Positions 1 through 64,000 of a DNA stretch of 64,000 bases are shown here, piece by piece. Origin of the DNA: an uncultured Clostridia bacterium. GTDB taxonomy: Bacteria; Bacillota; Clostridia; Oscillospirales; Ruminococcaceae. A program made the translations under genes and the position numbers. The notes below the pieces were generated by a model. The model saw only the letters and a list, made by a program, of their open reading frames with translations. It was not told where the DNA came from and ran no database searches. The DNA lies in contig CANQVE010000001.1 of the NCBI GenBank assembly GCA_947627205.1, forward strand, positions 62,001 to 126,000, in the 5' to 3' direction. The number at the start of each line of letters is the position of its first letter. Within the stretch, counting starts at the first letter, position 1.

Positions 1-327
1 ATCAACGAACGAGCTTATATAAAGCCCCGTGCCTCCGCATATTATCGGCATTTTTCCGCGCGATATAATATCGTTTGCCTTTTCCTTGCACAGCTTTACA
101 TAATCCGCGACAGAAAAGCTCTCGCTCGGATCGAGAAAACCCATGAGGTGGTGGGGTATGCCCTGCTGTTCTTCGGGTGTCGCCTTTGCCGAAGCAATGT
201 CCATATCGGTATATATCTGCATACTGTCGGCGGATATTATCTCCCCGCCGTAAATTTTCGCAAGCTCTACAGACAGCGCGGTTTTTCCCGAAGCGGTAGG
301 TCCGCAGACAACAATTATGTTTTTCAA
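1..327 (-). CDS. miaA: tRNA dimethylallyltransferase MiaA (partial, 3' end beyond window)
   Basis: Transfers a dimethylallyl group to A37 of tRNAs that read UNN codons. Only the N-terminal 109 codons are inside the window. They show the P-loop GPTASGKT near residues 8-15, the segment [13 protein letters not shown] and GGTGLYI, all typical of MiaA. The start is a TTG at 325-327: an in-frame TAA lies immediately upstream and an AAGGG Shine-Dalgarno sits about 9 nt before it, so no ATG is available. It follows mutL by 42 nt and is probably the distal gene of that transcript. Its product supplies the substrate for MiaB, encoded upstream in the same run. The C-terminal part cannot be assessed. Confidence 0.93.
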
Positions 328-369
328 TTATATCAACCCTTAAATCTTACCCGCTCAAATTGCATGCGG

Positions 370-2268
370 TTACTGTATTCTACCGAAATAACGTTCGATC
401 TGCCTCTTTGATATCTGAGTTATAACAGGTCTGCCGTGGGGACAATAGCGTATGTCGTTATTTTTCAGTACCTCTCTTGCCAGAAAAGTAAGCTCCGCTA
501 TGCTCTGGTTTTCGTTTGCACGAATGCTCGCCTTGCACGCCATTGTATGAAGAACATCATCAAACAGCGCGCCCTCGGCGTTGTCGTTTCCCGAAGCAAG
601 TATCTCGGCTATGCTCTGTATAAGGTCTTCGGGATCGCTCCCCTCAAGCGACTGGGGAACTCCCTCTACAAAAACTTTTCCGTCGTCTGTGAGCTTTATG
701 AGTATTCCCGTGTTTTCAAGCCGGTCTTTAAAGCATTTCACCGCTTCAAACTCCTCCGCGCTCAGAAATACCTCTTTCGGCTCTATAAGAAGTTGACCGT
801 GGATATCCGTTCCGCGCTTGAACCGCTCGAAATTTATCCGCTCATGGGCGGCGTGCTTGTCGATAAGAATGAGAGTATCTCTGCTTTCGCAAAGTATATA
901 GGTCTTAAAAAGCTCGCCTATTACGCGAATATCCAAAGGCTCTGTGCGGACTTCTTCAGCTTCTTCTTTTGCGGGAACTTCCCGCTTTTCAAACGACTTT
1001 TCCGATATGAACGTAAATCCGCTCAGATCGGGCTGTTCGCTTTGGATAATTCTCGGAGCGGGAATAATCTTTTCGCTCACGTCCGAGACCGTTTCTCCCG
1101 AAAGCGTCGGCTGGACGGCTTTTACCTCGGGCTTTTTATAAAAGCTCTCGGGGGCAGGAGCGGGCTTTTGTACGGAAAATATCTCGTTTCCTACGGGAAC
1201 TTTTACGGTTGGTATAAGTACAGTAGAAACGCCTGTTTCCTCGTTTAGTTCATTTGACAGCCTTATTTCACGGCTCTCGTCATAGCCCGTTATTGAATTT
1301 TTGACAGCAAAATAAATAGCGTCAAAAACAGCTTTTTCGTTTGAAAACCGAACTTCGGTCTTTGCGGGAGATATGTTTGCGTCAAGAAGCGCGGGATCTA
1401 TGTTTATGCAAAGAACGCAGGCGGGAAATTTCCCGACCATGATATTGTTTCTGAATGCTTCTTCAAGTGCCGCGCAGCAGAGCGGGCTTTTCACACTGCG
1501 TCCGTTTACAAAGAAATTCTGCATTGTGCGGTTTGATCTCGTAAAAAGCGGAGAGCTTACATATCCCGTAACGCCTATCTCACGGTAAACGTTCTCTACG
1601 GGTATCATTGACGCAGCGAACTGTTTTCCGAATACCGCATGTATCGTGTTGTAAAAGCTCCCGTCGCCCGAAGTTAGTATGGTCTGTTTGCCGTCGCGGA
1701 TAAATCTGAACGAAATGTCGGGGTGTGAGAGAGCGAGCTTTTCCACAACGTTTGAGGTATAATTTCCCTCTGTCACGTCTTTTTTCAGGAATTTAAGGCG
1801 CGCGGGAGTGTTGTAAAACAAATCGCGGATAATTATGGTCGTGCCCTCGGCACAGCCTATCCTGTCGTATTCCTCGGGCGCTCCGCCCTCCATTTTATAA
1901 GAAACGCCGAGCTTGTCCACGGCTCTCCTGCTTATTGCCTCAACGCGTGACACCGCGCAGACAGACGCAAGAGCTTCTCCTCTGAACCCCAGGGTATTTA
2001 TGTTTTCAAGGTCATGAGCGGAAAGGACTTTGCTTGTGGCATGGCGCATAAATGCAAGAGGCATATCCTCATAAGAGATACCGCAGCCGTCGTCTGTAAC
2101 TCTCATATACGAGATACCGCCGCGCTTTATCTCAACGCAGATATTATGCGCGCCCGCGTCTATCGAATTTTCGCAAAGCTCTTTTATGACCGACGACGGG
2201 CGTTCTATAACTTCGCCCGCCGCTATAAGCTCATATACGCTTTTATCAAGCTGGTTTATCTTAGGCAT
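370..2268 (-). CDS. mutL: DNA mismatch repair protein MutL
   Basis: Mismatch-repair ATPase and nicking endonuclease that acts after MutS. The N-terminal GHKL ATPase is complete: ELCENSIDAGA near residue 31, DDGCGI near 59, and GFRGEAL near 94. The C-terminal domain carries DKHAAHERINFE, which fits the DxHAxxExxxxE endonuclease motif, and CPHGRP near the end. This is therefore the endonuclease-type MutL of bacteria lacking MutH. The linker around residues 350-430 is Pro/Lys/Glu rich. The length of 632 aa is normal. The start has AAAGGT a few bases upstream. It lies 51 nt after mutS and 42 nt before miaA. Confidence 0.97.
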   Translation of the reverse strand: MPKINQLDKSVYELIAAGEVIERPSSVIKELCENSIDAGAHNICVEIKRGGISYMRVTDDGCGISYEDMPLAFMRHATSKVLSAHDLENINTLGFRGEALASVCAVSRVEAISRRAVDKLGVSYKMEGGAPEEYDRIGCAEGTTIIIRDLFYNTPARLKFLKKDVTEGNYTSNVVEKLALSHPDISFRFIRDGKQTILTSGDGSFYNTIHAVFGKQFAASMIPVENVYREIGVTGYVSSPLFTRSNRTMQNFFVNGRSVKSPLCCAALEEAFRNNIMVGKFPACVLCINIDPALLDANISPAKTEVRFSNEKAVFDAIYFAVKNSITGYDESREIRLSNELNEETGVSTVLIPTVKVPVGNEIFSVQKPAPAPESFYKKPEVKAVQPTLSGETVSDVSEKIIPAPRIIQSEQPDLSGFTFISEKSFEKREVPAKEEAEEVRTEPLDIRVIGELFKTYILCESRDTLILIDKHAAHERINFERFKRGTDIHGQLLIEPKEVFLSAEEFEAVKCFKDRLENTGILIKLTDDGKVFVEGVPQSLEGSDPEDLIQSIAEILASGNDNAEGALFDDVLHTMACKASIRANENQSIAELTFLAREVLKNNDIRYCPHGRPVITQISKRQIERYFGRIQ

Positions 2269-2319
2269 TTTTTACCTTTCCATTCTACAGGCTTAGATTT
2301 ATTTTTTCTGCAGTTTTAT

Positions 2320-4908
2320 CTATTTCAGACTTTCTTTAAGCTCTTTCAAAAACAAAAGCGCGTCCATAGGCGTAACGGTGTTTATATCTACCGAGCGCAG
2401 TCTTGCAAGGACATTCTGCTCTTCAACTGCTACAAGGCTTATCTGGCTGTTCTTTCCCTTTTCGAGAGTTTCCGCCAGCTTTACCTTTCCGCTTATCTCA
2501 AGGTCTTTAAGTTCTTCTTTTGCTCGCTCAACTACCTTGTTCGGAAGCCCCGCCAGCTTTGCGACTTCTATTCCGTAGCTGTCGTCGGTCCCGCCGGGGA
2601 TTATTTTATGCAAAAACTTTATATCGTCACCGCGTTTTGTAACTGCAACGCTGAAATTTTTTACGCCCTTATATTCCTTTTCCATTGCGATAAGCTCATG
2701 ATAATGTGTAGCGAAAAGCGTTTTCGCGCCTATCTTTGAAACGATATATTCCGCGACGGACTTTGCAATGGATATCCCGTCAAACGTAGACGTGCCGCGT
2801 CCTATCTCGTCGAGGATAACAAGGCTGTTCTGCGTGGCGTTTTTAAGGATATCGGCGACTTCGTTCATTTCTACCATGAAAGTAGACTGTCCCGCAGTCA
2901 GATCATCAGACGCGCCGACTCTTGTAAATATCTTGTCCACAACGCCTATCTTCGCATAGCTCGCGGGAACAAAACAACCTATCTGCGCCATAAGGACAAT
3001 TATCGCGGTCTGGCGCATAAACGTAGATTTTCCCGACATATTCGGTCCCGTGATAATAAGGAGCTTGTTGTCGGAACTGTCAAGATAAACGTCGTTTGGC
3101 GTAAACTGTCCGTCAACGGCGATATTTTCAACGACGGGATGCCGTCCGTCCTTTATATCTATAACGCTTTCTAGAGTTATCTCGGGCTTTACATAACCGT
3201 TTTCGAGAGACACCTGTGCGAATGAACACAGCGCATCGACCTGCGACAAAGCAAAAGCTGTCTGCTGTATCTCGGCGAGCTTTGTTCCGACATAGTCGCG
3301 TATCTCCGTGAAAACAGACTGTTCGAGCGCAAGCAGTTTTTCATTTGCGCCAAGTATCTCGCCCTCGATCTTTTTCAGCTCTTCCGTTATAAATCGCTCG
3401 CCGTTTGTAAGCGTCTGTTTTCTGATATAATCTTCGGGAACTTTATCCTTAAAGCTGTTTGACACCTCGATATAATAACCGAAAACATGGTTTGAGCCGA
3501 CTCTGAGAGTGCGTATTCCTGTTTTTTCACGCTCACGGGCTTCAAGCTCACGGAGTATGTTCTCCGCGCCTCCCGAAACAGAACGCAGTCTGTCTATCTC
3601 GTCATTGAAGCCGTCTTTTATAACTCCGCCGTCTTTTAAATTTGCGGGCGTTTCGTCCGATATGGAATTTTCTATAAGGCGCGCAACGTCGGTGCTTTCG
3701 CTTATCTCGGAATTTAGTTTTGTAAGAAGCCGCGAGCCGAATGCTCCGAGCGCCGATTTTACGGCAGGAATAGCCGAAAGAGTTTTTCCCATAGAATAAA
3801 CGTCGCGGGGATTTGCGGTCTTATATGCTATCCTTGACATCAGACGCTCAATATCGTGTATGTTTTTCAGCGCTTCGCGGATATCCGAAAGTGATGCGGA
3901 ATTCTTCATAAGCTCGTCTACTGCGTCAAGCCTTGAAAGTATCTTTGAGTGATCAGCCAGCGGACGCTCCACCCACGAGCGAAGTCTTCTCCTGCCCATG
4001 CTTGTTATGGTCTTGTCTATAACATACAGAAGCGAACCGCGCTTGTTTCCCGTGCGCATTGTTTCACAGAGTTCAAGATTTCTGCGGGCATTAAAGCCGA
4101 GATCCATAAACTCCTTTTTATTCTGCACATGAACGGACGTAAAACGCTTTACGGTCTCCTTATAGGTATCGCCGACATATCTGAAAAGAGCGCACATTGC
4201 CTTTTGAACAAGAGGCATTGAGCCTATGCCTATCGCAGAAATGTCCGAAACATTTTCAAACTGTGCGGTTATAACGGAGATATCCGAGCTGTCAAATTTA
4301 TTATCATCACACAGCTCGCAGGAGCTGTTTCTCATATTTTCACTGATAAACGAGGATATGTTTTTAAGGTCGAGAAAGTTTTGGTTTATAAGTATCTCAA
4401 CGGGGCTGAAGCCCGAAAGCTCTGAAATTATCTCGTTTTCGCGGTTTTTTCCGTGCTTTTCATAGACGTTTATCTCGCCTGTGGATATATCCGCAAAGAC
4501 CATTCCGACGCCGTCGCCGTCGGCGAAAATGCTCGCGATATAGTTGTTCTTGTCCTCGCTGAGCATAGAATCCTCGACGACTGTTCCCGCTGTCACGAGC
4601 CGTATGACTCCGCGCTCAACAAGTCCCTTTGTCGTCTTAGGATCGGTCAGCTGTTCGCAAATAGCCACTTTAAAGCCTTTGTCTATGAGCTTTTTTATGT
4701 ATATCTCACTGCTGTGATACGGCACTCCGCACATAGGAGAGCCTGCCCGCGAGGTAAGCACAAGCTCCAGCTCCCGCGATACATTTACCGCGTCATCAAA
4801 AAACATTTCATAAAAATCGCCCAGGCGGAAAAACAGGATATATTCCGGATATTCCGCTTTTATGCTCAAATATTGCTTGAGCATAGGAGATACAGTTTCT
4901 TTTACCAT
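2320..4908 (-). CDS. mutS: DNA mismatch repair protein MutS
   Basis: Recognises mismatched or looped DNA and recruits MutL. At 862 aa it has the usual size. The mismatch-reading Phe-x-Glu is in LGDFYEMFFDDA near residue 30. The core and lever domains follow, then the ABC-type ATPase with GPNMSGKSTFMRQ near residue 615 and DEIGRGTSTFDG downstream. The C-terminal helix-turn-helix part is present. Two Met codons (residues 1 and 9) could start the protein; the first is kept because the residues between them fit the family's N-terminus. It is co-oriented between the YlbF-like gene (73-nt gap) and mutL. Confidence 0.97.
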   Translation of the reverse strand: MVKETVSPMLKQYLSIKAEYPEYILFFRLGDFYEMFFDDAVNVSRELELVLTSRAGSPMCGVPYHSSEIYIKKLIDKGFKVAICEQLTDPKTTKGLVERGVIRLVTAGTVVEDSMLSEDKNNYIASIFADGDGVGMVFADISTGEINVYEKHGKNRENEIISELSGFSPVEILINQNFLDLKNISSFISENMRNSSCELCDDNKFDSSDISVITAQFENVSDISAIGIGSMPLVQKAMCALFRYVGDTYKETVKRFTSVHVQNKKEFMDLGFNARRNLELCETMRTGNKRGSLLYVIDKTITSMGRRRLRSWVERPLADHSKILSRLDAVDELMKNSASLSDIREALKNIHDIERLMSRIAYKTANPRDVYSMGKTLSAIPAVKSALGAFGSRLLTKLNSEISESTDVARLIENSISDETPANLKDGGVIKDGFNDEIDRLRSVSGGAENILRELEAREREKTGIRTLRVGSNHVFGYYIEVSNSFKDKVPEDYIRKQTLTNGERFITEELKKIEGEILGANEKLLALEQSVFTEIRDYVGTKLAEIQQTAFALSQVDALCSFAQVSLENGYVKPEITLESVIDIKDGRHPVVENIAVDGQFTPNDVYLDSSDNKLLIITGPNMSGKSTFMRQTAIIVLMAQIGCFVPASYAKIGVVDKIFTRVGASDDLTAGQSTFMVEMNEVADILKNATQNSLVILDEIGRGTSTFDGISIAKSVAEYIVSKIGAKTLFATHYHELIAMEKEYKGVKNFSVAVTKRGDDIKFLHKIIPGGTDDSYGIEVAKLAGLPNKVVERAKEELKDLEISGKVKLAETLEKGKNSQISLVAVEEQNVLARLRSVDINTVTPMDALLFLKELKESLK

Positions 4909-4981
4909 TCGACAGACCGACTTTCATTTATTTAAAGTGAAATGCAATCAGAAACATTTCCGTATTATAAACAAATTTGCT

Positions 4982-5395
4982 TTAACCGCACCCTCCGCAG
5001 GTCGAGCAGCTTCCCGTACAATCAGCCGTTGGCGGCGCAGTCGGACAAGTTTCGGGATCCATTCCCTCGACTGAATAAGTGAGGATAGTGTTTATCTCGC
5101 TCATAAGCGTGTCCATGCCCTGCTTTGCAACTGTAAACAAAGCCATATTCTCGTTTGACATGACCTTTTCATAGGCTTCCTGCATTTTAACGTTAAGCTC
5201 CTTTACCTTTTCGGTATCAACGGGATCTTTCCCGTTTTCGAGCGCGGCGTTCTGACGGATAAGGTTGAACTCTCCTATAAGCTCCTGAAGTCCCTCGTCC
5301 GCGTCGTTTGCCTCTTTAGCCTTTGTATAGGCTATATAGCGTTCGTCCGCCTGTACTGCCTTTCCGAGTGCTCTTGCCGCTTCAATAACTGTCAT
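4982..5395 (-). CDS. YlbF/RicF-like family protein with Cys-rich tail
   Basis: 137 aa, mostly helical, matching the YlbF/YmcA (Com_YlbF) family. In Bacillus the Ric complex members of this family affect RNase Y-dependent mRNA processing, competence and sporulation. The body (residues 1-110) has the typical AARALGKAV start and a long amphipathic helical region. The tail is unusual: six Cys lie in the last 25 residues, ending CTGSCSTCGGCG. Ric proteins are known to bind an Fe-S cluster, so the tail could be a ligand site, which is inference. It sits between miaB and mutS, the position of such genes in other Clostridia. Confidence 0.82.
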   Translation of the reverse strand: MTVIEAARALGKAVQADERYIAYTKAKEANDADEGLQELIGEFNLIRQNAALENGKDPVDTEKVKELNVKMQEAYEKVMSNENMALFTVAKQGMDTLMSEINTILTYSVEGMDPETCPTAPPTADCTGSCSTCGGCG

Positions 5396-5419
5396 AATGA
5401 TCTCCTCCGTTAAAATAAA

Positions 5420-6820
5420 TTATCTTATTATTGTACCTAAAAGCGCCCAATTGAGCGCCTTATCTATCCTTACGTTTACAAAACTGCCGATAAGCTCCTT
5501 TTCTCCCGCAAAGTCCACAATTACATTCTGCGGAGTCTTTCCCGTGAGAAGCGAAGCGTCCGTTCTTCCCTCTCCCATGCACAATACGCGAAATGTTTGT
5601 CCGACATATTTTTCATACATATCGGTCCCTATTTTTTCCTGCAGGGCGAGAAGCTCTCTGAACCATTTTCCCTTTTCCTCTGCTGTGACAGGATCGGGCA
5701 GTTCTTCGGCTTTTGTGCCTTTGCGCAGGCTGAAAATGAAAGTAAAGAGCGAATCGAACTTCACGCGTTCTACAAGCGAAAGCGTTTCTTTAAAATCATC
5801 GTATGTTTCCCCGGGAAATCCCACGATAATGTCCGACGTCAGCGAACAATCGGGTATTTTCTCTCTTATATACTCGACAATTTCGAGATAATTTTCTCTT
5901 GTATAATGCCTGTTCATGAGCTTCAGCACTCTGTCGGATCCGCTCTGTACGGGCAGATGAAAATGTCTGGTAACTTTTTCGCATTCGGCTATTGCGTCTA
6001 TAAGCTCTTTTGTAGCGTCCTTGGGGTGGCTCGACATATAGCTTATGCGAAATTCTCCCGAAAGCGAGTTTATCGCCCGCAGAAGTTCAGCAAAATTCGT
6101 GCCGAGTTCTTTTCCGTATGAATTTACGTTCTGACCTAAAAGCCAGATATCCTTTGCACCGCTTTCGACCGCCTGTTTTACCTGTTTTATGATTTCAGAC
6201 TTTTCGCGCGAGCGCTCTCTGCCTCTTACATACGGAACTATGCAGTAACTGCAGAAATTGTTACAGCCGTACATTATCGGAACATTTGCCGAAATAACGC
6301 TTTCGCGACTTATCGGAAGCCCCTCGGCTATAACTCCGCCCTCTTTCGGAACGGAAAAAATCCGCTTTTTTTCATTAAGCTCCCTGTAAATAAGTTCGGG
6401 CAGAGTATGCAGAGCGTTTGTGCCGAAAACTATGTCAACATGAGGAAAGCTCTTTTTTATCCTTTCGACGATATGTTCCTGCTCGACCATACATCCGCAC
6501 ACGGCAATTATCATATCGGGGTTTTTCGCTTTGTCATGCTTTAATGCTCCGAGATTTCCGAATACTCTGTCCTCGGCGTTTTCTCTCACCGCGCAGGTGT
6601 TGAATATCACGATGTCCGTATTTTCGGGGCTGTCGGAAAATCCAAAGCCCATTTCCGAGAGCATTCCCTTTATTTTCTCTCCGTCGCTCACATTCTGCTG
6701 ACAGCCGAAAGTGTGGACATGAGCCAAAGGCAATTCTTCACGGGCGGAGAAAATATCCCTCACTTTTTGCGAAAATTCCCGCTGACGCAGAATTTCCTCG
6801 GGAGTTATCCTTATTGTCAT
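5420..6820 (-). CDS. miaB: tRNA-2-methylthio-N6-dimethylallyladenosine synthase MiaB
   Basis: Radical-SAM methylthiotransferase that adds a methylthio group at C2 of i6A37 in tRNA. The N-terminal UPF0004 domain begins with THFGCQQ-type residues (HTFGCQQNVSDGE, near residue 38), where most homologues have GCQMN; its other cluster Cys are in FNTCAVRE and CGCM. The radical-SAM motif CNNFCSYCIVPYVRGRERSR lies near residue 190. A TRAM domain closes the protein. The length of 466 aa is typical. It lies 22 nt after comF and 24 nt before the YlbF-like gene. It acts on the product of MiaA, encoded at the end of the same run. Confidence 0.95.
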   Translation of the reverse strand: MTIRITPEEILRQREFSQKVRDIFSAREELPLAHVHTFGCQQNVSDGEKIKGMLSEMGFGFSDSPENTDIVIFNTCAVRENAEDRVFGNLGALKHDKAKNPDMIIAVCGCMVEQEHIVERIKKSFPHVDIVFGTNALHTLPELIYRELNEKKRIFSVPKEGGVIAEGLPISRESVISANVPIMYGCNNFCSYCIVPYVRGRERSREKSEIIKQVKQAVESGAKDIWLLGQNVNSYGKELGTNFAELLRAINSLSGEFRISYMSSHPKDATKELIDAIAECEKVTRHFHLPVQSGSDRVLKLMNRHYTRENYLEIVEYIREKIPDCSLTSDIIVGFPGETYDDFKETLSLVERVKFDSLFTFIFSLRKGTKAEELPDPVTAEEKGKWFRELLALQEKIGTDMYEKYVGQTFRVLCMGEGRTDASLLTGKTPQNVIVDFAGEKELIGSFVNVRIDKALNWALLGTIIR

Positions 6821-6842
6821 AAAATATTATACCTCAATTATT

Positions 6843-7550
6843 TCAAATCAACCGTTCTTTTCTTGGAAACCTTTTGCTTTCCCGCTTATTCCGTGACAGG
6901 TCAACTGTCTTTGCGAAAACCGCGGCAATGACTTCCTCTGCTCCCGCGTCAAGCAAAAGCTCTGCGCAAACGGAAAGCGTGCTCCCCGTAGTGCAGACAT
7001 CATCTATCAGAATGAGCTTTTTACCGCAAATGTCGGCTTTGTCATTGATATAGAAAGACTGCCTTGCGTTTTCAAAGCGCATTTTCATATTGAGCATTTT
7101 CTGCTCTTGCTTGTCGTCGCGCGCTTTCAGAGCTTTTAAAACAGGAACTCCGCTATGCCATGATATCCTTTGGGCTATCTTTTCCGCAGTAGAAAAGCCT
7201 CTTTTCTGCACGCTCATAAAACCGCTCGGAACGGGAACAAGCGCGTGTGCATGCTCTTTTGATATCTTTTTATACATCATCAGCGCAAATGCGTCAACGG
7301 GATATATAAGCCCTTTGTATTTCATGCTAAGCACCGCTGTTCTTGCTCTGTATGCATAATAACAGCACGCATAGAGCCGCGAAACGTTTTCGGGAGGCGT
7401 GATAGGCTTATTTACATACGGCAGGAATTTCGGACAGCTTTTGCACATATACTTGTCCGAATTTATTATTTTCCCGCAGAACGGACACTTGTTCGGATAT
7501 AAAAGCGAAATTATTCTTCGCTCAAAGTTATACAGCTTCAGTCTGTCCAA
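6843..7550 (-). CDS. comF: ComF family phosphoribosyltransferase-like protein
   Basis: 235 aa. A four-Cys zinc finger near residues 21-38 (CPFCGK...CKSC) is followed by a phosphoribosyltransferase-like domain. The PRPP-binding loop is KLILIDDVCTTGSTLSVC near residue 175. ComF/GntX proteins are involved in DNA uptake in competent species, but they are widespread in non-competent Firmicutes and their exact reaction is not settled. The ATG lies within the last 23 nt of recD2, so the two genes overlap and are probably translationally coupled. Pairing with the RecD2 helicase suggests a shared DNA-metabolism context, which is inference. Confidence 0.9.
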   Translation of the reverse strand: MDRLKLYNFERRIISLLYPNKCPFCGKIINSDKYMCKSCPKFLPYVNKPITPPENVSRLYACCYYAYRARTAVLSMKYKGLIYPVDAFALMMYKKISKEHAHALVPVPSGFMSVQKRGFSTAEKIAQRISWHSGVPVLKALKARDDKQEQKMLNMKMRFENARQSFYINDKADICGKKLILIDDVCTTGSTLSVCAELLLDAGAEEVIAAVFAKTVDLSRNKRESKRFPRKERLI

Positions 7551-9747
7551 AATTATCCTCTATCATTTGTTTAAGGCAGGAAGTTCTTTCATCCCGTCTG
7601 TCGTTTTTCAGCATACGGCTTATCTTTTTTTCCGTGCCTATAAGGATAAGCGTAGACTTTGCGCGCGTCACGGCGGTGTAAAGAATGTTCCTGTACGAGA
7701 GCTTTTCCATTCCGTTCGGCAGGGGGATAACGACCGCGGGATATTCGCTTCCCTGGCTTTTGTGGACGGTCATGGCGAAAGCGTGTTCTATGTTTTTAAG
7801 CATGTCACCGTCATATACAGCCCTCCTGCCGTCAAAGTCGATAAGCAGGCGCATATTCGTTCTGTCGGCTTCTATTATCGTGCCGATATCGCCGTTATAG
7901 ACGCCGCGCGATTTTTCATTTCCCCGCCGCCACTCTACTTCATAATCGTTTTTGTTCTGCATTATCTTGTCGCCCTCGCGGAAAAGCGTTTTCATATACT
8001 TTATCTCGCGTTTATCCGAAGCAGGGGGATTTAATGCGTTCTGAAGCACAGCATTGAGCCTCATTGTGCCTACTGTTCCCATTCTCGAAAGGCACAAGAC
8101 CTGTATATCCGCTATCGGATCATAGCCGTAGCTTTTAGGAAGTCTTTGAGAGCAAAGCGCGTTTACAAGGCTGGTTGTGTTTTCTTCACTTTCCGAGGGC
8201 ATAAAGAAGAAATCCTTTTTCCGCTCGTTGAGTTCGGGCATCTCGCCTTTTATTATCGCATGGGCGTTTGTCACTATAAGGCTCTCCGCCGCCTGTCTGA
8301 ATATCTTTGTAAGTTCGGCTTTCGGCACTCTCCCGCATCCCACCATATCCCGCAGGACATTCCCCGCGCTGACGGACGGGAGCTGGTCGCTGTCGCCGAC
8401 AAGAATAAGCCTCGCAGAGCTTTTTAATGCCCTCAAAAGCGAAGCGAACAAAAGCTCGTCTACCATAGACATTTCGTCTATTATAAGCACGTCACAGGAA
8501 ACAGGGTTGTCCTCGTTTCTTCTGAAAACGCTTTCTCCTGTCGAAAGGTCGGCTTCCAAAAGCCTGTGTATCGTCTGAGCGGGTGCGTTTGTAAGCTCCG
8601 CTATTCTCTTTGCGGCTCTGCCCGTCGGGGCGGCAAGTTTTATTTTAAGATTACGTTTTTTGCATAGCTCAATAACGGCATTGAGCGTCGTTGTCTTTCC
8701 TGTTCCGGGACCGCCCGTTATGATAAAAATATGTGAGTTCATACAGCCGTTTATCGCTGCTTTCTGTACCTCGTCGTATTCTATGCCGTTTTCCCATTCC
8801 ACGCCGCTTATTTCCTCGGAATAGTCCGTGTTTTCGTTTTTGGAGCGCTTTATCATCTCGCAAAGTTTTTGAGAAATAAAGCTCTCCGCTCTGAAAAACT
8901 CCGAAAGGAAAATATACCTGTCGCCGCTATTTTCATATACAGCGATATCCTCGTTTGAAAGAAGATACTCTTCCGCCGAGAAAAACAGGTTTTCATTTGT
9001 CATGAGCCATGTTGTTACATTAGTTTTCAGCAGCGTTTCATTTAGGCAGGTGTGTCCGTCGTTCACGGCTTTTTTAAGCTCGTGAAGTATCGCCGCCGAA
9101 ACGCGCTCCTCGCTGTCTTTCGGGAATTTCAGGTCTTCGGCTATCCTGTCCGCGTCCTCAAACGGAAGCTCTATCCCCCACCCGCACAGCAAATAGGGAT
9201 TTCCCTCGACGGCGCGTATAAGATCGCTCCCGTATTTTTTCCATGCCGCAGAAATATAAACATACTGCACGGAATATTTTGAAAAGTATGTAAGAGCCTT
9301 TCTTACACCCGAAATATTCTGATATTCTTTTCCGATAAGAAGCGCTTTTTCGGGGGTAACGCCTTTCAGCGCGGAAAGCGATATAGGATCGTTTTCGAGG
9401 ATATCCGCCGTTCTTTCGCCGAATGCGTCTACTATTTTCCGAGCCAGGACATTGCCTACTCCCGCTAAAATTCCCGACGAAAGATATTTTTTCATCATGT
9501 TGAGATCTGTCGGAATATGCCGTTCAAAAATATCAACGCTGAACTGCTTGCCGTATTTGGGGCTTGTGACGTATTCGCCGTACATGGTGAGCTGTTCGCC
9601 CTCGCGGACGTCGCCCATTACCCCGAATGCTTCTATTATCTCACTGCCCGTGTCAATATTCAGAACGATATAGCCGTTTTCTCCGTTATAGAAAACAACG
9701 TCCTCTACATTTCCCGTAACGCATATCAAATTCTTTACCGTATCCAT
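7528..9747 (-). CDS. recD2: RecD2-type ATP-dependent helicase
   Basis: 739 aa superfamily 1B 5'-3' DNA helicase. Residues 1-100 form the OB-like N-terminal domain, then come helix-hairpin-helix segments (GILAGVGNVLARKIVDAFG near 92). Walker A is ITGGPGTGKTTTLNAV near residue 343, Walker B is LIIDEMSMVD, and motif VI residues are in FAMTVHKSQGSEYPAVVIPL near 665. The long N-terminal extension and the absence of recB/recC nearby point to the stand-alone RecD2 family, linked to replication-fork and mismatch-repair roles in Bacillus. It follows the small membrane protein gene by 19 nt and overlaps comF by 23 nt. Confidence 0.94.
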   Translation of the reverse strand: MDTVKNLICVTGNVEDVVFYNGENGYIVLNIDTGSEIIEAFGVMGDVREGEQLTMYGEYVTSPKYGKQFSVDIFERHIPTDLNMMKKYLSSGILAGVGNVLARKIVDAFGERTADILENDPISLSALKGVTPEKALLIGKEYQNISGVRKALTYFSKYSVQYVYISAAWKKYGSDLIRAVEGNPYLLCGWGIELPFEDADRIAEDLKFPKDSEERVSAAILHELKKAVNDGHTCLNETLLKTNVTTWLMTNENLFFSAEEYLLSNEDIAVYENSGDRYIFLSEFFRAESFISQKLCEMIKRSKNENTDYSEEISGVEWENGIEYDEVQKAAINGCMNSHIFIITGGPGTGKTTTLNAVIELCKKRNLKIKLAAPTGRAAKRIAELTNAPAQTIHRLLEADLSTGESVFRRNEDNPVSCDVLIIDEMSMVDELLFASLLRALKSSARLILVGDSDQLPSVSAGNVLRDMVGCGRVPKAELTKIFRQAAESLIVTNAHAIIKGEMPELNERKKDFFFMPSESEENTTSLVNALCSQRLPKSYGYDPIADIQVLCLSRMGTVGTMRLNAVLQNALNPPASDKREIKYMKTLFREGDKIMQNKNDYEVEWRRGNEKSRGVYNGDIGTIIEADRTNMRLLIDFDGRRAVYDGDMLKNIEHAFAMTVHKSQGSEYPAVVIPLPNGMEKLSYRNILYTAVTRAKSTLILIGTEKKISRMLKNDRRDERTSCLKQMIEDNFGQTEAV

Positions 9748-9766
9748 TTATCCGTTCTTCACCGTT

Positions 9767-10045
9767 TTATTTCCCAACGACCTTTACATTGTCATACTTC
9801 TCTGACAGCTGTTCTGCTAATTTAATTTCACTTTCACTGCCCTTGTCGGCAATTATCTTTATCTCTCCTATATAAGCGTCGCGGCGCGCATGAATGATAA
9901 AGCTCTCTAAATCTTCACCGAACTTTACATAAATGTCAAACGTCTCCGTACAGCCTCTTTTAAGCGCGTTCCACAAAAGATACGCCAGCATTGCCGCGGC
10001 AAAAATAAGCATAAATATGACCGCAAACGCTCCCAGAAACTCCAT
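9767..10045 (-). CDS. Small membrane-anchored protein, unknown function
   Basis: 92 aa. I do not recognise the family. Residues about 4-27 form one hydrophobic segment (rich in Phe, Leu, Ala), followed by a basic LKRGC junction and a soluble domain of about 60 residues with beta-alpha character ending DNVKVVGK. By the positive-inside rule the C-terminal domain is probably cytoplasmic. AAGGAGG lies just upstream of the ATG, a strong ribosome site. It is placed between prmA (31-nt gap) and recD2 (19-nt gap) on the same strand, so it is co-transcribed with them. Nothing in the sequence gives a catalytic role. Confidence 0.75.
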   Translation of the reverse strand: MEFLGAFAVIFMLIFAAAMLAYLLWNALKRGCTETFDIYVKFGEDLESFIIHARRDAYIGEIKIIADKGSESEIKLAEQLSEKYDNVKVVGK

Positions 10046-10076
10046 AATACCGCCTCCTTAAAGGCAGTATATGCGT

Positions 10077-11048
10077 TTATCTCCTTTTAAGTTCAGCGCA
10101 GTTCCAGCCGTCCTCGTTCTTTTTGACGATCACTTCAAATCCGTTTTCACAAAGCGCATTTTCGACTTCGTCATATCTCTCGTCAATTATCCCCGAAACA
10201 ATAAGCCGTGCGTCGTTTTTCATGAATTCACCGAAAAGTCCGCTCATTCCTATGATAACGTCCGCCACGATATTCGCGCAGACAACGTCATATCCGCCGC
10301 CTATTTCTCCGCGAAGAGCTTCGTTTTCGATTATGTTGCCGCAAAAGGCTTTATAGCGCGATTTGTCGAAATGATTTTTCTCAATGTTCTCCGAGGCAGT
10401 CTTTACGGCATTCTCGAAAATGTCGCACATACAAACCTCTTTTGCTCCGAAAAGCAGTGATGCAATAGAAAGTATCCCGCTTCCGCAGCCGAGGTCCAAT
10501 ACCCTTTCCCCGCCCTTTACGGCGTCCTCGAGCACTTCCATTACCATTTTGGTGGTGTGGTGCTGTCCTGTGCCGAAAGTGGACGCGGGATCTATTTCAA
10601 GTATCCTGTCGCCGTCATTTGCCGTATAGTCTTCCCACGAGGGCTTTACAACAAGCGTTTTGCCGACACGAAAAGGCTTATAGTATTTCTTCCAATTATT
10701 TGCCCAATCCTCTTCTTTTACATTTGCAAATTCAATACGCACGTTTCCGTAAAAGCCGTCCGAATTCTCCGATTTAAGTTCTTCGGCCATGAGCTTTATA
10801 GCGGTAAACTGTTCTCTGCCCTGGGCGTTGTCGTGAACGTAGACAGTTATGCACGGCTCGGCATTTTCAAGCCCCATAAGGCTGTCGTCGACATAATCCC
10901 AATTTGCGTTTTTATCAGCCAGAAAGTCCTTAAAATCTGCGCTGTCCCTGACGGCAAAGCCGTCTATTCCAAGGTCCGAAAGTCTTGCGGTAATTCCGTC
11001 AAGCGCCGCGCTCGATGTGTAGATATCTATCTGAATGAAATTGTCCAT
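10077..11048 (-). CDS. prmA: Ribosomal protein L11 methyltransferase PrmA
   Basis: 323 aa S-adenosylmethionine-dependent methyltransferase that trimethylates ribosomal protein L11. The N-terminal L11-binding domain spans about residues 1-110. The catalytic domain has EIDPASTFGTGQHHTT near 150, the SAM loop VLDLGCGSGILSIAS near 183, and VCANIVADVI near 250 with the N-x-x-A/P-like motif. It is the first gene of the long minus-strand run that ends in miaA. A SigA promoter lies 33-61 nt upstream of its ATG. Length and domain order are normal. Confidence 0.94.
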   Translation of the reverse strand: MDNFIQIDIYTSSAALDGITARLSDLGIDGFAVRDSADFKDFLADKNANWDYVDDSLMGLENAEPCITVYVHDNAQGREQFTAIKLMAEELKSENSDGFYGNVRIEFANVKEEDWANNWKKYYKPFRVGKTLVVKPSWEDYTANDGDRILEIDPASTFGTGQHHTTKMVMEVLEDAVKGGERVLDLGCGSGILSIASLLFGAKEVCMCDIFENAVKTASENIEKNHFDKSRYKAFCGNIIENEALRGEIGGGYDVVCANIVADVIIGMSGLFGEFMKNDARLIVSGIIDERYDEVENALCENGFEVIVKKNEDGWNCAELKRR

Positions 11049-11080
11049 AAGTATTCCTCACACTATAAAAATACATTGTA

Positions 11081-11109
11081 ATTATACCATATCTTGTATT
11101 AAAAATCAA
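11081..11109 (-). promoter_or_regulatory. SigA promoter for prmA operon
   Basis: On the minus strand TTGATT (11104-11109) and TATAAT (11081-11086) are separated by exactly 17 bp. The predicted start is about 26 nt before the prmA ATG. It is the only clear promoter seen ahead of the prmA-to-miaA run. Confidence 0.75.
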
Positions 11110-11144
11110 GTAGGCAAATCAAAAACCGCAAAATATTTACGCCG

Positions 11145-11185
11145 AAAAAAATAATTCGTCATATTTTTTGTGAAAAATGACGAAT
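11145..11185 (-). terminator. Intrinsic terminator after lipoprotein gene
   Basis: Inverted arms ATTCGTCAT (11154-11162) and ATGACGAAT (11177-11185) with a 14-nt AT-rich loop. In the minus direction the hairpin is followed by a run of T with a single A interruption. It lies between the lipoprotein gene and the prmA promoter. The stem is short and AT-rich, so efficiency is uncertain. The rest of 11110-11290 holds a short heptad stretch (11272-11287) and no gene I can support. Confidence 0.5.
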
Positions 11186-11290
11186 GAAAAATAGTGTACA
11201 ATATACAGTAGGCAGTAATTGCGAAGAGGCTGTTTAATGTGTATGCCGTGTAAAAAGAAACAAGAGTCCAAAACTCTAACCTCTAAAAGG

Positions 11291-11878
11291 CTATTTTTTC
11301 GATTCTTTTATTTCATTGTAAAGCGAACTTAAAGTGGAAATCATCTCCTTGTCCTCGTCGGTTCGAGCGTATGTATCCGCATAAAAGACTTCTAAATATG
11401 AAATATAATATTCTGTCATTGGATGATAGTATTTCATTAGTTCGTTCTCGCTCTTTCCGTCGAGCCCATTTTCTTTTACACGACCAGCATTGGCTTTAAA
11501 AAATGCGTCATAATCCTTTACGCCATCAATCTCCAGTATGTAATTCAAATAATCTTCATACTTGGAAAAATAAAATGAATAAACATACGCTTCTTCTTCA
11601 TTTTCAGGTATCACTACATTAAACGCTTCAAGTATCTTTTTTTCCTGCTCCTCGGTAAATTCGACAAGCATTTTATCTTTTTGCATTCCCACCCACGAGA
11701 ATGGATGACGTTTTTCAGATCTATCAATAAACTTATCTGCATAATCTTTGTAGATATTTGTGTACAAAGAACAGCCGGTCATACTGAATGACAAAACGCA
11801 TATAATTGCGACCTTTAACAGTTTATTTACCATACGGTTAATATCCTTTGCAATATGTTTCGTTTTCATAACATTCAT
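11291..11878 (-). CDS. Putative lipoprotein, unknown function
   Basis: 195 aa from the chosen start. A signal segment (KLLKVAIICVLSFSMTGC) ends in a lipobox-type S-M-T-G-C, so the mature protein is probably lipid-anchored on the outer face of the membrane. The remaining roughly 160 residues are charged and helical with many Tyr and Glu. I recognise no family. The start is taken at 11878, where TTGGAG stands 6 nt upstream. A shorter start at 11833 (AAAGGA 10 nt upstream) would give a more usual signal-peptide length and is a real alternative. It stands alone between heptad-rich spacers. Confidence 0.72.
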   Translation of the reverse strand: MNVMKTKHIAKDINRMVNKLLKVAIICVLSFSMTGCSLYTNIYKDYADKFIDRSEKRHPFSWVGMQKDKMLVEFTEEQEKKILEAFNVVIPENEEEAYVYSFYFSKYEDYLNYILEIDGVKDYDAFFKANAGRVKENGLDGKSENELMKYYHPMTEYYISYLEVFYADTYARTDEDKEMISTLSSLYNEIKESKK

Positions 11879-12078
11879 GATTATCTCCAAGTACAAATAA
11901 TGCCTAACCTCGTACCTCTAACTCCAAAAAACTTATCCCTAAAAAAACAACCCCGGCAAATTATTTGATATTGCGCTAGATATAAGAAGCTGAATATAAG
12001 AAGTAAGAGGTAAGAAATGAGCGAACAACCGTTTGGCACAAATTCTAACCTCTTACCTCTTATTTCTAACCTCTAAGT
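11879..12078. repeat. Heptad-repeat spacer between lipoprotein gene and ssrA
   Basis: Short CCTAACCTCGTACCTCTAACTCC-like heptads lie at 11902-11925. A facing pair of arrays follows: AGAAGTAAGAGGTAAGAAA at 11995-12017 and its near-complement at 12042-12076. Transcription from either side would form a long imperfect stem. No gene is seen. The second array abuts the 3' CCA end of tmRNA. Confidence 0.7.
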
Positions 12079-12428
12079 TGGTGGAGCCGAGGGGAATTGA
12101 ACCCCTGTCCGAAAACCCGTCCTCACAACTTTCTCCGAGCGCAGTCAGTCATTTAAAATTCCCTTATCCGAGCGCCGACAGACAGGCTTTCGGATTTGGT
12201 AGTCTTTGGTACATCAACGGCTGCAAGACAACTCGCCGAAGACGTTCACTGCTGTCCGACGTCAAAGCTCTGCCCGCAGTAAAGCAGAGGTTGACGGCAG
12301 CGCGCTTAGGCAGCTGCTAAAACGAGATCTTCGTCTGCGTTTAAATTTAAGTTTGCGCTATTTTGGTGCTTCGCCCGCACCGCCCGCTTATCATGCATCA
12401 GGATCCCCGTCGAAGCCTTTACGGCCCC
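12079..12428 (-). ncRNA. ssrA: tmRNA (ssrA)
   Basis: Transfer-messenger RNA that rescues stalled ribosomes and tags their products for proteolysis. The 5' end GGGGCCGTAAAGGCTTCGAC (12428 downward) and the 3' end CGGCTCCACCA form a 7-bp acceptor stem with one G-U pair, and CCA is encoded at 12079-12081. The T arm GGGGTTCAATTCCCC is present. The tag reading frame is 12306-12356 with resume codon GCA. It encodes ANLNLNADEDLVLAAA followed by TAA, ending in the small hydrophobic residues expected of a degradation tag. The size of 350 nt is normal. Confidence 0.96.
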
Positions 12429-12446
12429 GTTTTGCCGTGGACATAA

Positions 12447-12481
12447 GTGGTATAATAATCACCTTGCGGTTATTATACCAC
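12447..12481. repeat. 12-bp palindrome enclosing the ssrA -10 box
   Basis: GTGGTATAATAA (12447-12458) and TTATTATACCAC (12470-12481) are perfect inverted arms. The right arm contains the ssrA -10 element. A closely similar element with the same downstream sequence TTATGTCCACG lies before hpt at 34871-34898. Confidence 0.85.
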
Positions 12482-12500
12482 AAATGTTCTGTTTTGTCAA
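12472..12500 (-). promoter_or_regulatory. Consensus SigA promoter of ssrA
   Basis: TTGACA (12495-12500) and TATAAT (12472-12477) on the minus strand with a 17-bp spacer, a perfect consensus. It is placed about 44 nt before the mature tmRNA 5' end, so a short leader must be trimmed by RNase P. Confidence 0.9.
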
Positions 12501-12538
12501 GCTATTTGAGCGCATTACAAGCACTTTTGGAAAAATCA

Positions 12539-12580
12539 GGCTGAACTTATTATTCACTTTATATTGCAAACTATTCAGCC
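12539..12580 (-). terminator. Possible terminator of the CAP-domain gene
   Basis: Arms GGCTGAA (12539-12545) and TTCAGCC (12574-12580) start one base after the stop codon of the CAP gene. In the minus direction they are followed by TGATTTTTCC. The 28-nt loop is large for a terminator. Confidence 0.4.
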
Positions 12581-12581
12581 A

Positions 12582-14306
12582 TTATTGTTTCTTTTTGCCT
12601 AAAAGGAAAATAACGAAAAGTACTGCCGTGCTGAAAATGCATACAATTATTATCACGAGAGAGGGAACTCCGCTTTCTGCCGGAGATCTTTCCTCTTGAA
12701 AATCGGGTTCTTCTACAATATACAGCGTGTCGTCAAAATCCTCAACAGCGACTTCTTCCGTTTCGTCATCTTCAATGCTCACTTCATCAGAGCTGTCAGG
12801 CTCGCCTGTTTCGCTGTCGGTTGGTCCAACATTGCTTGCTTCACTGTCGGCGGGTTCAATATCGCTTGCTTCGCTGTCGGCGGGTTCAACCTCGCTTGCT
12901 TCGCTGTCGGCAGGTTCAATATCGCTCGTTTCGCTGTCAACTGAACTAGTTGTTCCCGAGGGATTTTTCAGCACTGCCCTGTGCTGTTCCTTTAAACCGC
13001 AGCGCGCACATATCCTTTCGGCTATGCCGTCGCTTTCTGCTGTCGGCCACTTTATTATCTCATATTCGCCGAACTTGTGTCCGAGGGCGGATATCTGCTT
13101 TGAATAACTGTCATTGCAATACTTGCAGGTATATGTTATCAGACCGTTCTCCGTACAGCTTTCTTCTTTTACCTTTCTCTCGGTGTAGCTGTGTTCTTTC
13201 TTTGCTATGCTTTTTGTATAACTGTCTCCGCATTCGCAGGTGTATGTTATCTCGCCTGCAGAACTGCAGGTAGGTTCTTTCGTGATTTTTGACGTATAGC
13301 TGTGGTCGTGATAAATGCTGAAGAAATTTACGGTGTAGCTTATCGGCTTTGAAACGCCGTTTTTATAGATACCGTTTATCTTTACGGTCACGGTGTCGTT
13401 TTGCGAAAACATGCCGACATTGAATATTATGCACTTTTTCCCGCCGTAATTTGAATTGTTTACGGTAAGATACTCCGAAATACCCGTGCTGTTTTTCGTC
13501 AGGTGCCAGCTTTTATTCTGATTGGATATATCGACAGTGACCTTTGAAATATCGGGCTCGTCATAATCATCTCCGAGCACAACGGAAAACGCATAATTGT
13601 CCGAATGCGACTTATACAATTCTATCGGCATATTTTTCGGAGGCCATGCGACATAATCTCCCGCAAAAGTTTCACTGCGCTTTGTGCCTTTTACATACGC
13701 GGCGGAATATGAGCCCGTCATTCCAAATCCTATGGTCTTCAGCGCGGGACTAAGAAGCCACCGTCTGTGACCTAAAAGCGAAATATTGTCCTTGTCGGAA
13801 TCCTCGATATAACCGAATATGACCGACCTTGCAAGATTTGTATAGCCCTTTGCTATATTAGAACCGCCCGCGCCGTCAGCGCCCGTTTTATAGAGGCTTT
13901 CAGGCATTCCTGCGGGCTGTTGGGGGGAATGGCTTAGGCTTCCGTTTGCCAAAAGAACAAGCGAAGCCGCCTGCGCAAGCGCATTGTATTCATCTGTCAT
14001 AACAACGTCGTCGGGAAGTCCCGCTATGTATCGGCAGAAATTTACGGCATTCAGGGCGTTTTGTCTGTCGCTTTGGGAGATGTTTCCTGCGGCATAAGGC
14101 TCTGTTGCCGAATAATTTTCGGTATAAGAAGTGCTTTTGTCGAAATCTAAATTTAACTGTTTATAACGCTGTTTTATCTGCTCTTGGGTAGGATAATTGA
14201 GAGTGAACGTCTGCGCAGCATAGGAAACGCCGCCGTTTGATACAACGCAAAATAATGCCATAACAAATACGGCGGTCAAAAGGCACATAAAAAAGCGTCG
14301 TTTCAT
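12582..14306 (-). CDS. Secreted CAP-domain protein with C-terminal membrane anchor
   Basis: 574 aa. The N-terminal signal MKRRFFMCLLTAVFVMALF is followed by a CAP/SCP-like domain (about residues 75-250) with RQNALNAVNFCRYIAGLP and LGHRRWLLSP. Next come an Ig-like stretch and three Cys-pair modules of the type CSSAGEITYTCECG, CTENGLITYTCKYC and ERICARCGLK, spaced by EHSYT segments. A Glu/Ser tandem repeat and a final hydrophobic helix (IIIVCIFSTAVLFVIFLLG) before GKKKQ anchor it with the bulk outside. The start is the ATG at 14306 because AGAGAGGA lies 9 nt upstream; earlier in-frame Met codons have no such site. Function is unknown; CAP proteins are often extracellular. Confidence 0.85.
   Translation of the reverse strand: MKRRFFMCLLTAVFVMALFCVVSNGGVSYAAQTFTLNYPTQEQIKQRYKQLNLDFDKSTSYTENYSATEPYAAGNISQSDRQNALNAVNFCRYIAGLPDDVVMTDEYNALAQAASLVLLANGSLSHSPQQPAGMPESLYKTGADGAGGSNIAKGYTNLARSVIFGYIEDSDKDNISLLGHRRWLLSPALKTIGFGMTGSYSAAYVKGTKRSETFAGDYVAWPPKNMPIELYKSHSDNYAFSVVLGDDYDEPDISKVTVDISNQNKSWHLTKNSTGISEYLTVNNSNYGGKKCIIFNVGMFSQNDTVTVKINGIYKNGVSKPISYTVNFFSIYHDHSYTSKITKEPTCSSAGEITYTCECGDSYTKSIAKKEHSYTERKVKEESCTENGLITYTCKYCNDSYSKQISALGHKFGEYEIIKWPTAESDGIAERICARCGLKEQHRAVLKNPSGTTSSVDSETSDIEPADSEASEVEPADSEASDIEPADSEASNVGPTDSETGEPDSSDEVSIEDDETEEVAVEDFDDTLYIVEEPDFQEERSPAESGVPSLVIIIVCIFSTAVLFVIFLLGKKKQ
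12815..12950 (-). repeat. 30-bp tandem repeat inside the CAP-domain gene
   Basis: The decapeptide DSEASDIEPA and variants (SEVEPA, SNVGPT, TSDIEPA) recur about four times, encoded by imperfect 30-bp units. This is an acidic spacer between the folded part and the membrane anchor, and it is likely to vary in copy number. Confidence 0.85.
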
Positions 14307-14341
14307 TGGCGTCATTCCTCTCTGAATTGCAGTCTCATTTA

Positions 14342-14370
14342 ATTCTAACATAATAATATATTATTGTCAA
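14342..14370 (-). promoter_or_regulatory. SigA promoter of the CAP-domain gene
   Basis: TTGACA (14365-14370) and TAGAAT (14342-14347) on the minus strand with a 17-bp spacer. A second TTGACA lies 17 bp further upstream. The start codon at 14306 would have a leader of about 30 nt. Confidence 0.65.
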
Positions 14371-14410
14371 CAACATTTTTATGTCAATAACTGAAATTTA
14401 AACGACTATT

Positions 14411-14659
14411 TTATTTCCCGAAAAGTCCTCTCTTTTCCTGTTCGCTTACTGTTATTGACAAAACCTTATATCCTGTTTTCTCGACAGCGGTGCGGAGCTC
14501 TTCTTCATTTATTTCATTTTCAGACAATACGACGGTTTCTCCTTTCCTATGCGAAGAACTGACTTTTTTGACCTTAAACGCGTTTCTTACAGCGTCATTT
14601 ACATGACTCTCGCACATTCCGCACATCATGCCGTCGATCTTCATCGTTATTTTTTTCAT
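14411..14659 (-). CDS. Heavy-metal-associated (HMA) domain protein, CopZ-like
   Basis: 82 aa single ferredoxin-like HMA domain. The metal motif is GMMCGMCESHV near residue 8, a variant of GMTCxxC with Met in place of Thr. Such proteins carry Cu(I) or similar soft metals to P-type ATPases, but no transporter is next to it here. The ATG at 14659 is chosen because AAAGGAG lies 8 nt upstream; an ATG 18 nt earlier has no ribosome site. It is a single-gene unit with its own consensus promoter and a possible operator over the start site, so metal-responsive expression is plausible but not shown. Confidence 0.85.
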   Translation of the reverse strand: MKKITMKIDGMMCGMCESHVNDAVRNAFKVKKVSSSHRKGETVVLSENEINEEELRTAVEKTGYKVLSITVSEQEKRGLFGK

Positions 14660-14682
14660 TATAACTGCTCCTTTCAATATAA

Positions 14683-14698
14683 GTTAGACATAACTAAC
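14683..14698. promoter_or_regulatory. Candidate operator before the HMA gene
   Basis: GTTAG (14683-14687) and CTAAC (14694-14698) form a dyad with 6-bp spacing, covering the predicted transcription start (about 14700). Dyads of GTTAG/CTAAC type resemble DtxR/MntR-class operators. The assignment to a regulator is inference. Confidence 0.4.
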
Positions 14699-14706
14699 TA
14701 CAACTT

Positions 14707-14735
14707 ATTATAACTCTGTTTTAGCGTTTTGTCAA
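14707..14735 (-). promoter_or_regulatory. Consensus SigA promoter of the HMA gene
   Basis: TTGACA (14730-14735) and TATAAT (14707-14712) on the minus strand, 17-bp spacer. This is a perfect match, suggesting strong expression unless repressed. Confidence 0.88.
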
Positions 14736-14769
14736 GAGGAAGTTGTTTTTGGGGATTAAGTTATTTTAA

Positions 14770-15348
14770 TCTATAGGCGCAGATCCGAAAACTGTCATCT
14801 CATTATTGTGTGTTTTTTGTTGAAAGGCACAGAACCAAAAGAAGTTTCCCCGCCCATACCCTCTCCTATCCCCAATCATCTCTCCCGCCCGGTCGGCGCC
14901 GTTGCGTTAGCTACGCTAACGCCCGCTCATTTCGCTTACGCTCCATTCGCAATTTCATTGCTGACGCAATGAAATTACGGCGCCTCCCTACGCACTTTTC
15001 CTTGATTTAAGTTGTTTAAGCCTATAGGCGCATAACCGTAAGGTTGTCCGCTTATTTATCACTTTGAATAACTCAAACGCTCTTCTTTCCCGCTCAAATG
15101 TAAATGCATTTCTGGGGCGGTTTTACGCTCATCACCTCTTTGTAAGATTGCCTTTTCAAATGCAAGCATTTGAAAAGGCAATGCGGGGAAAACTCTTGTT
15201 TTCCCCGCACCCTTTAGCGCTAATTTGCGGATTGCGGGGGCTTTGCCCCCGCACCCCCACCAAAGGGCGCAATGCGCCCTTTGGAAACCCATATACCGCG
15301 CCTTACGGCGCGGTCGGGTAGCAGAAAGGTTGTTTACCGCTCGAAACA
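14770..15348. repeat. Dispersed composite repeat, copy A
   Basis: Non-coding. The shared flank CCCGCCC...GGTCGGCGCC ends at 14900, the core contains GCGTTAGC/GCTAACGC and an 11-bp stem AATTTCATTGC/GCAATGAAATT, and CGGCGCC closes it at 14978-14984. Beyond it come the shared CCTATAGGCGCATAACCG segment and five perfect hairpins in a row at 15147-15182, 15182-15209, 15233-15253, 15260-15284 and 15296-15313. The motif TTGTTTACCGCTCGAAACAG ends the unit. Copies B and C lie near 27240 and 49426. Apparent reading frames here are by-products of the palindromes. Confidence 0.8.
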
Positions 15349-15349
15349 G

Positions 15350-15380
15350 CTTCTTACCTCTTAACTTTTACTTCTTACCT
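15350..15380. repeat. Heptad array at the 3' end of rsgA
   Basis: CTTACCTCTTAACTTTTACTTCTTACCTC-type heptads run directly up to the rsgA stop codon, a placement repeated at other gene ends in the window. Confidence 0.75.
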
Positions 15381-16274
15381 CTAAAAGTTCTTTCCTCTAT
15401 ATTCCTCGAATATTTTAAGATAGCTGTCGTATCTCTCTCGCGCGATCTGTCCGTTTTCAACCGCTTCTTTCACAGCGCACCCGCTTTCCTTTATATGTCG
15501 GCAATTTGCAAACCTGCATTTCGGCGTTATCTCCCGAAACTCCCTGAATGCTCCGTCAAGCTCGTCTTTCGGTATATCGCAGTAGCACCCGATATCTACG
15601 GTCGAAAATCCGGGCGTATCGGCTATATAACCGTTTCCGATTTTAAACAGCTCGACCTGTCTGGTCGTGTGCCTGCCTCTGCCGAGCTTTTGGCTTATCT
15701 CCCCCGTTTTCAGCGAAAGCTCGGGAAACAGAACATTAAGCAGGCTCGATTTTCCTACTCCCGAATTTCCGATAAATGCCGAAATGCCCTCGCCTATAAG
15801 CTCTCTTACTTCATTTGCGCCCTCGCCCGTTATATTGTCAACAGCGCACACCGAAATGCCTATGCTTCGGTATATTTCGGGCAATTCTCCCGCTTTTTCA
15901 AGGTCTATCTTTGTAAAAACTATTATAGGCTCAATGTCTTTGCTGTCAGCAACTGCAATGAGCTTGTCGAGGATAAGTCTGTTTACTTTCGGCTCAACTG
16001 TACTGTTTACAAAAAAGATCCTGTCAAGATTAGAAAGCGGCGGTCTGGACAGATAATTTTTCCGCTCGGATATTTCCGTAATAACAGGCTCCGCATTTTC
16101 AGAAACTCCTACAGTCACCATATCCCCCGCCGAGGGACTTATTCCCCTTTGGCGAAAAATGCCGCGCGCAGCGCATTTTATGTTCTCTCCGAAAAAATCA
16201 CCGCCGAGGGCGTCCACATAATAGACGCCCCCGACGGACTTTGTTATTATTCCGTTAAATGTACTTTCACTCAT
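15381..16274 (-). CDS. rsgA: Ribosome small-subunit-dependent GTPase RsgA
   Basis: 297 aa circularly permuted GTPase that assists late 30S subunit maturation. An N-terminal OB fold (about residues 1-70) precedes the permuted G domain. G4-like VFTKIDL near 120 comes before the P-loop GNSGVGKSSLLN near 168 and DTPGFSTVDIG (G3) near 206. The C-terminal zinc site is CRFANCRHIKESGC. It is the last gene of the conserved prpC-prkC-rsgA block, 20 nt after prkC. The usual followers rpe and thiN are absent; a repeat element occupies that place. Confidence 0.95.
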   Translation of the reverse strand: MSESTFNGIITKSVGGVYYVDALGGDFFGENIKCAARGIFRQRGISPSAGDMVTVGVSENAEPVITEISERKNYLSRPPLSNLDRIFFVNSTVEPKVNRLILDKLIAVADSKDIEPIIVFTKIDLEKAGELPEIYRSIGISVCAVDNITGEGANEVRELIGEGISAFIGNSGVGKSSLLNVLFPELSLKTGEISQKLGRGRHTTRQVELFKIGNGYIADTPGFSTVDIGCYCDIPKDELDGAFREFREITPKCRFANCRHIKESGCAVKEAVENGQIARERYDSYLKIFEEYRGKNF

Positions 16275-16294
16275 ATCTCTGATTAAATACGAAT

Positions 16295-18562
16295 TTATTG
16301 GAGTATGTTCTCACTAGGCTCCGGCGTTGTTTCAACAGGTTCGCTTGAGCTTTCGACAGGCTCGCTAGAACTCTCGGGGGGAGTTGTACTTTCTACAGGC
16401 TCGCTAGAGCTCTCGGGAGGAGTTGAGCTGGAGCTCGGAGGCGGCGTAGGCGTCGTACTGCTTGACGAAGCAGTATCCGTAAGCTGTTTGAATACGCCGC
16501 TGTTGTTCTGTACTTTACGCTCCTCAAACGAGTCACTGGTAAACGTAATTTTACTCTCGATATAAGTTGCTTCTTTTCCGTTGGCTGTATTTCTGACGAT
16601 TATCGTATAGGTCTTTTGAGTGCCGTTCTGACCTTTTATAGTATAGCTCTGTGTCTTAGACGCCGTAAGACCGACATTTACTGTCTTTGTGCTTGAAAGT
16701 TCTCCGTCAACATACAGTCTGAACTGGAAGTCACCCGAAATACCCTGCGGAAGCGTAAATTCCCATGTGTATTCCTTTTCGGGAAGCTCGCCGCTGCTTA
16801 CTGTAAGGGTTATCTCGGTTCCGGGCATTACCTTTTCATCAGCCTTTATGCTTTGCTTTAATACCTTGCCCTTTTCTTCAATGCTGTCTTCGTACTCTAC
16901 CTTTGGTATAAGACCGTATTCATCACAGCGGTTGAGCGCTTCCTGGAGAGGCATTCCCTCAAGTTTCGGAACGATCTTCATCTTTTCCGCCGCGCCCATG
17001 CTTACATAAACAACGACTGTCGAACCCTGCTCCGCAAATTCATGTGCGGGAGGTTCTGTCGAAATTACTCTTCCCTCGGCTATTTCGTCGCTTTCCATAC
17101 TCGAAACTTTGACTTTAAAGCCGTCTCTTTCGAGCTGTTTCTTTACAGCCTCATAATCTCTGTCATGAAAATCCTGGATCTCGACCTTTCTGTTGCCCAT
17201 ACTTACTTTTACTACTATAGTAGAGCCGATCTTTACCATTCTTCCCTCGACAGTACCCTGCTCAAATATATATCCCTCGGCATACTCGCTGCTGTATTCG
17301 TCCTGTTTTACAAGAGTCATAAGAGTGCCGTCTTCATATTCTTTGCTGGCTTCTGCCCATGTCTTTCCGATAAGCTGAGGCATTGCAAACTCGCCGTTTT
17401 CAACAACAACGCCGTGGAGAGTGCCGTTGCTCGAAGAACTGCTGTTGCCTCCCTTATCGAAACGCTGAGATAACAGCATAAGGATAAGGAACACAGCCGC
17501 GACAACGATCGCCGCGCCTACTGCAAACAAAATAGGAATGACGGGCGAACGGCGTTCTTCTACCTCTTCTTCGTCGTCATCATATTCCTCGTCTTCATAC
17601 TCCTCGTCTTCGTCCTCGTAATCTTCCATTTTTACGGGAACACGAACTTTCTCCGCTTCGGAAACAGGCGAAAGAGTCATAGAAGATTTAGAACTGCTCT
17701 CTGCCGCACCCGGCTTATAATCGAAAACCATTCCGGGGTTGTTCTTGAATTCTTCGAGGTCGGTTATCATCTCTCCCGCAGTCTGATAACGCGCGGTAGG
17801 ATCTTTCTGCATAGCCTTTAAAACTATCTGCTCCAACCCCTCGGGGATAGTTTCGTTTATTTCCGTAGGACGCTTCGGGGCAGTCTGCATATGCTTAAGC
17901 GCAATAGCTACAGCCGTATCTCCGTCAAACGGCTTCTTTCCCGTAAGCATTTCATAGAGCGCAACGCCTACGGAATAGATATCGCTTCTCTCGTCCGTAA
18001 GGTCGCCCCTTGCCTGTTCGGGGCTTATATAATGCACAGAACCTATTGTCTTATCGGACACGGTATTGTTGTTCTCGCGGTTGAAGCGGGCAATGCCGAA
18101 ATCCATGACCTTTATTGTTCCGTCGCTTAAGAGCATGATATTCGAGCTTTTTATGTCGCGGTGGACAATGCCCCTGTCGTGAGCATGACGGAGCGCCTTT
18201 AGTATCTGGATAGTGAACATAACGGCATAATTCCATTTCAGAACGCCCTGCTGTTCAATATATTCCGTAAGCGTTATCCCGTCTACATATTCCATGACGA
18301 TAAACTGCACCTTATCGGTAAATCCGACGTCATAGATCTTTACGATATTCGGGTGTGAAAGCAGAGCTATAGCCTTGCTCTCATTGCGAAAACGGCGAAG
18401 AAACTCATCGCTCCCCGCAAACTCCGTTTTAAGGATCTTTACGGCGACCGTTCTATCCTCCTGGATATCTCTCGCGCGGTAAATTTCCGCCATTCCGCCG
18501 ACGCCTATAAGCTCTAAAAGCTCATATCGTCCGTCCAGCTTTTTTCCGATATTACTGTCCAT
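16295..18562 (-). CDS. prkC: PASTA-domain Ser/Thr protein kinase
   Basis: 755 aa membrane kinase of the PrkC/Stk family, which senses cell-wall fragments and regulates growth and envelope synthesis. The kinase domain (about residues 5-270) has GVGGMAEIY, VAVKIL, HRDIKSSNIML and DFGIAR. An acidic juxtamembrane stretch (EDEDEEYEDEE near 320) precedes one transmembrane helix near 345. Three PASTA repeats follow, then an Ig-like domain and a Ser/Pro/Thr tail with repeated PPESSSEPVE units. The start is the ATG at 18562 after AAAGGGG; an upstream GTG lacks a ribosome site. It has its own promoter although it lies downstream of its phosphatase gene. Confidence 0.94.
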   Translation of the reverse strand: MDSNIGKKLDGRYELLELIGVGGMAEIYRARDIQEDRTVAVKILKTEFAGSDEFLRRFRNESKAIALLSHPNIVKIYDVGFTDKVQFIVMEYVDGITLTEYIEQQGVLKWNYAVMFTIQILKALRHAHDRGIVHRDIKSSNIMLLSDGTIKVMDFGIARFNRENNNTVSDKTIGSVHYISPEQARGDLTDERSDIYSVGVALYEMLTGKKPFDGDTAVAIALKHMQTAPKRPTEINETIPEGLEQIVLKAMQKDPTARYQTAGEMITDLEEFKNNPGMVFDYKPGAAESSSKSSMTLSPVSEAEKVRVPVKMEDYEDEDEEYEDEEYDDDEEEVEERRSPVIPILFAVGAAIVVAAVFLILMLLSQRFDKGGNSSSSSNGTLHGVVVENGEFAMPQLIGKTWAEASKEYEDGTLMTLVKQDEYSSEYAEGYIFEQGTVEGRMVKIGSTIVVKVSMGNRKVEIQDFHDRDYEAVKKQLERDGFKVKVSSMESDEIAEGRVISTEPPAHEFAEQGSTVVVYVSMGAAEKMKIVPKLEGMPLQEALNRCDEYGLIPKVEYEDSIEEKGKVLKQSIKADEKVMPGTEITLTVSSGELPEKEYTWEFTLPQGISGDFQFRLYVDGELSSTKTVNVGLTASKTQSYTIKGQNGTQKTYTIIVRNTANGKEATYIESKITFTSDSFEERKVQNNSGVFKQLTDTASSSSTTPTPPPSSSSTPPESSSEPVESTTPPESSSEPVESSSEPVETTPEPSENILQ

Positions 18563-18622
18563 TATAATCTTTTCCCCTTTTGATCGCACATGTTTCTGAG
18601 CATAAATACCTATACATTCTAT

Positions 18623-18651
18623 ATTATACCACAGTTTTCAGCAAAAGTCAA
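18623..18651 (-). promoter_or_regulatory. SigA promoter of prkC-rsgA
   Basis: TTGACT (18646-18651) and TATAAT (18623-18628) on the minus strand, 17-bp spacer. The predicted start is near 18616, giving a leader of about 54 nt. It shows that prkC can be transcribed apart from prpC. Confidence 0.8.
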
Positions 18652-18663
18652 CCTTTTTTTCGG

Positions 18664-18702
18664 CTGTTACCAAACTGTAACCAAACTGTAATAAAACTGT
18701 AA
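18664..18702 (-). promoter_or_regulatory. Four 11-bp-phased direct boxes upstream of prkC promoter
   Basis: Reading the minus strand, TTACAG occurs three times and TAACAG once. On the plus strand these are CTGTTA at 18664 and CTGTAA at 18675, 18686 and 18697, each exactly 11 bp apart. They sit about 48-86 bp before the predicted start. This phasing and position match activator sites for PhoB/OmpR-family response regulators. Confidence 0.65.
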
Positions 18703-18731
18703 TAAATCAGCCTGTCAATAAAGCCGTGTCT

Positions 18732-19469
18732 TTATACCGATATAAGCGCAACGGATACATTGTCGTGTCCGCCGTTATCGTTTGCATATTCCACAAGTCT
18801 GCGGCAGCAATCGCGCGGCTTATTGTCAAAACAGATGTCAAGTATATCGAGGTCGTCGCCGTATGCCGAAAGTCCGTCACTGCACAAAAGCAGCATATCC
18901 CCGTCGTTTAAGTCAAGCTCGAAATAATCGGGGATTATCTCATCGTCTGCTCCCACGGCGCGCGTTATTTTGCTTCTTTTCGGGTGAGTCTTGGCTTCTT
19001 CTTCGGTTATGATCCCCTTATCCACAAGCTCGCGGACATGAGAATGATCTTTTGTTATCTGCCTTATACATTCGTCATCGCCCTCGCAGAAGAGCTGGTA
19101 TGCTCTGCTGTCGCCTACGTTTATTATATGCGCGGTATTTTTATATACGATAGCGGCAACGCAGGTTGTTCCCATTATTTCGTCTTCTTTTTCTTTGGGA
19201 TAGCCGCGCAAAATAGAGTTTGCCGCGACAACAGCCGTTATGAGCAGATTTCGTATGGCGTTGCTTCCGAGGTCTTCGTTAAAATATTCTTTTATTCTTT
19301 GCGACACCATATCCACCGCGAGCTTGCTCGCAAGTCCTCCGCGGCTCTCGCCGCCCATTCCGTCGCATAAAACGGCAGCGCAGGCATTCGGAGAAAGTAT
19401 TTCTCCCCAGACGCTGTCCTGATTTTCTGTTCTTTCAAGACCAATATCCGTTTTAGAATATATTTCCAT
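18732..19469 (-). CDS. prpC: PP2C-family Ser/Thr phosphatase, PrpC/Stp type
   Basis: 245 aa metal-dependent phosphatase that reverses PrkC phosphorylation. Conserved PPM motifs are visible: TDIGLERTENQDS near residue 6 (metal Asp), LCDGMGGESRGGLAS near 36, NVGDSRAY near 121, ITKDHS, LCSDGLSA near 198 and GGHDNVSV at the end. The start is the ATG at 19469 with AAAGGGG 6 nt upstream; the open frame continues 61 codons further but into rlmN and without a ribosome site. It precedes prkC by 169 nt that hold a separate prkC promoter. Confidence 0.93.
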   Translation of the reverse strand: MEIYSKTDIGLERTENQDSVWGEILSPNACAAVLCDGMGGESRGGLASKLAVDMVSQRIKEYFNEDLGSNAIRNLLITAVVAANSILRGYPKEKEDEIMGTTCVAAIVYKNTAHIINVGDSRAYQLFCEGDDECIRQITKDHSHVRELVDKGIITEEEAKTHPKRSKITRAVGADDEIIPDYFELDLNDGDMLLLCSDGLSAYGDDLDILDICFDNKPRDCCRRLVEYANDNGGHDNVSVALISV

Positions 19470-19549
19470 AATACACCCCTTTTCAGCAGGAAGTTTTGCT
19501 GTGATGTTATCCGTTAATTTGCTGTAGTGTTCAGAAATTGTTTTAATTG

Positions 19550-20575
19550 TTAAGTTTTTTCTTCCAGGTCGTCGCGCCGAAGCTGGCCGCAAGCCGCGTT
19601 TATATCCGCTCCTAGAGTTCTGCGGACAGTTGCGTTGAGTCCCGCCGCGCAAAGCCGCTTTTGAAATCTCTCGACCGAACGGCTTTTTCTGTATTCGCGC
19701 TCTTTAACTTCGTTTATCGGTATAAGGTTTACATGGCAGTTTTTACCTCTGAGAAGCCTTATAAGCTCGTCCGCCGACACGTCATCATCGTTTACGCCCT
19801 CTATAAGAGAATACTCGAACGAAATTCTGCGCCCCGTGGCTTCAAAATAATCGTCGCAGGCTTTCATCAATGTTTTGAGGTCATAGCGCTTGTTTATCGG
19901 CATTATCTCGTTTCGCTTTGCGTCTGTCGCCGCATGGAGCGACACAGAAAGCGTAACGCCGAGCTTCATTTCCGAAAGCTCGTATATCTTATCCACCACT
20001 CCGCAGGTAGAAAGCGAAACTCTTCTGAGGCTGAACCCGCTCTCTGAAAGTATCTTTAAAAACTTTACCACGTTTTCAAAATTGTCGAGAGGCTCGCCTA
20101 TGCCCATAAGAACTATGCTGTCAACGGGTTTTCCGCTGTCGCGCTCGCTTTCGTATATCTGACCGAGAATTTCCGAGGGATTTAAATTCCTTATCCAGCC
20201 TGCTATGGTAGATGCGCAGAACTTACACCCCATTTTACAGCCTACCTGCGTCGAAACACAAAGACTGTTTCCGTGGTTATACTCCATAAGCACGCTTTCT
20301 ACCGACGAGCCGTCGATTAGTCCATACAGATATTTTACAGTATTATCTATACGGCTTACAAGTCTTTTTTTTATTTTTGGACGATATATACAAAACTTTT
20401 CGGAAAGCTGTTCGCGGAACTGTGCAGAAATATTGCTCATCTGAGCAAATTCGCTGACTTTTTTTATATGAAGCCACTCGAAGATCTGTTTTGCTCTGAA
20501 TTTTTTCTCGCCCATTGAGCAGATCTGCTCGGTCAGTTCATCAAGCGAAAGCGAGAGAATGTCTGTTTTTTCCAT
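19550..20575 (-). CDS. rlmN: 23S rRNA (A2503-C2) / tRNA methyltransferase RlmN
   Basis: 341 aa radical-SAM enzyme that methylates C2 of A2503 in 23S rRNA and A37 of some tRNAs. The cluster motif is CKMGCKFCAS near residue 112. The motif GIGEPLDNF near 157 and SLHA are typical. The catalytic Cys pair is the Cys in LSTCGVVDKI mid-protein and the C-terminal Cys of DINAACGQL. The size is slightly short but complete. It lies 7 nt after rsmB and is followed after 80 nt by prpC, as in Bacillus. Confidence 0.94.
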   Translation of the reverse strand: MEKTDILSLSLDELTEQICSMGEKKFRAKQIFEWLHIKKVSEFAQMSNISAQFREQLSEKFCIYRPKIKKRLVSRIDNTVKYLYGLIDGSSVESVLMEYNHGNSLCVSTQVGCKMGCKFCASTIAGWIRNLNPSEILGQIYESERDSGKPVDSIVLMGIGEPLDNFENVVKFLKILSESGFSLRRVSLSTCGVVDKIYELSEMKLGVTLSVSLHAATDAKRNEIMPINKRYDLKTLMKACDDYFEATGRRISFEYSLIEGVNDDDVSADELIRLLRGKNCHVNLIPINEVKEREYRKSRSVERFQKRLCAAGLNATVRRTLGADINAACGQLRRDDLEEKT

Positions 20576-20582
20576 AAGCTCC

Positions 20583-21902
20583 TCATTTTATGCGTCTGAA
20601 TGCCGCAGTAAAAAATCCGTCTCCGCCGTCTTTTTCGGGGAAGAATGTTCTCATGGGGCTGTTTACTGCGTTTTCATACGGGATAGGCTGTACAATGGGA
20701 GAAAACTCGGGGTGGTCTTGTGCAAAAGCCTGCGCGACGTCGTCGTTCTCGCGGCGCGAAAGAGTGCAGGTCGAATAGACAAGCGTTCCTCCGACTTTTA
20801 CATACTGCGACGACACCTCAAGAATTGCTCTCTGAAGCGTAGGGAGATCATCAAACTCGCTCTCGGATTTATACTTTATCTCGGGCTTGCGGCGGATAAC
20901 GCCAAGTCCCGAACACGGAACGTCGCACAACACCCTGTCAGCCTTTGGAAGCGTTTCATCAAACCTGACGGCGTTGTTCTGTCTTGCTTCTATTATCCTT
21001 AAACCCAAGCGCTTTGCGCCCTCGGCTATAAGGTCCGTTCTCGCGTCGTAGAGGTCGAGGCTGTAAATATGTCCGTTGTTTCCCATAAGCTCCGCCATTG
21101 TAAAGGATTTTCCTCCGGGAGCGGCGCACATATCTATGACCGTTTCATTTACTATCGGTCTTAATGTAAGACAGCACAGCTGGCTCGAAACGTCCTGTAT
21201 ATGGAACAGACCGTTTTTAAAGGCTTTGAGCTTTTCTATATCCCCTATTTTATTCAGCTTTATACAGCCGCTGAGCTTTGGATTTATCTGTGCCGAAACG
21301 CCCTCTTTTTTGAGCGCGTCTACAAGATCCTCATCTGTAGTCTTGTAGGTATTTACCCTTGCATAGAGCGGAGGAGCGCCGAGAGATGCTTCTAATGCTT
21401 TTACGGCATTTTCCTCGCCGTATTCGTTTTTCCATTTTCTCGCCAGCCATACAGGGCAGGAATACTCTATCGAAAGCCTTTCTTCATCAGAAAGTCCCTC
21501 GTATGAAACTTCCTTATTCTTTCTCAGAAAACTTCGGAGTATGCCGTTTACATAGCCCTCGGAGCTGTAGAGCTTCATCTGTCTGCAAAGTTTTACGCTT
21601 TCGTTTACAGCGGCGCTTTCGGGTATTGACGGCATATACAAAAGCTGATAAAACCCTACGCGCAATATCGTCGCAGTCTCTGCTTCTATCTCTTCAAAGT
21701 GTATCCTGCTGTTCTGCGCAATAATATAATCCAGCGTCATTTTCCGCTCCGTAACGCCGTAAAACAGCGCCGCGGCAAATGCTTTGTCGCGCTCGGAAAG
21801 TCCCTGTTCGGAAAGTTCCTTATCGAGCAGGATATTTGAATACGCTTTTCCGCTGTCCATTTTCAGCAACAGCTTCACCGCCGTATATCGTGCGTTTGCC
21901 AT
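20583..21902 (-). CDS. rsmB: 16S rRNA (C967-C5) methyltransferase RsmB
   Basis: 439 aa. The N-terminal NusB-like RNA-binding domain (about residues 1-140) begins ARYTAVKLLLKM. The methyltransferase domain carries the SAM site VIDMCAAPGGKSFTMAEL near 255, the motif CDVPCSGLGVIRR near 326 with one active-site Cys, and YSTCTLSRRENDD near 383 with the second. It methylates C967 of 16S rRNA. It lies 30 nt after fmt and 7 nt before rlmN, the standard order in this cluster. Confidence 0.95.
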   Translation of the reverse strand: MANARYTAVKLLLKMDSGKAYSNILLDKELSEQGLSERDKAFAAALFYGVTERKMTLDYIIAQNSRIHFEEIEAETATILRVGFYQLLYMPSIPESAAVNESVKLCRQMKLYSSEGYVNGILRSFLRKNKEVSYEGLSDEERLSIEYSCPVWLARKWKNEYGEENAVKALEASLGAPPLYARVNTYKTTDEDLVDALKKEGVSAQINPKLSGCIKLNKIGDIEKLKAFKNGLFHIQDVSSQLCCLTLRPIVNETVIDMCAAPGGKSFTMAELMGNNGHIYSLDLYDARTDLIAEGAKRLGLRIIEARQNNAVRFDETLPKADRVLCDVPCSGLGVIRRKPEIKYKSESEFDDLPTLQRAILEVSSQYVKVGGTLVYSTCTLSRRENDDVAQAFAQDHPEFSPIVQPIPYENAVNSPMRTFFPEKDGGDGFFTAAFRRIK

Positions 21903-21932
21903 TTTCTTCTCCTAAACAAATCGGTGGTTCGT

Positions 21933-22877
21933 TTATTTTCCGAGCCTTGTTCCCTTTTCTACTTTCTTTCCGCGAAGAAAATCCTCCGTTTTCATTCTCT
22001 TTGAGCCCTCGAGCTGTATCTCTTTAAGCTCGATACAGCGGCCGTCGCCGCAGGCTATCAGAAGCCGTTTTTCATCTGTGACCGTTCCCGCAGGAAGCCC
22101 CGTCATCTCGTCTGTGAGCGTCGAACGATAGAGCTTCATACGTTTTCCGTTTAAAAATGTATAAGCACACGGAGCATCAGCCATTGCGCGGATAAAATCG
22201 TGCACCTGCTTTGCGGGCTTTGAAAAATCCGTCAGAAGTTCTTCTTTCGTTATCTTTTCGGCATAGCTGGGGGTTTTGCAATACTCCTGACTGCTGTAAA
22301 AAGCGGTGTTTGTTTCGAGCTTTATGAGCGTCTGCGCCAGAAGCTCCGCGCCTCTCACGGCAAATATATCCGTAAGTTCGCTTCCCGTCATATCGGGATC
22401 TATCGGCTGTTCAAAGGTCATGATAACGTCTCCCGTATCAAGTCCCTCGTCCATTTTCATAGTGCATACTCCCGACAGCTTTTCGCCGTTTTGTATACAG
22501 CGCTGTATAGGCGCGGCTCCGCGGTATTTCGGCAAAAGAGAAGCATGCAGATTTATACACCCGTATACCGGAAGCTCCAGGACTCTTTTCGGAAGTATCT
22601 GTCCGTATGCAACAACGACTATAACGTCGGGCTTTAAAGAGCGCAATACTTCGAGCGACTTTTCCGCGTCCTCTCCGCGTTTAAGCGAAATCGGCTGATA
22701 AACGGGGATACCGTATTCCTCCGCGAGCTTTTTGACGGGAGAGGCTTCGAGCTTTTGCCCGCGGTTTTTAACTTTGTCGGGCTGTGTAAAAACCGCCGCT
22801 ATTTCAAATCCCACTTCTTTCAGATAGCCGAGGCTTTTTGCCGCTATCTCGGGAGTTCCCATAAAAACGACTTTCAT
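21933..22877 (-). CDS. fmt: Methionyl-tRNA formyltransferase
   Basis: 314 aa. Formylates initiator Met-tRNA using 10-formyl-tetrahydrofolate. It starts MKVVFMGTPEIAAKSL. The signature CINLHASLLPKYRGAAPIQR near residue 104 holds the catalytic Asn-His, and the Asp follows in MDEGLDTGDVI. The C-terminal OB-like domain recognises the acceptor stem. It lies directly after the two peptide deformylase genes whose products remove the formyl group, 26 nt from the nearer one. Confidence 0.96.
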   Translation of the reverse strand: MKVVFMGTPEIAAKSLGYLKEVGFEIAAVFTQPDKVKNRGQKLEASPVKKLAEEYGIPVYQPISLKRGEDAEKSLEVLRSLKPDVIVVVAYGQILPKRVLELPVYGCINLHASLLPKYRGAAPIQRCIQNGEKLSGVCTMKMDEGLDTGDVIMTFEQPIDPDMTGSELTDIFAVRGAELLAQTLIKLETNTAFYSSQEYCKTPSYAEKITKEELLTDFSKPAKQVHDFIRAMADAPCAYTFLNGKRMKLYRSTLTDEMTGLPAGTVTDEKRLLIACGDGRCIELKEIQLEGSKRMKTEDFLRGKKVEKGTRLGK

Positions 22878-22903
22878 ATACCAAACCTCATTTCAAATGC
22901 TTT

Positions 22904-23362
22904 TTACTCGTCCTCTGCCCATTCTATCACCTTGTCTTTATAGAGAATGCCGTTCAGATGGTCTGTTTCGTGGCAGAATGCCCGCGCCAGAAGCTCTTTT
23001 ACATGGTATCTGTGGAGCTTTCCGAAACGGTCATACGCTTTTGCGCGGACATACATAGGTCTGCGGACTATGCCTCGCTTATGCGGATATGAAAGACAGC
23101 CCTCGGCTTCTTCCTGTTTTCCCCACATTGACGTTATGATAGGGTTAATAAGCTCCAGCTTTCCCGCTTTTCCTCCCGTATCTATAACGACAACGCGCTT
23201 TAAAACGCCTACTTGCGGCGCAGCAAGACCTATGCCCTCCGCATTTTTCATCGTTTCATACATATCGTCAAGAAGCTCCCAAAGCTCCTCGTCGAATTTC
23301 TCCACTTTTTCCGAATGTTCACGAAGAATGGGGTTATCAAAAGTAAGAATTTCTCTTATCAT
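22904..23362 (-). CDS. def: Peptide deformylase, paralogue 1
   Basis: 152 aa metalloenzyme removing the N-formyl group of nascent proteins. All three motifs are intact: GIGLAAPQVGV near residue 44, EAEGCLSYPH near 86 (metal Cys), and FCHETDHLNGILY near 128 (HExDH, with Thr at x). The protein ends WAEDE. It is four bases downstream of a second complete def gene, so both are likely translated from one mRNA. It is closest to fmt. Which of the two is the main cellular enzyme cannot be told from sequence. Confidence 0.95.
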   Translation of the reverse strand: MIREILTFDNPILREHSEKVEKFDEELWELLDDMYETMKNAEGIGLAAPQVGVLKRVVVIDTGGKAGKLELINPIITSMWGKQEEAEGCLSYPHKRGIVRRPMYVRAKAYDRFGKLHRYHVKELLARAFCHETDHLNGILYKDKVIEWAEDE

Positions 23363-23366
23363 TTTT

Positions 23367-23831
23367 TCACGACCTTTTTGCTATGTCCTGTTTTACTCTG
23401 TCAATAAACAATATCCCGTCGAGATGATCGACCTCGTGGCAAATTGCCCTCGCAAGCAGGTCGCTTCCTTTAAGCTCAAACTCTTTTCCCGTCCTGTCGA
23501 ATGCCTTTACCGTTACGGTCTGTGGGCGCTCGACCTCGCACCATTCTCCGGGAGCCGAAAGACAGCCCTCTCTCCCCACCTGAACGCCCTCGGTCTTTAT
23601 TATAACAGGATTTATAAGCTCTATAACGCCTTTTTCGTCGTGGACATCTATAACGATCGCCCTGCGCAATATCCCGACCTGCGGCGCGGCAAGACCGACT
23701 CCGTCAGCCTCTTTCAATGTTTCCGCCATATCGTCGAGGAGCTGTGCCAGCTTTTCGTCAAAGGCAGTGACCTCACGGCACTTTTTTCTCAATACATCTT
23801 CGCCGAATTTTAATATTTCTCTTAAAGCCAT
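23367..23831 (-). CDS. def: Peptide deformylase, paralogue 2
   Basis: 154 aa with the motifs GVGLAAPQVGIL near residue 44, GREGCLSAPG near 87 and ICHEVDHLDGILF near 130, all compatible with activity. It starts MALREILKFGEDVLRKKC. It differs clearly from its neighbour outside the motifs (for instance CREVTAFDE against SEKVEKFDE), so this is an old duplication or a retained second type, not a recent copy. It lies 12 nt after priA and 4 nt before paralogue 1. Confidence 0.95.
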   Translation of the reverse strand: MALREILKFGEDVLRKKCREVTAFDEKLAQLLDDMAETLKEADGVGLAAPQVGILRRAIVIDVHDEKGVIELINPVIIKTEGVQVGREGCLSAPGEWCEVERPQTVTVKAFDRTGKEFELKGSDLLARAICHEVDHLDGILFIDRVKQDIAKRS

Positions 23832-23843
23832 ATTACTGTCCTT

Positions 23844-26228
23844 TCAGTTTATATCCGCAAAAAACTTTACGTTTTCAAGCTCCTTGTCCTCGTATGCCGC
23901 CATAAGAGTTTCCCTGACGGCTCTGCGAAGCAGCGGACTGTTCACACACTTTACCATGAGAGTAAATCGGTACCTCCCGTTTACTTTTTCGACAATGTTC
24001 GGCGCGGGACCTAATATCCTTATAGGAACACGCTCTCCGAACTCCTCCGCTTTTTTTCGGAGCATATCGGCAAATTTCCTCGCGGCATTTGCGCAGACGC
24101 TCTGAGATGCCGCAGAAAATCCGAATGTGACTATATCGCACATAGGCGGGCAGAATGTTGCCTCGCGGAGCTTTATTTCCTCATCATAAAACGCGGGGTA
24201 ATTCTGTGACGCAGCTAAGTTTATGACAAAATGCTCGGGAGAAAACGTCTGTATTATAGCTCTGCCTTTTTTGTCGGCGCGGCCTGCGCGACCGACGACC
24301 TGGGTTATAAGCGAAAATGTCCGCTCATACGCCTTATAATCAGCATTATACAGCAGATTATCCGTTTTAAGAACGCCCACCAGCGTTACATCGGGGAAAT
24401 CAAGCCCCTTTGCTATCATCTGCGTTCCGACCATAATGTCATAATCGTGCCTTGCAAAAGCGCTGAATTTCTTTTCAAACGCCGCTTTTCCCGAAGTCGT
24501 ATCGGCGTCCATTCTCAATATCCTTGCCGTCGGGAATACCTGCGAAAGCGTGTCCTCGACGAGCTGAGTACCCTCGCCCGTCATGCCGAAAAACTGCCCT
24601 CCGCATTTTCGGCATATCCTGTCAGGTCTTTTCATAAACCCGCAATAGTGGCATATCATCGACTCGTTCGCTTTATGATATGTAAGCGGAATGGCACAGT
24701 TAGGACACTCAACGGGCTTTCCGCAGCGCGCGCATCTGACGCTCGTGCGGTAGCCGCGCCTGTTGAGCAGTATTATGGACTGCTCGCCTTTGTTTAAATT
24801 ATCTTCAAGCGCATTTATGAGCGGCTCGCTGAAGTCCGACATATTTCCGCCCTGACGCTCGTTTTTCATGTCTATTATGCTTACGCCTGGCAATACCGCG
24901 CTGTTATACCGCTCGTCTATCTCAAACAGGCTGTATCTGCCTTTTTTGCCGTTATAATAACTTTCAAGAGAGGGCGTCGCCGACGCCAGCAGAAGAAGCG
25001 CATTCTGCGCGAAACAGCGCTGTTTTGCAATATCGCGGGCGTGATAGCGCGGAGCGTTTTCTGATTTATAGCTCTGCTCGCCCTCCTCGTCAATGACGAT
25101 TATTCCTAAGTCTTTTACGGGAGCGAAAACCGCGCTTCTTGTGCCGATAACTATCCGCGCTTTTCCCTCTTTTACTCTGCGGTATTCGTCGGCGCGCTCG
25201 CCTACGGAAAGCGAGCTGTGCATAATTGCAATCAAATTTCCGAAAAGCCTGCGGAATTTTCCGACAGTCTGCGGGGTGAGCGAAATTTCGGGTACGAGCA
25301 TTATTGCGGCCTTTCCCTGTTTGACCGCCTCGTTTATAAGGCGTATGTAAACGGAAGTCTTTCCGCTTCCCGTAACGCCCCTCAAAAGCGCACAGCGCGG
25401 TTTTGTGTCGTTCATAAGCGACAGTATGCCGTCAAAAACTTCCTGCTGTTTCGGAGAAAACACAATGTCGTCGGGATTTTCGGATCTTGCTTCGCTGCTG
25501 TCGGTGCGAAAAACGGAATACTCGTATTTTTCGAGAATGTTCTTTTCAACGAGCCTGTTTACAACAGCGGGCGTTGACGCGCAAGCATAACACACTTCGT
25601 GAACAGACGCGCTCTCGTTCTCGCGGACAAACTCGACCGCCTTTTTCTGTTTTGGCGTGAGCTTTTCGGCTTCGTCATAGCTCTCGGAAAGTCTGACCAT
25701 AACTATGTTTTCATCACCGACTCTGCGCTTGGGTATTTCCTCGCGGACAACGGCACCGCTTTTTAAAAGGCGGTCTATGTCGGTCTTTCTCTCGGAAAAG
25801 AGAAGCTCGATATTGTCTGCATTTTTAAGCTGTTCGGCGAGTTTTTTATCATCTTCCGAAACTATCAAAGTTTCATCGGCTATAGAAAATCTGCTTTTCA
25901 GAGAATATGATAATCCCGGCGGGATCATTGTTCTGAAAGCGTCGAAATAAGTGCAGAAAGTGTTTTCGCTGAGCCATTTGCAAAGCTCCAGCAACTCGCC
26001 TGAAACTACAGGCTCGTTGTCAATTACAGCGCTTATGGGCTTTGCCTTTTCAATATCTTCATCGCAGACCTCAAAGACAAGCCCAACGCGCTTTGTATTG
26101 CCTCTGCCGAAAGGCACGACAACGCGCATTCCCGCAGATATCCTTTCGGACAGCTCGGACGGTATCGTATATGAAAACAGCTTGTCAAAAACGAACAGTG
26201 TATTTTCAACGGCTATCTTTGCGGTCAA
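23844..26228 (-). CDS. priA: Primosomal replication-restart helicase PriA
   Basis: 794 aa. The N-terminal 3'-end-binding domain (residues 1-110) is followed by a winged-helix region. The helicase has GVTGSGKTSVYIR near 285, VIDEEGEQSYKS near 376 and GRAGRADKKG near 680. The zinc module has eight Cys between about 497 and 535 (CARCGKPVECPNC, CHYCG, CRKCGG). The start codon is TTG at 26228, overlapping the gmk stop as TTGA, with GGGAG about 7 nt upstream. rpoZ and coaBC, which usually lie between gmk and priA in Firmicutes, are not here. Confidence 0.96.
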   Translation of the reverse strand: MTAKIAVENTLFVFDKLFSYTIPSELSERISAGMRVVVPFGRGNTKRVGLVFEVCDEDIEKAKPISAVIDNEPVVSGELLELCKWLSENTFCTYFDAFRTMIPPGLSYSLKSRFSIADETLIVSEDDKKLAEQLKNADNIELLFSERKTDIDRLLKSGAVVREEIPKRRVGDENIVMVRLSESYDEAEKLTPKQKKAVEFVRENESASVHEVCYACASTPAVVNRLVEKNILEKYEYSVFRTDSSEARSENPDDIVFSPKQQEVFDGILSLMNDTKPRCALLRGVTGSGKTSVYIRLINEAVKQGKAAIMLVPEISLTPQTVGKFRRLFGNLIAIMHSSLSVGERADEYRRVKEGKARIVIGTRSAVFAPVKDLGIIVIDEEGEQSYKSENAPRYHARDIAKQRCFAQNALLLLASATPSLESYYNGKKGRYSLFEIDERYNSAVLPGVSIIDMKNERQGGNMSDFSEPLINALEDNLNKGEQSIILLNRRGYRTSVRCARCGKPVECPNCAIPLTYHKANESMICHYCGFMKRPDRICRKCGGQFFGMTGEGTQLVEDTLSQVFPTARILRMDADTTSGKAAFEKKFSAFARHDYDIMVGTQMIAKGLDFPDVTLVGVLKTDNLLYNADYKAYERTFSLITQVVGRAGRADKKGRAIIQTFSPEHFVINLAASQNYPAFYDEEIKLREATFCPPMCDIVTFGFSAASQSVCANAARKFADMLRKKAEEFGERVPIRILGPAPNIVEKVNGRYRFTLMVKCVNSPLLRRAVRETLMAAYEDKELENVKFFADIN

Positions 26229-26839
26229 TTCTTTTCTCCCATAACATTTTTCAGGACTTCCCCGCAGCGCGTTCTCCTGAGCTTTTCAGCGCGGAAAACG
26301 CTCAACAGGTCGTCTACGGCTGTTTTCAAATCGTCGTTTACTATAAGATAATCATAATTTTCGGCAAATTTAAGCTCGTTTTTTGCCTGCGTTGTTCTCT
26401 CAATTATTTTCTCCTCGGTCTCGGTGCCTCTCCCGCGAAGCCTTTGTTCAAGAACTTCGAGCGACGGCGGCAATATAAATACAAGGCAGGAATCGGGAAA
26501 CTGTTTTCTGATATTCATAGCGCCCTCTACTTCGATTTTCAGCACGGCGTCTTTTCCGCTGTTTATAAGGTCATTAACGCTCTTTTTAAGAGTGCCGTAA
26601 TAATTCCCGCAATACTCGGTATATTCAAGAACTTCGCCGCACTGTATCTTAGCCTTGAAATCCTCAACAGTGAGAAAATGATAATGCACGCCGTTTATCT
26701 CGCCCTCGCGGGGCTTTCTGGTAGTGGCTGAAACAGCATAGCCTGCGGTGTTTGTGTGCAGGAAGAACTCATTTAAGATCGTATCCTTTCCGCATCCCGC
26801 AGGCGCGGATATTACAAACAAAACGCCTTTATTTTCCAT
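26225..26839 (-). CDS. gmk: Guanylate kinase
   Basis: 204 aa. Phosphorylates GMP and dGMP using ATP. P-loop variant SAPAGCGKDTI near residue 11 (GxxGxGKxT with Asp before Thr), GMP-binding STTRKPREGE-like ATTRKPREGEINGVHYHF near 39, and FILPPSLEVLEQRLRGRGTET near 121. The length is normal. It overlaps the priA start by four bases and follows remA after 17 nt, an arrangement shared with many Clostridia. Confidence 0.95.
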   Translation of the reverse strand: MENKGVLFVISAPAGCGKDTILNEFFLHTNTAGYAVSATTRKPREGEINGVHYHFLTVEDFKAKIQCGEVLEYTEYCGNYYGTLKKSVNDLINSGKDAVLKIEVEGAMNIRKQFPDSCLVFILPPSLEVLEQRLRGRGTETEEKIIERTTQAKNELKFAENYDYLIVNDDLKTAVDDLLSVFRAEKLRRTRCGEVLKNVMGEKN

Positions 26840-26856
26840 AATTCCTCCGTTATTGA

Positions 26857-27099
26857 CTAATCGCCGTTTTTAGCGGATTTTCCCGCGATAGTATCGGGCA
26901 TAAGCGCGGACAAAACAACATGACCGCTGTCGCAGATTATGACCGAACGTGTTTTTCTTCCGCAGGTCGCGTCTATTGCCGAACCGCTGTCCTTTGCAAG
27001 CTGGACTATACGTTTTATCGGCGCGGCTTCGGGGCTTACCACAGCGACTATCCTATCCTCGTTTACGACATTTCCAAAACCTATGTTTACGGGTTTCAA
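26857..27099 (-). CDS. remA: RemA-like (DUF370) DNA-binding regulator
   Basis: 80 aa. RemA is a small ring-forming DNA-binding protein that controls matrix and osmoprotection genes in Bacillus. The conserved KPVNIGFGN start, [14 protein letters not shown] and [22 protein letters not shown] match the family. The start is taken as TTG at 27099: GGAG lies 9 nt upstream, while the ATG three codons earlier directly abuts that GGAG and would add residues not found in homologues. It is the first gene of the gmk-priA-def-fmt cluster, preceded by a SigA promoter. Confidence 0.88.
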
Positions 27100-27133
27100 T
27101 TTTTTCATCTCCGATTTTTATACATTCTAAGTA

Positions 27134-27162
27134 ATTATAGCATATTTGTAAAAAAAAATCAA
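27134..27162 (-). promoter_or_regulatory. SigA promoter of remA operon
   Basis: TTGATT (27157-27162) and TATAAT (27134-27139) on the minus strand with a 17-bp spacer that starts with seven T. The predicted leader is about 28 nt. Confidence 0.78.
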
Positions 27163-27239
27163 CACAATTTCGCGTAAAGTTGTAAAAAACAGAGGAAAGT
27201 CAGTATACAGCAGACAGGGGACAGTATTTAGTAAGAACC

Positions 27240-27665
27240 GAAAAGTTGTTCTCTCATTATTTTGCTTTCTAAACTTAAACGCACACACCCGCAACAATTT
27301 CCCCGCCCGAACCCTCTCCGTTACCAAACCACCCGCCCGCTCGGTCGGCGCCGTTGCGTTGTCTACGCTCACGCCAACGTGAGCGTAGACAACGCCTGCT
27401 CACTTCGCTTACGCTCCGTTCGCAATTTCATTGCTAAAGCAATGAAATTACGGCGCCTCCAAACGTTCTTTTTCTCGGATTGAGTTGATTTAGTCTATAA
27501 GCGCATAACCGAAAAGTAATCCGTTTGTTAATCACTTTTGAAATGTCTTAACGAACTTCTTTCCCGCTCCATTGCAAATTCATTTTAAAGGTTGTTCCCC
27601 GCTCATAGCCTCTCTTAAGATTGCCGTTTTAAAGCACGGCTTTGAAAAGGCAATGCGGGGAAAAC
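27240..27665. repeat. Dispersed composite repeat, copy B
   Basis: Non-coding. It shares CCCGCCCGAACCCTCTCCGTT and CACCCGCCCGCTCGGTCGGCGCC with copies A and C. The core lies between CGGCGCC at 27346-27352 and 27451-27457. It holds an 18-bp perfect stem (27356-27373 with 27378-27395) and the stem around AATTTCATTGC shared with copy A. The segment TCTATAAGCGCATAACCGAAAAG follows. Its far end, with GGACTCCCTTTTCAAAAAAC and GTTCGCCGCTCAAAACAG, is separated by heptad arrays and lies at 27900-27984. Confidence 0.8.
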
Positions 27666-27671
27666 CCCTAC

Positions 27672-28018
27672 TAGAGGTTAGATGTAAGAGGTAAGAGGTA
27701 AGAATTTTTAGGAACTTTAAAGAGGAAAAGTTATTTGGATTTCGGAGAAAGAGGCAAGAGGCAAGAGTTTAATAGGAGAAGTTTCTTTCCTCTATAACCA
27801 AACTCTAGCCTCTTGCTTCTTTTTTTAATAATCAAATAACTTTAATCTCAAAAGCTCCCCGAAATTCTTACCTCTTACCTCTAACCTCTAACCTCTAAAA
27901 GGACTCCCTTTTCAAAAAACTTTCGTGTCGTCGCCCGTTATGTAGTTTTAAGAATAAAAGTGGTTCGCCGCTCAAAACAGTTTCTAGCCTCTTGCTTCTA
28001 ACGTCTAGCCTCTAGCTA
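27672..28018. repeat. Heptad arrays in facing orientation, plus tail of copy B
   Basis: AGAGGTTAGATGTAAGAGGTAAGAGGT-like units run at 27674-27702 and AGAGGCAAGAGGCAAGAG at 27749-27767. Opposite-strand versions run at 27801-27818, 27868-27899 and 27987-28017, reaching the stop codon of the aldolase-like gene. Together they could fold into a long interrupted stem. No gene is seen. Confidence 0.75.
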
Positions 28019-28996
28019 TCAGAAATTCTCCAGCAGCTGTTTATAAAACTCGCTGTAATCTCCGCGCTTATCAGCCGTGAACTGCATTGCTTCGCGCGGG
28101 TGGCGGTTTAACTGTCCCGTCATCATATACTGCAAGTCATATCCCCATGTAACGCCCGAATTTTTAAGCGGTATCATATACTTCTCTATAAACTCAAGCA
28201 ACGGGAAAATACTGTACTTCGGGTTTTTCAAGAAACCGAGCAGAAGCTCCATTGCGCAGTTTCCCGCACCGCGTCCCATTGCAAGCGCCGTTCCGTCAAG
28301 ATACGACACGCCCAGCGACATCGTTTCTATCGTATTCGCAAACGCAAGGTTCTGGTTGTTGTGACCGTGAAAGCCGACTTTCTTCCCGTTTGCCTCGGCA
28401 AATTCGAGATATTTCGCCGCAAGGTCTCCCGCGTTTTCGGGGAACAGCGAGCCGTAGCTGTCAACAAGATAAATAACATCTACCGAGCTTTTCGATATCA
28501 TATCGAGAGCTTCGTTTATCTGATTGAGATTGGCCTGGGATATCGCCATAATGTTACAGCAGGTCTCATAACCCAAACCATGAAGATGTTCTATCATCTC
28601 TATCGCCGCGGGTATCTGGTGTATGTAACACGCCACGCGAACCATGTCTATAACGCTCTCCGACTTAGGAAGAAAATCCTCTTTGAAATCACAGCGCCCT
28701 ACGTCAGCCATAACGGATATCTTCATATCCGAGATATTTTCGCCGACAATGGAGCGAATGTCCTCTTCATCACAGAACTTCCACTTTCCGAAATCGCTCT
28801 TCTTAAACATGTTCTTGCTTGCTTTATAGCCGAATTCCATATAGTCTATACCGCATTTTATGTTTGCTTTATAAAGCGCGGTCACAAACTCGTCCGTAAA
28901 CTCAAAATTATTGCACAGTCCGCCGTCGCGGATAGTTGCGTCGAGAACTTTTACGTCCTTTCTGACGCTCATCAGATTACCTTTTCTGTCAGGCAT
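28019..28996 (-). CDS. DRE-TIM metallolyase / aldolase-like enzyme
   Basis: 325 aa TIM-barrel of the HMG-CoA lyase/4-hydroxy-2-oxovalerate aldolase group. The metal and catalytic signature LDATIRDGGLCNNFEFT near residue 18 is the DxxxRDG motif, and VGFHGHNNQNLAFANT near 205 supplies the second metal His pair. Such enzymes cleave or form C-C bonds next to a carboxylate using a divalent metal; the substrate here is not predictable. AGAGAGGTG about 8 nt upstream supports the first ATG. It is a single-gene unit with its own promoter, and its stop codon abuts a heptad array. Confidence 0.8.
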   Translation of the reverse strand: MPDRKGNLMSVRKDVKVLDATIRDGGLCNNFEFTDEFVTALYKANIKCGIDYMEFGYKASKNMFKKSDFGKWKFCDEEDIRSIVGENISDMKISVMADVGRCDFKEDFLPKSESVIDMVRVACYIHQIPAAIEMIEHLHGLGYETCCNIMAISQANLNQINEALDMISKSSVDVIYLVDSYGSLFPENAGDLAAKYLEFAEANGKKVGFHGHNNQNLAFANTIETMSLGVSYLDGTALAMGRGAGNCAMELLLGFLKNPKYSIFPLLEFIEKYMIPLKNSGVTWGYDLQYMMTGQLNRHPREAMQFTADKRGDYSEFYKQLLENF

Positions 28997-29060
28997 TTTT
29001 TTGCACCTCTCTGTTTATATTCTTCGGGACATTGCCTATGTTCTGCAAAGTCCGAATATT

Positions 29061-29089
29061 ATTATAACACCATCTTCCAAAAAAATCAA
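29061..29089 (-). promoter_or_regulatory. SigA promoter of the aldolase-like gene
   Basis: TTGATT (29084-29089) and TATAAT (29061-29066), minus strand, 17-bp spacer. It is divergent from the promoter at 29118. Confidence 0.75.
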
Positions 29090-29117
29090 GTACCGACAAT
29101 TTTTTTATAAAAATCCC

Positions 29118-29146
29118 TTGCAATTGTCTGAAAAACATTGTATAAT
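29118..29146 (+). promoter_or_regulatory. SigA promoter of the zinc-ribbon gene at 29232
   Basis: TTGCAA (29118-29123) and TATAAT (29141-29146), 17-bp spacer. Its -35 lies about 30 bp from the divergent -35 at 29084. The leader is about 80 nt and ends in AAAGAGGTG before the ATG. Confidence 0.7.
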
Positions 29147-29231
29147 AAAAAGTAATTCGGACTTTATAAATAGTCTGATTTAAGGCTGTTGTAAAAAACT
29201 GAAGTATTTACTAAATTAAAGAGGTGTTAAT

Positions 29232-30779
29232 ATGATCTGCCCATCCTGTAAAAATACTGTTCCGGACGGCGCAAAGTTCTGCGAAAACTGCGGAGCGCCG
29301 ATATTGTCGGAAAATGACAGTATAAAAGAACAGACAGAGCCTGCAAAGCCTGTTGAGCCCGAGCCTTTTGTTTATGATGGTCCCGCCGTTATTCCCGAAA
29401 GTAATGAGCCCGAAAAAGCGCAAAATGCCGAGCTGACTGCCGCAAAAAATGACGAGCCTGCTCGGGCTTTCTCGGAGGAAAAAGCCTCGGATGATCCCGC
29501 AAAGCAATCGGCGACCGCCGTTATGGACAAGCAGTCAGATGAAAGCAGCACTGCGCAGGAAACCAAATATTCCGAGCCTCAGACCGCAGAAGTTATTAAA
29601 AAGCCTAAGCAAAGGAAAAAGATGAACACTGCGGGTACGGTTGCGATATGCATTGCGTTCGGAATACTTATCACGGCGTTTATGGCTGCTGCGACAGCGG
29701 TTTCTTCCGTCAGAAAAACGCTTTTGAGAGAGGCAATTTCCGAAGCCGCGGGCGATATCGAGCTCGGAAATGTCGTAGTAGGAGACCTGAACTTAGGCTT
29801 GACCGAGGAGGGGGCGCTGTCGGAGGACGCAACGATAAGCGAACTTGTAAAGGTCATGCTCGAGGACTATGAAAAGAGCGTAGCAAAAGGACTTCTCGAA
29901 GTGAACAATGTCACTGTTGACGACATAAAGAACATTCCGGGAATTGACCTTGATGCTTTTGTCAGAAGAATAGACGGAGTAAACAGCGTAAACGACCTCA
30001 ACATGGAAATTCTGACGAATAATTTTTCAAAATTCAGCGATGACGAGATAAAAATAATTGTTGAGAAATATTCAAATGAAGATTTCCCCGAGCAGACCTT
30101 TGAGATAGACAAAGAAAAGATCGACAGTCTTCTGAATGACGAAAATTCTTCCGTAAAAGACTATTTGTGCGATATTATAAAGGCGTATGAAGTCTATCTT
30201 ATCACGGGAGACGACACGGAGCCCATAAATGAAAAAGATCTGAAAGCACTCGCAAAAGAAAGCGTAGATTTTGTTCTTGAGGGAAAGGACGCCTCGTACA
30301 TAGATGAAATCAACATGGAAATGGAAGAGGTCATAAAAGAGAACAAGAAAACGCTCAGCTCTTATAATCCGTCAAATTCGCTTGAAAGCGCGAGAAATCT
30401 TCCGCAGATGGCGCTGTCGATAGTAACCGTAATTATCGCAGCGGTGCTGGCTGTAGGGCTTGCGGTAGTCATAGCGGTGATAACAAAGCACATTGACGCG
30501 GCGGTGCTGACTTTGGGCATTGCGTTTGCGGTATCGGGCATTGCGGCGCTTTGCGTAAATCTTGTAACGGCAAATCTTTCGATGTTTACAGGGCTTGACT
30601 ATGCGATAGTCAACAAGACGCTCTCCAGACTTTTGAGCAAGACGCTTGCGGCAGATTTCACCGTTATGGGAGTAAGGGCGCTTATTATAGGGGTAGTCCT
30701 TATAGCAGTGTTTGTAGTAATGAATGTTATCAAAAAGGCGATAAAGAACAAGAAAGCGCTTCTAGAGGCTAGAGATTAG
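29232..30779 (+). CDS. Zinc-ribbon multi-pass membrane protein, unknown function
   Basis: 515 aa. The N-terminal zinc ribbon CPSC...CENCG occupies residues 3-24. A Glu/Ala/Pro-rich linker runs to about 130, then comes one transmembrane helix (GTVAICIAFGILITAFMAAAT). An acidic extracytoplasmic domain of about 230 residues follows, then three or four hydrophobic helices between about 395 and 500 and a basic end. I recognise no enzyme motif. The last codons (LLEARD, stop) are formed by the start of a heptad array, so the C-terminus seems to have been shaped by the repeat. A second zinc-ribbon membrane gene faces it at 31519. Confidence 0.8.
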   Translation: MICPSCKNTVPDGAKFCENCGAPILSENDSIKEQTEPAKPVEPEPFVYDGPAVIPESNEPEKAQNAELTAAKNDEPARAFSEEKASDDPAKQSATAVMDKQSDESSTAQETKYSEPQTAEVIKKPKQRKKMNTAGTVAICIAFGILITAFMAAATAVSSVRKTLLREAISEAAGDIELGNVVVGDLNLGLTEEGALSEDATISELVKVMLEDYEKSVAKGLLEVNNVTVDDIKNIPGIDLDAFVRRIDGVNSVNDLNMEILTNNFSKFSDDEIKIIVEKYSNEDFPEQTFEIDKEKIDSLLNDENSSVKDYLCDIIKAYEVYLITGDDTEPINEKDLKALAKESVDFVLEGKDASYIDEINMEMEEVIKENKKTLSSYNPSNSLESARNLPQMALSIVTVIIAAVLAVGLAVVIAVITKHIDAAVLTLGIAFAVSGIAALCVNLVTANLSMFTGLDYAIVNKTLSRLLSKTLAADFTVMGVRALIIGVVLIAVFVVMNVIKKAIKNKKALLEARD

Positions 30780-30976
30780 AGGCTAGAAGCTAGAGTTTTA
30801 ATTAAAACGTTATCTGCTAACTTTAACGTATAATAAAAATAAGAGGTGGGAGTTAATACTCTTACCTCTTACTTCTTATTTCTTACTTCTGAAAGCTAAG
30901 GTTAGAGTTGTAAAGGAAAGGTTGTTTTTCTTTTCAAAACAAATTCTAGCCTCTAGCCTCTAACCTCTAGCTTCTA
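30766..30976. repeat. Inverted heptad arrays between convergent genes
   Basis: TCTAGAGGCTAGAGATTAGA-type units at 30768-30796 begin inside the upstream coding region. Complementary units at 30944-30976 reach the stop of the minus-strand gene. A smaller array lies at 30859-30890. The outer arrays can pair in RNA from either gene, so the pair could act as a shared 3' structure. Confidence 0.78.
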
Positions 30977-30979
30977 GAA

Positions 30980-31519
30980 TCACATTCCCATAAACAATGT
31001 GGATGTATAATAATTCAGATTATCATATATGTCGCTATAAGAGCCGCCGAACATATTGCCCAACGACATTCCGCACATACACAAACCGCCGTAGATTATT
31101 ATTATCAATCCCAACGCAATTGCCTCCCAGATAAGCATTGCGCGCGCATAATTCTTCCTTGCGGTATTGTTATCGGAGCCGAACGCCCATACAAACAAAA
31201 GTATAATTCCGATTATGCCGAGCCCCGAAAGGAATATCGTAAGTACCCACTGACCTACAGACATTTCTTCCGCGGGTGCGCTATAATTGCCCGAATTGAA
31301 ATTCTGCGGATAGTTCGGCATCTGCGAATAATTACTGCTCTGATTGCTCTGATTATTCAGGTTGCTGCTTGACGTGTCAGGCATGCTTCCGCCCGTAGTA
31401 GGCTGTGATGTGATCGGCTTTTCAAGGTTTACCGCTCCGCCGAGCTTTGCACCGCACGAAGGGCAAAAATCCCCGTCTCCCTGTACAAGAGAACCGCAAG
31501 TAGGACAAAATCTTTCCAT
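30980..31519 (-). CDS. Zinc-ribbon membrane protein, unknown function
   Basis: 179 aa. The N-terminal ribbon CPTCG...CPSCG spans residues 5-21. A Ser/Asn/Gln-rich linker (repeated NQS/NYS segments) runs to about 85. Two hydrophobic helices follow near 90-110 and 130-150, the latter ending GGLCMCGMSLG. The layout of a cytoplasmic ribbon, disordered linker and paired helices is common in Firmicutes proteins of unknown role. It has its own consensus promoter and converges with the gene ending at 30779. Confidence 0.78.
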   Translation of the reverse strand: MERFCPTCGSLVQGDGDFCPSCGAKLGGAVNLEKPITSQPTTGGSMPDTSSSNLNNQSNQSSNYSQMPNYPQNFNSGNYSAPAEEMSVGQWVLTIFLSGLGIIGIILLFVWAFGSDNNTARKNYARAMLIWEAIALGLIIIIYGGLCMCGMSLGNMFGGSYSDIYDNLNYYTSTLFMGM

Positions 31520-31570
31520 AATTTACCTCTCTTTAACTGAAATTTCCGCTATGTATAAAAAACAAAGCCT

Positions 31571-31585
31571 TGTGGCAGTGCCACA
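31571..31585. promoter_or_regulatory. Perfect 15-bp palindrome in a leader
   Basis: TGTGGCA-G-TGCCACA lies in the 5' leader of the zinc-ribbon gene, about 10 nt after the predicted start site. It could be an operator or a small RNA hairpin. Confidence 0.4.
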
Positions 31586-31601
31586 CTTCCCTATCTTACA
31601 C

Positions 31602-31630
31602 ATTATAACACAACAATAAACTTTTGTCAA
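31602..31630 (-). promoter_or_regulatory. Consensus SigA promoter of the zinc-ribbon gene at 31519
   Basis: TTGACA (31625-31630) and TATAAT (31602-31607), minus strand, 17-bp spacer, perfect consensus. The leader is about 76 nt. Confidence 0.85.
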
Positions 31631-31667
31631 GGATTATTTCACATACCATGAAAATAATGCACAAGAT

Positions 31668-32087
31668 TTATTTAGTTATCCACTGGCTCATTCCTGCGCC
31701 CCAATCGTTGTTCGGACGCTCGCGAAAACCGAATTGTTTATAAAACGGCTCTTTGCCCGACGCGGACATAAGGTAAAGTATGATAGTTTCGCCCTCTTCA
31801 AGCGTGCCGTACATAAAATCCATTGTCCGCTTCATCATTGTTGTTCCGATACCTCTGTGCTGGTATTCGGGAATGACCATTACATCGGTTATGAAATTTG
31901 CGTAGCTTCCGTCTGAAAGCACTCTTATCATTCCTATAGCTCTGCCGTTATCTCGGACGGTGGTTATATGAAATGCGTTGTTTAATGCGTTTTTTGCTAT
32001 CCTGTCGGACAATACTATAAAGTTTACCGCTCGGCGCATTTCCTTATACTCTTCGAGCGTCGGAGCTTTGTCTATGTATTCTATCAT
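31668..32087 (-). CDS. GNAT family N-acetyltransferase
   Basis: 139 aa. The acetyl-CoA signature is in VIPEYQHRGIGTTMMKRTM near residue 92 (Q/R-x-x-G-x-G/A), preceded by a beta strand FITDVMV. The C-terminal GKEPFYKQFGFRERP is typical of the fold. The substrate is unknown. It follows ftsH after a strong hairpin, so it probably has a promoter of its own or depends on read-through; none is clear in the 68-nt gap. Confidence 0.85.
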   Translation of the reverse strand: MIEYIDKAPTLEEYKEMRRAVNFIVLSDRIAKNALNNAFHITTVRDNGRAIGMIRVLSDGSYANFITDVMVIPEYQHRGIGTTMMKRTMDFMYGTLEEGETIILYLMSASGKEPFYKQFGFRERPNNDWGAGMSQWITK

Positions 32088-32116
32088 ATCCCTCTGCCTT
32101 TCTTATTTTAAACAAT

Positions 32117-32151
32117 TTCGGAGTTAATGAGTTTTGCTCATTAGCTCCGAA
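32117..32151 (-). terminator. Hairpin terminator after ftsH
   Basis: 15-bp stem with one G-U pair (32117-32131 with 32137-32151) and a 5-nt loop, four bases after the ftsH stop. In the minus direction it is followed by ATTGTTT. In the plus direction a cleaner run of six T follows, so it may also block antisense transcription toward ftsH. Confidence 0.7.
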
Positions 32152-32155
32152 TTTT

Positions 32156-34099
32156 TTATTCTTCGCCGCTGTTGTCGGTCGGTTCATCTTTTTTTTCAAG
32201 CTCGACCTTTTCGCCGTCTATGGTTATTTCTCCCGCCATAAGTTTATAGAAATCGGGACCTGTTATTTTTTCGTGCTTCATCAGATACTGCGCGCATTTT
32301 TCGAGCATATCGCCGTGTACCGAAAGAATATCCTTTGCCTTTTCATAGCCTGTTTCAATAAGCTCGCGTATTTCCGCGTCTATCTCTGAAGCGACGTTTT
32401 CGGAATAATTCTTGCCCTGAGAATAATCTCTGCCAAGGAATACCTCGTGGCTCGCGTTTCCGTAGAGAATAGGACCGAGCTTTTCGGAGAAACCGTAGCG
32501 CATTACCATGTCGCGTGCAACGCCCGTCGCGCGTTCGATATCGTTTGACGCGCCCGTCGAAATATCGTCAAGAATGAGCTTTTCCGCCGCACGTCCTCCG
32601 AGCAGAACAATTATCGACTCTTCCATATAAGTCTTTGAAATGAAGCTCCTGTCCTTTTCGGGAAGATGCATTGTAAATCCGCCAGCAGAACCGCGAGGAA
32701 CAATTGACACCTGGTGTACTTTATCCTGCGTCTTGCAGAAATAGGTCGTAATTGCATGACCTGCCTCGTGATATGCGGTGAGGCGCTTTTCATCGTCGGA
32801 TACGACCTTTGACTTCTTTTCGGGACCTGCGACTACCTTTATAGTAGCTTCTTCTATTTCTTCCTTGGTTATAGCGCGCTTGTTCTTTCTTGCCGCAAGG
32901 AGCGCCGCCTCGTTTACAAGGTTTTCAAGATCCGCTCCCGTAAAGCCTGCAGTCGTAGCGGCGATAGTTTTAAGGTCAACATCGGGACCGATGTTCTTGT
33001 TTCTGGTGTGGACTTTGAGTATTTCCTCGCGTCCTTTTATATCGGGGTAGCTGACTACGACCTGCCTGTCGAAACGACCGGGACGCAAAAGCGCGGGATC
33101 GAGGATATCGCGCCTGTTTGTAGCCGCCATTACTATAATGTTTTCGTTTTCCGTAAAGCCGTCCATTTCAACGAGCAATTGGTTCAGCGTCTGTTCGCGC
33201 TCGTCGTGACCGCCGCCAAGACCTGCGCCGCGCTGGCGTCCTACTGCGTCTATCTCGTCTATGAAGATAATAGAGGGCGTATGCTTTTTCGCCTGGTCGA
33301 ACAAGTCGCGCACACGCGACGCTCCGACGCCGACATACATCTCGACGAAATCCGAACCCGAAATAGAAAAGAACGGCGCGTCAGCTTCTCCTGCGACTGC
33401 CTTTGCAAGAAGCGTCTTACCTGTTCCGGGAGGTCCTACGAGCAAAACGCCCTTAGGAACTCTTGCGCCTATCTCGCGGTATTTTCCGGGATTTTTCAGA
33501 TAATCGACGATCTCAACCAGCTCCTGCTTTTCCTCGTCAGCGCCCGCTACGTCATTGAAAGTGACTTTCTTTCCCGTCATCTGACGAACGTTTGCGCGGG
33601 AGAATGAGTTCATCTTTCCGCCGCCCGTTGTCTGCCTGAAAATAACAATGGTGAATACTACCATTACGAGAACGAGAAACAGATATGGCAGGAGATTGAG
33701 CCAGAATGAATTATCGGAAATGGGGATATAATTTTCGACAAGGTGATTTTCGGGGTTTGCCTCGTTATACCTCACGCGGTAATTCGCCATTTTTCCGTCT
33801 TGGGTATACCCGCTGTTTATATCGTTGAGGAATATATTTACGTTCGGAACGCTGTAGGATTTTATCTTCTGGGGATCGTTTTCTGTTCCCTTGAGATAAT
33901 ATCTGAGAAGTCCGCTTCCGAGATCCAGCTCATATTTTGAAACGTTCAGGTTATCAAACTCGGAAATAATGTCCGAATATGACACCGTATCTCTCCTAGA
34001 GCTACTGCTTACCATATTCAGAACGGAAACTACTCCGAAGATAAGAAGTAAAATTATCACAAAGTAGATTATTACGCCCGTTAGCTTATTTTTCTTCAT
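32156..34099 (-). CDS. ftsH: ATP-dependent zinc metalloprotease FtsH
   Basis: 647 aa membrane protease for quality control. It has an N-terminal helix (residues 8-28), an extracytoplasmic domain to about 130 and a second helix near 132-155. The AAA domain carries [14 protein letters not shown] near 219 and [13 protein letters not shown] with the second-region-of-homology Arg residues. The protease site HEAGH lies near 445, with the third zinc ligand in the downstream Asp region. The acidic tail after 620 is not conserved. It is the last gene of the tilS-hpt-ftsH set, 122 nt after hpt. Confidence 0.97.
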
Positions 34100-34221
34100 T
34101 TAAACCGCCTTTCCGCATTACGCGTGAATTTATATTTACAAGCCGCGGATATCCGCAGCCGAAAGATCACAGGCTGTCAATAAAACCAAGTGCTTTATAT
34201 GCAGTCTGAAAATTATGTACC

Positions 34222-34770
34222 TTAGGTTTTCATTACTCCGATATACGGAAGATTTCTGTACTTATCGTCGCAGTCGAGACCGTATCCCACCACAAAGAAA
34301 TCTTCTATCTCAAAACCCGTATAGTCGGCTTTAAAGTCTTTTATAACGCGCCTGGAGGGCTTGTCGAGAAAGACCGCCGTTTTGAGCGACTTGGGATTTT
34401 GTTCGAGCAGGAGCTCTTTCAGCTTTGAAAGCGTTCTCGCAGTATCTGCGATGTCCTCAACTATGACAACGTCACGTCCCGAAATTTTTGAAAGATCGCC
34501 CTCTACTTCGACATTGCCGCTCGAATTTGTGCCGACATAGCTTTTCGCACGGATAAAATCTATCTCCAGCGGACACTCGACGTTTCTTATCAGATCGCAG
34601 AAGAAAACGCTCGCGCCGCGCAGTACGCACAAAAACAGAGGGTTTTTACCGGCGTATTCTTTTGTTAGAAGCTCGCCCATTTCCTTTACGCGGGCTTTTA
34701 TCTGCTCCTCGGTATAGAGTATACGTTCGACCTCGTCAGGAAAAAACATACGTTTTCCTCCCACTATCAA
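34222..34770 (-). CDS. hpt: Hypoxanthine-guanine phosphoribosyltransferase
   Basis: 182 aa purine-salvage enzyme converting hypoxanthine or guanine plus PRPP to IMP or GMP. The PRPP loop is VVIVEDIADTARTLSKL near residue 99 (consensus VEDIxDTG, here with Ala for Gly). LCVLRGASVFFCDLIR near 47 and VGYGLDCDDKYRNLPYIG at the end are standard. GGGAGG lies just before the ATG. It sits between tilS and ftsH as in Bacillus, but 207 nt after tilS with a promoter and hairpins in the gap. Confidence 0.95.
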   Translation of the reverse strand: MIVGGKRMFFPDEVERILYTEEQIKARVKEMGELLTKEYAGKNPLFLCVLRGASVFFCDLIRNVECPLEIDFIRAKSYVGTNSSGNVEVEGDLSKISGRDVVIVEDIADTARTLSKLKELLLEQNPKSLKTAVFLDKPSRRVIKDFKADYTGFEIEDFFVVGYGLDCDDKYRNLPYIGVMKT

Positions 34771-34773
34771 GTT

Positions 34774-34809
34774 ATTATATCATAAATTCGCAAGAATTTA
34801 TGATATAAT
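34774..34809. repeat. 16-bp palindrome before hpt
   Basis: Perfect inverted arms 34774-34789 and 34794-34809 with loop GCAA, ending 4 nt from the GGGAGG region of hpt. Its minus strand repeats the block TTGCGAA-TTATGATATAATAA found in the hpt promoter, as if part of the promoter had been duplicated. Confidence 0.8.
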
Positions 34810-34827
34810 TGTCCATTACCGCACGGA

Positions 34828-34850
34828 GCAAAATTTTGAAAAAATTTTGC
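34828..34850. repeat. 10-bp hairpin in the hpt leader
   Basis: GCAAAATTTT (34828-34837) and AAAATTTTGC (34841-34850), loop GAA. It lies between the promoter palindrome and the hpt-proximal palindrome. There is no T run, so it is probably not a terminator. Confidence 0.7.
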
Positions 34851-34870
34851 GGATGTGCGTGGACATAAAC

Positions 34871-34898
34871 ATATAATAATCGCCTGCGATTATTATAT
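34871..34898. repeat. 13-bp palindrome at the hpt promoter
   Basis: ATATAATAATCGC (34871-34883) and GCGATTATTATAT (34886-34898), loop CT. It overlaps the -10 box and the predicted start. It resembles the ssrA promoter palindrome at 12447-12481, including the following TTATGTCCACG. Confidence 0.85.
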
Positions 34899-34920
34899 CA
34901 TAAGTTCGCAAAAATTGCAA
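34892..34920 (-). promoter_or_regulatory. Internal SigA promoter for hpt-ftsH
   Basis: TTGCAA (34915-34920) and TATAAT (34892-34897), minus strand, 17-bp spacer, placed between tilS and hpt. The leader to hpt is about 115 nt and holds two hairpins. Confidence 0.68.
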
Positions 34921-34977
34921 ACCCATTTTATGAATATTTGCTGAAATTTCCTTGCTGTACACAATAGTTTTCAACAC

Positions 34978-35967
34978 TCAATCGTGCTTTTCGTTAAAAC
35001 CGCCGAATTTCTGCTCAATATTTTCCACAAAGCAAATGCCTTTTCTTATTGTAAAGAACTTGTTTTTACAGGGATTGTATCTGGCGCTGCGTTTTGACAG
35101 CAAAGAAAGAGCTGTTTTTATCCTCAGCTCCGACGGCTCAACGCCGCCGTTTATCAATATCTTTCTTACGGCTCTGCTTTTTATCGGATAGCCCTGTTTA
35201 TCTATTTCGGACGCTTCGTAACCATTATTGCGTTTTGCGTTTTTCAAAACGTCTTCGGACATTTCTTCAAGAAACTCGCTGTCGCTTCGGAGATTTTTTG
35301 TCATTCTCGATATTGTTCCCAAAACAGACGGATTTATCTTCATCATTTCGGGAAGTATTTTCAGCCTTATTCTGTTTCTTGTAATGTCCTCGGAAAAATT
35401 TGTCTTGTCCGTGACATACGTCTGACCGCGCTCTTTGAGAAATTCCTCTATTTCGCTTCTGCTCACATATATGAGCGGTCGGATTATCTTATCCCTAAAG
35501 GGCGGTATCCCGCAAAGACCTTTAAGCCCCGTGCCTCTTATCATATTGAAAAGAACTGTTTCAGCGTTGTCGTTGGCGTTATGAGCAGTGGCGATATAGG
35601 AATTTTCTCCGAAATGTTCTCTTGCTTCTTCAAAGAAACCGTAACGCACTTTTCTTGCCGTTTCTTCAAGGCTTTCGTGCTTTTCGATATGCTCTTTAAT
35701 GCAGACCTTTTTCCTGTAAAGCTCCACGCCCATTTTTTCGCAAAGCTCGGCGCAAAAACGCTCGTCTGCGTCGCTTTCTTCTCCGCGAAGTCCGTGGTTT
35801 AAATGACAAGCTCCGAGCTTAAAGCCCGTTTCATAGGAAAGCTCTTTTAAAGCGATAAGGAGCGCAGTGCTGTCTGCGCCGCCAGAAAGCGCGCAGACTA
35901 CAGTTTTTGTTTCGTCAAGGATATCTTTCCCGAAAATCGCTGTTCTTGCACTTTCAATCAGTTCCAT
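34978..35967 (-). CDS. tilS: tRNA(Ile)-lysidine synthase TilS (short form)
   Basis: 329 aa N-type PP-loop ATPase that converts C34 of the CAU-anticodon tRNA-Ile to lysidine. The PP-loop is ALSGGADSTALL near residue 27 and the conserved LGACHLNHGLRGEESDADE follows near 53. IATAHNANDNAETVLFNMIRGTGLKGL near 124 is diagnostic. Bacillus and Escherichia proteins are longer (over 430 aa); this one keeps only a reduced tRNA-binding C-terminal part, like the short TilS type of some thermophiles. It follows dnaB by 6 nt. Confidence 0.93.
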   Translation of the reverse strand: MELIESARTAIFGKDILDETKTVVCALSGGADSTALLIALKELSYETGFKLGACHLNHGLRGEESDADERFCAELCEKMGVELYRKKVCIKEHIEKHESLEETARKVRYGFFEEAREHFGENSYIATAHNANDNAETVLFNMIRGTGLKGLCGIPPFRDKIIRPLIYVSRSEIEEFLKERGQTYVTDKTNFSEDITRNRIRLKILPEMMKINPSVLGTISRMTKNLRSDSEFLEEMSEDVLKNAKRNNGYEASEIDKQGYPIKSRAVRKILINGGVEPSELRIKTALSLLSKRSARYNPCKNKFFTIRKGICFVENIEQKFGGFNEKHD

Positions 35968-35973
35968 TTTTTC

Positions 35974-37341
35974 TCAAGCCTGCTTGAATTCAACATTTAT
36001 AAACTTTGTATACTCGCCTTTCCAGCCGATTTTTGCAACTCCCGTTTCGCCGTGGCGGTTTTTGGCAATATTACATTCGCACAATTCCTTGTTCGGATTT
36101 GAAGCGTCATAATAGCTGTCTCTGTACAAAAACATAACTATATCCGCGTCCTGCTCTATAGAGCCCGAATCTCTAAGGTCGGACAGAAGCGGGCGCTTGT
36201 CCTCGCGCTTTTCCGCTCCTCTCGCGAGCTGGGAAAGGACAATTACGGGTACGTTCAGCTCTTTTGCCAATACTTTAAGGTCTCTCGTTATTTCCGATAT
36301 CTCGGCTACTCTGTTTCCGTGATAATCATTTACGGAAGTCATAAGCTGAAGATAATCTATAACTACAAGTCCGAGACCTTTCATTCTCCTGAGCTTTGAT
36401 TTTACTGTCGTAACACTGCAAACGGGAGTATCGTCAATGTATATCGGAAGCTGTGACAAAACATCGGCGGCTTCGGTTATGCTTGACCATTTATCGTTTG
36501 AGATAATTCCCGTTTTCATTGACTCGGACGAAAGGAGAGCCTCGGAAGATATCATTCTTGCAACGAGCTGTTCTTTTGACATTTCGAGGCTAAAGACGCA
36601 GACGGTCCTGTCGCGGTATTTTTTTGCCACATTTACGGCTATATTCATAGCAAACGACGTTTTTCCCATTCCCGGTCTTGCCGCAAGAATAAGCAGGTCG
36701 GACGCGTTTAATCCAAAGAGCTTTTTATCGACCTCCGAAAATCCCGTTTCAAAGCCTTTAAGAACGGGCTTTCCGCTGTTTTTGGCGGATTCTTTTGCAA
36801 GCTCCGTCAGGTCTTTTATCCTCTCGAAAACTATTCCGCTTATATGCGTAAGGCTCCTGTCCTCTTCGCCCGCTCTGATGTCGTAAATTTTATGCTCTGC
36901 GAGGTCTAATGCTTTATCCGCGCCGTCTGTTTCGGAGCTTGCCGATTTGATTATATCGTTTGCGGCAAGTATAAGGCTTCGGAGCATGTATTTTTCAATT
37001 ACTATCTTAGCGTATGCAGTTATCGCAGAATAGCTCGGAGCCGCGTCGAGAAACTCTTTTGCGCGCGCCGCGGCTTCTTCTTCGTTTTCAAATATCCCGT
37101 CTTTTATACATTCATTGAGTATAACTACCGTATCAAGTCTTGAACCCGCGAGATACAGTCTCATCATAACGCTGTAAATGCTTGCATGCAGTTCAAGGTA
37201 AAAATGCTCCGCGCGGAGACTTCCTATAACCTCGCTGAGAACGCCTTTTCTGCTGTTATCCGCAAAGACGCACCCCAAAACGGACTTTTCAGCTCCGATA
37301 TTGCACGGCAGATTTATTCCCTCAAAATCAGCGGCAGACAT
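35974..37341 (-). CDS. dnaB: Replicative DNA helicase DnaB
   Basis: 455 aa hexameric helicase (called DnaC in Bacillus). The N-terminal collar domain spans about residues 1-110 (NIGAEKSVLGCVF). The RecA-like domain has AARPGMGKTSFAMNIA near 216, VVIDYLQLM near 325 and the arginine-finger region SIEQDADIVMFLYRD near 403. It starts at an ATG that shares one base with the rplI stop (TAATG), so translation is coupled. The length is normal. Confidence 0.96.
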   Translation of the reverse strand: MSAADFEGINLPCNIGAEKSVLGCVFADNSRKGVLSEVIGSLRAEHFYLELHASIYSVMMRLYLAGSRLDTVVILNECIKDGIFENEEEAAARAKEFLDAAPSYSAITAYAKIVIEKYMLRSLILAANDIIKSASSETDGADKALDLAEHKIYDIRAGEEDRSLTHISGIVFERIKDLTELAKESAKNSGKPVLKGFETGFSEVDKKLFGLNASDLLILAARPGMGKTSFAMNIAVNVAKKYRDRTVCVFSLEMSKEQLVARMISSEALLSSESMKTGIISNDKWSSITEAADVLSQLPIYIDDTPVCSVTTVKSKLRRMKGLGLVVIDYLQLMTSVNDYHGNRVAEISEITRDLKVLAKELNVPVIVLSQLARGAEKREDKRPLLSDLRDSGSIEQDADIVMFLYRDSYYDASNPNKELCECNIAKNRHGETGVAKIGWKGEYTKFINVEFKQA

Positions 37342-37793
37342 TATTTCGCCTCCTCTGTTACCTCAACCGAAAACTTGGCGGATATTCCCGCATAAAGTTT
37401 AGCCTCAACGGAATAAACGCCGAATCCCTCTATCTTCATGGGAATGTTTATCTTTTTCTTATCAACGTCAACGCCGAACGACTTCTTTATTTCAGCCGAA
37501 ACTTCTTTTGAAGTGACCGTTCCGAAAAGTCTTCCGTTCTGTCCCGCTTTTGCTTTTACACAAACGGTCTTTCCCTCTAACTTTTCCGCTATAGCCTTTG
37601 CATTGGCTTTTTCGACGTCGATTTTATGCTGAGCCGCGTCCTGCTGACCTTTTAAAAGATTAAGGTTCTGCGGGGTGGCTTCTTGTGCGAGACCTTTTCT
37701 GATAAGTCCGTTTATCGCATAGCCGTCCTTAACTTCTTTGACCTCGCCTTTTTTTCCCGTTCCGTTTACATCTGCAAGCAAGATAACTTTCAT
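37341..37793 (-). CDS. rplI: 50S ribosomal protein L9
   Basis: 150 aa. It starts [31 protein letters not shown], the signature of L9, followed by the long connecting helix ([19 protein letters not shown]) and the C-terminal RNA-binding domain. It binds 23S rRNA near the L1 stalk. Its stop overlaps the dnaB start by one base and it lies 24 nt after gdpP; the order gdpP-rplI-dnaB is conserved in Firmicutes. Confidence 0.97.
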
Positions 37794-37817
37794 AAACCTT
37801 TTCTCCTTTCACAATTC

Positions 37818-39881
37818 CTATTTTTTAGGTTCCTCGGGCACATTCGAGAAATATACATCTATGGCTTTTGTCAGCTTGTCATAGGCTTCGTCGAGCGTAC
37901 AGCCGTATAACTGCGCTCCCGCCATTGACTGATGTCCGCCGCCGTCGTCGGGATTTGTTCCCAGATTTTCCATGATGACCTGAACATTTATTTTTCCTAA
38001 AGACCTCGCGCTCACTCCCCAGCCGTTTTCTATAGGATAGACAGTAAACGCCGCGTCAACGCTGTTTATATACAGCATTTCGTCAGCCGCCTGTGCGCAT
38101 ACTATACGCAGTCCCGAAAAGCTCTCGCTCACCTTTGAGATAGCGCATTTTCCGCGGTATATCTCTGCGGAAGAAATTATCTTCGCTTTTCTCATCTTGT
38201 TTTCAATAGTCGTGTCGAACAGCTTTTTAACGGCGATAGTGTCCGCGCCCTGCTTTTTCAGATAAGCCGCGGCTTCAAACGTTGAAACTCCCGAACGCAT
38301 GACAAAGTCCTTTGTGTCGAGCATTATACCCGCAAGTAGAGCCTCCGCCTCGCGCGCATTTATAAGCGCATCGGGGCTGAAATACTGTATAAGCTCTGTA
38401 ACGAGCTCCGCGGCGGACGATGCGTTGCTTTCCTGGCATCTTACGCCGAACTCGGTTATTGCTCCGGCGCTCAACCTATGATGATCGACTATGACAACGC
38501 GGTTTTTCTTTGCCATTTCGTAAAGCTCTTTGTCCTCGAGCTTTTTAAGAATATGCGTATCAACTACAATAAGCACCGACTTGTCCGTTATCCATTTTTT
38601 TGCTTCTTCCGGCTCGATAGCGACGGAAGTGTCATAATCGCTGAACTTGTCGAAAAGGGCTTTGGCGTTTGTCTTTGTTTCATCTCTGAACCACGCAACG
38701 GTATATGCGGGTATGCCCATTCTTCTTATCGCGCAGGTAAGCCCTATTGCCGAGCCCGCGCTGTCGAAATCCGCATAGCTGTGTCCCATTATGTACACAG
38801 TATCTGCGGTACTTATAAGGCTTTTGATATTTTCCGCTGCAAGACGTATCTTTACTTTTCCCGTGCGCTCTCTGCCGGGAGACGCAGCGCCAAATGCGTT
38901 AAAACCGTTCGCGGTCTTTATGAGCGCCTGGTCGCCGCCTCTTTCGAGAGCCTTTTCTATCATCTCGCTGGCGAACCTCTCGCCCTGCGCTAATGACTCG
39001 GCAGTATCGCCTACGCCTATTGAAAGCGTAACGGCGGCTCTGTCGCGGACGATAATTTCATGAGCCTTATTTATAAGCGACATCTTTTCGCTTATCATTT
39101 CATCTAGGTACTGCCTTTCGAGAACGATAAGAAATTTGTCGCCCGTGATTTTTTTCAGGACTGCCTTTTTTTCCGCAAAATATTCCTCAATGAGCCTGTC
39201 TACCTGTATGGTGACATAAGCTCTTTCGCTTTCTTTTGCGCCCGAAAGCAATTCTTCATAGTTATCTACCATAACTATCATAACGATAGGCTTTGATTTT
39301 TCATGCGTCATTTTCAGCTTTTTAAAATTGGTTATATCGCGGAAAATGAGCATGGTTATAGTCTCGCTGTCCTGTTCGGGCTGTTCGGGTTCAAAAAGCT
39401 GTTTTTTGAGTATCTTTTCATCAACGCTGAAGCTGTGAGGTTTTGAGTATACCCTGAACCACTTGTCCTCGAAACGTATTTCCCTGCCCTCCGAGCCGAA
39501 CAAAGCGAGCGGCATTTCCGTAACGTCATCTATAGAATACTGTTCCTCACTGGGAGTGAAAAACTCCTCGTTAAAGCTGTCGTTGCTCCAGATAACAGTT
39601 CTGTTGTTGTCAACTACAGCCATGGGCATGGGAAAATCTACGAGCGAATTTCTCTGTGTGCCCTTTATCTCGTCGGACAGCTGTTCAAAATAGCGAAACT
39701 CGCTCTGTCTAATCTGAAATAGTTTTCCCAGAGCAACTCCCGAAACTCCCAGCAGGAGCGGGAGCGATATCCAGAAAATAACAGGCTCATGTCTGAAAAC
39801 ATATACGTCTATCACAATGACCGCGGCAATAAGTGCGCATACTATCGCAAGAAGAACGTTGCTCCTATAAAAATTTCTCAA
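37818..39881 (-). CDS. gdpP: GdpP-like cyclic-di-AMP phosphodiesterase
   Basis: 687 aa. Two N-terminal transmembrane helices (about residues 10-50) are followed by a degenerate PAS domain, a degenerate GGDEF domain (near 190-330) and a DHH/DHHA1 hydrolase. The DHH metal residues are in MGHSYADFDSAGSAIGL near 362 and VIVDHHRLSAG near 455. The DHHA1 GGG-type motif is NPDDGGGHQSMAGAQL near 648. It hydrolyses c-di-AMP to pApA, affecting osmolyte and wall homeostasis. It lies between rnj (31 nt) and rplI. Confidence 0.94.
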   Translation of the reverse strand: MRNFYRSNVLLAIVCALIAAVIVIDVYVFRHEPVIFWISLPLLLGVSGVALGKLFQIRQSEFRYFEQLSDEIKGTQRNSLVDFPMPMAVVDNNRTVIWSNDSFNEEFFTPSEEQYSIDDVTEMPLALFGSEGREIRFEDKWFRVYSKPHSFSVDEKILKKQLFEPEQPEQDSETITMLIFRDITNFKKLKMTHEKSKPIVMIVMVDNYEELLSGAKESERAYVTIQVDRLIEEYFAEKKAVLKKITGDKFLIVLERQYLDEMISEKMSLINKAHEIIVRDRAAVTLSIGVGDTAESLAQGERFASEMIEKALERGGDQALIKTANGFNAFGAASPGRERTGKVKIRLAAENIKSLISTADTVYIMGHSYADFDSAGSAIGLTCAIRRMGIPAYTVAWFRDETKTNAKALFDKFSDYDTSVAIEPEEAKKWITDKSVLIVVDTHILKKLEDKELYEMAKKNRVVIVDHHRLSAGAITEFGVRCQESNASSAAELVTELIQYFSPDALINAREAEALLAGIMLDTKDFVMRSGVSTFEAAAYLKKQGADTIAVKKLFDTTIENKMRKAKIISSAEIYRGKCAISKVSESFSGLRIVCAQAADEMLYINSVDAAFTVYPIENGWGVSARSLGKINVQVIMENLGTNPDDGGGHQSMAGAQLYGCTLDEAYDKLTKAIDVYFSNVPEEPKK

Positions 39882-39912
39882 ACCATCACCGCCTTTTCAA
39901 ATCGGCTTTTTG

Positions 39913-41790
39913 TCAGATCTCCATTATTATCGGAAGTATCATCGGACTTCTTTTCGTCTTTGAATAGATATAATCCGAAAGCCCGTCGCGCATGGCTGAC
40001 TTTATATTTCCCCACTCGCGGACGTTTCTTTCGAGAAGATCGTCCATTATGTTCTTTACGACCTCTCTTGCTTCTTCCAGCAATTCTTCGCTCTCGCGGA
40101 CATAGACAAATCCTCTGGACACTATATCAGGTCCCGCAACGGTCTTGCCGCTTTCGCGGTCTATAGTCGCAACAACAATTATAACGCCGTCCTCGGAAAG
40201 ATGTTTTCTATCGCGGAGAACAACGCTTCCGACGTCGCCTACTCCCGAGCCGTCAACCATGACCATTCCGCTCGGAACGACTCCCGCAAATTTCATATCC
40301 ACTCCGTCCGTTTCAAGAACGTCGCCAAGCCCCGCGATAAACGTGTTGTCTTCGGGGATACCCATTCCGTGGGCTAAGATGGTATGCTTTTTGAGGTGCT
40401 TGTATTCTCCGTGGATAGGAACAAAGAATTTCGGCTTTGTAAGGGAGATCATCATTTTAAGCTCTTCCTGGCAGGCGTGTCCCGAAACATGAACTTCGTA
40501 CATGCTTTCGTAGATAACTTCTGCGCCCTGCTTCATAAGCTCGTTTACAACCTTTGTAACCAGCTTTTCGTTTCCGGGTATGGGGTTTGCGGATATGATT
40601 ATAAAGTCGTTGGGAGTTATTGTTACCTGCTTATGATCTCCGCTCGACATTCTAGAAAGCGCGGAAAGCGGTTCGCCCTGACTTCCCGTTGTGGCAATTA
40701 CAAGCTCTTCGGGATCGTAGTTATTTACTTCGTCTATATCAATGAGGGTGTTATCGGGAACGCTTATATAATTCAGCTCTACAGCCTTTGCTATGACGTT
40801 CGTCATGCTTCTTCCCGAAACAGCGACTCTGCGTCCGTGTCTTACGGCTTCGTTTATTATCTGCTGTATCCTGTGGATATTGCTCGAAAATGTCGCGATG
40901 ATTATTCTTCTGCCCTCCGCCCTGTCGAAAAGCCCATGAAAGCTCTCGCCGACAGAACGCTCGCTTTTTGTATATCCGGGGCGCTCTACATTCGTGCTTT
41001 CGCTCATAAGCGCAAGCACGCCTCTGTTTCCAAGCTCTCCAAATCTCGCAAGATCTATTATCCCGCCCTCTATCGGCGTATAGTCAACTTTAAAGTCGCC
41101 CGTGTGAACTATAACGCCCGCGGGGGTATGGATAGCTACCGCGCAGGAATCGGGTATCGAATGATTTACGCGGATAAATTCAACGCTCATACAGCCCATT
41201 CTTACATTCTGGCGGGGTTCTACAACATTGAGCGAAACGGACGAAAGCAACCCGTGTTCTTTGAGTTTTCCCTCGACAAGTCCTAATGTAAGTCTTGTGC
41301 CGTATACAGGGACGTTTATCTTTTTCAGAAGATAAGGAAGTCCGCCGATATGGTCCTCATGACCGTGAGTTATGACAATTCCCCTTAGTTTCTCCTTGTT
41401 CTTTTCGATATAGGTGAAATCGGGCACAACAAGGTCTACTCCGAGCATTTCCTCATCGGGAAAAGCAATTCCGCAGTCAACTATGAACATATCGTTAGAA
41501 CACTCGTAGACATAGAGGTTCTTTCCTATCTCGTTAAGACCGCCGAGAGCTATAAACCTGACGGGGGCAGAACGCGTCTTTTCTCTGACTGTTCTGCGGA
41601 CATAGGTCTGGCTTTGATTTAAGACCGAGGTGTTGTCTCTGCTTCTGAGAACAGGCTTGTTCTGCAGGACGGGCATACCTTTCATAACGGGAGTTCGCAT
41701 CTGCTTTTTTGTTCCCAAAACATTTTTATTTGTTTTTGCGGAAATTTTTTCCGATTCAAAAGCGAGCTTATTATCCGACAATAATCCCAT
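39913..41790 (-). CDS. rnj: Ribonuclease J
   Basis: 625 aa metallo-beta-lactamase/beta-CASP nuclease with 5'-3' exonuclease and endonuclease activity, central to mRNA turnover in Firmicutes. Metal motif GHEDHIGGLPYLL near residue 130, DCGIAFPD near 93, HTGDFKVDYTP near 221, and the C-terminal HVSGHACQEELKMMI near 430. The basic Lys/Arg-rich N-terminal extension of about 70 residues is longer than in Bacillus RNase J1. The start at 41790 is chosen for AGAAAGGA 6 nt upstream. It has a promoter far upstream, giving a leader of about 337 nt. Confidence 0.95.
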   Translation of the reverse strand: MGLLSDNKLAFESEKISAKTNKNVLGTKKQMRTPVMKGMPVLQNKPVLRSRDNTSVLNQSQTYVRRTVREKTRSAPVRFIALGGLNEIGKNLYVYECSNDMFIVDCGIAFPDEEMLGVDLVVPDFTYIEKNKEKLRGIVITHGHEDHIGGLPYLLKKINVPVYGTRLTLGLVEGKLKEHGLLSSVSLNVVEPRQNVRMGCMSVEFIRVNHSIPDSCAVAIHTPAGVIVHTGDFKVDYTPIEGGIIDLARFGELGNRGVLALMSESTNVERPGYTKSERSVGESFHGLFDRAEGRRIIIATFSSNIHRIQQIINEAVRHGRRVAVSGRSMTNVIAKAVELNYISVPDNTLIDIDEVNNYDPEELVIATTGSQGEPLSALSRMSSGDHKQVTITPNDFIIISANPIPGNEKLVTKVVNELMKQGAEVIYESMYEVHVSGHACQEELKMMISLTKPKFFVPIHGEYKHLKKHTILAHGMGIPEDNTFIAGLGDVLETDGVDMKFAGVVPSGMVMVDGSGVGDVGSVVLRDRKHLSEDGVIIVVATIDRESGKTVAGPDIVSRGFVYVRESEELLEEAREVVKNIMDDLLERNVREWGNIKSAMRDGLSDYIYSKTKRSPMILPIIMEI

Positions 41791-42127
41791 AAATTTTCCT
41801 TTCTGCGAAGCATAACAGAACTCCGCAAACGCCAAAAACCCATTTAAAAAAACAGCGCACAGTATGTAGCCGCAAATCGTGACAAAAAGATAACAGGAAA
41901 GATTTACAAGAAGAAAAAATGTATCGCGGAATTATAGTTATGGATATTCGGCAAAAAATAATTTAGCGCACGGAAATACTTATTCAATATGAAGTCCTAA
42001 AGTATTACCGAAAACATATATAAAAGGGCTTAAGCCCAAAGTTCCAAATTCATGATGTAAATAAAACTCATCTGCTTTTTATATGGCAGAGTGAGATCTA
42101 TTTTTTCTGAAGTCCGAAAATATATAC
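41791..42127 (-). promoter_or_regulatory. Long 5' leader of the RNase J mRNA
   Basis: About 337 nt between the predicted start at 42127 and the rnj ATG. No supported reading frame lies in it. Visible structure includes the palindrome GGGCTTAAGCCC (around 42027-42038) and two copies of GTGCGCT followed by T-rich stretches. The length recalls other autoregulated ribonuclease mRNAs, but function here is inference. Confidence 0.5.
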
Positions 42128-42133
42128 CATATT

Positions 42134-42162
42134 ATTATACCTCATTTTGCCAAAAATGTCAA
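42134..42162 (-). promoter_or_regulatory. Consensus SigA promoter for rnj-gdpP-rplI-dnaB-tilS
   Basis: TTGACA (42157-42162) and TATAAT (42134-42139), minus strand, 17-bp spacer, perfect consensus. Confidence 0.85.
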
Positions 42163-42365
42163 GTACATTTTGGGGCTGTGTGTGCATTTTAAAAAAATGT
42201 GGGAATTATTTCCAAATAACCTTAATGTACCTTTTTTGAGTTGATTTTACACCTGTGCATAACATCGCGGCAAAAAAACGGGTTTCCTGTAAAATCGGCA
42301 TAACTTGTTTTCTCCGTTTGTAATTTCCTTTTATATTGAACGCGGGTTTTGCAGAATATAATATT

Positions 42366-42403
42366 TGTCGGCAAGTTTTCTTGCCGCGTGCCGTTTTCGG
42401 CAT
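42366..42403 (+). promoter_or_regulatory. Two adjacent hairpins in the spoIVB leader
   Basis: CGGCAAG-TTTT-CTTGCCG and directly after it TGCCG-TTTT-CGGCA. They lie 45-80 nt before the spoIVB start codon. No T run follows. A poor SigA-like pair (TTGAAC, 15 bp, TATAAT) lies just upstream; a sporulation-sigma promoter would be expected but I cannot identify one confidently. Confidence 0.5.
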
Positions 42404-42446
42404 AAATATAAATAATGAAAATCGGTTTTGAAAGTGTAAGTAAAAA

Positions 42447-43577
42447 ATGAAGAACATTAAAATAAAATTATTTTCGGGAGCTTCTGCCGCCATAGCTTTA
42501 AGCATTGCGGTATTTTTCGGGATATTCCGCGCGGCGCTCCCGGGTGTTATAAACTTTTCTCCCGACTGTAAGCTGTCGGAATGCGGTTTTGGGGGAACAA
42601 CGCTTTGCAGGACAGCGGACGGATATGCTTATTATTTCGGGAACATTCCCATAAAAACCGCAAAAACCGTTGTAAAAGAACGGCAAAACGTTATACTTTG
42701 CGGAACGCCGTTCGGAATAAAAATAAAGTCCGACGGCGTTATGGTAGTAAAGACCGCCGAAAAGTCCCCCGCAAAAGACGCAGGTATCAAAGAGGGCGAC
42801 GTTATAATATCCGTAAACGGAGAAAACGTCCGCACAAACAACGATATTTCCCGCGCGGTACAGCTTTGTTCGGAATGCACTTCGGTAGTTCTTGAGCGAG
42901 ATGACAGAGAAATGTGCTTTGAGTTTGCTCCGAAGCGGGAGGACGGCTGTCTTAAAATAGGAGTTTTCGTCCGCGACAGCGCGGCGGGAGTAGGAACACT
43001 GACATTCATTGATCCCGAAACAAAGACTTTCGGCGGTCTCGGACATTCAGTAAGCGACGTTACGACAGGCGAAACCATTCCGCTCGGAAGCGGAGAGATA
43101 ACAAGAGCCGAGATATTCGGCATAGTAAAAGGAAAAAGCGGAAGCGCAGGAGAATTATGCGGGCTTATTTTTCCGGGAAGCGAAACAGGTAAACTGACTA
43201 AAAACACCGAATCGGGCGTTTTCGGAGAATTCAGCGGAGAAATTACGGGCGAAATATATCCCGCGGCGTTCAGACAGGAAGTAAAGGCAGGTCCCGCGCA
43301 GATACTCACGACCATAGACACAAATGCTCCAAAGGCTTATTCGATAGAGATAGAGCGGATAAATCTGCTGGACCTTGACGGCTCAAAGAGCATGGTCATA
43401 AAAATAACGGATCCCGAACTGCTCGAAAAGACGGGCGGTATTGTCCGAGGAATGAGCGGTTCGCCGATAATCCAGGACGGAAAATTTGCGGGAGCGGTGA
43501 CGCATGTTCTGGTAAACGATCCGACGCGGGGATATGCCGTTTTCGCCGAAAATATGCTTTCGGAGGCTCAGAGCTGA
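42447..43577 (+). CDS. spoIVB: SpoIVB serine peptidase
   Basis: 376 aa signalling protease (family S55) made in the forespore. In Bacillus it cleaves SpoIVFA and so triggers pro-SigK processing in the mother cell. It has an N-terminal membrane anchor (residues 7-28) and a PDZ domain near 85-160 (SPAKDAGIKEGDVIISVNGE). The catalytic His is in GLGHSVSDVTTG near 195 and the Ser in GMSGSPIIQDGKFAGAVTHV near 335. All key residues are present, so the organism is probably able to sporulate. The usual neighbours recN and spo0A are absent. It ends 8 nt from the convergent clp gene, leaving no room for a terminator. Confidence 0.95.
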   Translation: MKNIKIKLFSGASAAIALSIAVFFGIFRAALPGVINFSPDCKLSECGFGGTTLCRTADGYAYYFGNIPIKTAKTVVKERQNVILCGTPFGIKIKSDGVMVVKTAEKSPAKDAGIKEGDVIISVNGENVRTNNDISRAVQLCSECTSVVLERDDREMCFEFAPKREDGCLKIGVFVRDSAAGVGTLTFIDPETKTFGGLGHSVSDVTTGETIPLGSGEITRAEIFGIVKGKSGSAGELCGLIFPGSETGKLTKNTESGVFGEFSGEITGEIYPAAFRQEVKAGPAQILTTIDTNAPKAYSIEIERINLLDLDGSKSMVIKITDPELLEKTGGIVRGMSGSPIIQDGKFAGAVTHVLVNDPTRGYAVFAENMLSEAQS

Positions 43578-43585
43578 ATATTATC

Positions 43586-45883
43586 TCAACGGTTATTAGT
43601 GAGAATTCTCACGCCGAAATCCTCGCCCTCTGCGAAGATTTCGGCTTTTGACTTTTCGGGTATTTCTCCCGAAATTATTTTCCCGCCGAGCATATCTTCT
43701 ATTTTTGCCGTAATCTCGCGGCGGAGCGGTCTTGCGCCCATATTTTCATCTAATGATCTTCGGCAGAGAGCCTTTACGGCGCTTTCGTCAAACGAAAGCT
43801 CTATACCGCTCTGCATGGCTCTTTGCGCTACTCCGTCAAGGAGCTTTCGGCATATTTTTTCCATATTATCATTTGTCAGTTTTTCAAAAACGATAATGTT
43901 GTCTATTCTGTTGAGCAGTTCAGGCCGGAACTGCTTTTTCAATGCCTTTATTACATCAGAGTTTTCGGAAGTGTTTTTCCCGAAACCGACTGACTTTCGT
44001 TCAAGCTCCTCCGCTCCGACATTTCCTGTCAGTATAACTATAGTGTTTGTAAAATCCGCGCTCCTGCCGTCGGCGGAGGTTAGTCTTCCGTCCTCAAGTA
44101 TCTGCAGGAGGATATTCAGAACATCGGGGTGGGCTTTTTCCGCCTCGTCAAACAATACGACCGAATATGGATTTGACCTGACTTCCTTTACAAGTCTGCC
44201 CTCCTGCTCACAGCCCGCATATCCGGGAGGAGAACCTATAAGTTTCGACACCGAATGACGCTCGGCAAACTCGGACATATCATATCTCAAAAGCCTTTTT
44301 CTGTCGCCGAAAACTGCCTCTGCGAGCGCTTTGCAAAGCTCGGTCTTTCCTACTCCCGTCTGTCCGAGAAAGAAAAACGAACCTATGGGACGGTTTGGAT
44401 CGCACAGTCCCGCTCTGCCGCGGCGAATAGCCTTTGCGGCAAGAGAGACGGCTTTTTCCTGACCGATAACTCTTTGCGACAGCATATTTTCGAGGTTTCT
44501 GAGCTTTTCGCTTTCGTCCTCGGTGAGCCTTTCTGCGGGTATGCCCGTTATAGCCGCAGCGGCGCGCGCAACATCGCGTTCATCTACAACTACACGCTCG
44601 CGCCTTATCTGCTCTTTTACTGCACGGAAAAGTGTAGGTTTTTCGATTATCCTGCGAGTTCTTGCTGAAGCCGCTGCCTCGTCGAGCAGGTCAATGGCTT
44701 TGTCGGGAAGTTTTCTGTCGTTTATATAACGCTCGGAGAGCTTTACTGCCGCTTCTATGGCGCGGTCGGTTATTATCGCGCGGTGGTGGTCTTCAAGCCT
44801 TGGACGCAAACCGTTCAATATCCTTATGGTCTGCCGCAAGTTGGGCTGTTCTACGCAGATAGGCTGGAAACGGCGTTCGAGCGCGCTGTCTTTTTCTATT
44901 ATACGGCGGTATTCATCGGTCGTTGTCGCGCCGATAAGCGTTATCTTTCCCCGCGCAAGCTGGGGCTTTAAAATGCTTGCCGCGTCTATCGCGCCCTCCG
45001 CCGCGCCCGTGCCGACTATCATATGAATTTCGTCAATGAAAAGAATTACATTTGAGTTAGAAGCCGCCTCATCAAGAATACTTTTAAGCCTTTCCTCAAA
45101 ATCCCCTCGGTATTTTGCTCCCGACAGACAAGCCGCCAGGTCTACCGAAAACACCCGCTTATCTAAAAGCTCGTCGGGTACGCTCCCCGATGTTATCCTT
45201 TGTGCAAAGCCCTCGACAACCGCTGTTTTTCCTACTCCCGCCTCGCCTATAAGGCAGGGGTTGTTCTTGCTTCTTCTAAGCAATATCTGCACAAGACGCT
45301 CTATCTCCGCATCGCGCTCTACAACAGGATCGAGCTTTCCCTCTCTTGCCAGAGCGGTAAGCTCCGTTCCGTATCTGCAAAGCGCGGGAAGATCTCCTCT
45401 GCGGTCGGACTTTTTTGTTTTGCTGTCCTGCTGGTCGAAACAGGGCGGATCGTTTCTTTTCGCGCCTATCTCCGAGCAGAATTTTACTCCCTGCTCGGAT
45501 AACATCGAATAAGCCGCGCAGTCGCGGTCGGAAAGCATTGCTATGAGAATATGCTCTGTTCCGACAAAATTGTCGCCTCTCGAAGATGCGGCGCTTCTCG
45601 CCGCAGAAAGCAACTTTCTTAACCGCGGAGAAAAATCCTTTTCGCAAAGCTCACATGCGCATGAAATTCCCGCTCTTTCTTTAAGCGCCATAACAAGTTT
45701 TCTGAACTGAACGCCCTCCCGCGCCAAAGCTACGCCTGCCGCGCTTTCGGGATTTTTCGCGAGCGCACAGAGCAAATGCTCGCTCCCCACATATTTATGG
45801 CCCATTTGCCCCGCAATTGTCACGGCGTTTGCAAGTGCGCCCGATGCTTCGGCGGAAAATGTGGGCATATCAGAATTTCCCAT
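43586..45883 (-). CDS. clpC: ClpC/ClpA-type AAA+ unfoldase
   Basis: 765 aa. A double Clp-N domain fills residues 1-150. The first AAA module has [16 protein letters not shown] near 215 and the second [16 protein letters not shown] near 505. The tripeptide VGF in RKSVGFGKN near 635 is a ClpP-docking loop, so it probably feeds ClpP. The middle region between the modules is short and I see no UVR motif, unlike Bacillus ClpC, and no mcsA/mcsB/ctsR genes are adjacent. It therefore fits a ClpA/ClpC-like group common in Clostridia. No CtsR-type operator was found upstream. Confidence 0.88.
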
Positions 45884-46103
45884 AAAAACACCTCGCTTGA
45901 AAATTTTGGATAATTCTATTATGAGCCGTCTGATAAAAAGTTATGCGGGAAAGGGCGTTTAAATCCACGGGATTTTTCGAGTTTTTACGCGCAGTCTATA
46001 CTCGTGGCAATGTTAATTTAAAATGCATATAATGCTCCGAGCGTTAATGTGTTTATAATTATACATTTTTACGCTTTCAATGCAACACAAGGAGAAAATA
46101 ATT
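45884..46103. other. Intergenic region between divergent clp and DUF3343 genes
   Basis: 220 nt with no gene. AT-rich stretches at 46030-46075 contain TATAAT-like sequences on the plus strand (for example 46027-46032), but no convincing -35 partner at 17 bp. AAGGAG before 46104 is the ribosome site of the next gene. Confidence 0.5.
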
Positions 46104-46307
46104 ATGCCTTACAGTATTTACATAAAATCATTCACGGCCGCGCAGAAAGCTCACAACTTTCTGATGAAGCACAATATCCGCAGTATGATAATACGCTCGA
46201 CAAACAAGAAATACGGCTGCGGGTTTGCGCTGAAAATTTCGGGCGCGGACAGAGCAGAGGTTTGCGCTCTGCTCAGAAAGATCGGAGTCAGCTGTGATCT
46301 ATCTTGA
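46104..46307 (+). CDS. DUF3343 putative Se/S carrier-like protein
   Basis: 67 aa. It matches the DUF3343 family of small proteins, annotated as putative selenium or sulfur carriers: PYSIYIKSFTAAQKAHNFLMK, then TNKKYGCGFALKISGADR. The single Cys-Gly (YGCGF) is the expected carrier residue. The start is taken at 46104 because AAGGAG lies 9 nt upstream; the earlier ATG at 46080 has none. It overlaps the following cysteine desulfurase-like gene by 14 nt, which strongly suggests coupled expression and a shared pathway. Confidence 0.82.
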   Translation: MPYSIYIKSFTAAQKAHNFLMKHNIRSMIIRSTNKKYGCGFALKISGADRAEVCALLRKIGVSCDLS

Positions 46308-47433
46308 CAATGCCGCGACGACTTATCCGAAGCCGCGGCAGGTCTATGAAGTATGGCAGAAAGCACTGGGCTTTTACGGCGCAAACCCGGGACGCTCAGG
46401 TCATGCTTTCTCGGTAAAGACCGCCGAAGCCGTCTACCGTTCGCGCGAGATATGCGCGGAGTTTTTCGGCGGAGAAGTTGAAAACACTGTTTTTACGCTG
46501 AACTGTACGACTGCGCTGAATTTCGCCGTAAAAGGCGTTGCGCGGCGCGGCTGTCATTTTGTTATGAGCGATATCGAGCATAACGCCGTATCCCGCCCCG
46601 TCTATGCCGCGGTGCGCGAACAAGGCGGGAGCTGTACGGTATTTGAAACGACGGACGACGACGAGCAGACCGTCAGAAACGCCGAGCGCGCGATAAGAAG
46701 AAACACTGTTGCTCTTGTCTGCACTGCGGCAAGCAACGTTATCGGGAGAAGAAATCCTGTATCGGAGCTTGCAAGGATTTGTCAAAAGCACAACATCTGT
46801 TTTATTGTGGACGCGGCGCAGGGAGCAGGAGTTTTGCCCTTGAAAATGAAAAGCGGGATAAACATTCTCTGCGCGGCAGGACACAAGGGGCTTTACGGTC
46901 CTATGGGAACGGGACTTATGATAACCGACGGAAAATTCCCTCTTAAAACAATTATTGAGGGCGGCACGGGGAGCGCCTCAGAAAGCATTTTACAGCCCGA
47001 TTTTATGCCCGACCGCTTTGAGAGCGGAACAATAAACACGGCGGGAGTTATAGCACTCGGAAAAGGAGTTGAGTTTGTAAAAGCTAAAACTCCCGAAGTG
47101 ATACTCTCGCATGAGCTTTCTCTGTGCAGAAAATTCTGCGCGGGCGCAAAACAGCTCGGAAACATAAAGCTGTACAATGACATAAACGAAACAAATCAGG
47201 CAATGTACGCTCCCGTGGTTTCGTTCAATATAAAGGACATGAGCGCTTCGGACGGCGCGGGATATCTGTCAGAAAACGGTTTTTATCTTCGCGCGGGACT
47301 TCACTGCGCGCCTCTCTGCCACAAAAAGCTCGGCACTATCGACGGCGGTACGATACGCTTTTCGCCGTCGGCGTTCAACAATGAAAATGAAGTAAACGCG
47401 CTTTTAAAGACTTTGGGAAAATTGAAAAAGTAG
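46294..47433 (+). CDS. Cysteine desulfurase-like PLP enzyme
   Basis: 379 aa class-V aminotransferase-fold protein. It starts MIYLDNAATTYPKP. The PLP Lys is in CAAGHKGLYGPMGTGL near residue 205 and the persulfide Cys in RAGLHCAPLCHKKLGT near 338, so sulfur or selenium transfer from cysteine or selenocysteine is possible. The type resembles the SufS-like family found near selenium-related genes in Firmicutes. No sufBCD, iscU or selD is next to it. The start lies within the end of the DUF3343 gene. The partner substrate is not decided by sequence. Confidence 0.88.
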   Translation: MIYLDNAATTYPKPRQVYEVWQKALGFYGANPGRSGHAFSVKTAEAVYRSREICAEFFGGEVENTVFTLNCTTALNFAVKGVARRGCHFVMSDIEHNAVSRPVYAAVREQGGSCTVFETTDDDEQTVRNAERAIRRNTVALVCTAASNVIGRRNPVSELARICQKHNICFIVDAAQGAGVLPLKMKSGINILCAAGHKGLYGPMGTGLMITDGKFPLKTIIEGGTGSASESILQPDFMPDRFESGTINTAGVIALGKGVEFVKAKTPEVILSHELSLCRKFCAGAKQLGNIKLYNDINETNQAMYAPVVSFNIKDMSASDGAGYLSENGFYLRAGLHCAPLCHKKLGTIDGGTIRFSPSAFNNENEVNALLKTLGKLKK

Positions 47434-47478
47434 ATGAACAAGTTTATTTATCGGCAATCTGAAACAACTTTTGCAGCG

Positions 47479-47514
47479 CCGTGCCGGGGATCTCTTATAA
47501 AATTACCGGCACGG
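47479..47514 (+). terminator. Hairpin after the desulfurase-like gene
   Basis: CCGTGCCGG (47479-47487) and CCGGCACGG (47506-47514) with an 18-nt loop, in the 133-nt gap before asnB. No T run follows, so it may be an attenuating or processing structure instead of a terminator. Confidence 0.4.
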
Positions 47515-47566
47515 ACTGTAAATCAAAGATTTTCGGATCAGCCGTTATTTATGAAAGGGTGATAGT

Positions 47567-49390
47567 ATGTGTGGAATTGCAGGGGAAATTGATTTTAAAA
47601 ACAAGGTGAAGAAAGAACTGCTCGAAAAAATGAGCGAAGTGCTTGCTCCCAGAGGACCTGACGACAAGGGCTTTTATTTTGACGACAATGTAGGCTTTGC
47701 ACACCGCAGGCTTATAGTAATTGATCCCGAAAACGGGAAACAGCCCATGACATTCGGCGACTATACGCTTATCTACAATGGAGAGCTATATAACACAGAA
47801 GATATCCGAAAGGAGCTTTTGAAAAAGGGCTATGGATTTGCGGGACACTCGGACACGGAAGTTGTGCTTAAAGCATTTGCCGAATACGGGGAAAAATGCC
47901 TCGATATGTTTAACGGCATATTTGCGTTTGCCGTCTGGAACAAGCGGACGCAGACGCTGTTTCTGGTGCGCGACAGGATAGGCGTAAAACCGCTGTTTTA
48001 TGCTAAAACAAGCGGAGGGATAGTTTTTGCGAGCGAGATAAAGTCGCTTTTATTGCACCCCGAAATAAAGCCCGTGATAACCAAAGAGGGCGCTGCCGAA
48101 ATAATGCTGATAGGTCCTGCGAGAATTGTGGGGAGCGGAGTTTTCAGGGATATAAGCGATCTGCCTGCGGCGCATTATGCGGAGTTTTCAAGAAACGGGC
48201 TGAAGATAAAACGCTATTGGAAAGTTACTGCCAAAGCGCACGGCGAAAACTTTGAAGAGACTGCCGAGCATACGCGCGAGCTTATTTTTGACGCGGTAAA
48301 GCGCCAGCTTATAAGTGATGTTCCGCTTTGCACGTTTTTATCGGGAGGACTTGACAGCTCCGTTATTTCGGCAATTGCCTCGAAAGAATATGAAAGCCGC
48401 GGAGAAAAGCTCGTGACCTATTCTATTGACTACAAAAACAACCGCGAAAATTTTCACGCAAGCTCTTTTCAGCCCGACGAGGACGCGCCTTATGTAGCGG
48501 AAATGGCAAAGTTTATAAACTCGGACCATAAGGGAGTAGAGCTTGATACTCCCGCGCTGGCAGAAGCGCTCAAAGACGCAGTTTATGCGAGGGATCTTCC
48601 CGGAATGGCGGATGTTGACAGCTCGCTTTATCTGTTCTGCCGTGAGATAAAGAAAACGCATTCCGTCGCAGTTTCGGGAGAATGCGCGGACGAGATATTC
48701 GGCGGATATCCCTGGTATCACAGACCTGAAGTTTTGCACTATGACGGATTTCCGTGGGCAACGAGCGTTCCCGAAAGAGCGGAGCTTATGAAAGATCCGA
48801 TGAGCGCAAAAGAAGCGGAGGCTTTTGTAAGAAAGGAATATGAGCGGTGTCTTGAAGATGTTGAATATCTTGACGGGGAGAATGCGGACGACAGAAGAAT
48901 GAGAGAAATGTTTATTCTCAATCTTGAATATTTTATGGCGACGCTTCTTGACAGAAAAGACAGAATGAGCATGGCGCACGGGCTTGAAGTGAGAGTTCCG
49001 TTCTGCGATTACAGGCTTGTTGAATATGCGTATAATATCCCGACGAAGTTCAAGAATTACCGCGAGCGAGAAAAAGGGCTGGTGCGCTATGCGATGACGG
49101 GGGTATTGCCCGAAGATGTTTTATGGCGGAAAAAGTCGCCATATCCCAAGACTCACAATCCGAACTACATGGAGCTTCTTTCGGGAAAGCTGAAAACGCT
49201 TTTAGACAGCGGAGAATGCAGGCTTACGGAGCTTGTAAACGAAAGTGCTCTAAGGAAAATGCTCGAAACAAACGGCGCGTCGTTTAAGAAGAATTGGTAC
49301 GGACAGCTTATGACCGTCCCGCAGATATACGCATATTTCCTGCAGATAGAGTATTGGATGCAAAGGTACAAAGTAGAAGTCAGAGACTAG
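47567..49390 (+). CDS. asnB: Glutamine-hydrolysing asparagine synthetase
   Basis: 607 aa. Makes asparagine from aspartate, glutamine and ATP. The N-terminal glutaminase uses Cys2 (MCGIAGEIDF). The synthetase PP-loop is LSGGLDSSVISAIAS near residue 258. SGECADEIFGGYPWY near 372 and DRKDRMSMAHGLEVRVPFCD near 465 are diagnostic. AAAGGGTGATAGT precedes the ATG. The stop codon is provided by the first unit of a heptad array (AGAGACTAGAGGC), so the final residues VEVRD may be repeat-derived. Confidence 0.95.
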   Translation: MCGIAGEIDFKNKVKKELLEKMSEVLAPRGPDDKGFYFDDNVGFAHRRLIVIDPENGKQPMTFGDYTLIYNGELYNTEDIRKELLKKGYGFAGHSDTEVVLKAFAEYGEKCLDMFNGIFAFAVWNKRTQTLFLVRDRIGVKPLFYAKTSGGIVFASEIKSLLLHPEIKPVITKEGAAEIMLIGPARIVGSGVFRDISDLPAAHYAEFSRNGLKIKRYWKVTAKAHGENFEETAEHTRELIFDAVKRQLISDVPLCTFLSGGLDSSVISAIASKEYESRGEKLVTYSIDYKNNRENFHASSFQPDEDAPYVAEMAKFINSDHKGVELDTPALAEALKDAVYARDLPGMADVDSSLYLFCREIKKTHSVAVSGECADEIFGGYPWYHRPEVLHYDGFPWATSVPERAELMKDPMSAKEAEAFVRKEYERCLEDVEYLDGENADDRRMREMFILNLEYFMATLLDRKDRMSMAHGLEVRVPFCDYRLVEYAYNIPTKFKNYREREKGLVRYAMTGVLPEDVLWRKKSPYPKTHNPNYMELLSGKLKTLLDSGECRLTELVNESALRKMLETNGASFKKNWYGQLMTVPQIYAYFLQIEYWMQRYKVEVRD

Positions 49391-49425
49391 AGGCAAGAGG
49401 CTAGAAGCAAGAGGCAAGAAGCTGT
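49383..49425. repeat. Heptad array at the 3' end of asnB
   Basis: AGACTAGAGGCAAGAGGCTA-type units starting within the last codons of asnB and passing into copy C of the composite repeat. Confidence 0.78.
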
Positions 49426-49955
49426 TTCGAGCGGCGAACAACGTTTAAAATCAAAACCACTAAACGAGCGGCGCACGAAAGTTTTTTGAAAAGGGAGTCC
49501 AGAGGGAAAAAATTTTTTTCAAAAAATTTTTTCCCTCTGGCAGGGGTGCGGGGACGGAGTCCCCGCAATCGCGTCAGCAAGCGCTAAAGGGTGCGGGAAA
49601 AAGAAAGCATTAAGGGTTTTCAAGAATGCACAAATAAGCGGACTGCTTTTCGGCTATGTGCCTATAGATCAAAACAACTTTATTTAAGGAAAAGTGCGTA
49701 GGTCGGCGCCGCGATTTTGCTGAGCGGAGCGAAGCAAAATCACGAGCGAAGCGAGTGAGCCGCGCAAGCGGCGCGGCGCCGACCGAGCGGGCGGGTGCTT
49801 TGGAAACGGAGAGGGTTCGGGCGGGAAAGCGCGTTTCAGCTATGCACGTTTAAGTTTAGAAATCAAAATAACGAGAGAACAACTTTCCCCCTTTTACTGA
49901 CTACTGTACATAGCGTTGCACGCGAAGCGTTCAACGCGTACACTGTATACTGACA
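49426..49955. repeat. Dispersed composite repeat, copy C (inverted)
   Basis: Reverse orientation relative to A and B. It has TTTCGAGCGGCGAAC near 49426, then ACGAAAG...AAAAGGGAGTCC matching the complement of 27900-27925. Then come a perfect 20-bp palindrome (49499-49518 with 49521-49540, 2-nt loop) and a 9-bp hairpin (49547-49555 with 49559-49567). The variable core lies between GGTCGGCGCC at 49701-49710 and GGCGCCGACC at 49775-49784. Flanks match A and B. No gene is seen. Confidence 0.8.
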
Positions 49956-49957
49956 AA

Positions 49958-50012
49958 AGAGGTAAGAGCTTATGGAACGACCGTTCCGCAAAACTCTTAC
50001 CTCTTGATCTTA
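49958..50012. repeat. Short facing heptads at the 3' end of the YegP-like gene
   Basis: AAGAGGTAAGAGC (about 49958-49970) faces CTCTTACCTCTTG (about 49997-50009) around a 26-nt spacer that itself holds GGAACGACCGTTCC. It could form one hairpin at the end of the minus-strand gene. Confidence 0.65.
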
Positions 50013-50033
50013 TTTAACTGTATGTATAAACGC

Positions 50034-50414
50034 TTACTTGTCCTCGACCTCAACGACCTTAGCGTCAACAGCATTTTTCTTTATGCTCTCGATGCCGTTC
50101 TTGCAGCTTGCTTTAGCCTTGTAGCCCTCGCCCGTTGCAATTATCTGACCGTTCTTTGCTTTCAGGCGGAAACGGAACTCGCCTTTCTTGTCGAGATAGA
50201 TCTCGAACTTCGGATTCTTCTCTGTCGCATATCCCTCGACAGTCTGATCTTCAACGGCAGCTGCGGGAGCGTTTGTCGCTACGCTCTTTATGCCGTTCTT
50301 GCATGCTTCGATCGTGTTGTAGGTTTCGCTGGTGGCGATTATCTCGCCGTTTCCGGCTTTGAGATTGAACATAAAGCCGCCGTTTTTGGTTTTTTTGATT
50401 TCAAACTTGCCCAT
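50034..50414 (-). CDS. YegP/DUF1508 family protein
   Basis: 126 aa made of two DUF1508 units. Unit one is KFEIKKTKNGGFMFNLKAGN followed by GEIIATSETYNTIEACKNGIKSV; unit two is KFEIYLDKKGEFRFRLKAKN followed by GQIIATGEGYKAKASCKNGIESI. The family is widespread and of uncertain function, sometimes linked with stress. It has a single-gene promoter with TTGACA. GAAAGGAC lies before the ATG. The Lys-rich composition gives a basic protein, and no signal peptide is visible. Confidence 0.88.
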   Translation of the reverse strand: MGKFEIKKTKNGGFMFNLKAGNGEIIATSETYNTIEACKNGIKSVATNAPAAAVEDQTVEGYATEKNPKFEIYLDKKGEFRFRLKAKNGQIIATGEGYKAKASCKNGIESIKKNAVDAKVVEVEDK

Positions 50415-50462
50415 TTCAAAACAGTCCTTTCATAAATAAAGAATAAGGGTACTTGCAATTTT

Positions 50463-50491
50463 ATTGTAACATCATTTCTCCTATTTGTCAA
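50463..50491 (-). promoter_or_regulatory. SigA promoter of the YegP-like gene
   Basis: TTGACA (50486-50491) and TACAAT (50463-50468), minus strand, 17-bp spacer. Confidence 0.75.
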
Positions 50492-50591
50492 GTTTTTTTC
50501 TGTTTTTTCTTAACTTTTTTACAAAATAAACAAAAATTCCCCATTCGTTTATAAATTTAAATTAAATGGTATAGAAGAAATCACACGCCGT

Positions 50592-51350
50592 CTATTTATA
50601 TTCCGAGACAGTTCCCTTGTAATAATTCAGCGCGGGGAAACTCTTTTCCGCACTTCCGAGGAAATATTTCTCGCATATAGCGCCGAGCTGTATCTCGGCG
50701 TTTTTGGAAATGCTGAATTTAAAGCACTTTTCGAGCGGCGAGAAAATTATGTTTCTCATGGCGAACAGCGTTTCGGGAAACAACAACTCATGCTCTCCTC
50801 CATAATCTTTGTTGAAACAGTCAGCGCAGATGAGCTTTGCGCTCTTAGGGAGAAAATACATTCCGCGCTCGCAGTCGTATTCACCGCAATTGTCGCAGGC
50901 AACAAGATTAGGCGCAAAGCCAAGCTCCGCGCTGTATCTCAGTTCAAACGCCGCTTTTACGGATGAAAGCGAACGCCCGTTCATTATTTCATAAAGCGCA
51001 ATTGCAAAAAACCTTACTATGCTGTCCTGGGGCTGTTCCGAGGGCGTGCAGAACCTGACTGCCTGCGCAAAATACGAAGTAAGCGCGAGCTTTTCAATGT
51101 CCAAACCCAGCTTATGAAAACTGAATTTCGGCTTTGCCGAGTTTACCGTATATCTCAGCTTTGACTTGCTCAAGCAAAATGTTGAATAGGAAAACAGCGA
51201 ACACGACGACAAAAGGTCGCTGTTTATCTTGTTCGCGCCGTGTGCGGCTGCCTCGATTATTCCCTGCTCGTCGGTCAGAATGTCTATAAAAACTCCGCTT
51301 TCGCCGACAGTTCGCCGAGAAATAACTATTCCGTCATACGTTACAAGCAT
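50592..51350 (-). CDS. recO: DNA repair protein RecO
   Basis: 252 aa. Works with RecF and RecR to load RecA on gapped DNA. The N-terminal OB fold (VTYDGIVISRRTVGESGVFIDILTDEQGI) is followed by helices and a four-Cys zinc site: CDNCGEYDC near residue 160 and LICADCFN near 178. The length is typical. It starts two bases after the MATE stop codon, so it is translated from the same message. era and glyQ, common neighbours of recO, are absent. Confidence 0.92.
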   Translation of the reverse strand: MLVTYDGIVISRRTVGESGVFIDILTDEQGIIEAAAHGANKINSDLLSSCSLFSYSTFCLSKSKLRYTVNSAKPKFSFHKLGLDIEKLALTSYFAQAVRFCTPSEQPQDSIVRFFAIALYEIMNGRSLSSVKAAFELRYSAELGFAPNLVACDNCGEYDCERGMYFLPKSAKLICADCFNKDYGGEHELLFPETLFAMRNIIFSPLEKCFKFSISKNAEIQLGAICEKYFLGSAEKSFPALNYYKGTVSEYK

Positions 51351-51352
51351 AA

Positions 51353-52744
51353 CTACTCCGTTTTACTATCAACTATGTTGCTTACCCAAACTCCCTTGTT
51401 TATCAATACGCAGCCTATAGCGACCTTTATGAGGTCCGCCGCCTGTACTATCGCGTAGACCGCAAGTATCGGAACGTCCGTAAACGTGCATAACAATGCC
51501 GCCGCAGGAACTCCTATCGCCCACGAATATACGCTGTCGAAAAGAAACGTTACGAGCGTTTTTCCGCCGCTTCTTAAAGTAAAATAAAGCGCGTTCAAAA
51601 AGCCCTGTACGGGGAAAAACAGCGCCGTCACTATTATAAACTGCGTCGCATATTCTTTTACTTCCGCCGTCGTATCATAAGCGTTCGGGAATACTCCCGA
51701 TATAAGCACCAGAATTATCGTCATTATTGCGCTTACTCCGCCCGTAAACCACATAAGCGCAAAGGCTTCTTTTTTCGCCCTTTCATACAGCGAAGCACCG
51801 AGCGTCTGTCCGATGATTATCCCGACTGCGTTTCCGAGCGAAACGAACACAACGTTCAGAAGATTGCAGAGCGCGTTTGAAATATTAAGCCCCGCGACAA
51901 TTTCTATTCCCCTGTGCGAATATATCTGCGTCATAAACGCAATAGCCGCCGCCCACATAAGCTCATTAAAGAAAATAGGCAAGCCTTTTTTAATTATCTT
52001 CGCCGCAATATCACGGGGTACCGTAAGCCTTTTATACAAGCCTTTTAAGAACTCGTGCTTTTTCTTTGCGGAGTACATAAGTATAATTATTACCGCAAGC
52101 TCCGCAAAACGCGCTATCACCGTCGCAAGCGCCGCTCCTCTTTCTTCCATTTTCGGAAAGCCGAGGTTTCCGTATATTAAGAGCCAATTCCCGACAATAT
52201 CGACTATCACCGAAACAACTCCCGCTATCATCGGCTTTACCGCAGAGCCCGTTTCGCGCAGGCTTCCCGCAAAGATCTGAGTTATCACAAACGGCGGAAG
52301 TCCCCAGAGCATGATATTCATATAGCGCTTTGCTATTTCTACCGTCAGAACGGGATCAATGTCCTTGCTCTCGCCTTTAAGATAAAGGTCGATAAGAAAG
52401 TCGCCGCCGAAAATAAACGCCAGCATTCCCGTTATAAGAACGGCAATTCCTATCCAGTGCTTTATTCTTACGGTCTGTCTGAAACCCTCCGTGTTTTTCT
52501 GTCCGTAATACTGCGCGCCGTATATGCCCGGTCCCGAAAGACCGCCGAAAACCGCGAGATTGAACACAAATATAAGCTGTCCGACGATAGAAACCGCCGT
52601 TATGGCTTCCGTGCCGAGGCTTCCGACCATTACATTGTCCACAAGCCCAACGGCGTTTGTTATGCCGTTTTGTATCATCATCGGCACGGCTATAGCCATT
52701 GCCTGTCCGTAAACTTTTCTTAAACTGAAATCTGTCTTTTCCAT
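51353..52744 (-). CDS. MATE family efflux transporter
   Basis: 463 aa with about twelve hydrophobic segments in two similar halves, each beginning with a MIQNGITNAVGLVDNVMVG or LMWAAAIAFMTQIYS type stretch. The family exports cationic drugs or metabolites using a sodium or proton gradient; the substrate cannot be read from sequence. The N-terminal FSLRKVYGQAMAIAVPMM is typical of MATE. It follows mgsA after a terminator-like hairpin and runs directly into recO, so a promoter may lie in the 67-nt gap although none is clear. Confidence 0.9.
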   Translation of the reverse strand: MEKTDFSLRKVYGQAMAIAVPMMIQNGITNAVGLVDNVMVGSLGTEAITAVSIVGQLIFVFNLAVFGGLSGPGIYGAQYYGQKNTEGFRQTVRIKHWIGIAVLITGMLAFIFGGDFLIDLYLKGESKDIDPVLTVEIAKRYMNIMLWGLPPFVITQIFAGSLRETGSAVKPMIAGVVSVIVDIVGNWLLIYGNLGFPKMEERGAALATVIARFAELAVIIILMYSAKKKHEFLKGLYKRLTVPRDIAAKIIKKGLPIFFNELMWAAAIAFMTQIYSHRGIEIVAGLNISNALCNLLNVVFVSLGNAVGIIIGQTLGASLYERAKKEAFALMWFTGGVSAIMTIILVLISGVFPNAYDTTAEVKEYATQFIIVTALFFPVQGFLNALYFTLRSGGKTLVTFLFDSVYSWAIGVPAAALLCTFTDVPILAVYAIVQAADLIKVAIGCVLINKGVWVSNIVDSKTE

Positions 52745-52751
52745 AAAACTC

Positions 52752-52792
52752 CAAAAAAATAACTAAAGTGCGCCCGTAATAAGACGCACTTT
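52752..52792 (-). terminator. Intrinsic terminator of minD-mgsA
   Basis: AAAGTGCG (52765-52772) and CGCACTTT (52785-52792), 12-nt loop. In the minus direction it is followed by AGTTATTTTTTTGG. It separates mgsA from the MATE gene. Confidence 0.72.
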
Positions 52793-52811
52793 AAAATATC
52801 CGCGTTTTAAT

Positions 52812-53207
52812 TTATCTCATATATTCGCGCCAGTCAAGGTCGCCGCGTTCGAGCGCATGAATAAGCGCTTCGGCTGTCGCTATGTTTGTCGCAACGGGAA
52901 TACTGTGAACATCACAGAGCCTCAGAATGTTTATATCATTCGGCTCGTGGGATTTCATCGTAAGCGGATCGCGGAAAAAGATAAGCAGGTCTATCTCATT
53001 ACAGCTGATACTCGAAGCAAGCTGTTGGTCGCCGCCTTGAGATCCGCTTAGAAAACGCTGTATCTGCAAACCCGTAGCCTCGGCGACGAGCTTTCCCGTT
53101 GTCCCCGTTGCACATAGGTTATATCTGCTCAAAATACCGCAATATGCTATGCAGAACTGCACCATAAGTTCTTTCTTGGCATCGTGAGCTATCAAAGCCA
53201 CAGTCAT
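52812..53207 (-). CDS. mgsA: Methylglyoxal synthase
   Basis: 131 aa. Converts dihydroxyacetone phosphate to methylglyoxal and phosphate, relieving phosphate limitation in glycolysis. It starts [12 protein letters not shown]. The phosphate site is [10 protein letters not shown] near residue 37, and [12 protein letters not shown] and DLLIFFRDP near 75 provide the catalytic Asp. The start at 53207 has AGGAGGTG 6 nt upstream; the frame's earlier GTG lies inside that ribosome site. It lies 39 nt after the MinD-like gene, an order also seen in other Firmicutes. Confidence 0.95.
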
Positions 53208-53246
53208 GACCAACACCTCCTGTTTTATCTCAGGACATAAACCGAA

Positions 53247-53984
53247 TTAGTCGATATTTATCGTAAGAGGAACGTCCTCTCCGTTTATACGTCTTGCAAT
53301 AGCGGTATATGCCTTATATCCTCCGCATGACGGCGGCAGAGCCTCGCCCTTTGCGCCGCATATCTTTATGTTTACATCTTCGGGAACAACGCCGATAAGC
53401 GGTATTCCTACGCTGTCCATGACCTCGTCGAGATCGTAGAGTATATCCTCGTCTTTGAACTTCGGGCTGACCTTATTTATAATAAGACGCTGGTTTATGC
53501 AGTTCTTTACATACAAGAAGTCCGAAAGTATCGCGCCGTCGCGGACGCACACCGTATCGGGGGTAGTTACCATAAGTATAAGATCCGCGGCTTTGATAAC
53601 GCTGAAAACAGAGCTTCCGACGCCTGCCGTGTCGATTATGATATAGTCAAAATGCTCGCGCATCTGCTCGCAGACGTTCATGATCTTCTGCGCGTTTATG
53701 TCGATAAAGGGGTTTCTTGTCGCGCACACAAGACTGAGGTTCGGAACTCTTTCGACCTTTGTGGTCGCGGTAAGGATATCTATTTTCCCCTCAAGGTATT
53801 CGCCGATGTCATGCTTTACCTTATCCTTTATTCCGAGCATGATATCAAGGCAGCGCAGACCAAAGTCAAGCTCCACAAGCAGTGTCTTTTTTCCGAGATT
53901 TGCAAGACCTGTAGCAACATTCGCCGATGTTGTGGACTTTCCTGTTCCGCCCTTTCCGGCAGTGACCGCAATAATCTGTGACAT
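53247..53984 (-). CDS. minD: MinD/ParA-like ATPase
   Basis: 245 aa deviant-Walker ATPase. The P-loop is KGGTGKSTTSANVA near residue 11, with the signature first Lys. Switch regions are LVELDFGLRCLDIMLG near 35 (MinD has DxDxGLRNLD) and YIIIDTAGVGS near 115. Position after the mre/PBP2 genes suggests MinD. Two things are odd: the C-terminus (EDVPLTINID) has no amphipathic membrane-targeting helix, and neither minC nor minE is adjacent. It may be a MinD relative with another job. AGGGG precedes the ATG. Confidence 0.75.
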   Translation of the reverse strand: MSQIIAVTAGKGGTGKSTTSANVATGLANLGKKTLLVELDFGLRCLDIMLGIKDKVKHDIGEYLEGKIDILTATTKVERVPNLSLVCATRNPFIDINAQKIMNVCEQMREHFDYIIIDTAGVGSSVFSVIKAADLILMVTTPDTVCVRDGAILSDFLYVKNCINQRLIINKVSPKFKDEDILYDLDEVMDSVGIPLIGVVPEDVNIKICGAKGEALPPSCGGYKAYTAIARRINGEDVPLTINID

Positions 53985-54268
53985 ATTCTTCCCCTCTCCG
54001 ATGTCAAACGAACATCATAAAAATAACCAAACACAGCGCTTTAGAAAAGCTGCTTTTCAGACCGTCAAAAGCACCGCAAACGACAAAGTCTGCGTTTTTC
54101 AGACACGTCCGAATAAATTTTATTACTCATACACTACTTTAATTTTACCACAAAAATTTCGATATGAAAAGAGCTTTTTTCATTATATGCGAAATTTCGT
54201 GAATTTTGTTACTTTACCTAAATACTTTTTAGCTATTTTGCATAAAAGAATTTATGAAATACTATCAA
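53985..54268. other. Intergenic region between PBP2 and minD genes
   Basis: 284 nt without a gene. On the minus strand a weak promoter is possible with an extended -10 (TGG-TAAAAT, about 54146-54154) and TTTCAT 16 bp upstream. GAAAAAAGCTCTTTTC (about 54168-54183) is an imperfect palindrome. No clear terminator for the PBP gene is seen. Confidence 0.45.
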
Positions 54269-56344
54269 TTACAGCGGTGCCAGAGGAACGCCGTTTGCAT
54301 CATAATGTGTAGATATCGTTCCCGAAACATACGCCTTTATTATATTTGCGACCATATATTTTGCCACTTCGCCCTCTTCGAGCAATATCCCGAAAGCAAT
54401 TTCCGGATCATTCGCAGGATAAAATCCGACTATAGTACCGTTGAATACATTTGAGCTTACCTGGGGCGAGCCTGTCTTTATCGCTACATTGCCAACGCCT
54501 ACTCCTATATAATCATAGGCGTTTACATATCCTACTCCGGGTATCCTCAGCGAGCCGTCTCTTTTTGCAACGCGCTTCATTCCCTCTCTTACGGCGTTCA
54601 TATATGCAGTCATATTCGGATAATTTGAGAAATCCTCTCCTATTTCTGCTTCTGCGTCGTAGATCTTCTCCGAAAAATCATAGTTGTAAACGGATTTGAG
54701 AATATGCGGGGTATATCTTACGCCCTTATTTGCAAGTGTCATTGCCTGGACAGCAAGATGAAGCGGAGTTACGGCTGTTTCACACTGTCCTATTCCCGCC
54801 TGGACTATATCGCCCGCGTGCCAGTCAAGCCCTTTTTCTTCATACAGCTCGAGCGAACTCATCTGTCCTGTTTCCATGGACAGTTCAAAACCGAGGTCTG
54901 TGCCTATGCCGAACCTGTTTCCCCACATGGCGAGAGCGTCTATTCCGAGCCTGCGCGCAGTTTCATAAAAGAATATATTGCAGGAATACATCAGCGCGGT
55001 ACTTACGTCAATGCTTCCGTGCCAGCCGAGGCAAGTCGGAACAAATCCGGGAGCATAATACATATAATTATGTCCGCATCTTATTGTCGAAGAAAGTCCT
55101 ATCTTTCCCTCGTAAAGTCCTGCTATAGACGTTATCGTCTTAAAAGTAGAACCCGGGCGGTAGGTGCCTTTCAGCGCGCGGTTGAATACGGGAGAATATT
55201 CCTGTGCCATAACGCCCTCGGGATCTTCGGCATATTCGTTAAGGTCGAAATTCGGATAGCTCACCATTGCAAGCACACCGCCCGTTTTAACGTCAAGCAC
55301 AACTACTGCTCCCGCCTGGCAGGCTTCTCTAAGATATTTTGTACCGTAATCCTTTACTGCGGCGGGCGACTGTAAATATTTTATATGATATTCGAGAGCG
55401 TCCTGTATCAGTTTCTGATATTCCGAATCAATAGTCAGCATCACAGAATTTCCCGATTCGGGCTGTTTTGTTACGTCATCGGATATCAGCTTTCCGTCAG
55501 AGCCGTAGGTTATGGTCCTTATCCCGCGCGTTCCTCTCAAAGTGCTTTCAAATGCAGACTCAATACCGCTTACGCCTATAACGTCGTTTATGGTATATCC
55601 GCTGTCTTTAAGCTCTTTATACTGCTCTGCGGAGATAGCGCCGACGGTCCCTCTGTAATGTGCGGAAATATCGCCGTCAAGATAGACGCGCTCCCAGCTT
55701 TCCGTTATGTCAATGCCCGATATCAATGACGAAAGCTCTTTCAGATCCTGAACGGTCTCGTCCTTTATATCGGGAGCAAGGACAAACTTGTTCTTCGTCG
55801 AAAAATCTTTTATCGTCATTTCATAGCGGACGCCCGCGATAAGCCTGCGCATCTGCTCGTCATATTTTTCGCCGATATCGTAGGTCTCATACAACCAATA
55901 CATACAATCCTCGGCAGAGGAATAATCCGCAACGCCGAGCGTTTTCTTCAGCTTATTTACTGCGCTGTCTTTTCCTGTCAGAAAGTTATAGGGCTTTGAG
56001 GTGCTAATGGGGAGACTGTCGTTCCATTTTTCACCGTGTTTTTTCAGGACTTTAAGCGCTCTGTAAATAATATCGTTTTCGGTACCGTCCTCTATAAATG
56101 CCTTTTGCAGATCTACGGAGAATACTATCTTGTTTGAATTGAGGACTTTTCCCGAACTGTCAACTATCATTCCTCTTGTAGCTTCGATATCCTGCTGTGC
56201 GGTATAGGTCGTCTGCGTAAGTTCAAGATACTTGTCGCCGTCTACTATCTGCGTCTGAATGAGCTTTAAGCCGCACATAAAGGACAGGATAACGACCAGT
56301 GCGGCTAATATGATTGTACGAATAATATAAGAAACTTTTGACAT
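54269..56344 (-). CDS. mrdA: Class B penicillin-binding protein, PBP2 (elongation type)
   Basis: 691 aa peptidoglycan transpeptidase of the rod complex. One N-terminal transmembrane helix (residues 8-27) is followed by the dimerisation domain and the transpeptidase. The active-site SxxK is in YRPGSTFKTITS near 400, the SxN is YSCN near 453, and KTG is in AIKTGSPQVSS near 632. Cysteines flank the active region (RCGHNYMY, TCLGW). It lies 22 nt after mreD in an mreB-mreC-mreD-mrdA order, so its role is side-wall synthesis. The protein is intact. Confidence 0.93.
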   Translation of the reverse strand: MSKVSYIIRTIILAALVVILSFMCGLKLIQTQIVDGDKYLELTQTTYTAQQDIEATRGMIVDSSGKVLNSNKIVFSVDLQKAFIEDGTENDIIYRALKVLKKHGEKWNDSLPISTSKPYNFLTGKDSAVNKLKKTLGVADYSSAEDCMYWLYETYDIGEKYDEQMRRLIAGVRYEMTIKDFSTKNKFVLAPDIKDETVQDLKELSSLISGIDITESWERVYLDGDISAHYRGTVGAISAEQYKELKDSGYTINDVIGVSGIESAFESTLRGTRGIRTITYGSDGKLISDDVTKQPESGNSVMLTIDSEYQKLIQDALEYHIKYLQSPAAVKDYGTKYLREACQAGAVVVLDVKTGGVLAMVSYPNFDLNEYAEDPEGVMAQEYSPVFNRALKGTYRPGSTFKTITSIAGLYEGKIGLSSTIRCGHNYMYYAPGFVPTCLGWHGSIDVSTALMYSCNIFFYETARRLGIDALAMWGNRFGIGTDLGFELSMETGQMSSLELYEEKGLDWHAGDIVQAGIGQCETAVTPLHLAVQAMTLANKGVRYTPHILKSVYNYDFSEKIYDAEAEIGEDFSNYPNMTAYMNAVREGMKRVAKRDGSLRIPGVGYVNAYDYIGVGVGNVAIKTGSPQVSSNVFNGTIVGFYPANDPEIAFGILLEEGEVAKYMVANIIKAYVSGTISTHYDANGVPLAPL

Positions 56345-56366
56345 GATAATTTACCCAAAAACACAT

Positions 56367-56948
56367 TCACTCGCTCTCGTTGTTCTCTGCATCCTCTGCA
56401 TTCTGCGCCGAATTTTCGAGCTTTCTGCGCTCGCTCGGTCTAAGTCTTGAAACAACAAGCGAAATAAGAAAATATATCGGCACGGAAAACAAAACTGCGC
56501 CGAAATAAGACGGCAATACCACTCTTACAAAAGAAAATATGCTCTGTGTTCCCTCCCATACCCAGTGAAGAAACAGCATATCAAGAATGGCAACTGCCGC
56601 CGAAACCACCGCGTTTATTACAAAGTGAGAAATAAAATTCACCTTTATGAGAAATCTCGAAAGCAGAGAGATACACGGACAGGCAAACAAAAGCCACAGC
56701 GCGTAAAATCCTACAATTGAACTCCCGCTCGCCATATCCATAAGAAATCCGCAGAACATTCCGAAAATTCCCGACGAAAGGTCGCCCTCGTGCATTGCCA
56801 CAGCAGTAGCCAGCGGAATGAGCAGAAGAGGGCAAAATCCCTTTATCAGCGGGTTGCACAAAAACAGATAAAACAAGATCATCAGCACGACATAGAATGC
56901 CCAGCGCAAGACCACTTTAAACATTGCACGGCGTGTGCGTGCCCTCAT
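56367..56948 (-). CDS. mreD: Rod shape-determining protein MreD-like
   Basis: 193 aa from the chosen start. Five or six hydrophobic helices begin at VVLRWAFYVVLMILFYLFL, and the conserved GIFGMFCGFLMDMASGS stretch with an acidic residue in the helix is typical of MreD. The start at 56948 follows mreC by 19 nt but has a weak ribosome site. The open frame extends to 57020, overlapping mreC by 53 nt, and a TTG at 56978 is another possibility. Position between mreC and PBP2 supports the name. The charged tail ends AEDAENNESE. Confidence 0.85.
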   Translation of the reverse strand: MRARTRRAMFKVVLRWAFYVVLMILFYLFLCNPLIKGFCPLLLIPLATAVAMHEGDLSSGIFGMFCGFLMDMASGSSIVGFYALWLLFACPCISLLSRFLIKVNFISHFVINAVVSAAVAILDMLFLHWVWEGTQSIFSFVRVVLPSYFGAVLFSVPIYFLISLVVSRLRPSERRKLENSAQNAEDAENNESE

Positions 56949-56967
56949 TCCGAGAGGTTTTTTTACA

Positions 56968-57831
56968 CTATTCTTCAATCTCGAAAGGTACACCCTTTCC
57001 GTCAAAATCCGTAATGACAAACATTGTGGTCACATTAAACACATCTACCGCAGGCTTTACAAGCGCATGCTTTGAAAGTCCGTTCGGATCGTCGTATATT
57101 TCCACGACCGTTCCGACCATAAGATCGTCGGGAAACAGTCCGCTTTTTCCCGAAGTAAAGATAACGTCGCCTACAGCTATATCCGCGTCCTTTAAAATTC
57201 CGCTCATAATGCACATTCTGTCCTGTGCGCTTTCAACGGTGTTTTCGATAACTCCCGTAACCTTTGAGCGAACGGAATAAACTCCCACATTAACTTCGGG
57301 GCTTATTACGGCAGTGACCTTTGCATAATTATCGGCAATAGACGTTACTCTCCCCACAAGCCCCGCAGAAGTCACCACGGGATCATTCAGAGAAATTCCG
57401 CTCGTCTTTCCGCTTCCGATAGTAAAACCGCCGTAGATATCGTTTGCATTTCGGGCGATAACGCTGCAGCTCTCGGAAAAAATAAAGTCGGGATTTTTTT
57501 CCTTTAGTCCGAGTATCTCTCTGAGCTGTGCGTTTTCTTCTTCGAGGGTATTATAGTCCTTGGTCTTTTTATAAAGCTCGGTGAGCTGAGACTTTAAAGA
57601 CTCGTTTTCCGCTTTGTATACATCGGCATTTACGAGTTTGTCGATAAATCCCGAAACTCCGTCCGAAACCGCGTTTGCCGCTGTAGTAAAAGGATACAGA
57701 AGCGTTCCGACAATTTGTTCGGGAGGCGTTTCCGTTCCGAGCGTTACGGCCGCGTATGCCATAAGCCCCAAAAGCAGTGCCGCAAGACAAATGAGTACCT
57801 TAAATTTTACGCTGTGAAAAAATTCTTTCAT
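56968..57831 (-). CDS. mreC: Rod shape-determining protein MreC
   Basis: 287 aa. An N-terminal membrane helix (residues 11-30) is followed by a coiled coil about 60-105 (NESLKSQLTELYKK, EENAQLREILGL). The beta-rich domain contains VIARNANDIYGGFTIGSGKTSGI and DVIFTSGKSGLFPDDLMVGTV. It scaffolds the elongasome outside the membrane, linking MreB/MreD with PBP2. It lies 18 nt after mreB. Confidence 0.94.
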   Translation of the reverse strand: MKEFFHSVKFKVLICLAALLLGLMAYAAVTLGTETPPEQIVGTLLYPFTTAANAVSDGVSGFIDKLVNADVYKAENESLKSQLTELYKKTKDYNTLEEENAQLREILGLKEKNPDFIFSESCSVIARNANDIYGGFTIGSGKTSGISLNDPVVTSAGLVGRVTSIADNYAKVTAVISPEVNVGVYSVRSKVTGVIENTVESAQDRMCIMSGILKDADIAVGDVIFTSGKSGLFPDDLMVGTVVEIYDDPNGLSKHALVKPAVDVFNVTTMFVITDFDGKGVPFEIEE

Positions 57832-57849
57832 ATTTTAATTAAAGTAAGA

Positions 57850-58869
57850 TCAGTAAATAGTTTCATCCTCAGACAGAACGTCTTCGAGCTTGTCGATATT
57901 TTCGAGGACTTTTCCCGCGCCGTCCGCAACACAGTCAAGAGGTCTTTCGGCGATCTTTACGGGCATTCCCGTTTCCTCGTGGATAAGTCTGTCGAGCCCC
58001 TTTAAGAGTGCGCCGCCGCCCGCAAGCATTATCCCGCTTTCGATTATATCCGCCGCAAGCTCGGGAGGACATTTTTCGAGAGTGGTCTTTATTGCTTCGA
58101 TTATGTGCGAAAGCGGCTCGGAGAGCGCTTCTCTGATTTCCTCGCTCTTTATGGTTATGTTTTCGGGAAGTCCGTTTAAGAGGTTTCTTCCGCGAATGTC
58201 CATGACAGGCTCGTTCTCGTCGGTCTTAAATGCCGAGCCTATTCCCGTTTTTATGTTCTCGGCTGTTCTTTCACCGATAAGAAGATTATATTTCTTTTTA
58301 ATATAGTTTATGATAGCAGAATCAAACTCGTCGCCTGCAACTCTTACGGAACGTGCAGTTACAATGCCTCCGAGAGAGATAATAGCGACCTCGCTCGTAC
58401 CGCCGCCGATATCGACAATCATGCTTCCCATTGGCTCGGCAACGGGAAGTCCTGCGCCGATAGCCGCCGCCATAGGCTCTTCTATTATTGAAACGCGCTT
58501 TGCGCCTGCCTGCTGTGCGGCTTCTTTAACGGCTCTGCGCTCAACTTCCGTTACGCCCGAGGGTATACATATTATAACTCTCGCTCTGCCTCTGCCTTTG
58601 AGAGCCTTTTTTATAAACTGCGAGAGCATAATAGACGTCATGTCGAAATCTGCGATAACGCCGTCTTTAAGCGGTCTTACGGCAACGATAGAACCCGGGG
58701 TTCTTCCTATAACTTCCTTAGCCTCTGAGCCGACATAGCGGACCTGGTTTGCTTTTTTATCTACCGCAACGACCGACGGCTCGCGGATAATAATGCCTTT
58801 TCCTCTCATATAAACGAGTGTATTTGCGGTTCCGAGATCAATTCCGATATCTTTGTTTATTCCAAACAT
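57850..58869 (-). CDS. mreB: Rod shape-determining protein MreB
   Basis: 339 aa bacterial actin. ATP-binding motifs: [15 protein letters not shown] near residue 6, [19 protein letters not shown] near 156, and [17 protein letters not shown] near 286. It forms membrane-associated filaments that direct lateral wall synthesis, so the cell is probably rod-shaped or oval. It is the first gene of mreB-mreC-mreD-mrdA, with a SigA promoter at 58926. Confidence 0.96.
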
Positions 58870-58925
58870 TAGTTTAGTTCCTCCGAAAATATTTACAAAA
58901 AGTCAGGTACAAACTGCCAACTTAT

Positions 58926-58954
58926 ATTATAACATTATTTTTTCCGTCCTGCAA
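58926..58954 (-). promoter_or_regulatory. SigA promoter of mreBCD-mrdA
   Basis: TTGCAG (58949-58954) and TATAAT (58926-58931), minus strand, 17-bp spacer. The predicted leader is about 50 nt. Confidence 0.7.
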
Positions 58955-59056
58955 TGTAATATTTATAGATATTTTCGGATTTTTCCGTCGTCTTTTTCGT
59001 CATTTTGACTAATGAACAAAATCAGGAAACCCCAAAGGCAAGCCGAAGCCTGCCCT

Positions 59057-59180
59057 TTTAGAGGTAAGAGGTAAGAGGTAAGAGGCAAGAGTTTGTTTTA
59101 AGAGGAAAAGTTGTTTTCCTTATTGGAGCTGGTTTGTTATAAAAAATAAGAGGTTAGGGTTTAAAACTCTAGCCTCCAAA
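59057..59180. repeat. Heptad arrays between mreB promoter and SHOCT gene
   Basis: TTAGAGGTAAGAGGTAAGAG units at 59059-59088, with looser units at 59145-59180 ending in AACTCTAGCCTCC on the opposite sense. The spacer 58955-59265 holds no gene. Confidence 0.72.
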
Positions 59181-59265
59181 AGCGTTCATAAACGTAATTT
59201 AGAATAATAGTGTTTGAAAAGAAACATAAATAGGATTTTATAAAAGCTGAAATCGTATTTGTACA

Positions 59266-59823
59266 TTACATATTGTTCAAAAGTTCAGCTTTCTTTTTTT
59301 CAAAGTCCTCTTTTGAGATAAGTCCGTTGTCGAGCATTTGTTTCAGTTCGTTCAGTTTTGCAGTGACGGACTGTTCTATCGCGGCTTTCATGTATGCTTC
59401 TTGTGCAACTTCTTCCGTATCGACTATCTTTGGTATCTCCGAGTTGAAGATCAACGGCTTTCTTATAATGAAGCGTACAATGTCTATCGGCACTAATCCA
59501 TAGCCCAGCATACCCGCGGGAATTAAAGTGAAGTACATAACGATAAGCCCCAGCGGAATAAGAGGCATGCTGTGCCTGATGTTGGAAAACCAGCGCCTTT
59601 GGTGAGCAGTGCCCACTATTATTGCGCTCATCATCCACGCGAAAACAACCCCAACAGTTACGGTTGTAAAATCAACAGTCCCCTGCATATTGACTATAAT
59701 TACCCCAAACAGCACGCCAACTATAAGCCCTATTATCAGCCATTTCTTCCGCAGTTTGTTCTCCTTGTCATACGCTTTCTGCATAGCAGGCGTCAGATCT
59801 TCATATTTGATTTTTTCAGCCAT
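59266..59823 (-). CDS. Membrane protein with C-terminal SHOCT domain
   Basis: 185 aa. After a charged N-terminus (EDLTPAMQKAYDKENKLRKKW) four hydrophobic helices lie at about residues 29-46, 50-70, 85-100 and 102-120. The last 32 residues, KLNELKQMLDNGLISKEDF followed by EKKKAELLNNM, match the SHOCT (short C-terminal) domain, a small helical hairpin found on many membrane or secreted proteins. Function is unknown. It is divergent from the XRE regulator with a perfect SigA promoter between, so the regulator could act on it (inference). Confidence 0.82.
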   Translation of the reverse strand: MAEKIKYEDLTPAMQKAYDKENKLRKKWLIIGLIVGVLFGVIIVNMQGTVDFTTVTVGVVFAWMMSAIIVGTAHQRRWFSNIRHSMPLIPLGLIVMYFTLIPAGMLGYGLVPIDIVRFIIRKPLIFNSEIPKIVDTEEVAQEAYMKAAIEQSVTAKLNELKQMLDNGLISKEDFEKKKAELLNNM

Positions 59824-59913
59824 ATCAATTACCTCCGTTTTATTACATATTTTTTTGTTTAATGTTGTATTATCGGTGCACCTGTTTCAACAAAAACATC
59901 TTTTAACGATTGT

Positions 59914-59942
59914 ATTATATCATAATATTTTTAAAATGTCAA
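59914..59942 (-). promoter_or_regulatory. Consensus SigA promoter of the SHOCT gene
   Basis: TTGACA (59937-59942) and TATAAT (59914-59919), minus strand, 17-bp spacer, perfect consensus. It is divergent from the XRE promoter at 59980. Confidence 0.85.
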
Positions 59943-59979
59943 TACTATTTTAATTATTTTTTTTAATAACTATATCATA

Positions 59980-60008
59980 TTGAAAATACAACTATAATAA
60001 CTTATAAT
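59980..60008 (+). promoter_or_regulatory. SigA promoter of the XRE regulator
   Basis: TTGAAA (59980-59985) and TATAAT (60003-60008), 17-bp spacer. The start would be at about 60015, overlapping AGGGTGG, so the transcript would be nearly leaderless with only about 11 nt before the ATG at 60026. Confidence 0.7.
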
Positions 60009-60025
60009 ATAATAGGGTGGTTAAA

Positions 60026-60418
60026 ATGAATAATGAAAAATGTTTTAAATACGGAGAAAGGCTGAGAAAACTGCGCAAAGAGCGCGGATTGTCGCAGGAG
60101 GAAGTTGCGATGCGCGCAGATATCACGACGTCATATTACGGTCAGCTTGAACGCGGAACGGCAAATCCGACCGTTTTATTGCTTGAAAAAATATGCGCCG
60201 TCATGGGCTTTTCATTAAACGATATATTTGCCGAAACAAGCACAAATCTGCTCGGAATCGACTCGCTTTCAATGCAGGTTCTTCAGCAGATACACGGAAA
60301 GACCGACCGCGAGAAAGAGCTTGTACTGTCGCTTATGAAAACTGCGTTTAAACTTCAGAACGAAAAACAGCAAAAAAATCCCTCTAAGCGAGGCTCTAAA
60401 GATGATATGGTTTTGTAA
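60026..60418 (+). CDS. XRE-family transcriptional regulator
   Basis: 130 aa. The helix-turn-helix spans about residues 8-62: GERLRKLRKERGLSQEEVAM, then TTSYYGQLERGTANPTVLLLEKI, then the DIFAE end of the domain. A helical C-terminal part (residues 75-130) with KTDREKELVLSLMKTAFKL may mediate dimerisation. The start is the ATG at 60026 with AGGGTGG 5 nt upstream; the preceding GTG lies in that site. It ends nine bases before the duplicated antisense-RNA unit whose hairpin probably serves as its terminator. Targets are unknown; candidates are its own promoter, the SHOCT gene and the adjacent toxin-like locus. Confidence 0.88.
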   Translation: MNNEKCFKYGERLRKLRKERGLSQEEVAMRADITTSYYGQLERGTANPTVLLLEKICAVMGFSLNDIFAETSTNLLGIDSLSMQVLQQIHGKTDREKELVLSLMKTAFKLQNEKQQKNPSKRGSKDDMVL

Positions 60419-60426
60419 ACCCGCAT

Positions 60427-60537
60427 AAAAAATCCCCCTGAGTACCACCATCAGGGGGATATTTTTGTGAACCTGTGGAAATTTTAGCGTTTCCTATCTC
60501 ACAATTACGTTACAGAATATTGAAAAGAATTTGTCAA
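60427..60537 (-). ncRNA. Candidate antisense-type small RNA, copy 1 (weak promoter)
   Basis: Minus-strand TTGACA (60532-60537) with 17-bp spacer but TGTAAC (60509-60514) in place of TATAAT, so the -10 has lost its two most conserved positions. The RNA would run about 60502 to 60427 (76 nt) and end in a hairpin with six T. It converges on the XRE gene. The coordinates given include the promoter. Confidence 0.5.
60433..60466. terminator. Bidirectional terminator, copy 1
   Basis: TCCCCCTGA (60433-60441) and TCAGGGGGA (60451-60459), 9-nt loop. T runs occur on both sides: TATTTTTG on plus and GATTTTTTATG on minus. It would end the XRE transcript and the copy-1 small RNA. Confidence 0.85.
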
Positions 60538-60555
60538 TTGTTTTTATGACATAAA

Positions 60556-60584
60556 TTGACAAATAACTTCAACTATGATATAAT
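60556..60584 (+). promoter_or_regulatory. Consensus SigA promoter of the Fst-like peptide
   Basis: TTGACA (60556-60561) and TATAAT (60579-60584), 17-bp spacer, perfect consensus. Start near 60591, so the mRNA begins GCCGGTTACCACCC. Confidence 0.9.
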
Positions 60585-60632
60585 ACATTTGCCGGTTACC
60601 ACCCGAGCTTTATGCGAGGGGAGGTGAAATCT

Positions 60633-60719
60633 GTGGATATAATTTTGGCGTTTTTAATATCCGTCGCAGCAGGTCTGTTCGTAGAAGCGGTCTACAATTG
60701 GCTCGACGTAGAACAGTAA
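60633..60719 (+). CDS. Fst/Ldr-like small membrane peptide, putative type I toxin
   Basis: 28 codons from GTG at 60633, with GGGGAGGTGA ending about 6 nt upstream. The peptide reads (M)DIILAFLISVAAGLFVEA then VYNWLDVEQ: a single hydrophobic helix followed by Tyr, Trp-Leu-Asp and an acidic tail. This is the architecture of the Fst family (hydrophobic core, aromatic or basic hinge, xLD, charged end). It is too short for routine gene calling. Its mRNA has a consensus promoter, a 42-nt leader containing TACCACCC, and a hairpin at its 3' end shared with a convergent small RNA. Toxicity is inferred from this layout, not shown. Confidence 0.72.
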   Translation: MDIILAFLISVAAGLFVEAVYNWLDVEQ

Positions 60720-60734
60720 TCGGTAAGCCTACAT

Positions 60735-60809
60735 AAAAAGTCCCCCTGAGTACCACCCTCAGGGGGATATTCTGTGAACCTGTGGAAATTTTGGCGTTTC
60801 CTATCTCAC
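60735..60809 (-). ncRNA. Candidate type I antitoxin RNA (about 75 nt)
   Basis: Predicted start near 60809, seven bases after the -10 box. The end is in the hairpin CCCCCTGAG...CTCAGGGGG followed by CTTTTTA. The RNA overlaps only the 3' end of the peptide mRNA, and its terminator loop GGGTGGTA is complementary to TACCACCC (60597-60604) in the peptide mRNA leader. This two-site arrangement resembles the par (fst/RNAII) locus of Enterococcus. Expression is inferred from promoter and terminator. Confidence 0.72.
60741..60767. terminator. Shared hairpin terminator, copy 2
   Basis: TCCCCCTGAG (60741-60750) and CTCAGGGGGA (60758-60767), loop TACCACC. The T run is strong for the minus strand (CTTTTTA) and weak for the plus strand (TATTCT). 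Confidence 0.85.
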
Positions 60810-60815
60810 GATTGT

Positions 60816-60844
60816 ATTATAGCATATTGAAAAGAATTTGTCAA
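60816..60844 (-). promoter_or_regulatory. Consensus SigA promoter of the antitoxin-like RNA
   Basis: TTGACA (60839-60844) and TATAAT (60816-60821), minus strand, 17-bp spacer, perfect consensus. Confidence 0.9.
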
Positions 60845-60880
60845 GAGTTTTTGTAAAATAATATTTTCACTTATATGCTT

Positions 60881-62089
60881 TTAAACTTCCTTGCCCTCGA
60901 CAAGTGCTTTTGTATCGCGCGCAATAAGAAGCTCCTCATTTGTGGGAACCACCCAGACTTCTACCTTGCTGTCGGGAGCAGAAATTTTTGCGAGCTTTCC
61001 GTGGAGACCTTTGTTTGCTTCCTTGTCGAGCTTTATGCCGAGGTATTCCATATTCGAGCATACGTCCTCGCGCAGATCGTCGGAATTCTCGCCGATACCG
61101 CCCGTAAACAGAACAGCGTCAAGTCCGTTCATTATAGCCGCATAAGAACCGATATACTTCTTTATCTCATAGCGGAGCATTTCAAGCGCGAGCTTTGCTC
61201 TCTTGTTTCCGTCAGCCGCCGCGGCACCGAGGTCGCGCGCGTCGCTCGAAACTCCCGAAACGCCGAGGAAGCCCGACTTTTTGTTCATATAATCGCTCGT
61301 TTCATTGGGAGACAGCCCCATTTTGTTCTGAATGAACGTAACAGCCGAAGCGTCTACGCTTCCGCAGCGTGTTCCCATAATAACGCCGTCAAGAGGAGTA
61401 AAGCCCATTGTAGTATCAATTGACTTTCCGCCCTCTACAGCGGTTATTGACGAGCCGTTTCCGAGGTGGCAGGAAACTATCTTCAGGTCTTTTATGTCCT
61501 TTCCCATAGCATCCGCAAGAGCCTTTGAAACAAAGCGGTGCGATGTTCCGTGGAAGCCGTATTTTCTGACATGATACTTCTCATAGCACTCATAAGGAAG
61601 TCCGTACATAAACGCCTTTTCGGGCATTGTCGCATGGAACGCCGTATCGAAAACGGCTACCTGGGGAGTACCGGGAGCAAGAACCTTTTTGCAGGCTCTG
61701 AGAGCCAGGGCGTTCGGGTGGTTATGAACGGGCGCAAGCTCCGAAAGAGCGTCTATTGCGTCAATGACAGCGTCGTCTGCAAGTATCGTCTTTCCGAACT
61801 GCTCTCCGCCGTGGACAACTCTGTGTCCTACAGCAGAAATTTCGTCCATAGACTTTACTACCGCCGCGTCGCCTGTGGTAAGCACCTCTACCAGCTTTTC
61901 AAAAGCCTCGGTATGAGTCGGAAAATCGCAGTCTGTATCTACTACTTTTCCGTCAAACGTAGTGTGCTTGATGTGACCGCCGATACCTATTCTGTCGCAG
62001 TTTCCCTTTGCTATAACGCTCTCGTTGTCCATATCGAGAAGCTGATATTTAAGCGAGGAGCTGCCGGCATTGATAACTAAGATCTTCAT
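60881..62089 (-). CDS. ackA: Acetate kinase
   Basis: 402 aa. Interconverts acetyl phosphate plus ADP and acetate plus ATP, the ATP-yielding step of acetate fermentation. It starts MKILVINAGSSSLKYQL. Active-site motifs are GHRVVHGGEQF near residue 90, YGFHGTSHRFVS near 175, HLGNGSSITAV near 207, and LFTGGIGENSDDLREDV near 322. The start at 62089 has AAAGGA about 10 nt upstream; the frame's extra 26 codons upstream are not conserved-looking. No pta is adjacent. It is divergent from tmcAL. Confidence 0.97.
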   Translation of the reverse strand: MKILVINAGSSSLKYQLLDMDNESVIAKGNCDRIGIGGHIKHTTFDGKVVDTDCDFPTHTEAFEKLVEVLTTGDAAVVKSMDEISAVGHRVVHGGEQFGKTILADDAVIDAIDALSELAPVHNHPNALALRACKKVLAPGTPQVAVFDTAFHATMPEKAFMYGLPYECYEKYHVRKYGFHGTSHRFVSKALADAMGKDIKDLKIVSCHLGNGSSITAVEGGKSIDTTMGFTPLDGVIMGTRCGSVDASAVTFIQNKMGLSPNETSDYMNKKSGFLGVSGVSSDARDLGAAAADGNKRAKLALEMLRYEIKKYIGSYAAIMNGLDAVLFTGGIGENSDDLREDVCSNMEYLGIKLDKEANKGLHGKLAKISAPDSKVEVWVVPTNEELLIARDTKALVEGKEV

Positions 62090-62138
62090 TGTTTCAAATT
62101 TCCTTTCATATAATAAAAATAGCCACATAGCCACTTTC

Positions 62139-62167
62139 ATTTTAAAACATTTATTAAAAAAAATCAA
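62139..62167 (-). promoter_or_regulatory. SigA promoter of ackA
   Basis: TTGATT (62162-62167) and TAAAAT (62139-62144), minus strand, 17-bp spacer. A direct repeat GTGGCTAT-GTGGCTAT follows at the start site. Confidence 0.65.
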
Positions 62168-62186
62168 GGGCTTTTGTAAAATTTTA

Positions 62187-62215
62187 TTGATTTTATTTAA
62201 GAAATGTTGTAAAAT
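62187..62215 (+). promoter_or_regulatory. SigA promoter of tmcAL
   Basis: TTGATT (62187-62192) and TAAAAT (62210-62215), 17-bp spacer. Its -35 is only 19 bp from the ackA -35, so the two promoters are back to back. Confidence 0.65.
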
Positions 62216-62248
62216 ATACTAAGTAAATAATTTTAAAAGAGGACATCT

Positions 62249-63418
62249 ATGTATACGGCGGCAGTTATTGCGGAATTTAACCCGTTCCATAACGGGCATA
62301 AACACCTTATTGAAACGGCGCGGAAAGCGGGAGCAACACACGTTTTATGCATTATGAGCGGAAATTTTGTCCAGCGCGGAGACGCGGCGATATTCGACAA
62401 ATTTGCACGCGCAAGGGCTGCTCTCGAAAACGGCGCAGATCTTGTAATTGAACTTCCCGCAAGGTTTTCGCTTATGTCTGCGGAGGGATTTGCAAGGGGC
62501 GCGGTCGGAATCTTATCCGAGCTTAATGTTACGGATATGCTTGCTTTCGGGAGCGAATGCGGAGATATTTCGGCTCTTGAAAAAGCGGCGGCGGCTGTGA
62601 GACAATGCATACGCTCCGATAAATTCTGCGAGCAGATAAAGCTGGGGAAAAGCTATCCCGCGGCTTTACAGTTTGCCGTTAAGGAATACTGCGGCGAGGA
62701 TATCGGCGAAATTTTAAAAAGCCCGAACAACACCCTCGGCATAGAATATCTAAATGCGCTTGAAAAGCTGAAAAACCGCATAAAGCCTTTTACGGTAAAG
62801 CGTACCGTTCCTCACGGAGAACAGGGCTTTGAAAACGGGGAATTTGCGAGCGCGTCGCTTATACGGCAGATGATAATAAACGGCGAGGACTATTCCGCTT
62901 TTGCGCCCGTTATAAACGAGCCGACGGCTGATATTTCACGGCTTGAGCGCGCGGTGCTTTCAAAACTAAGGTCGCTTTCCGAGGAAGAATTCCTCGGCGG
63001 GGCGGACTGTTCTAACGGTTTGGGAGAAAGGCTGTATAAAGCCGTAAAAAAAGCGGGGAGCCTAGATGAGCTGTACTTCCTCGCAAAAAACAAGAGCATA
63101 ACTTTAGCAAGGGTACGCCGAGCGGCGCTGTGTTTGTTTCTCGGCATAACGAAAGAATTTTCGCCGCCCGCTTATATACGCGTTCTGGGAATGAATGAGC
63201 GCGGAAAGGAAATTCTTTCGGCGGCGAAATGCAGACTGCCCGTGGACACTTCGCTGAAAGCGCTGTCATCGGCTTCTGCCTCGGCACACAGGCAGGCTTA
63301 TTCCGAAGCAAGGCTCGGAGATATTTACGCTCTTGCGTTTGAAACGCCCATTCCTTGCGGATATGATTTTACCGCAAAGCCCGTTATTATCCGAAACCAA
63401 AATAGAGGTACTGTATGA
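62249..63418 (+). CDS. tmcAL: tRNA(Met) cytidine acetate ligase TmcAL
   Basis: 389 aa (YlbM family). Forms N4-acetylcytidine at the wobble position of elongator tRNA-Met from acetate and ATP. The nucleotidyltransferase signature VIAEFNPFHNGHKHLIETAR near residue 6 holds the HxGH motif, and CIMSGNFVQRGDAAIFDKFARARAAL follows near 34. GADLVIELPARFSLMSAEGFARGAV is diagnostic. It lies divergent from ackA, whose product metabolises the same acetate. Its stop TGA overlaps the ATG of the next gene, so the two are coupled. Confidence 0.93.
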   Translation: MYTAAVIAEFNPFHNGHKHLIETARKAGATHVLCIMSGNFVQRGDAAIFDKFARARAALENGADLVIELPARFSLMSAEGFARGAVGILSELNVTDMLAFGSECGDISALEKAAAAVRQCIRSDKFCEQIKLGKSYPAALQFAVKEYCGEDIGEILKSPNNTLGIEYLNALEKLKNRIKPFTVKRTVPHGEQGFENGEFASASLIRQMIINGEDYSAFAPVINEPTADISRLERAVLSKLRSLSEEEFLGGADCSNGLGERLYKAVKKAGSLDELYFLAKNKSITLARVRRAALCLFLGITKEFSPPAYIRVLGMNERGKEILSAAKCRLPVDTSLKALSSASASAHRQAYSEARLGDIYALAFETPIPCGYDFTAKPVIIRNQNRGTV

Positions 63419-64000
63419 GCAATTTTGATGAACTAAGAACTAAACATCCGCTGTTTATCTATCACAGCTATGAGCTTAGCGAAAACAGCCTTACTTTCCA
63501 CTTTCAGATGGACGAATATCATTTTTATCCGAAGTGGGAATTTGACAAAAACTATTTGCAAGGGAATTTTTCACGGCTTCAGCTCGAAGAAGCGGCGTTC
63601 TCGCTGGGAATGGCGGAGCTTGTTTCATACTGGAAGTGCAGTTGCTGTCCTACGGTTGAAATAAAATGCAAAGGGCTTTCCGAATGGCAGAAAGAATGGT
63701 GGAAAAAGCTCTATTTTAACGGCTTGGGAGAATTTTTTTACCGAAACGGCATTGAAGCAGAATTTGACAGCTTTATGACAATAATCGCGCCCGAAAGCGA
63801 ACCGCTTCCCGAAACGAACAGCGTTCTGAACGGCGCGCTTGTTCCCGTGGGCGGAGGAAAGGACAGCGCCCTTACTCTTGAAATTCTTAAACAGGCTAAA
63901 GAGGACATAACGCCATATATTATAAACTCGCGAAAAGCAACAGCAGGCTGTGTCGAAGCGGCGGGCATTTCTCCCGAAAAGACGGTTTGTCCCCACAGAA
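63415..64000 (+). CDS. PP-loop protein, MurL-like (partial, 3' end beyond window)
   Basis: 195 codons are visible, starting MSNFDELRTKHPLFIYHSYEL. A mixed N-terminal domain of about 135 residues contains HFYPKWEFD and CSCCPTVEIKC. At about residue 143 comes VPVGGGKDSALTLEILK, a PP-loop-type ATP-binding motif, and then INSRKATAGCVEAAGI. This order fits MurL, which epimerises the terminal L-Glu of UDP-MurNAc-L-Ala-L-Glu by adenylation. The assignment is from memory of family style and moderate; another PP-loop enzyme is possible. The ATG overlaps the tmcAL stop (ATGA). Confidence 0.6.
   Translation, partial: MSNFDELRTKHPLFIYHSYELSENSLTFHFQMDEYHFYPKWEFDKNYLQGNFSRLQLEEAAFSLGMAELVSYWKCSCCPTVEIKCKGLSEWQKEWWKKLYFNGLGEFFYRNGIEAEFDSFMTIIAPESEPLPETNSVLNGALVPVGGGKDSALTLEILKQAKEDITPYIINSRKATAGCVEAAGISPEKTVCPHR

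Follow-up and report, generated by a model that had tools for sequence, protein, structure and literature searches.

A candidate par-like type I toxin-antitoxin module of uncultured Clostridia and its toxin-less antisense RNA copies

A 28-codon reading frame and an oppositely oriented small RNA gene, separated by a hairpin, lie beside the 3′ end of the acetate kinase gene of an uncultured Clostridia bacterium. This arrangement raises the question of whether the two form a type I toxin-antitoxin module and, if so, by which contacts the antisense RNA would recognize its target and why another copy of it lies alongside. The locus was analyzed within a 64,000-nt contig segment (the window) and compared with related genomes, plasmids, and phage-like records. 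Sequence comparison points, with a probability of about 0.85, to a type I toxin-antitoxin module of the par kind on the chromosome, whose 28-residue membrane peptide would belong to a clade resembling Fst/Ldr.

Architecture of the locus and its peptide family

The two convergent promoters, predicted to direct a toxin mRNA and an antisense RNA, each match the SigA consensus at 12 of 12 positions, with 17-nt spacers and a TG ahead of the −10 (Table 1). Between positions 60000 and 61500, a promoter scan returned six sites scoring 9/12 or better, where shuffled sequences would give 2.6. A strong Shine-Dalgarno (SD) sequence precedes the GTG frame, and the minus-strand RNA is predicted to run from ∼60809 to ∼60733. 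R1, a covariance model covering promoter and antisense RNA and built from 28 sequences, matched 60733 to 60844, promoter included, with 93.7 bits, the window sequence being one of the training sequences. At Rfam gathering cutoffs the whole window gave a single match, a tmRNA elsewhere, and none at this locus. The first-pass annotation, made from the letters alone, had described both perfect promoters, the SD, the 28-codon frame, the hairpin, and an antisense RNA of ∼75 nt, and all of these were recovered in the sequence. The repeats DRa and DRb and the second antisense-RNA copy at 60425 to 60537 had escaped it.

Table 1. Positions of found and predicted features in the window
Feature	Position	Strand	Basis
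Toxin mRNA (RNA I-like) promoter, TTGACA-17-TATAAT, TG-extended	60556–60584	+	12/12
Toxin mRNA 5′ end, pairing with 60716–60724 over the stop codon	60591–60599	+	MFE fold of 60591–60775; family test, 53 modules
Leader hairpin, SD in 3′ arm	60596–60627	+	Single-leader fold
DRa target across SD edge and start codon	60624–60637	+	Alignment, toxin start vs antisense region
Toxin-like peptide, 28 codons, GTG start, one hydrophobic helix, SxxxG-x8-W signature	60633–60719	+	Frame, signature
DRb target, codons 3–7	60641–60653	+	Repeat search; alignment
3′ partner of mRNA 5′ end, spanning stop codon	60716–60724	+	MFE fold
Antisense RNA (RNA II-like), ∼75 nt	60733–60809	−	R1 match
Hairpin between both genes	60741–60767		Terminator-like on minus strand; T-run weak on plus
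DRa′ and DRb′ within antisense RNA	60774–60799	−	Repeats, alignment, duplex energy
Antisense RNA promoter, TTGACA-17-TATAAT	60816–60844	−	12/12
Second antisense-RNA copy with promoter, without own toxin gene	60425–60537	−	R1 match; 86–90% identity to other copy

The hairpin had also been taken for a terminator shared by both transcripts, and this holds by half in the window, because the T-run that follows it on the plus strand is poor (ATATTCTG; better in several relatives), and the scan for terminator-like sequences scored the minus strand only. Compensatory changes at 5 of its 8 predicted pairs were found in an alignment of 28 sequences. With RNAalifold, the terminator hairpin was the only structure recovered from 28 antisense genes, and no conserved 5′ stem-loop emerged.

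Searches of 100 relatives gave DNA matches in 48, many of promoter length only, and protein matches in 35 (E value up to 10), mostly within the same genus. Iterating a profile search brought together 69 different peptide stretches, not all of them complete. Across the 68 homologous modules in which both promoter scans ran, the toxin promoter had a 6/6 −35 in 58 and a 6/6 −10 in 52, and 54 modules had at least 11/12 on both promoters within range. Profile A1, made from 47 peptides, matched 37 of the 43 genus genomes at E values up to 1 and identified 90 places in 28 of the 43 at 1e−3. Farther out, its matches fell in 21 of 345 genomes from the order and in 14 of 398 from the phylum, the window's genome being counted in both. 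A wider profile of 49 peptides (A3) aligned to A1 with an E value of 4.5e−22. The family is multicopy in the genus, patchy in the phylum, and also present on plasmids. Among nine named loci from GTDB genomes, seven were from "Lapin" (rabbit) metagenome-assembled genomes (MAGs) of uncultured Clostridia. Tandem pairs of modules lie beside flagellin genes at L014 (G042:C4) and L015 (G034:C11), a setting that differs from the window's, next to acetate kinase; the flagellin is a PF00700 match in the former and is named by resemblance only in the latter. Divergent toxins of ∼30 to 46 residues, similar to the others in type of leader and of antitoxin, were seen at L242, L243, L250, L251, L253, and L249, all missed by the 28-residue profile at 1e−3.

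The family consensus retrieved 223 plasmid records at E values up to 1, 189 of them from Enterococcus; many matches lie near 1, and the records therefore serve as leads only. The homologues L189 to L197 come from Mediterraneibacter, Waltera, Butyricicoccus, Aerococcus, Ligilactobacillus, and Enterococcus plasmids and from two records of phage collections. In eight of the nine plasmid or phage-like loci the repeats beat the best of 100 shuffles, L193 being the exception. The incomplete PLSDB gene table had no feature under the match in 20/20 and 30/30 of the plasmid records listed. As a plasmid toxin in its own right the window peptide was set aside, a single plasmid record being retrieved with an E value of 4.

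The window peptide carries SVAAG-x8-W, fitting the P/D/S/TxxxG helix motif with a conserved W before a charged tail that excerpts of Weaver's review give as the Fst/Ldr signature (PMC7472228). The pattern [PDST]xxxG-x8-W was present in 28 of the 47 genus peptides and 17 of the 49 wider peptides, against ∼0.2 per set in shuffles. In 91 homologue pairs, codon positions 1, 2, and 3 had 661, 314, and 995 differences; with the first ten codons removed the counts were 377, 208, and 572. The toxin frame is thus under selection at the protein level, the opposite of an outcome that the first reading had named as fatal to its proposal, a 28-codon frame lacking conservation as protein within conserved DNA.

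Curated models were less accommodating. The window peptide had no match above cutoff and no listed match to Fst, Ldr, or the Clostridioides difficile model NF047374; a weak XapX-like match (E value, 0.0027; 17.2 bits against a cutoff of 27.8) was rejected as evidence of XapX/DUF1427 kinship. The Pfam Fst model PF13955 exceeded its cutoff at these loci in none of 44 genomes. Below cutoff, the NCBIfam Fst model NF033608 matched 16/47 and NF047374 15/47 genus peptides, and in the wider set NF047374 matched 26/49, Fst 7/49, and Ldr 9/49; none of 47 shuffled peptides of the same composition matched NF033608 or NF047374, this control covering the NCBIfam models only. The best E values of other members were marginal (Pfam Fst, 1.1e−3; NCBIfam Fst, 8.4e−4; NF047374, 2.1e−5), and the wider member for which a bit score is given reached 14.1 bits on NF047374 against a cutoff of 60, the rest being known by E value only. 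Unrelated membrane models were touched as often as the type I toxin models (XapX, 10/47; DUF2158, 19/49), Phage_holin_3_3 was weakly matched by 6/47, and phrog_738, of unknown function, by 29/47. Against all PDB sequences, the best match of A1 was LdrD (E value, 0.088), which was also the sole match of A3 (E value, 0.42). The peptide has the Fst/Ldr signature, yet curated models, where readable, do not recognize its toxin clade.

Antisense recognition and folding of the toxin mRNA

DRa in the antisense gene (60774 to 60786) repeats 60624 to 60637 at the toxin start, and DRb (AATTTTGGCGTTT; 60787 to 60799) repeats 60641 to 60653 within the toxin frame. Local alignment of each toxin start with the repeat region of every antitoxin in 54 modules gave a mean score of 41.2 for cognate pairs and 24.3 for noncognate pairs, and the best of 20,000 permutations reached 27.9. 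The toxin's own antitoxin was best or tied for 43 of 54 toxins, and 50 modules scored above the 99th percentile of shuffles. For the other 11 toxins a foreign antitoxin outscored the native one, at least 14 foreign antitoxins doing so in 4; three of these 4 are G033/G007 modules without clear repeats (two at L071 and one at L076). At more distant loci, the repeat score beat all 50 shuffles for 48 of the 59 peptides listed. The predicted duplex of the antisense RNA with the window toxin start had an energy of −48.0 kcal/mol, and that of the upstream copy −45.6 kcal/mol; the repeat regions of 53 other modules averaged −26.4 kcal/mol (standard deviation, 6.8; best, −47.3).

Recognition had been assigned by the first-pass annotation to another place, namely, pairing of the terminator loop of the antisense RNA (GGGTGGTA) with the toxin mRNA leader (TACCACCC) as a second pairing site. 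The window and G007 each have such a complementarity of 8 nt, and L020 has a run of 9 nt; unbroken runs of at least 8 nt are confined to a few modules, one of them the window's. Over 53 modules, however, loop-leader pairing scored 12.1 for cognate, 11.8 for noncognate, and 12.0 for shuffled pairs (permutation P = 0.185), and the leader segment concerned is predicted to be the anti-SD arm of the leader hairpin. Lacking a cognate excess, the loop-leader contact was rejected as a conserved recognition site, and as a model it is very improbable. The conserved contact instead appears from the alignments to be DRa/DRb over the start codon and codons 3 to 7. The wider par-like proposal is supported more strongly than the first reading could tell: dozens of homologues likewise have convergent promoters, an SD-sequestering leader, DRa/DRb, the hairpin, and the Fst/Ldr signature.

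Because aligning 41 leaders with MAFFT gave no structural alignment, shuffles and arm swaps were used in its place. The SD core had a predicted mean unpaired probability of 0.21, compared with 0.385 when its surroundings were shuffled (51 leaders), and 23 of the 51 lay under the 10th percentile set by shuffling the same leader. When leader arms were swapped, the mean cognate minimum free energy (MFE) of −14.48 was better than in all 20,000 permutations (best, −14.09), and the cognate leader was the best for only 1 of 51. In the MFE structure of the full-length window mRNA, the SD hairpin was not formed, other pairings being preferred. Pairing between the mRNA ends, also suggested at first pass, proved longer than originally noted, joining the extreme 5′ end to a segment over the stop codon. 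Over 53 modules it scored 17.6 for cognate, 15.4 for noncognate, and 11.9 for shuffled pairs, a level reached by none of 5,000 permutations; in only 8 of the 53 did no foreign partner outscore the own one, several modules having short matches. An extreme 5′ end sequestered as in the par/Fst type is therefore predicted for the window, with short pairing in some modules.

These features suggest a working model. RNA I would start near 60591 and encode the 28-residue membrane peptide, and while free it would be poorly translated, with the SD held in the leader hairpin and the 5′ end by the stop codon region, both as predicted structures. RNA II, ∼75 nt long and read from the opposite strand, is predicted to pair through DRa′/DRb′ with the RNA I start codon and codons 3 to 7, and through the common hairpin; covariation supports this pairing, and by analogy to par it may block ribosome entry. 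Should RNA II fall, the peptide would be made and, as with Fst/Ldr, could harm the membrane. The upstream RNA II copy would be a spare antitoxin, either kept or decaying.

Antitoxins without toxins and the ackA site

The upstream copy scored 90.8 bits with R1, outside whose training set it falls; in its promoter the −35 is intact and the −10 has decayed to TGTAAC (4/6). R1 matched 41 of the 43 genus genomes at E values up to 0.01. At E values down to 5e−5, 40 of 122 antitoxin places had no adjoining toxin match, and 10 of 90 toxin places had no antitoxin match. Inspection of 31 of the 40 toxin-less antitoxins showed a divergent toxin beside 8 (including L249) and one (L233) sitting just beyond an intact module, so that 22 of the 31 remained toxin-less. 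For three more, which bring those covered to 34 of the 40, namely, the spare copies at the window site in G000 (the window's genome), G002, and G007, no toxin was seen in the sequence examined. The 10 antitoxin-less toxins comprised 4 with a perfect antitoxin promoter, 2 with a degraded antitoxin, and 4 with none recognizable. Toxin-less antitoxins thus appear to outnumber antitoxin-less toxins after inspection too, with "toxin absent" provisional because many relatives are incomplete MAGs. R1 includes the promoter and favors antitoxins in which it is intact; selection can therefore not be read from the promoters that orphans retain.

When 27 toxin-less antitoxins were compared with 76 genus toxins (54 for the G007 copy), 16 matched a genus toxin above the 95% level of shuffles, and 11, L249 with its divergent toxin among them, matched none. 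For 9 of the 27, a match in another genome exceeded the best in the own genome by at least 10, the own genome being represented for G007 by the toxin of its own locus only. On contig C27 of the window's genome there is a third antitoxin, with no toxin seen upstream; it scores 46.6 on a toxin of relative G002 and 41.0 on one of G007, as against 26.5 on the window toxin.

The site beside the 3′ end of the acetate kinase gene (ackA, named by Pfam in the window) could be compared in four genomes. In G000 the toxin, its antitoxin, and the spare are all of type I; in G007 toxin and antitoxin are of type I and the spare of type II; in G005 toxin and antitoxin are of type II and the spare of type I; and in G002 the start of toxin I is broken by an integrated element next to antitoxin II and spare II. 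Predicted duplexes of cognate pairs ranged from −39 to −46 kcal/mol, and those of type I antitoxins on toxin II from −16 to −19 kcal/mol; specificity is not symmetric, as type II antitoxins retain −27 to −31 kcal/mol on toxin I. We read this site as one where specificities were exchanged and the old antitoxin was kept, by selection or as debris. A helix-turn-helix (HTH) gene adjoins the module in G000, G002, and G005, and other sequence takes its place in G007. In the window this gene, of the Cro/C1 type (60017 to 60418), lies directly upstream, and the hairpin of the spare antitoxin follows the HTH stop codon and could act as the terminator of the HTH gene.

The mobile element in G002, at L083 and L011 (G002:C10 and G002:C35), encodes a serine recombinase of the large type (PF07508, PF00239) together with a C-5 cytosine methylase (PF00145). 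It interrupts the toxin frame near codon 11, and the conserved toxin codons may be its attachment site. At L078 (G024:C2:6500-10500), three of four neighboring modules carry an identical insert of ∼100 nt in place of the stretch that begins inside the toxin promoter and ends near codon 9, while the C-terminal half and the antisense gene of each are retained; outside overlapping loci of this one place the replacement sequence was not found. Toxin frames are broken beside an intact antisense gene in G002, by the integrated element, and three times in G024.

Two other readings have to be weighed against this background. The upstream copy could be a decaying duplication without any role, which we rate at slightly less than even odds. 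The degraded −10 in the window agrees with this, as do the 11 of 27 toxin-less antitoxins (L249 included) that match no genus toxin above the shuffle level; at the same site in relatives, however, the −10 is 6/6 in G005 and 5/6 in both G007 and G002, and in all four genomes the copy is predicted to pair well with a toxin of one or the other specificity, at −39 to −44 kcal/mol. The alternative that toxin-less antisense copies constitute a heritable immunity repertoire against the type I addiction modules of relatives, with specificities set by DRa/DRb and exchanged at fixed sites, is offered tentatively and is rather unlikely on present odds.

A more basic doubt concerns the peptide, which might be no toxin but a small membrane protein, regulatory or structural in role, with a cis-antisense RNA adjusting its level. 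Its toxicity is a prediction from sequence, its weak XapX-like match would suit such a role, and the module occupies a chromosomal site beside acetate kinase. This reading is nevertheless improbable given the excess of toxin-less antitoxins (40/122) over antitoxin-less toxins (10/90), the toxins interrupted while the antitoxin is intact, the homologues on small plasmids and in phage-like records, and the Fst/Ldr signature. A membrane toxin controlled by RNA II is accordingly the reading we prefer.

Comparison with known systems

A literature search for five sequence motifs of the family gave no match, most subscription papers lying outside its scope. Judged by titles and the beginnings of abstracts, the papers listed on orphan antitoxins, anti-addiction, and type I toxin-antitoxin systems were general or concerned mainly type II. 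According to PMC12548467, some chromosomal toxin-antitoxin systems act as anti-addiction modules; the idea is thus not new, and its application to antisense-RNA copies is our own. Nor are Fst-like peptides in Clostridia new as such, as the excerpts on asparagiforme indicate. The significance of the locus lies in a par-like family, apparently without annotation, that extends across gut Clostridia and reaches plasmids. With a recognition code that is short and readable and that relatives exchange, the genus is a natural test bed for the evolution of antisense specificity, as well as for whether toxin-less antisense RNAs act as anti-addiction immunity.

The type I toxins of C. difficile (NF047374; CD2517.1, CD0956.2, and relatives) resemble the window locus in having convergent toxin and antisense genes in Clostridia, and 26 of 49 wider members match their model weakly (best E value, 2.1e−5). 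Sections of PMC6563280 describe toxins of 34 to 59 residues with no homology to known type I toxins and long complementarity suggesting mRNA degradation, whereas the window has short repeats over the start site. The ldr-rdl system of Escherichia coli shares the G-x8-W spacing of the family profile, and LdrD was the top PDB match, although with E values of just 0.088 and 0.42; according to excerpts of PMC7472228, ldr/rdl is regulated more like hok/sok, unlike the convergent arrangement of the window.

The closest likeness is to par/Fst of the Enterococcus faecalis plasmid pAD1 and its chromosomal relatives (PF13955/NF033608). As far as the excerpts of PMC7472228 describe it, that system likewise has convergent promoters, an antisense RNA crossing DRa/DRb at the toxin start, an SD-sequestering 5′ hairpin (here predicted), a common hairpin, and a short peptide with P/D/S/TxxxG, a conserved W, and a charged tail. 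The window differs in that its peptide lacks an Fst model match, PF13955 finding no locus in the 44 genomes, and the pairing of the mRNA 5′ end around the stop codon may be a further difference. From its sequence, the locus appears to work like par and to share most of the architecture that could be tested, with the common terminator half matched.
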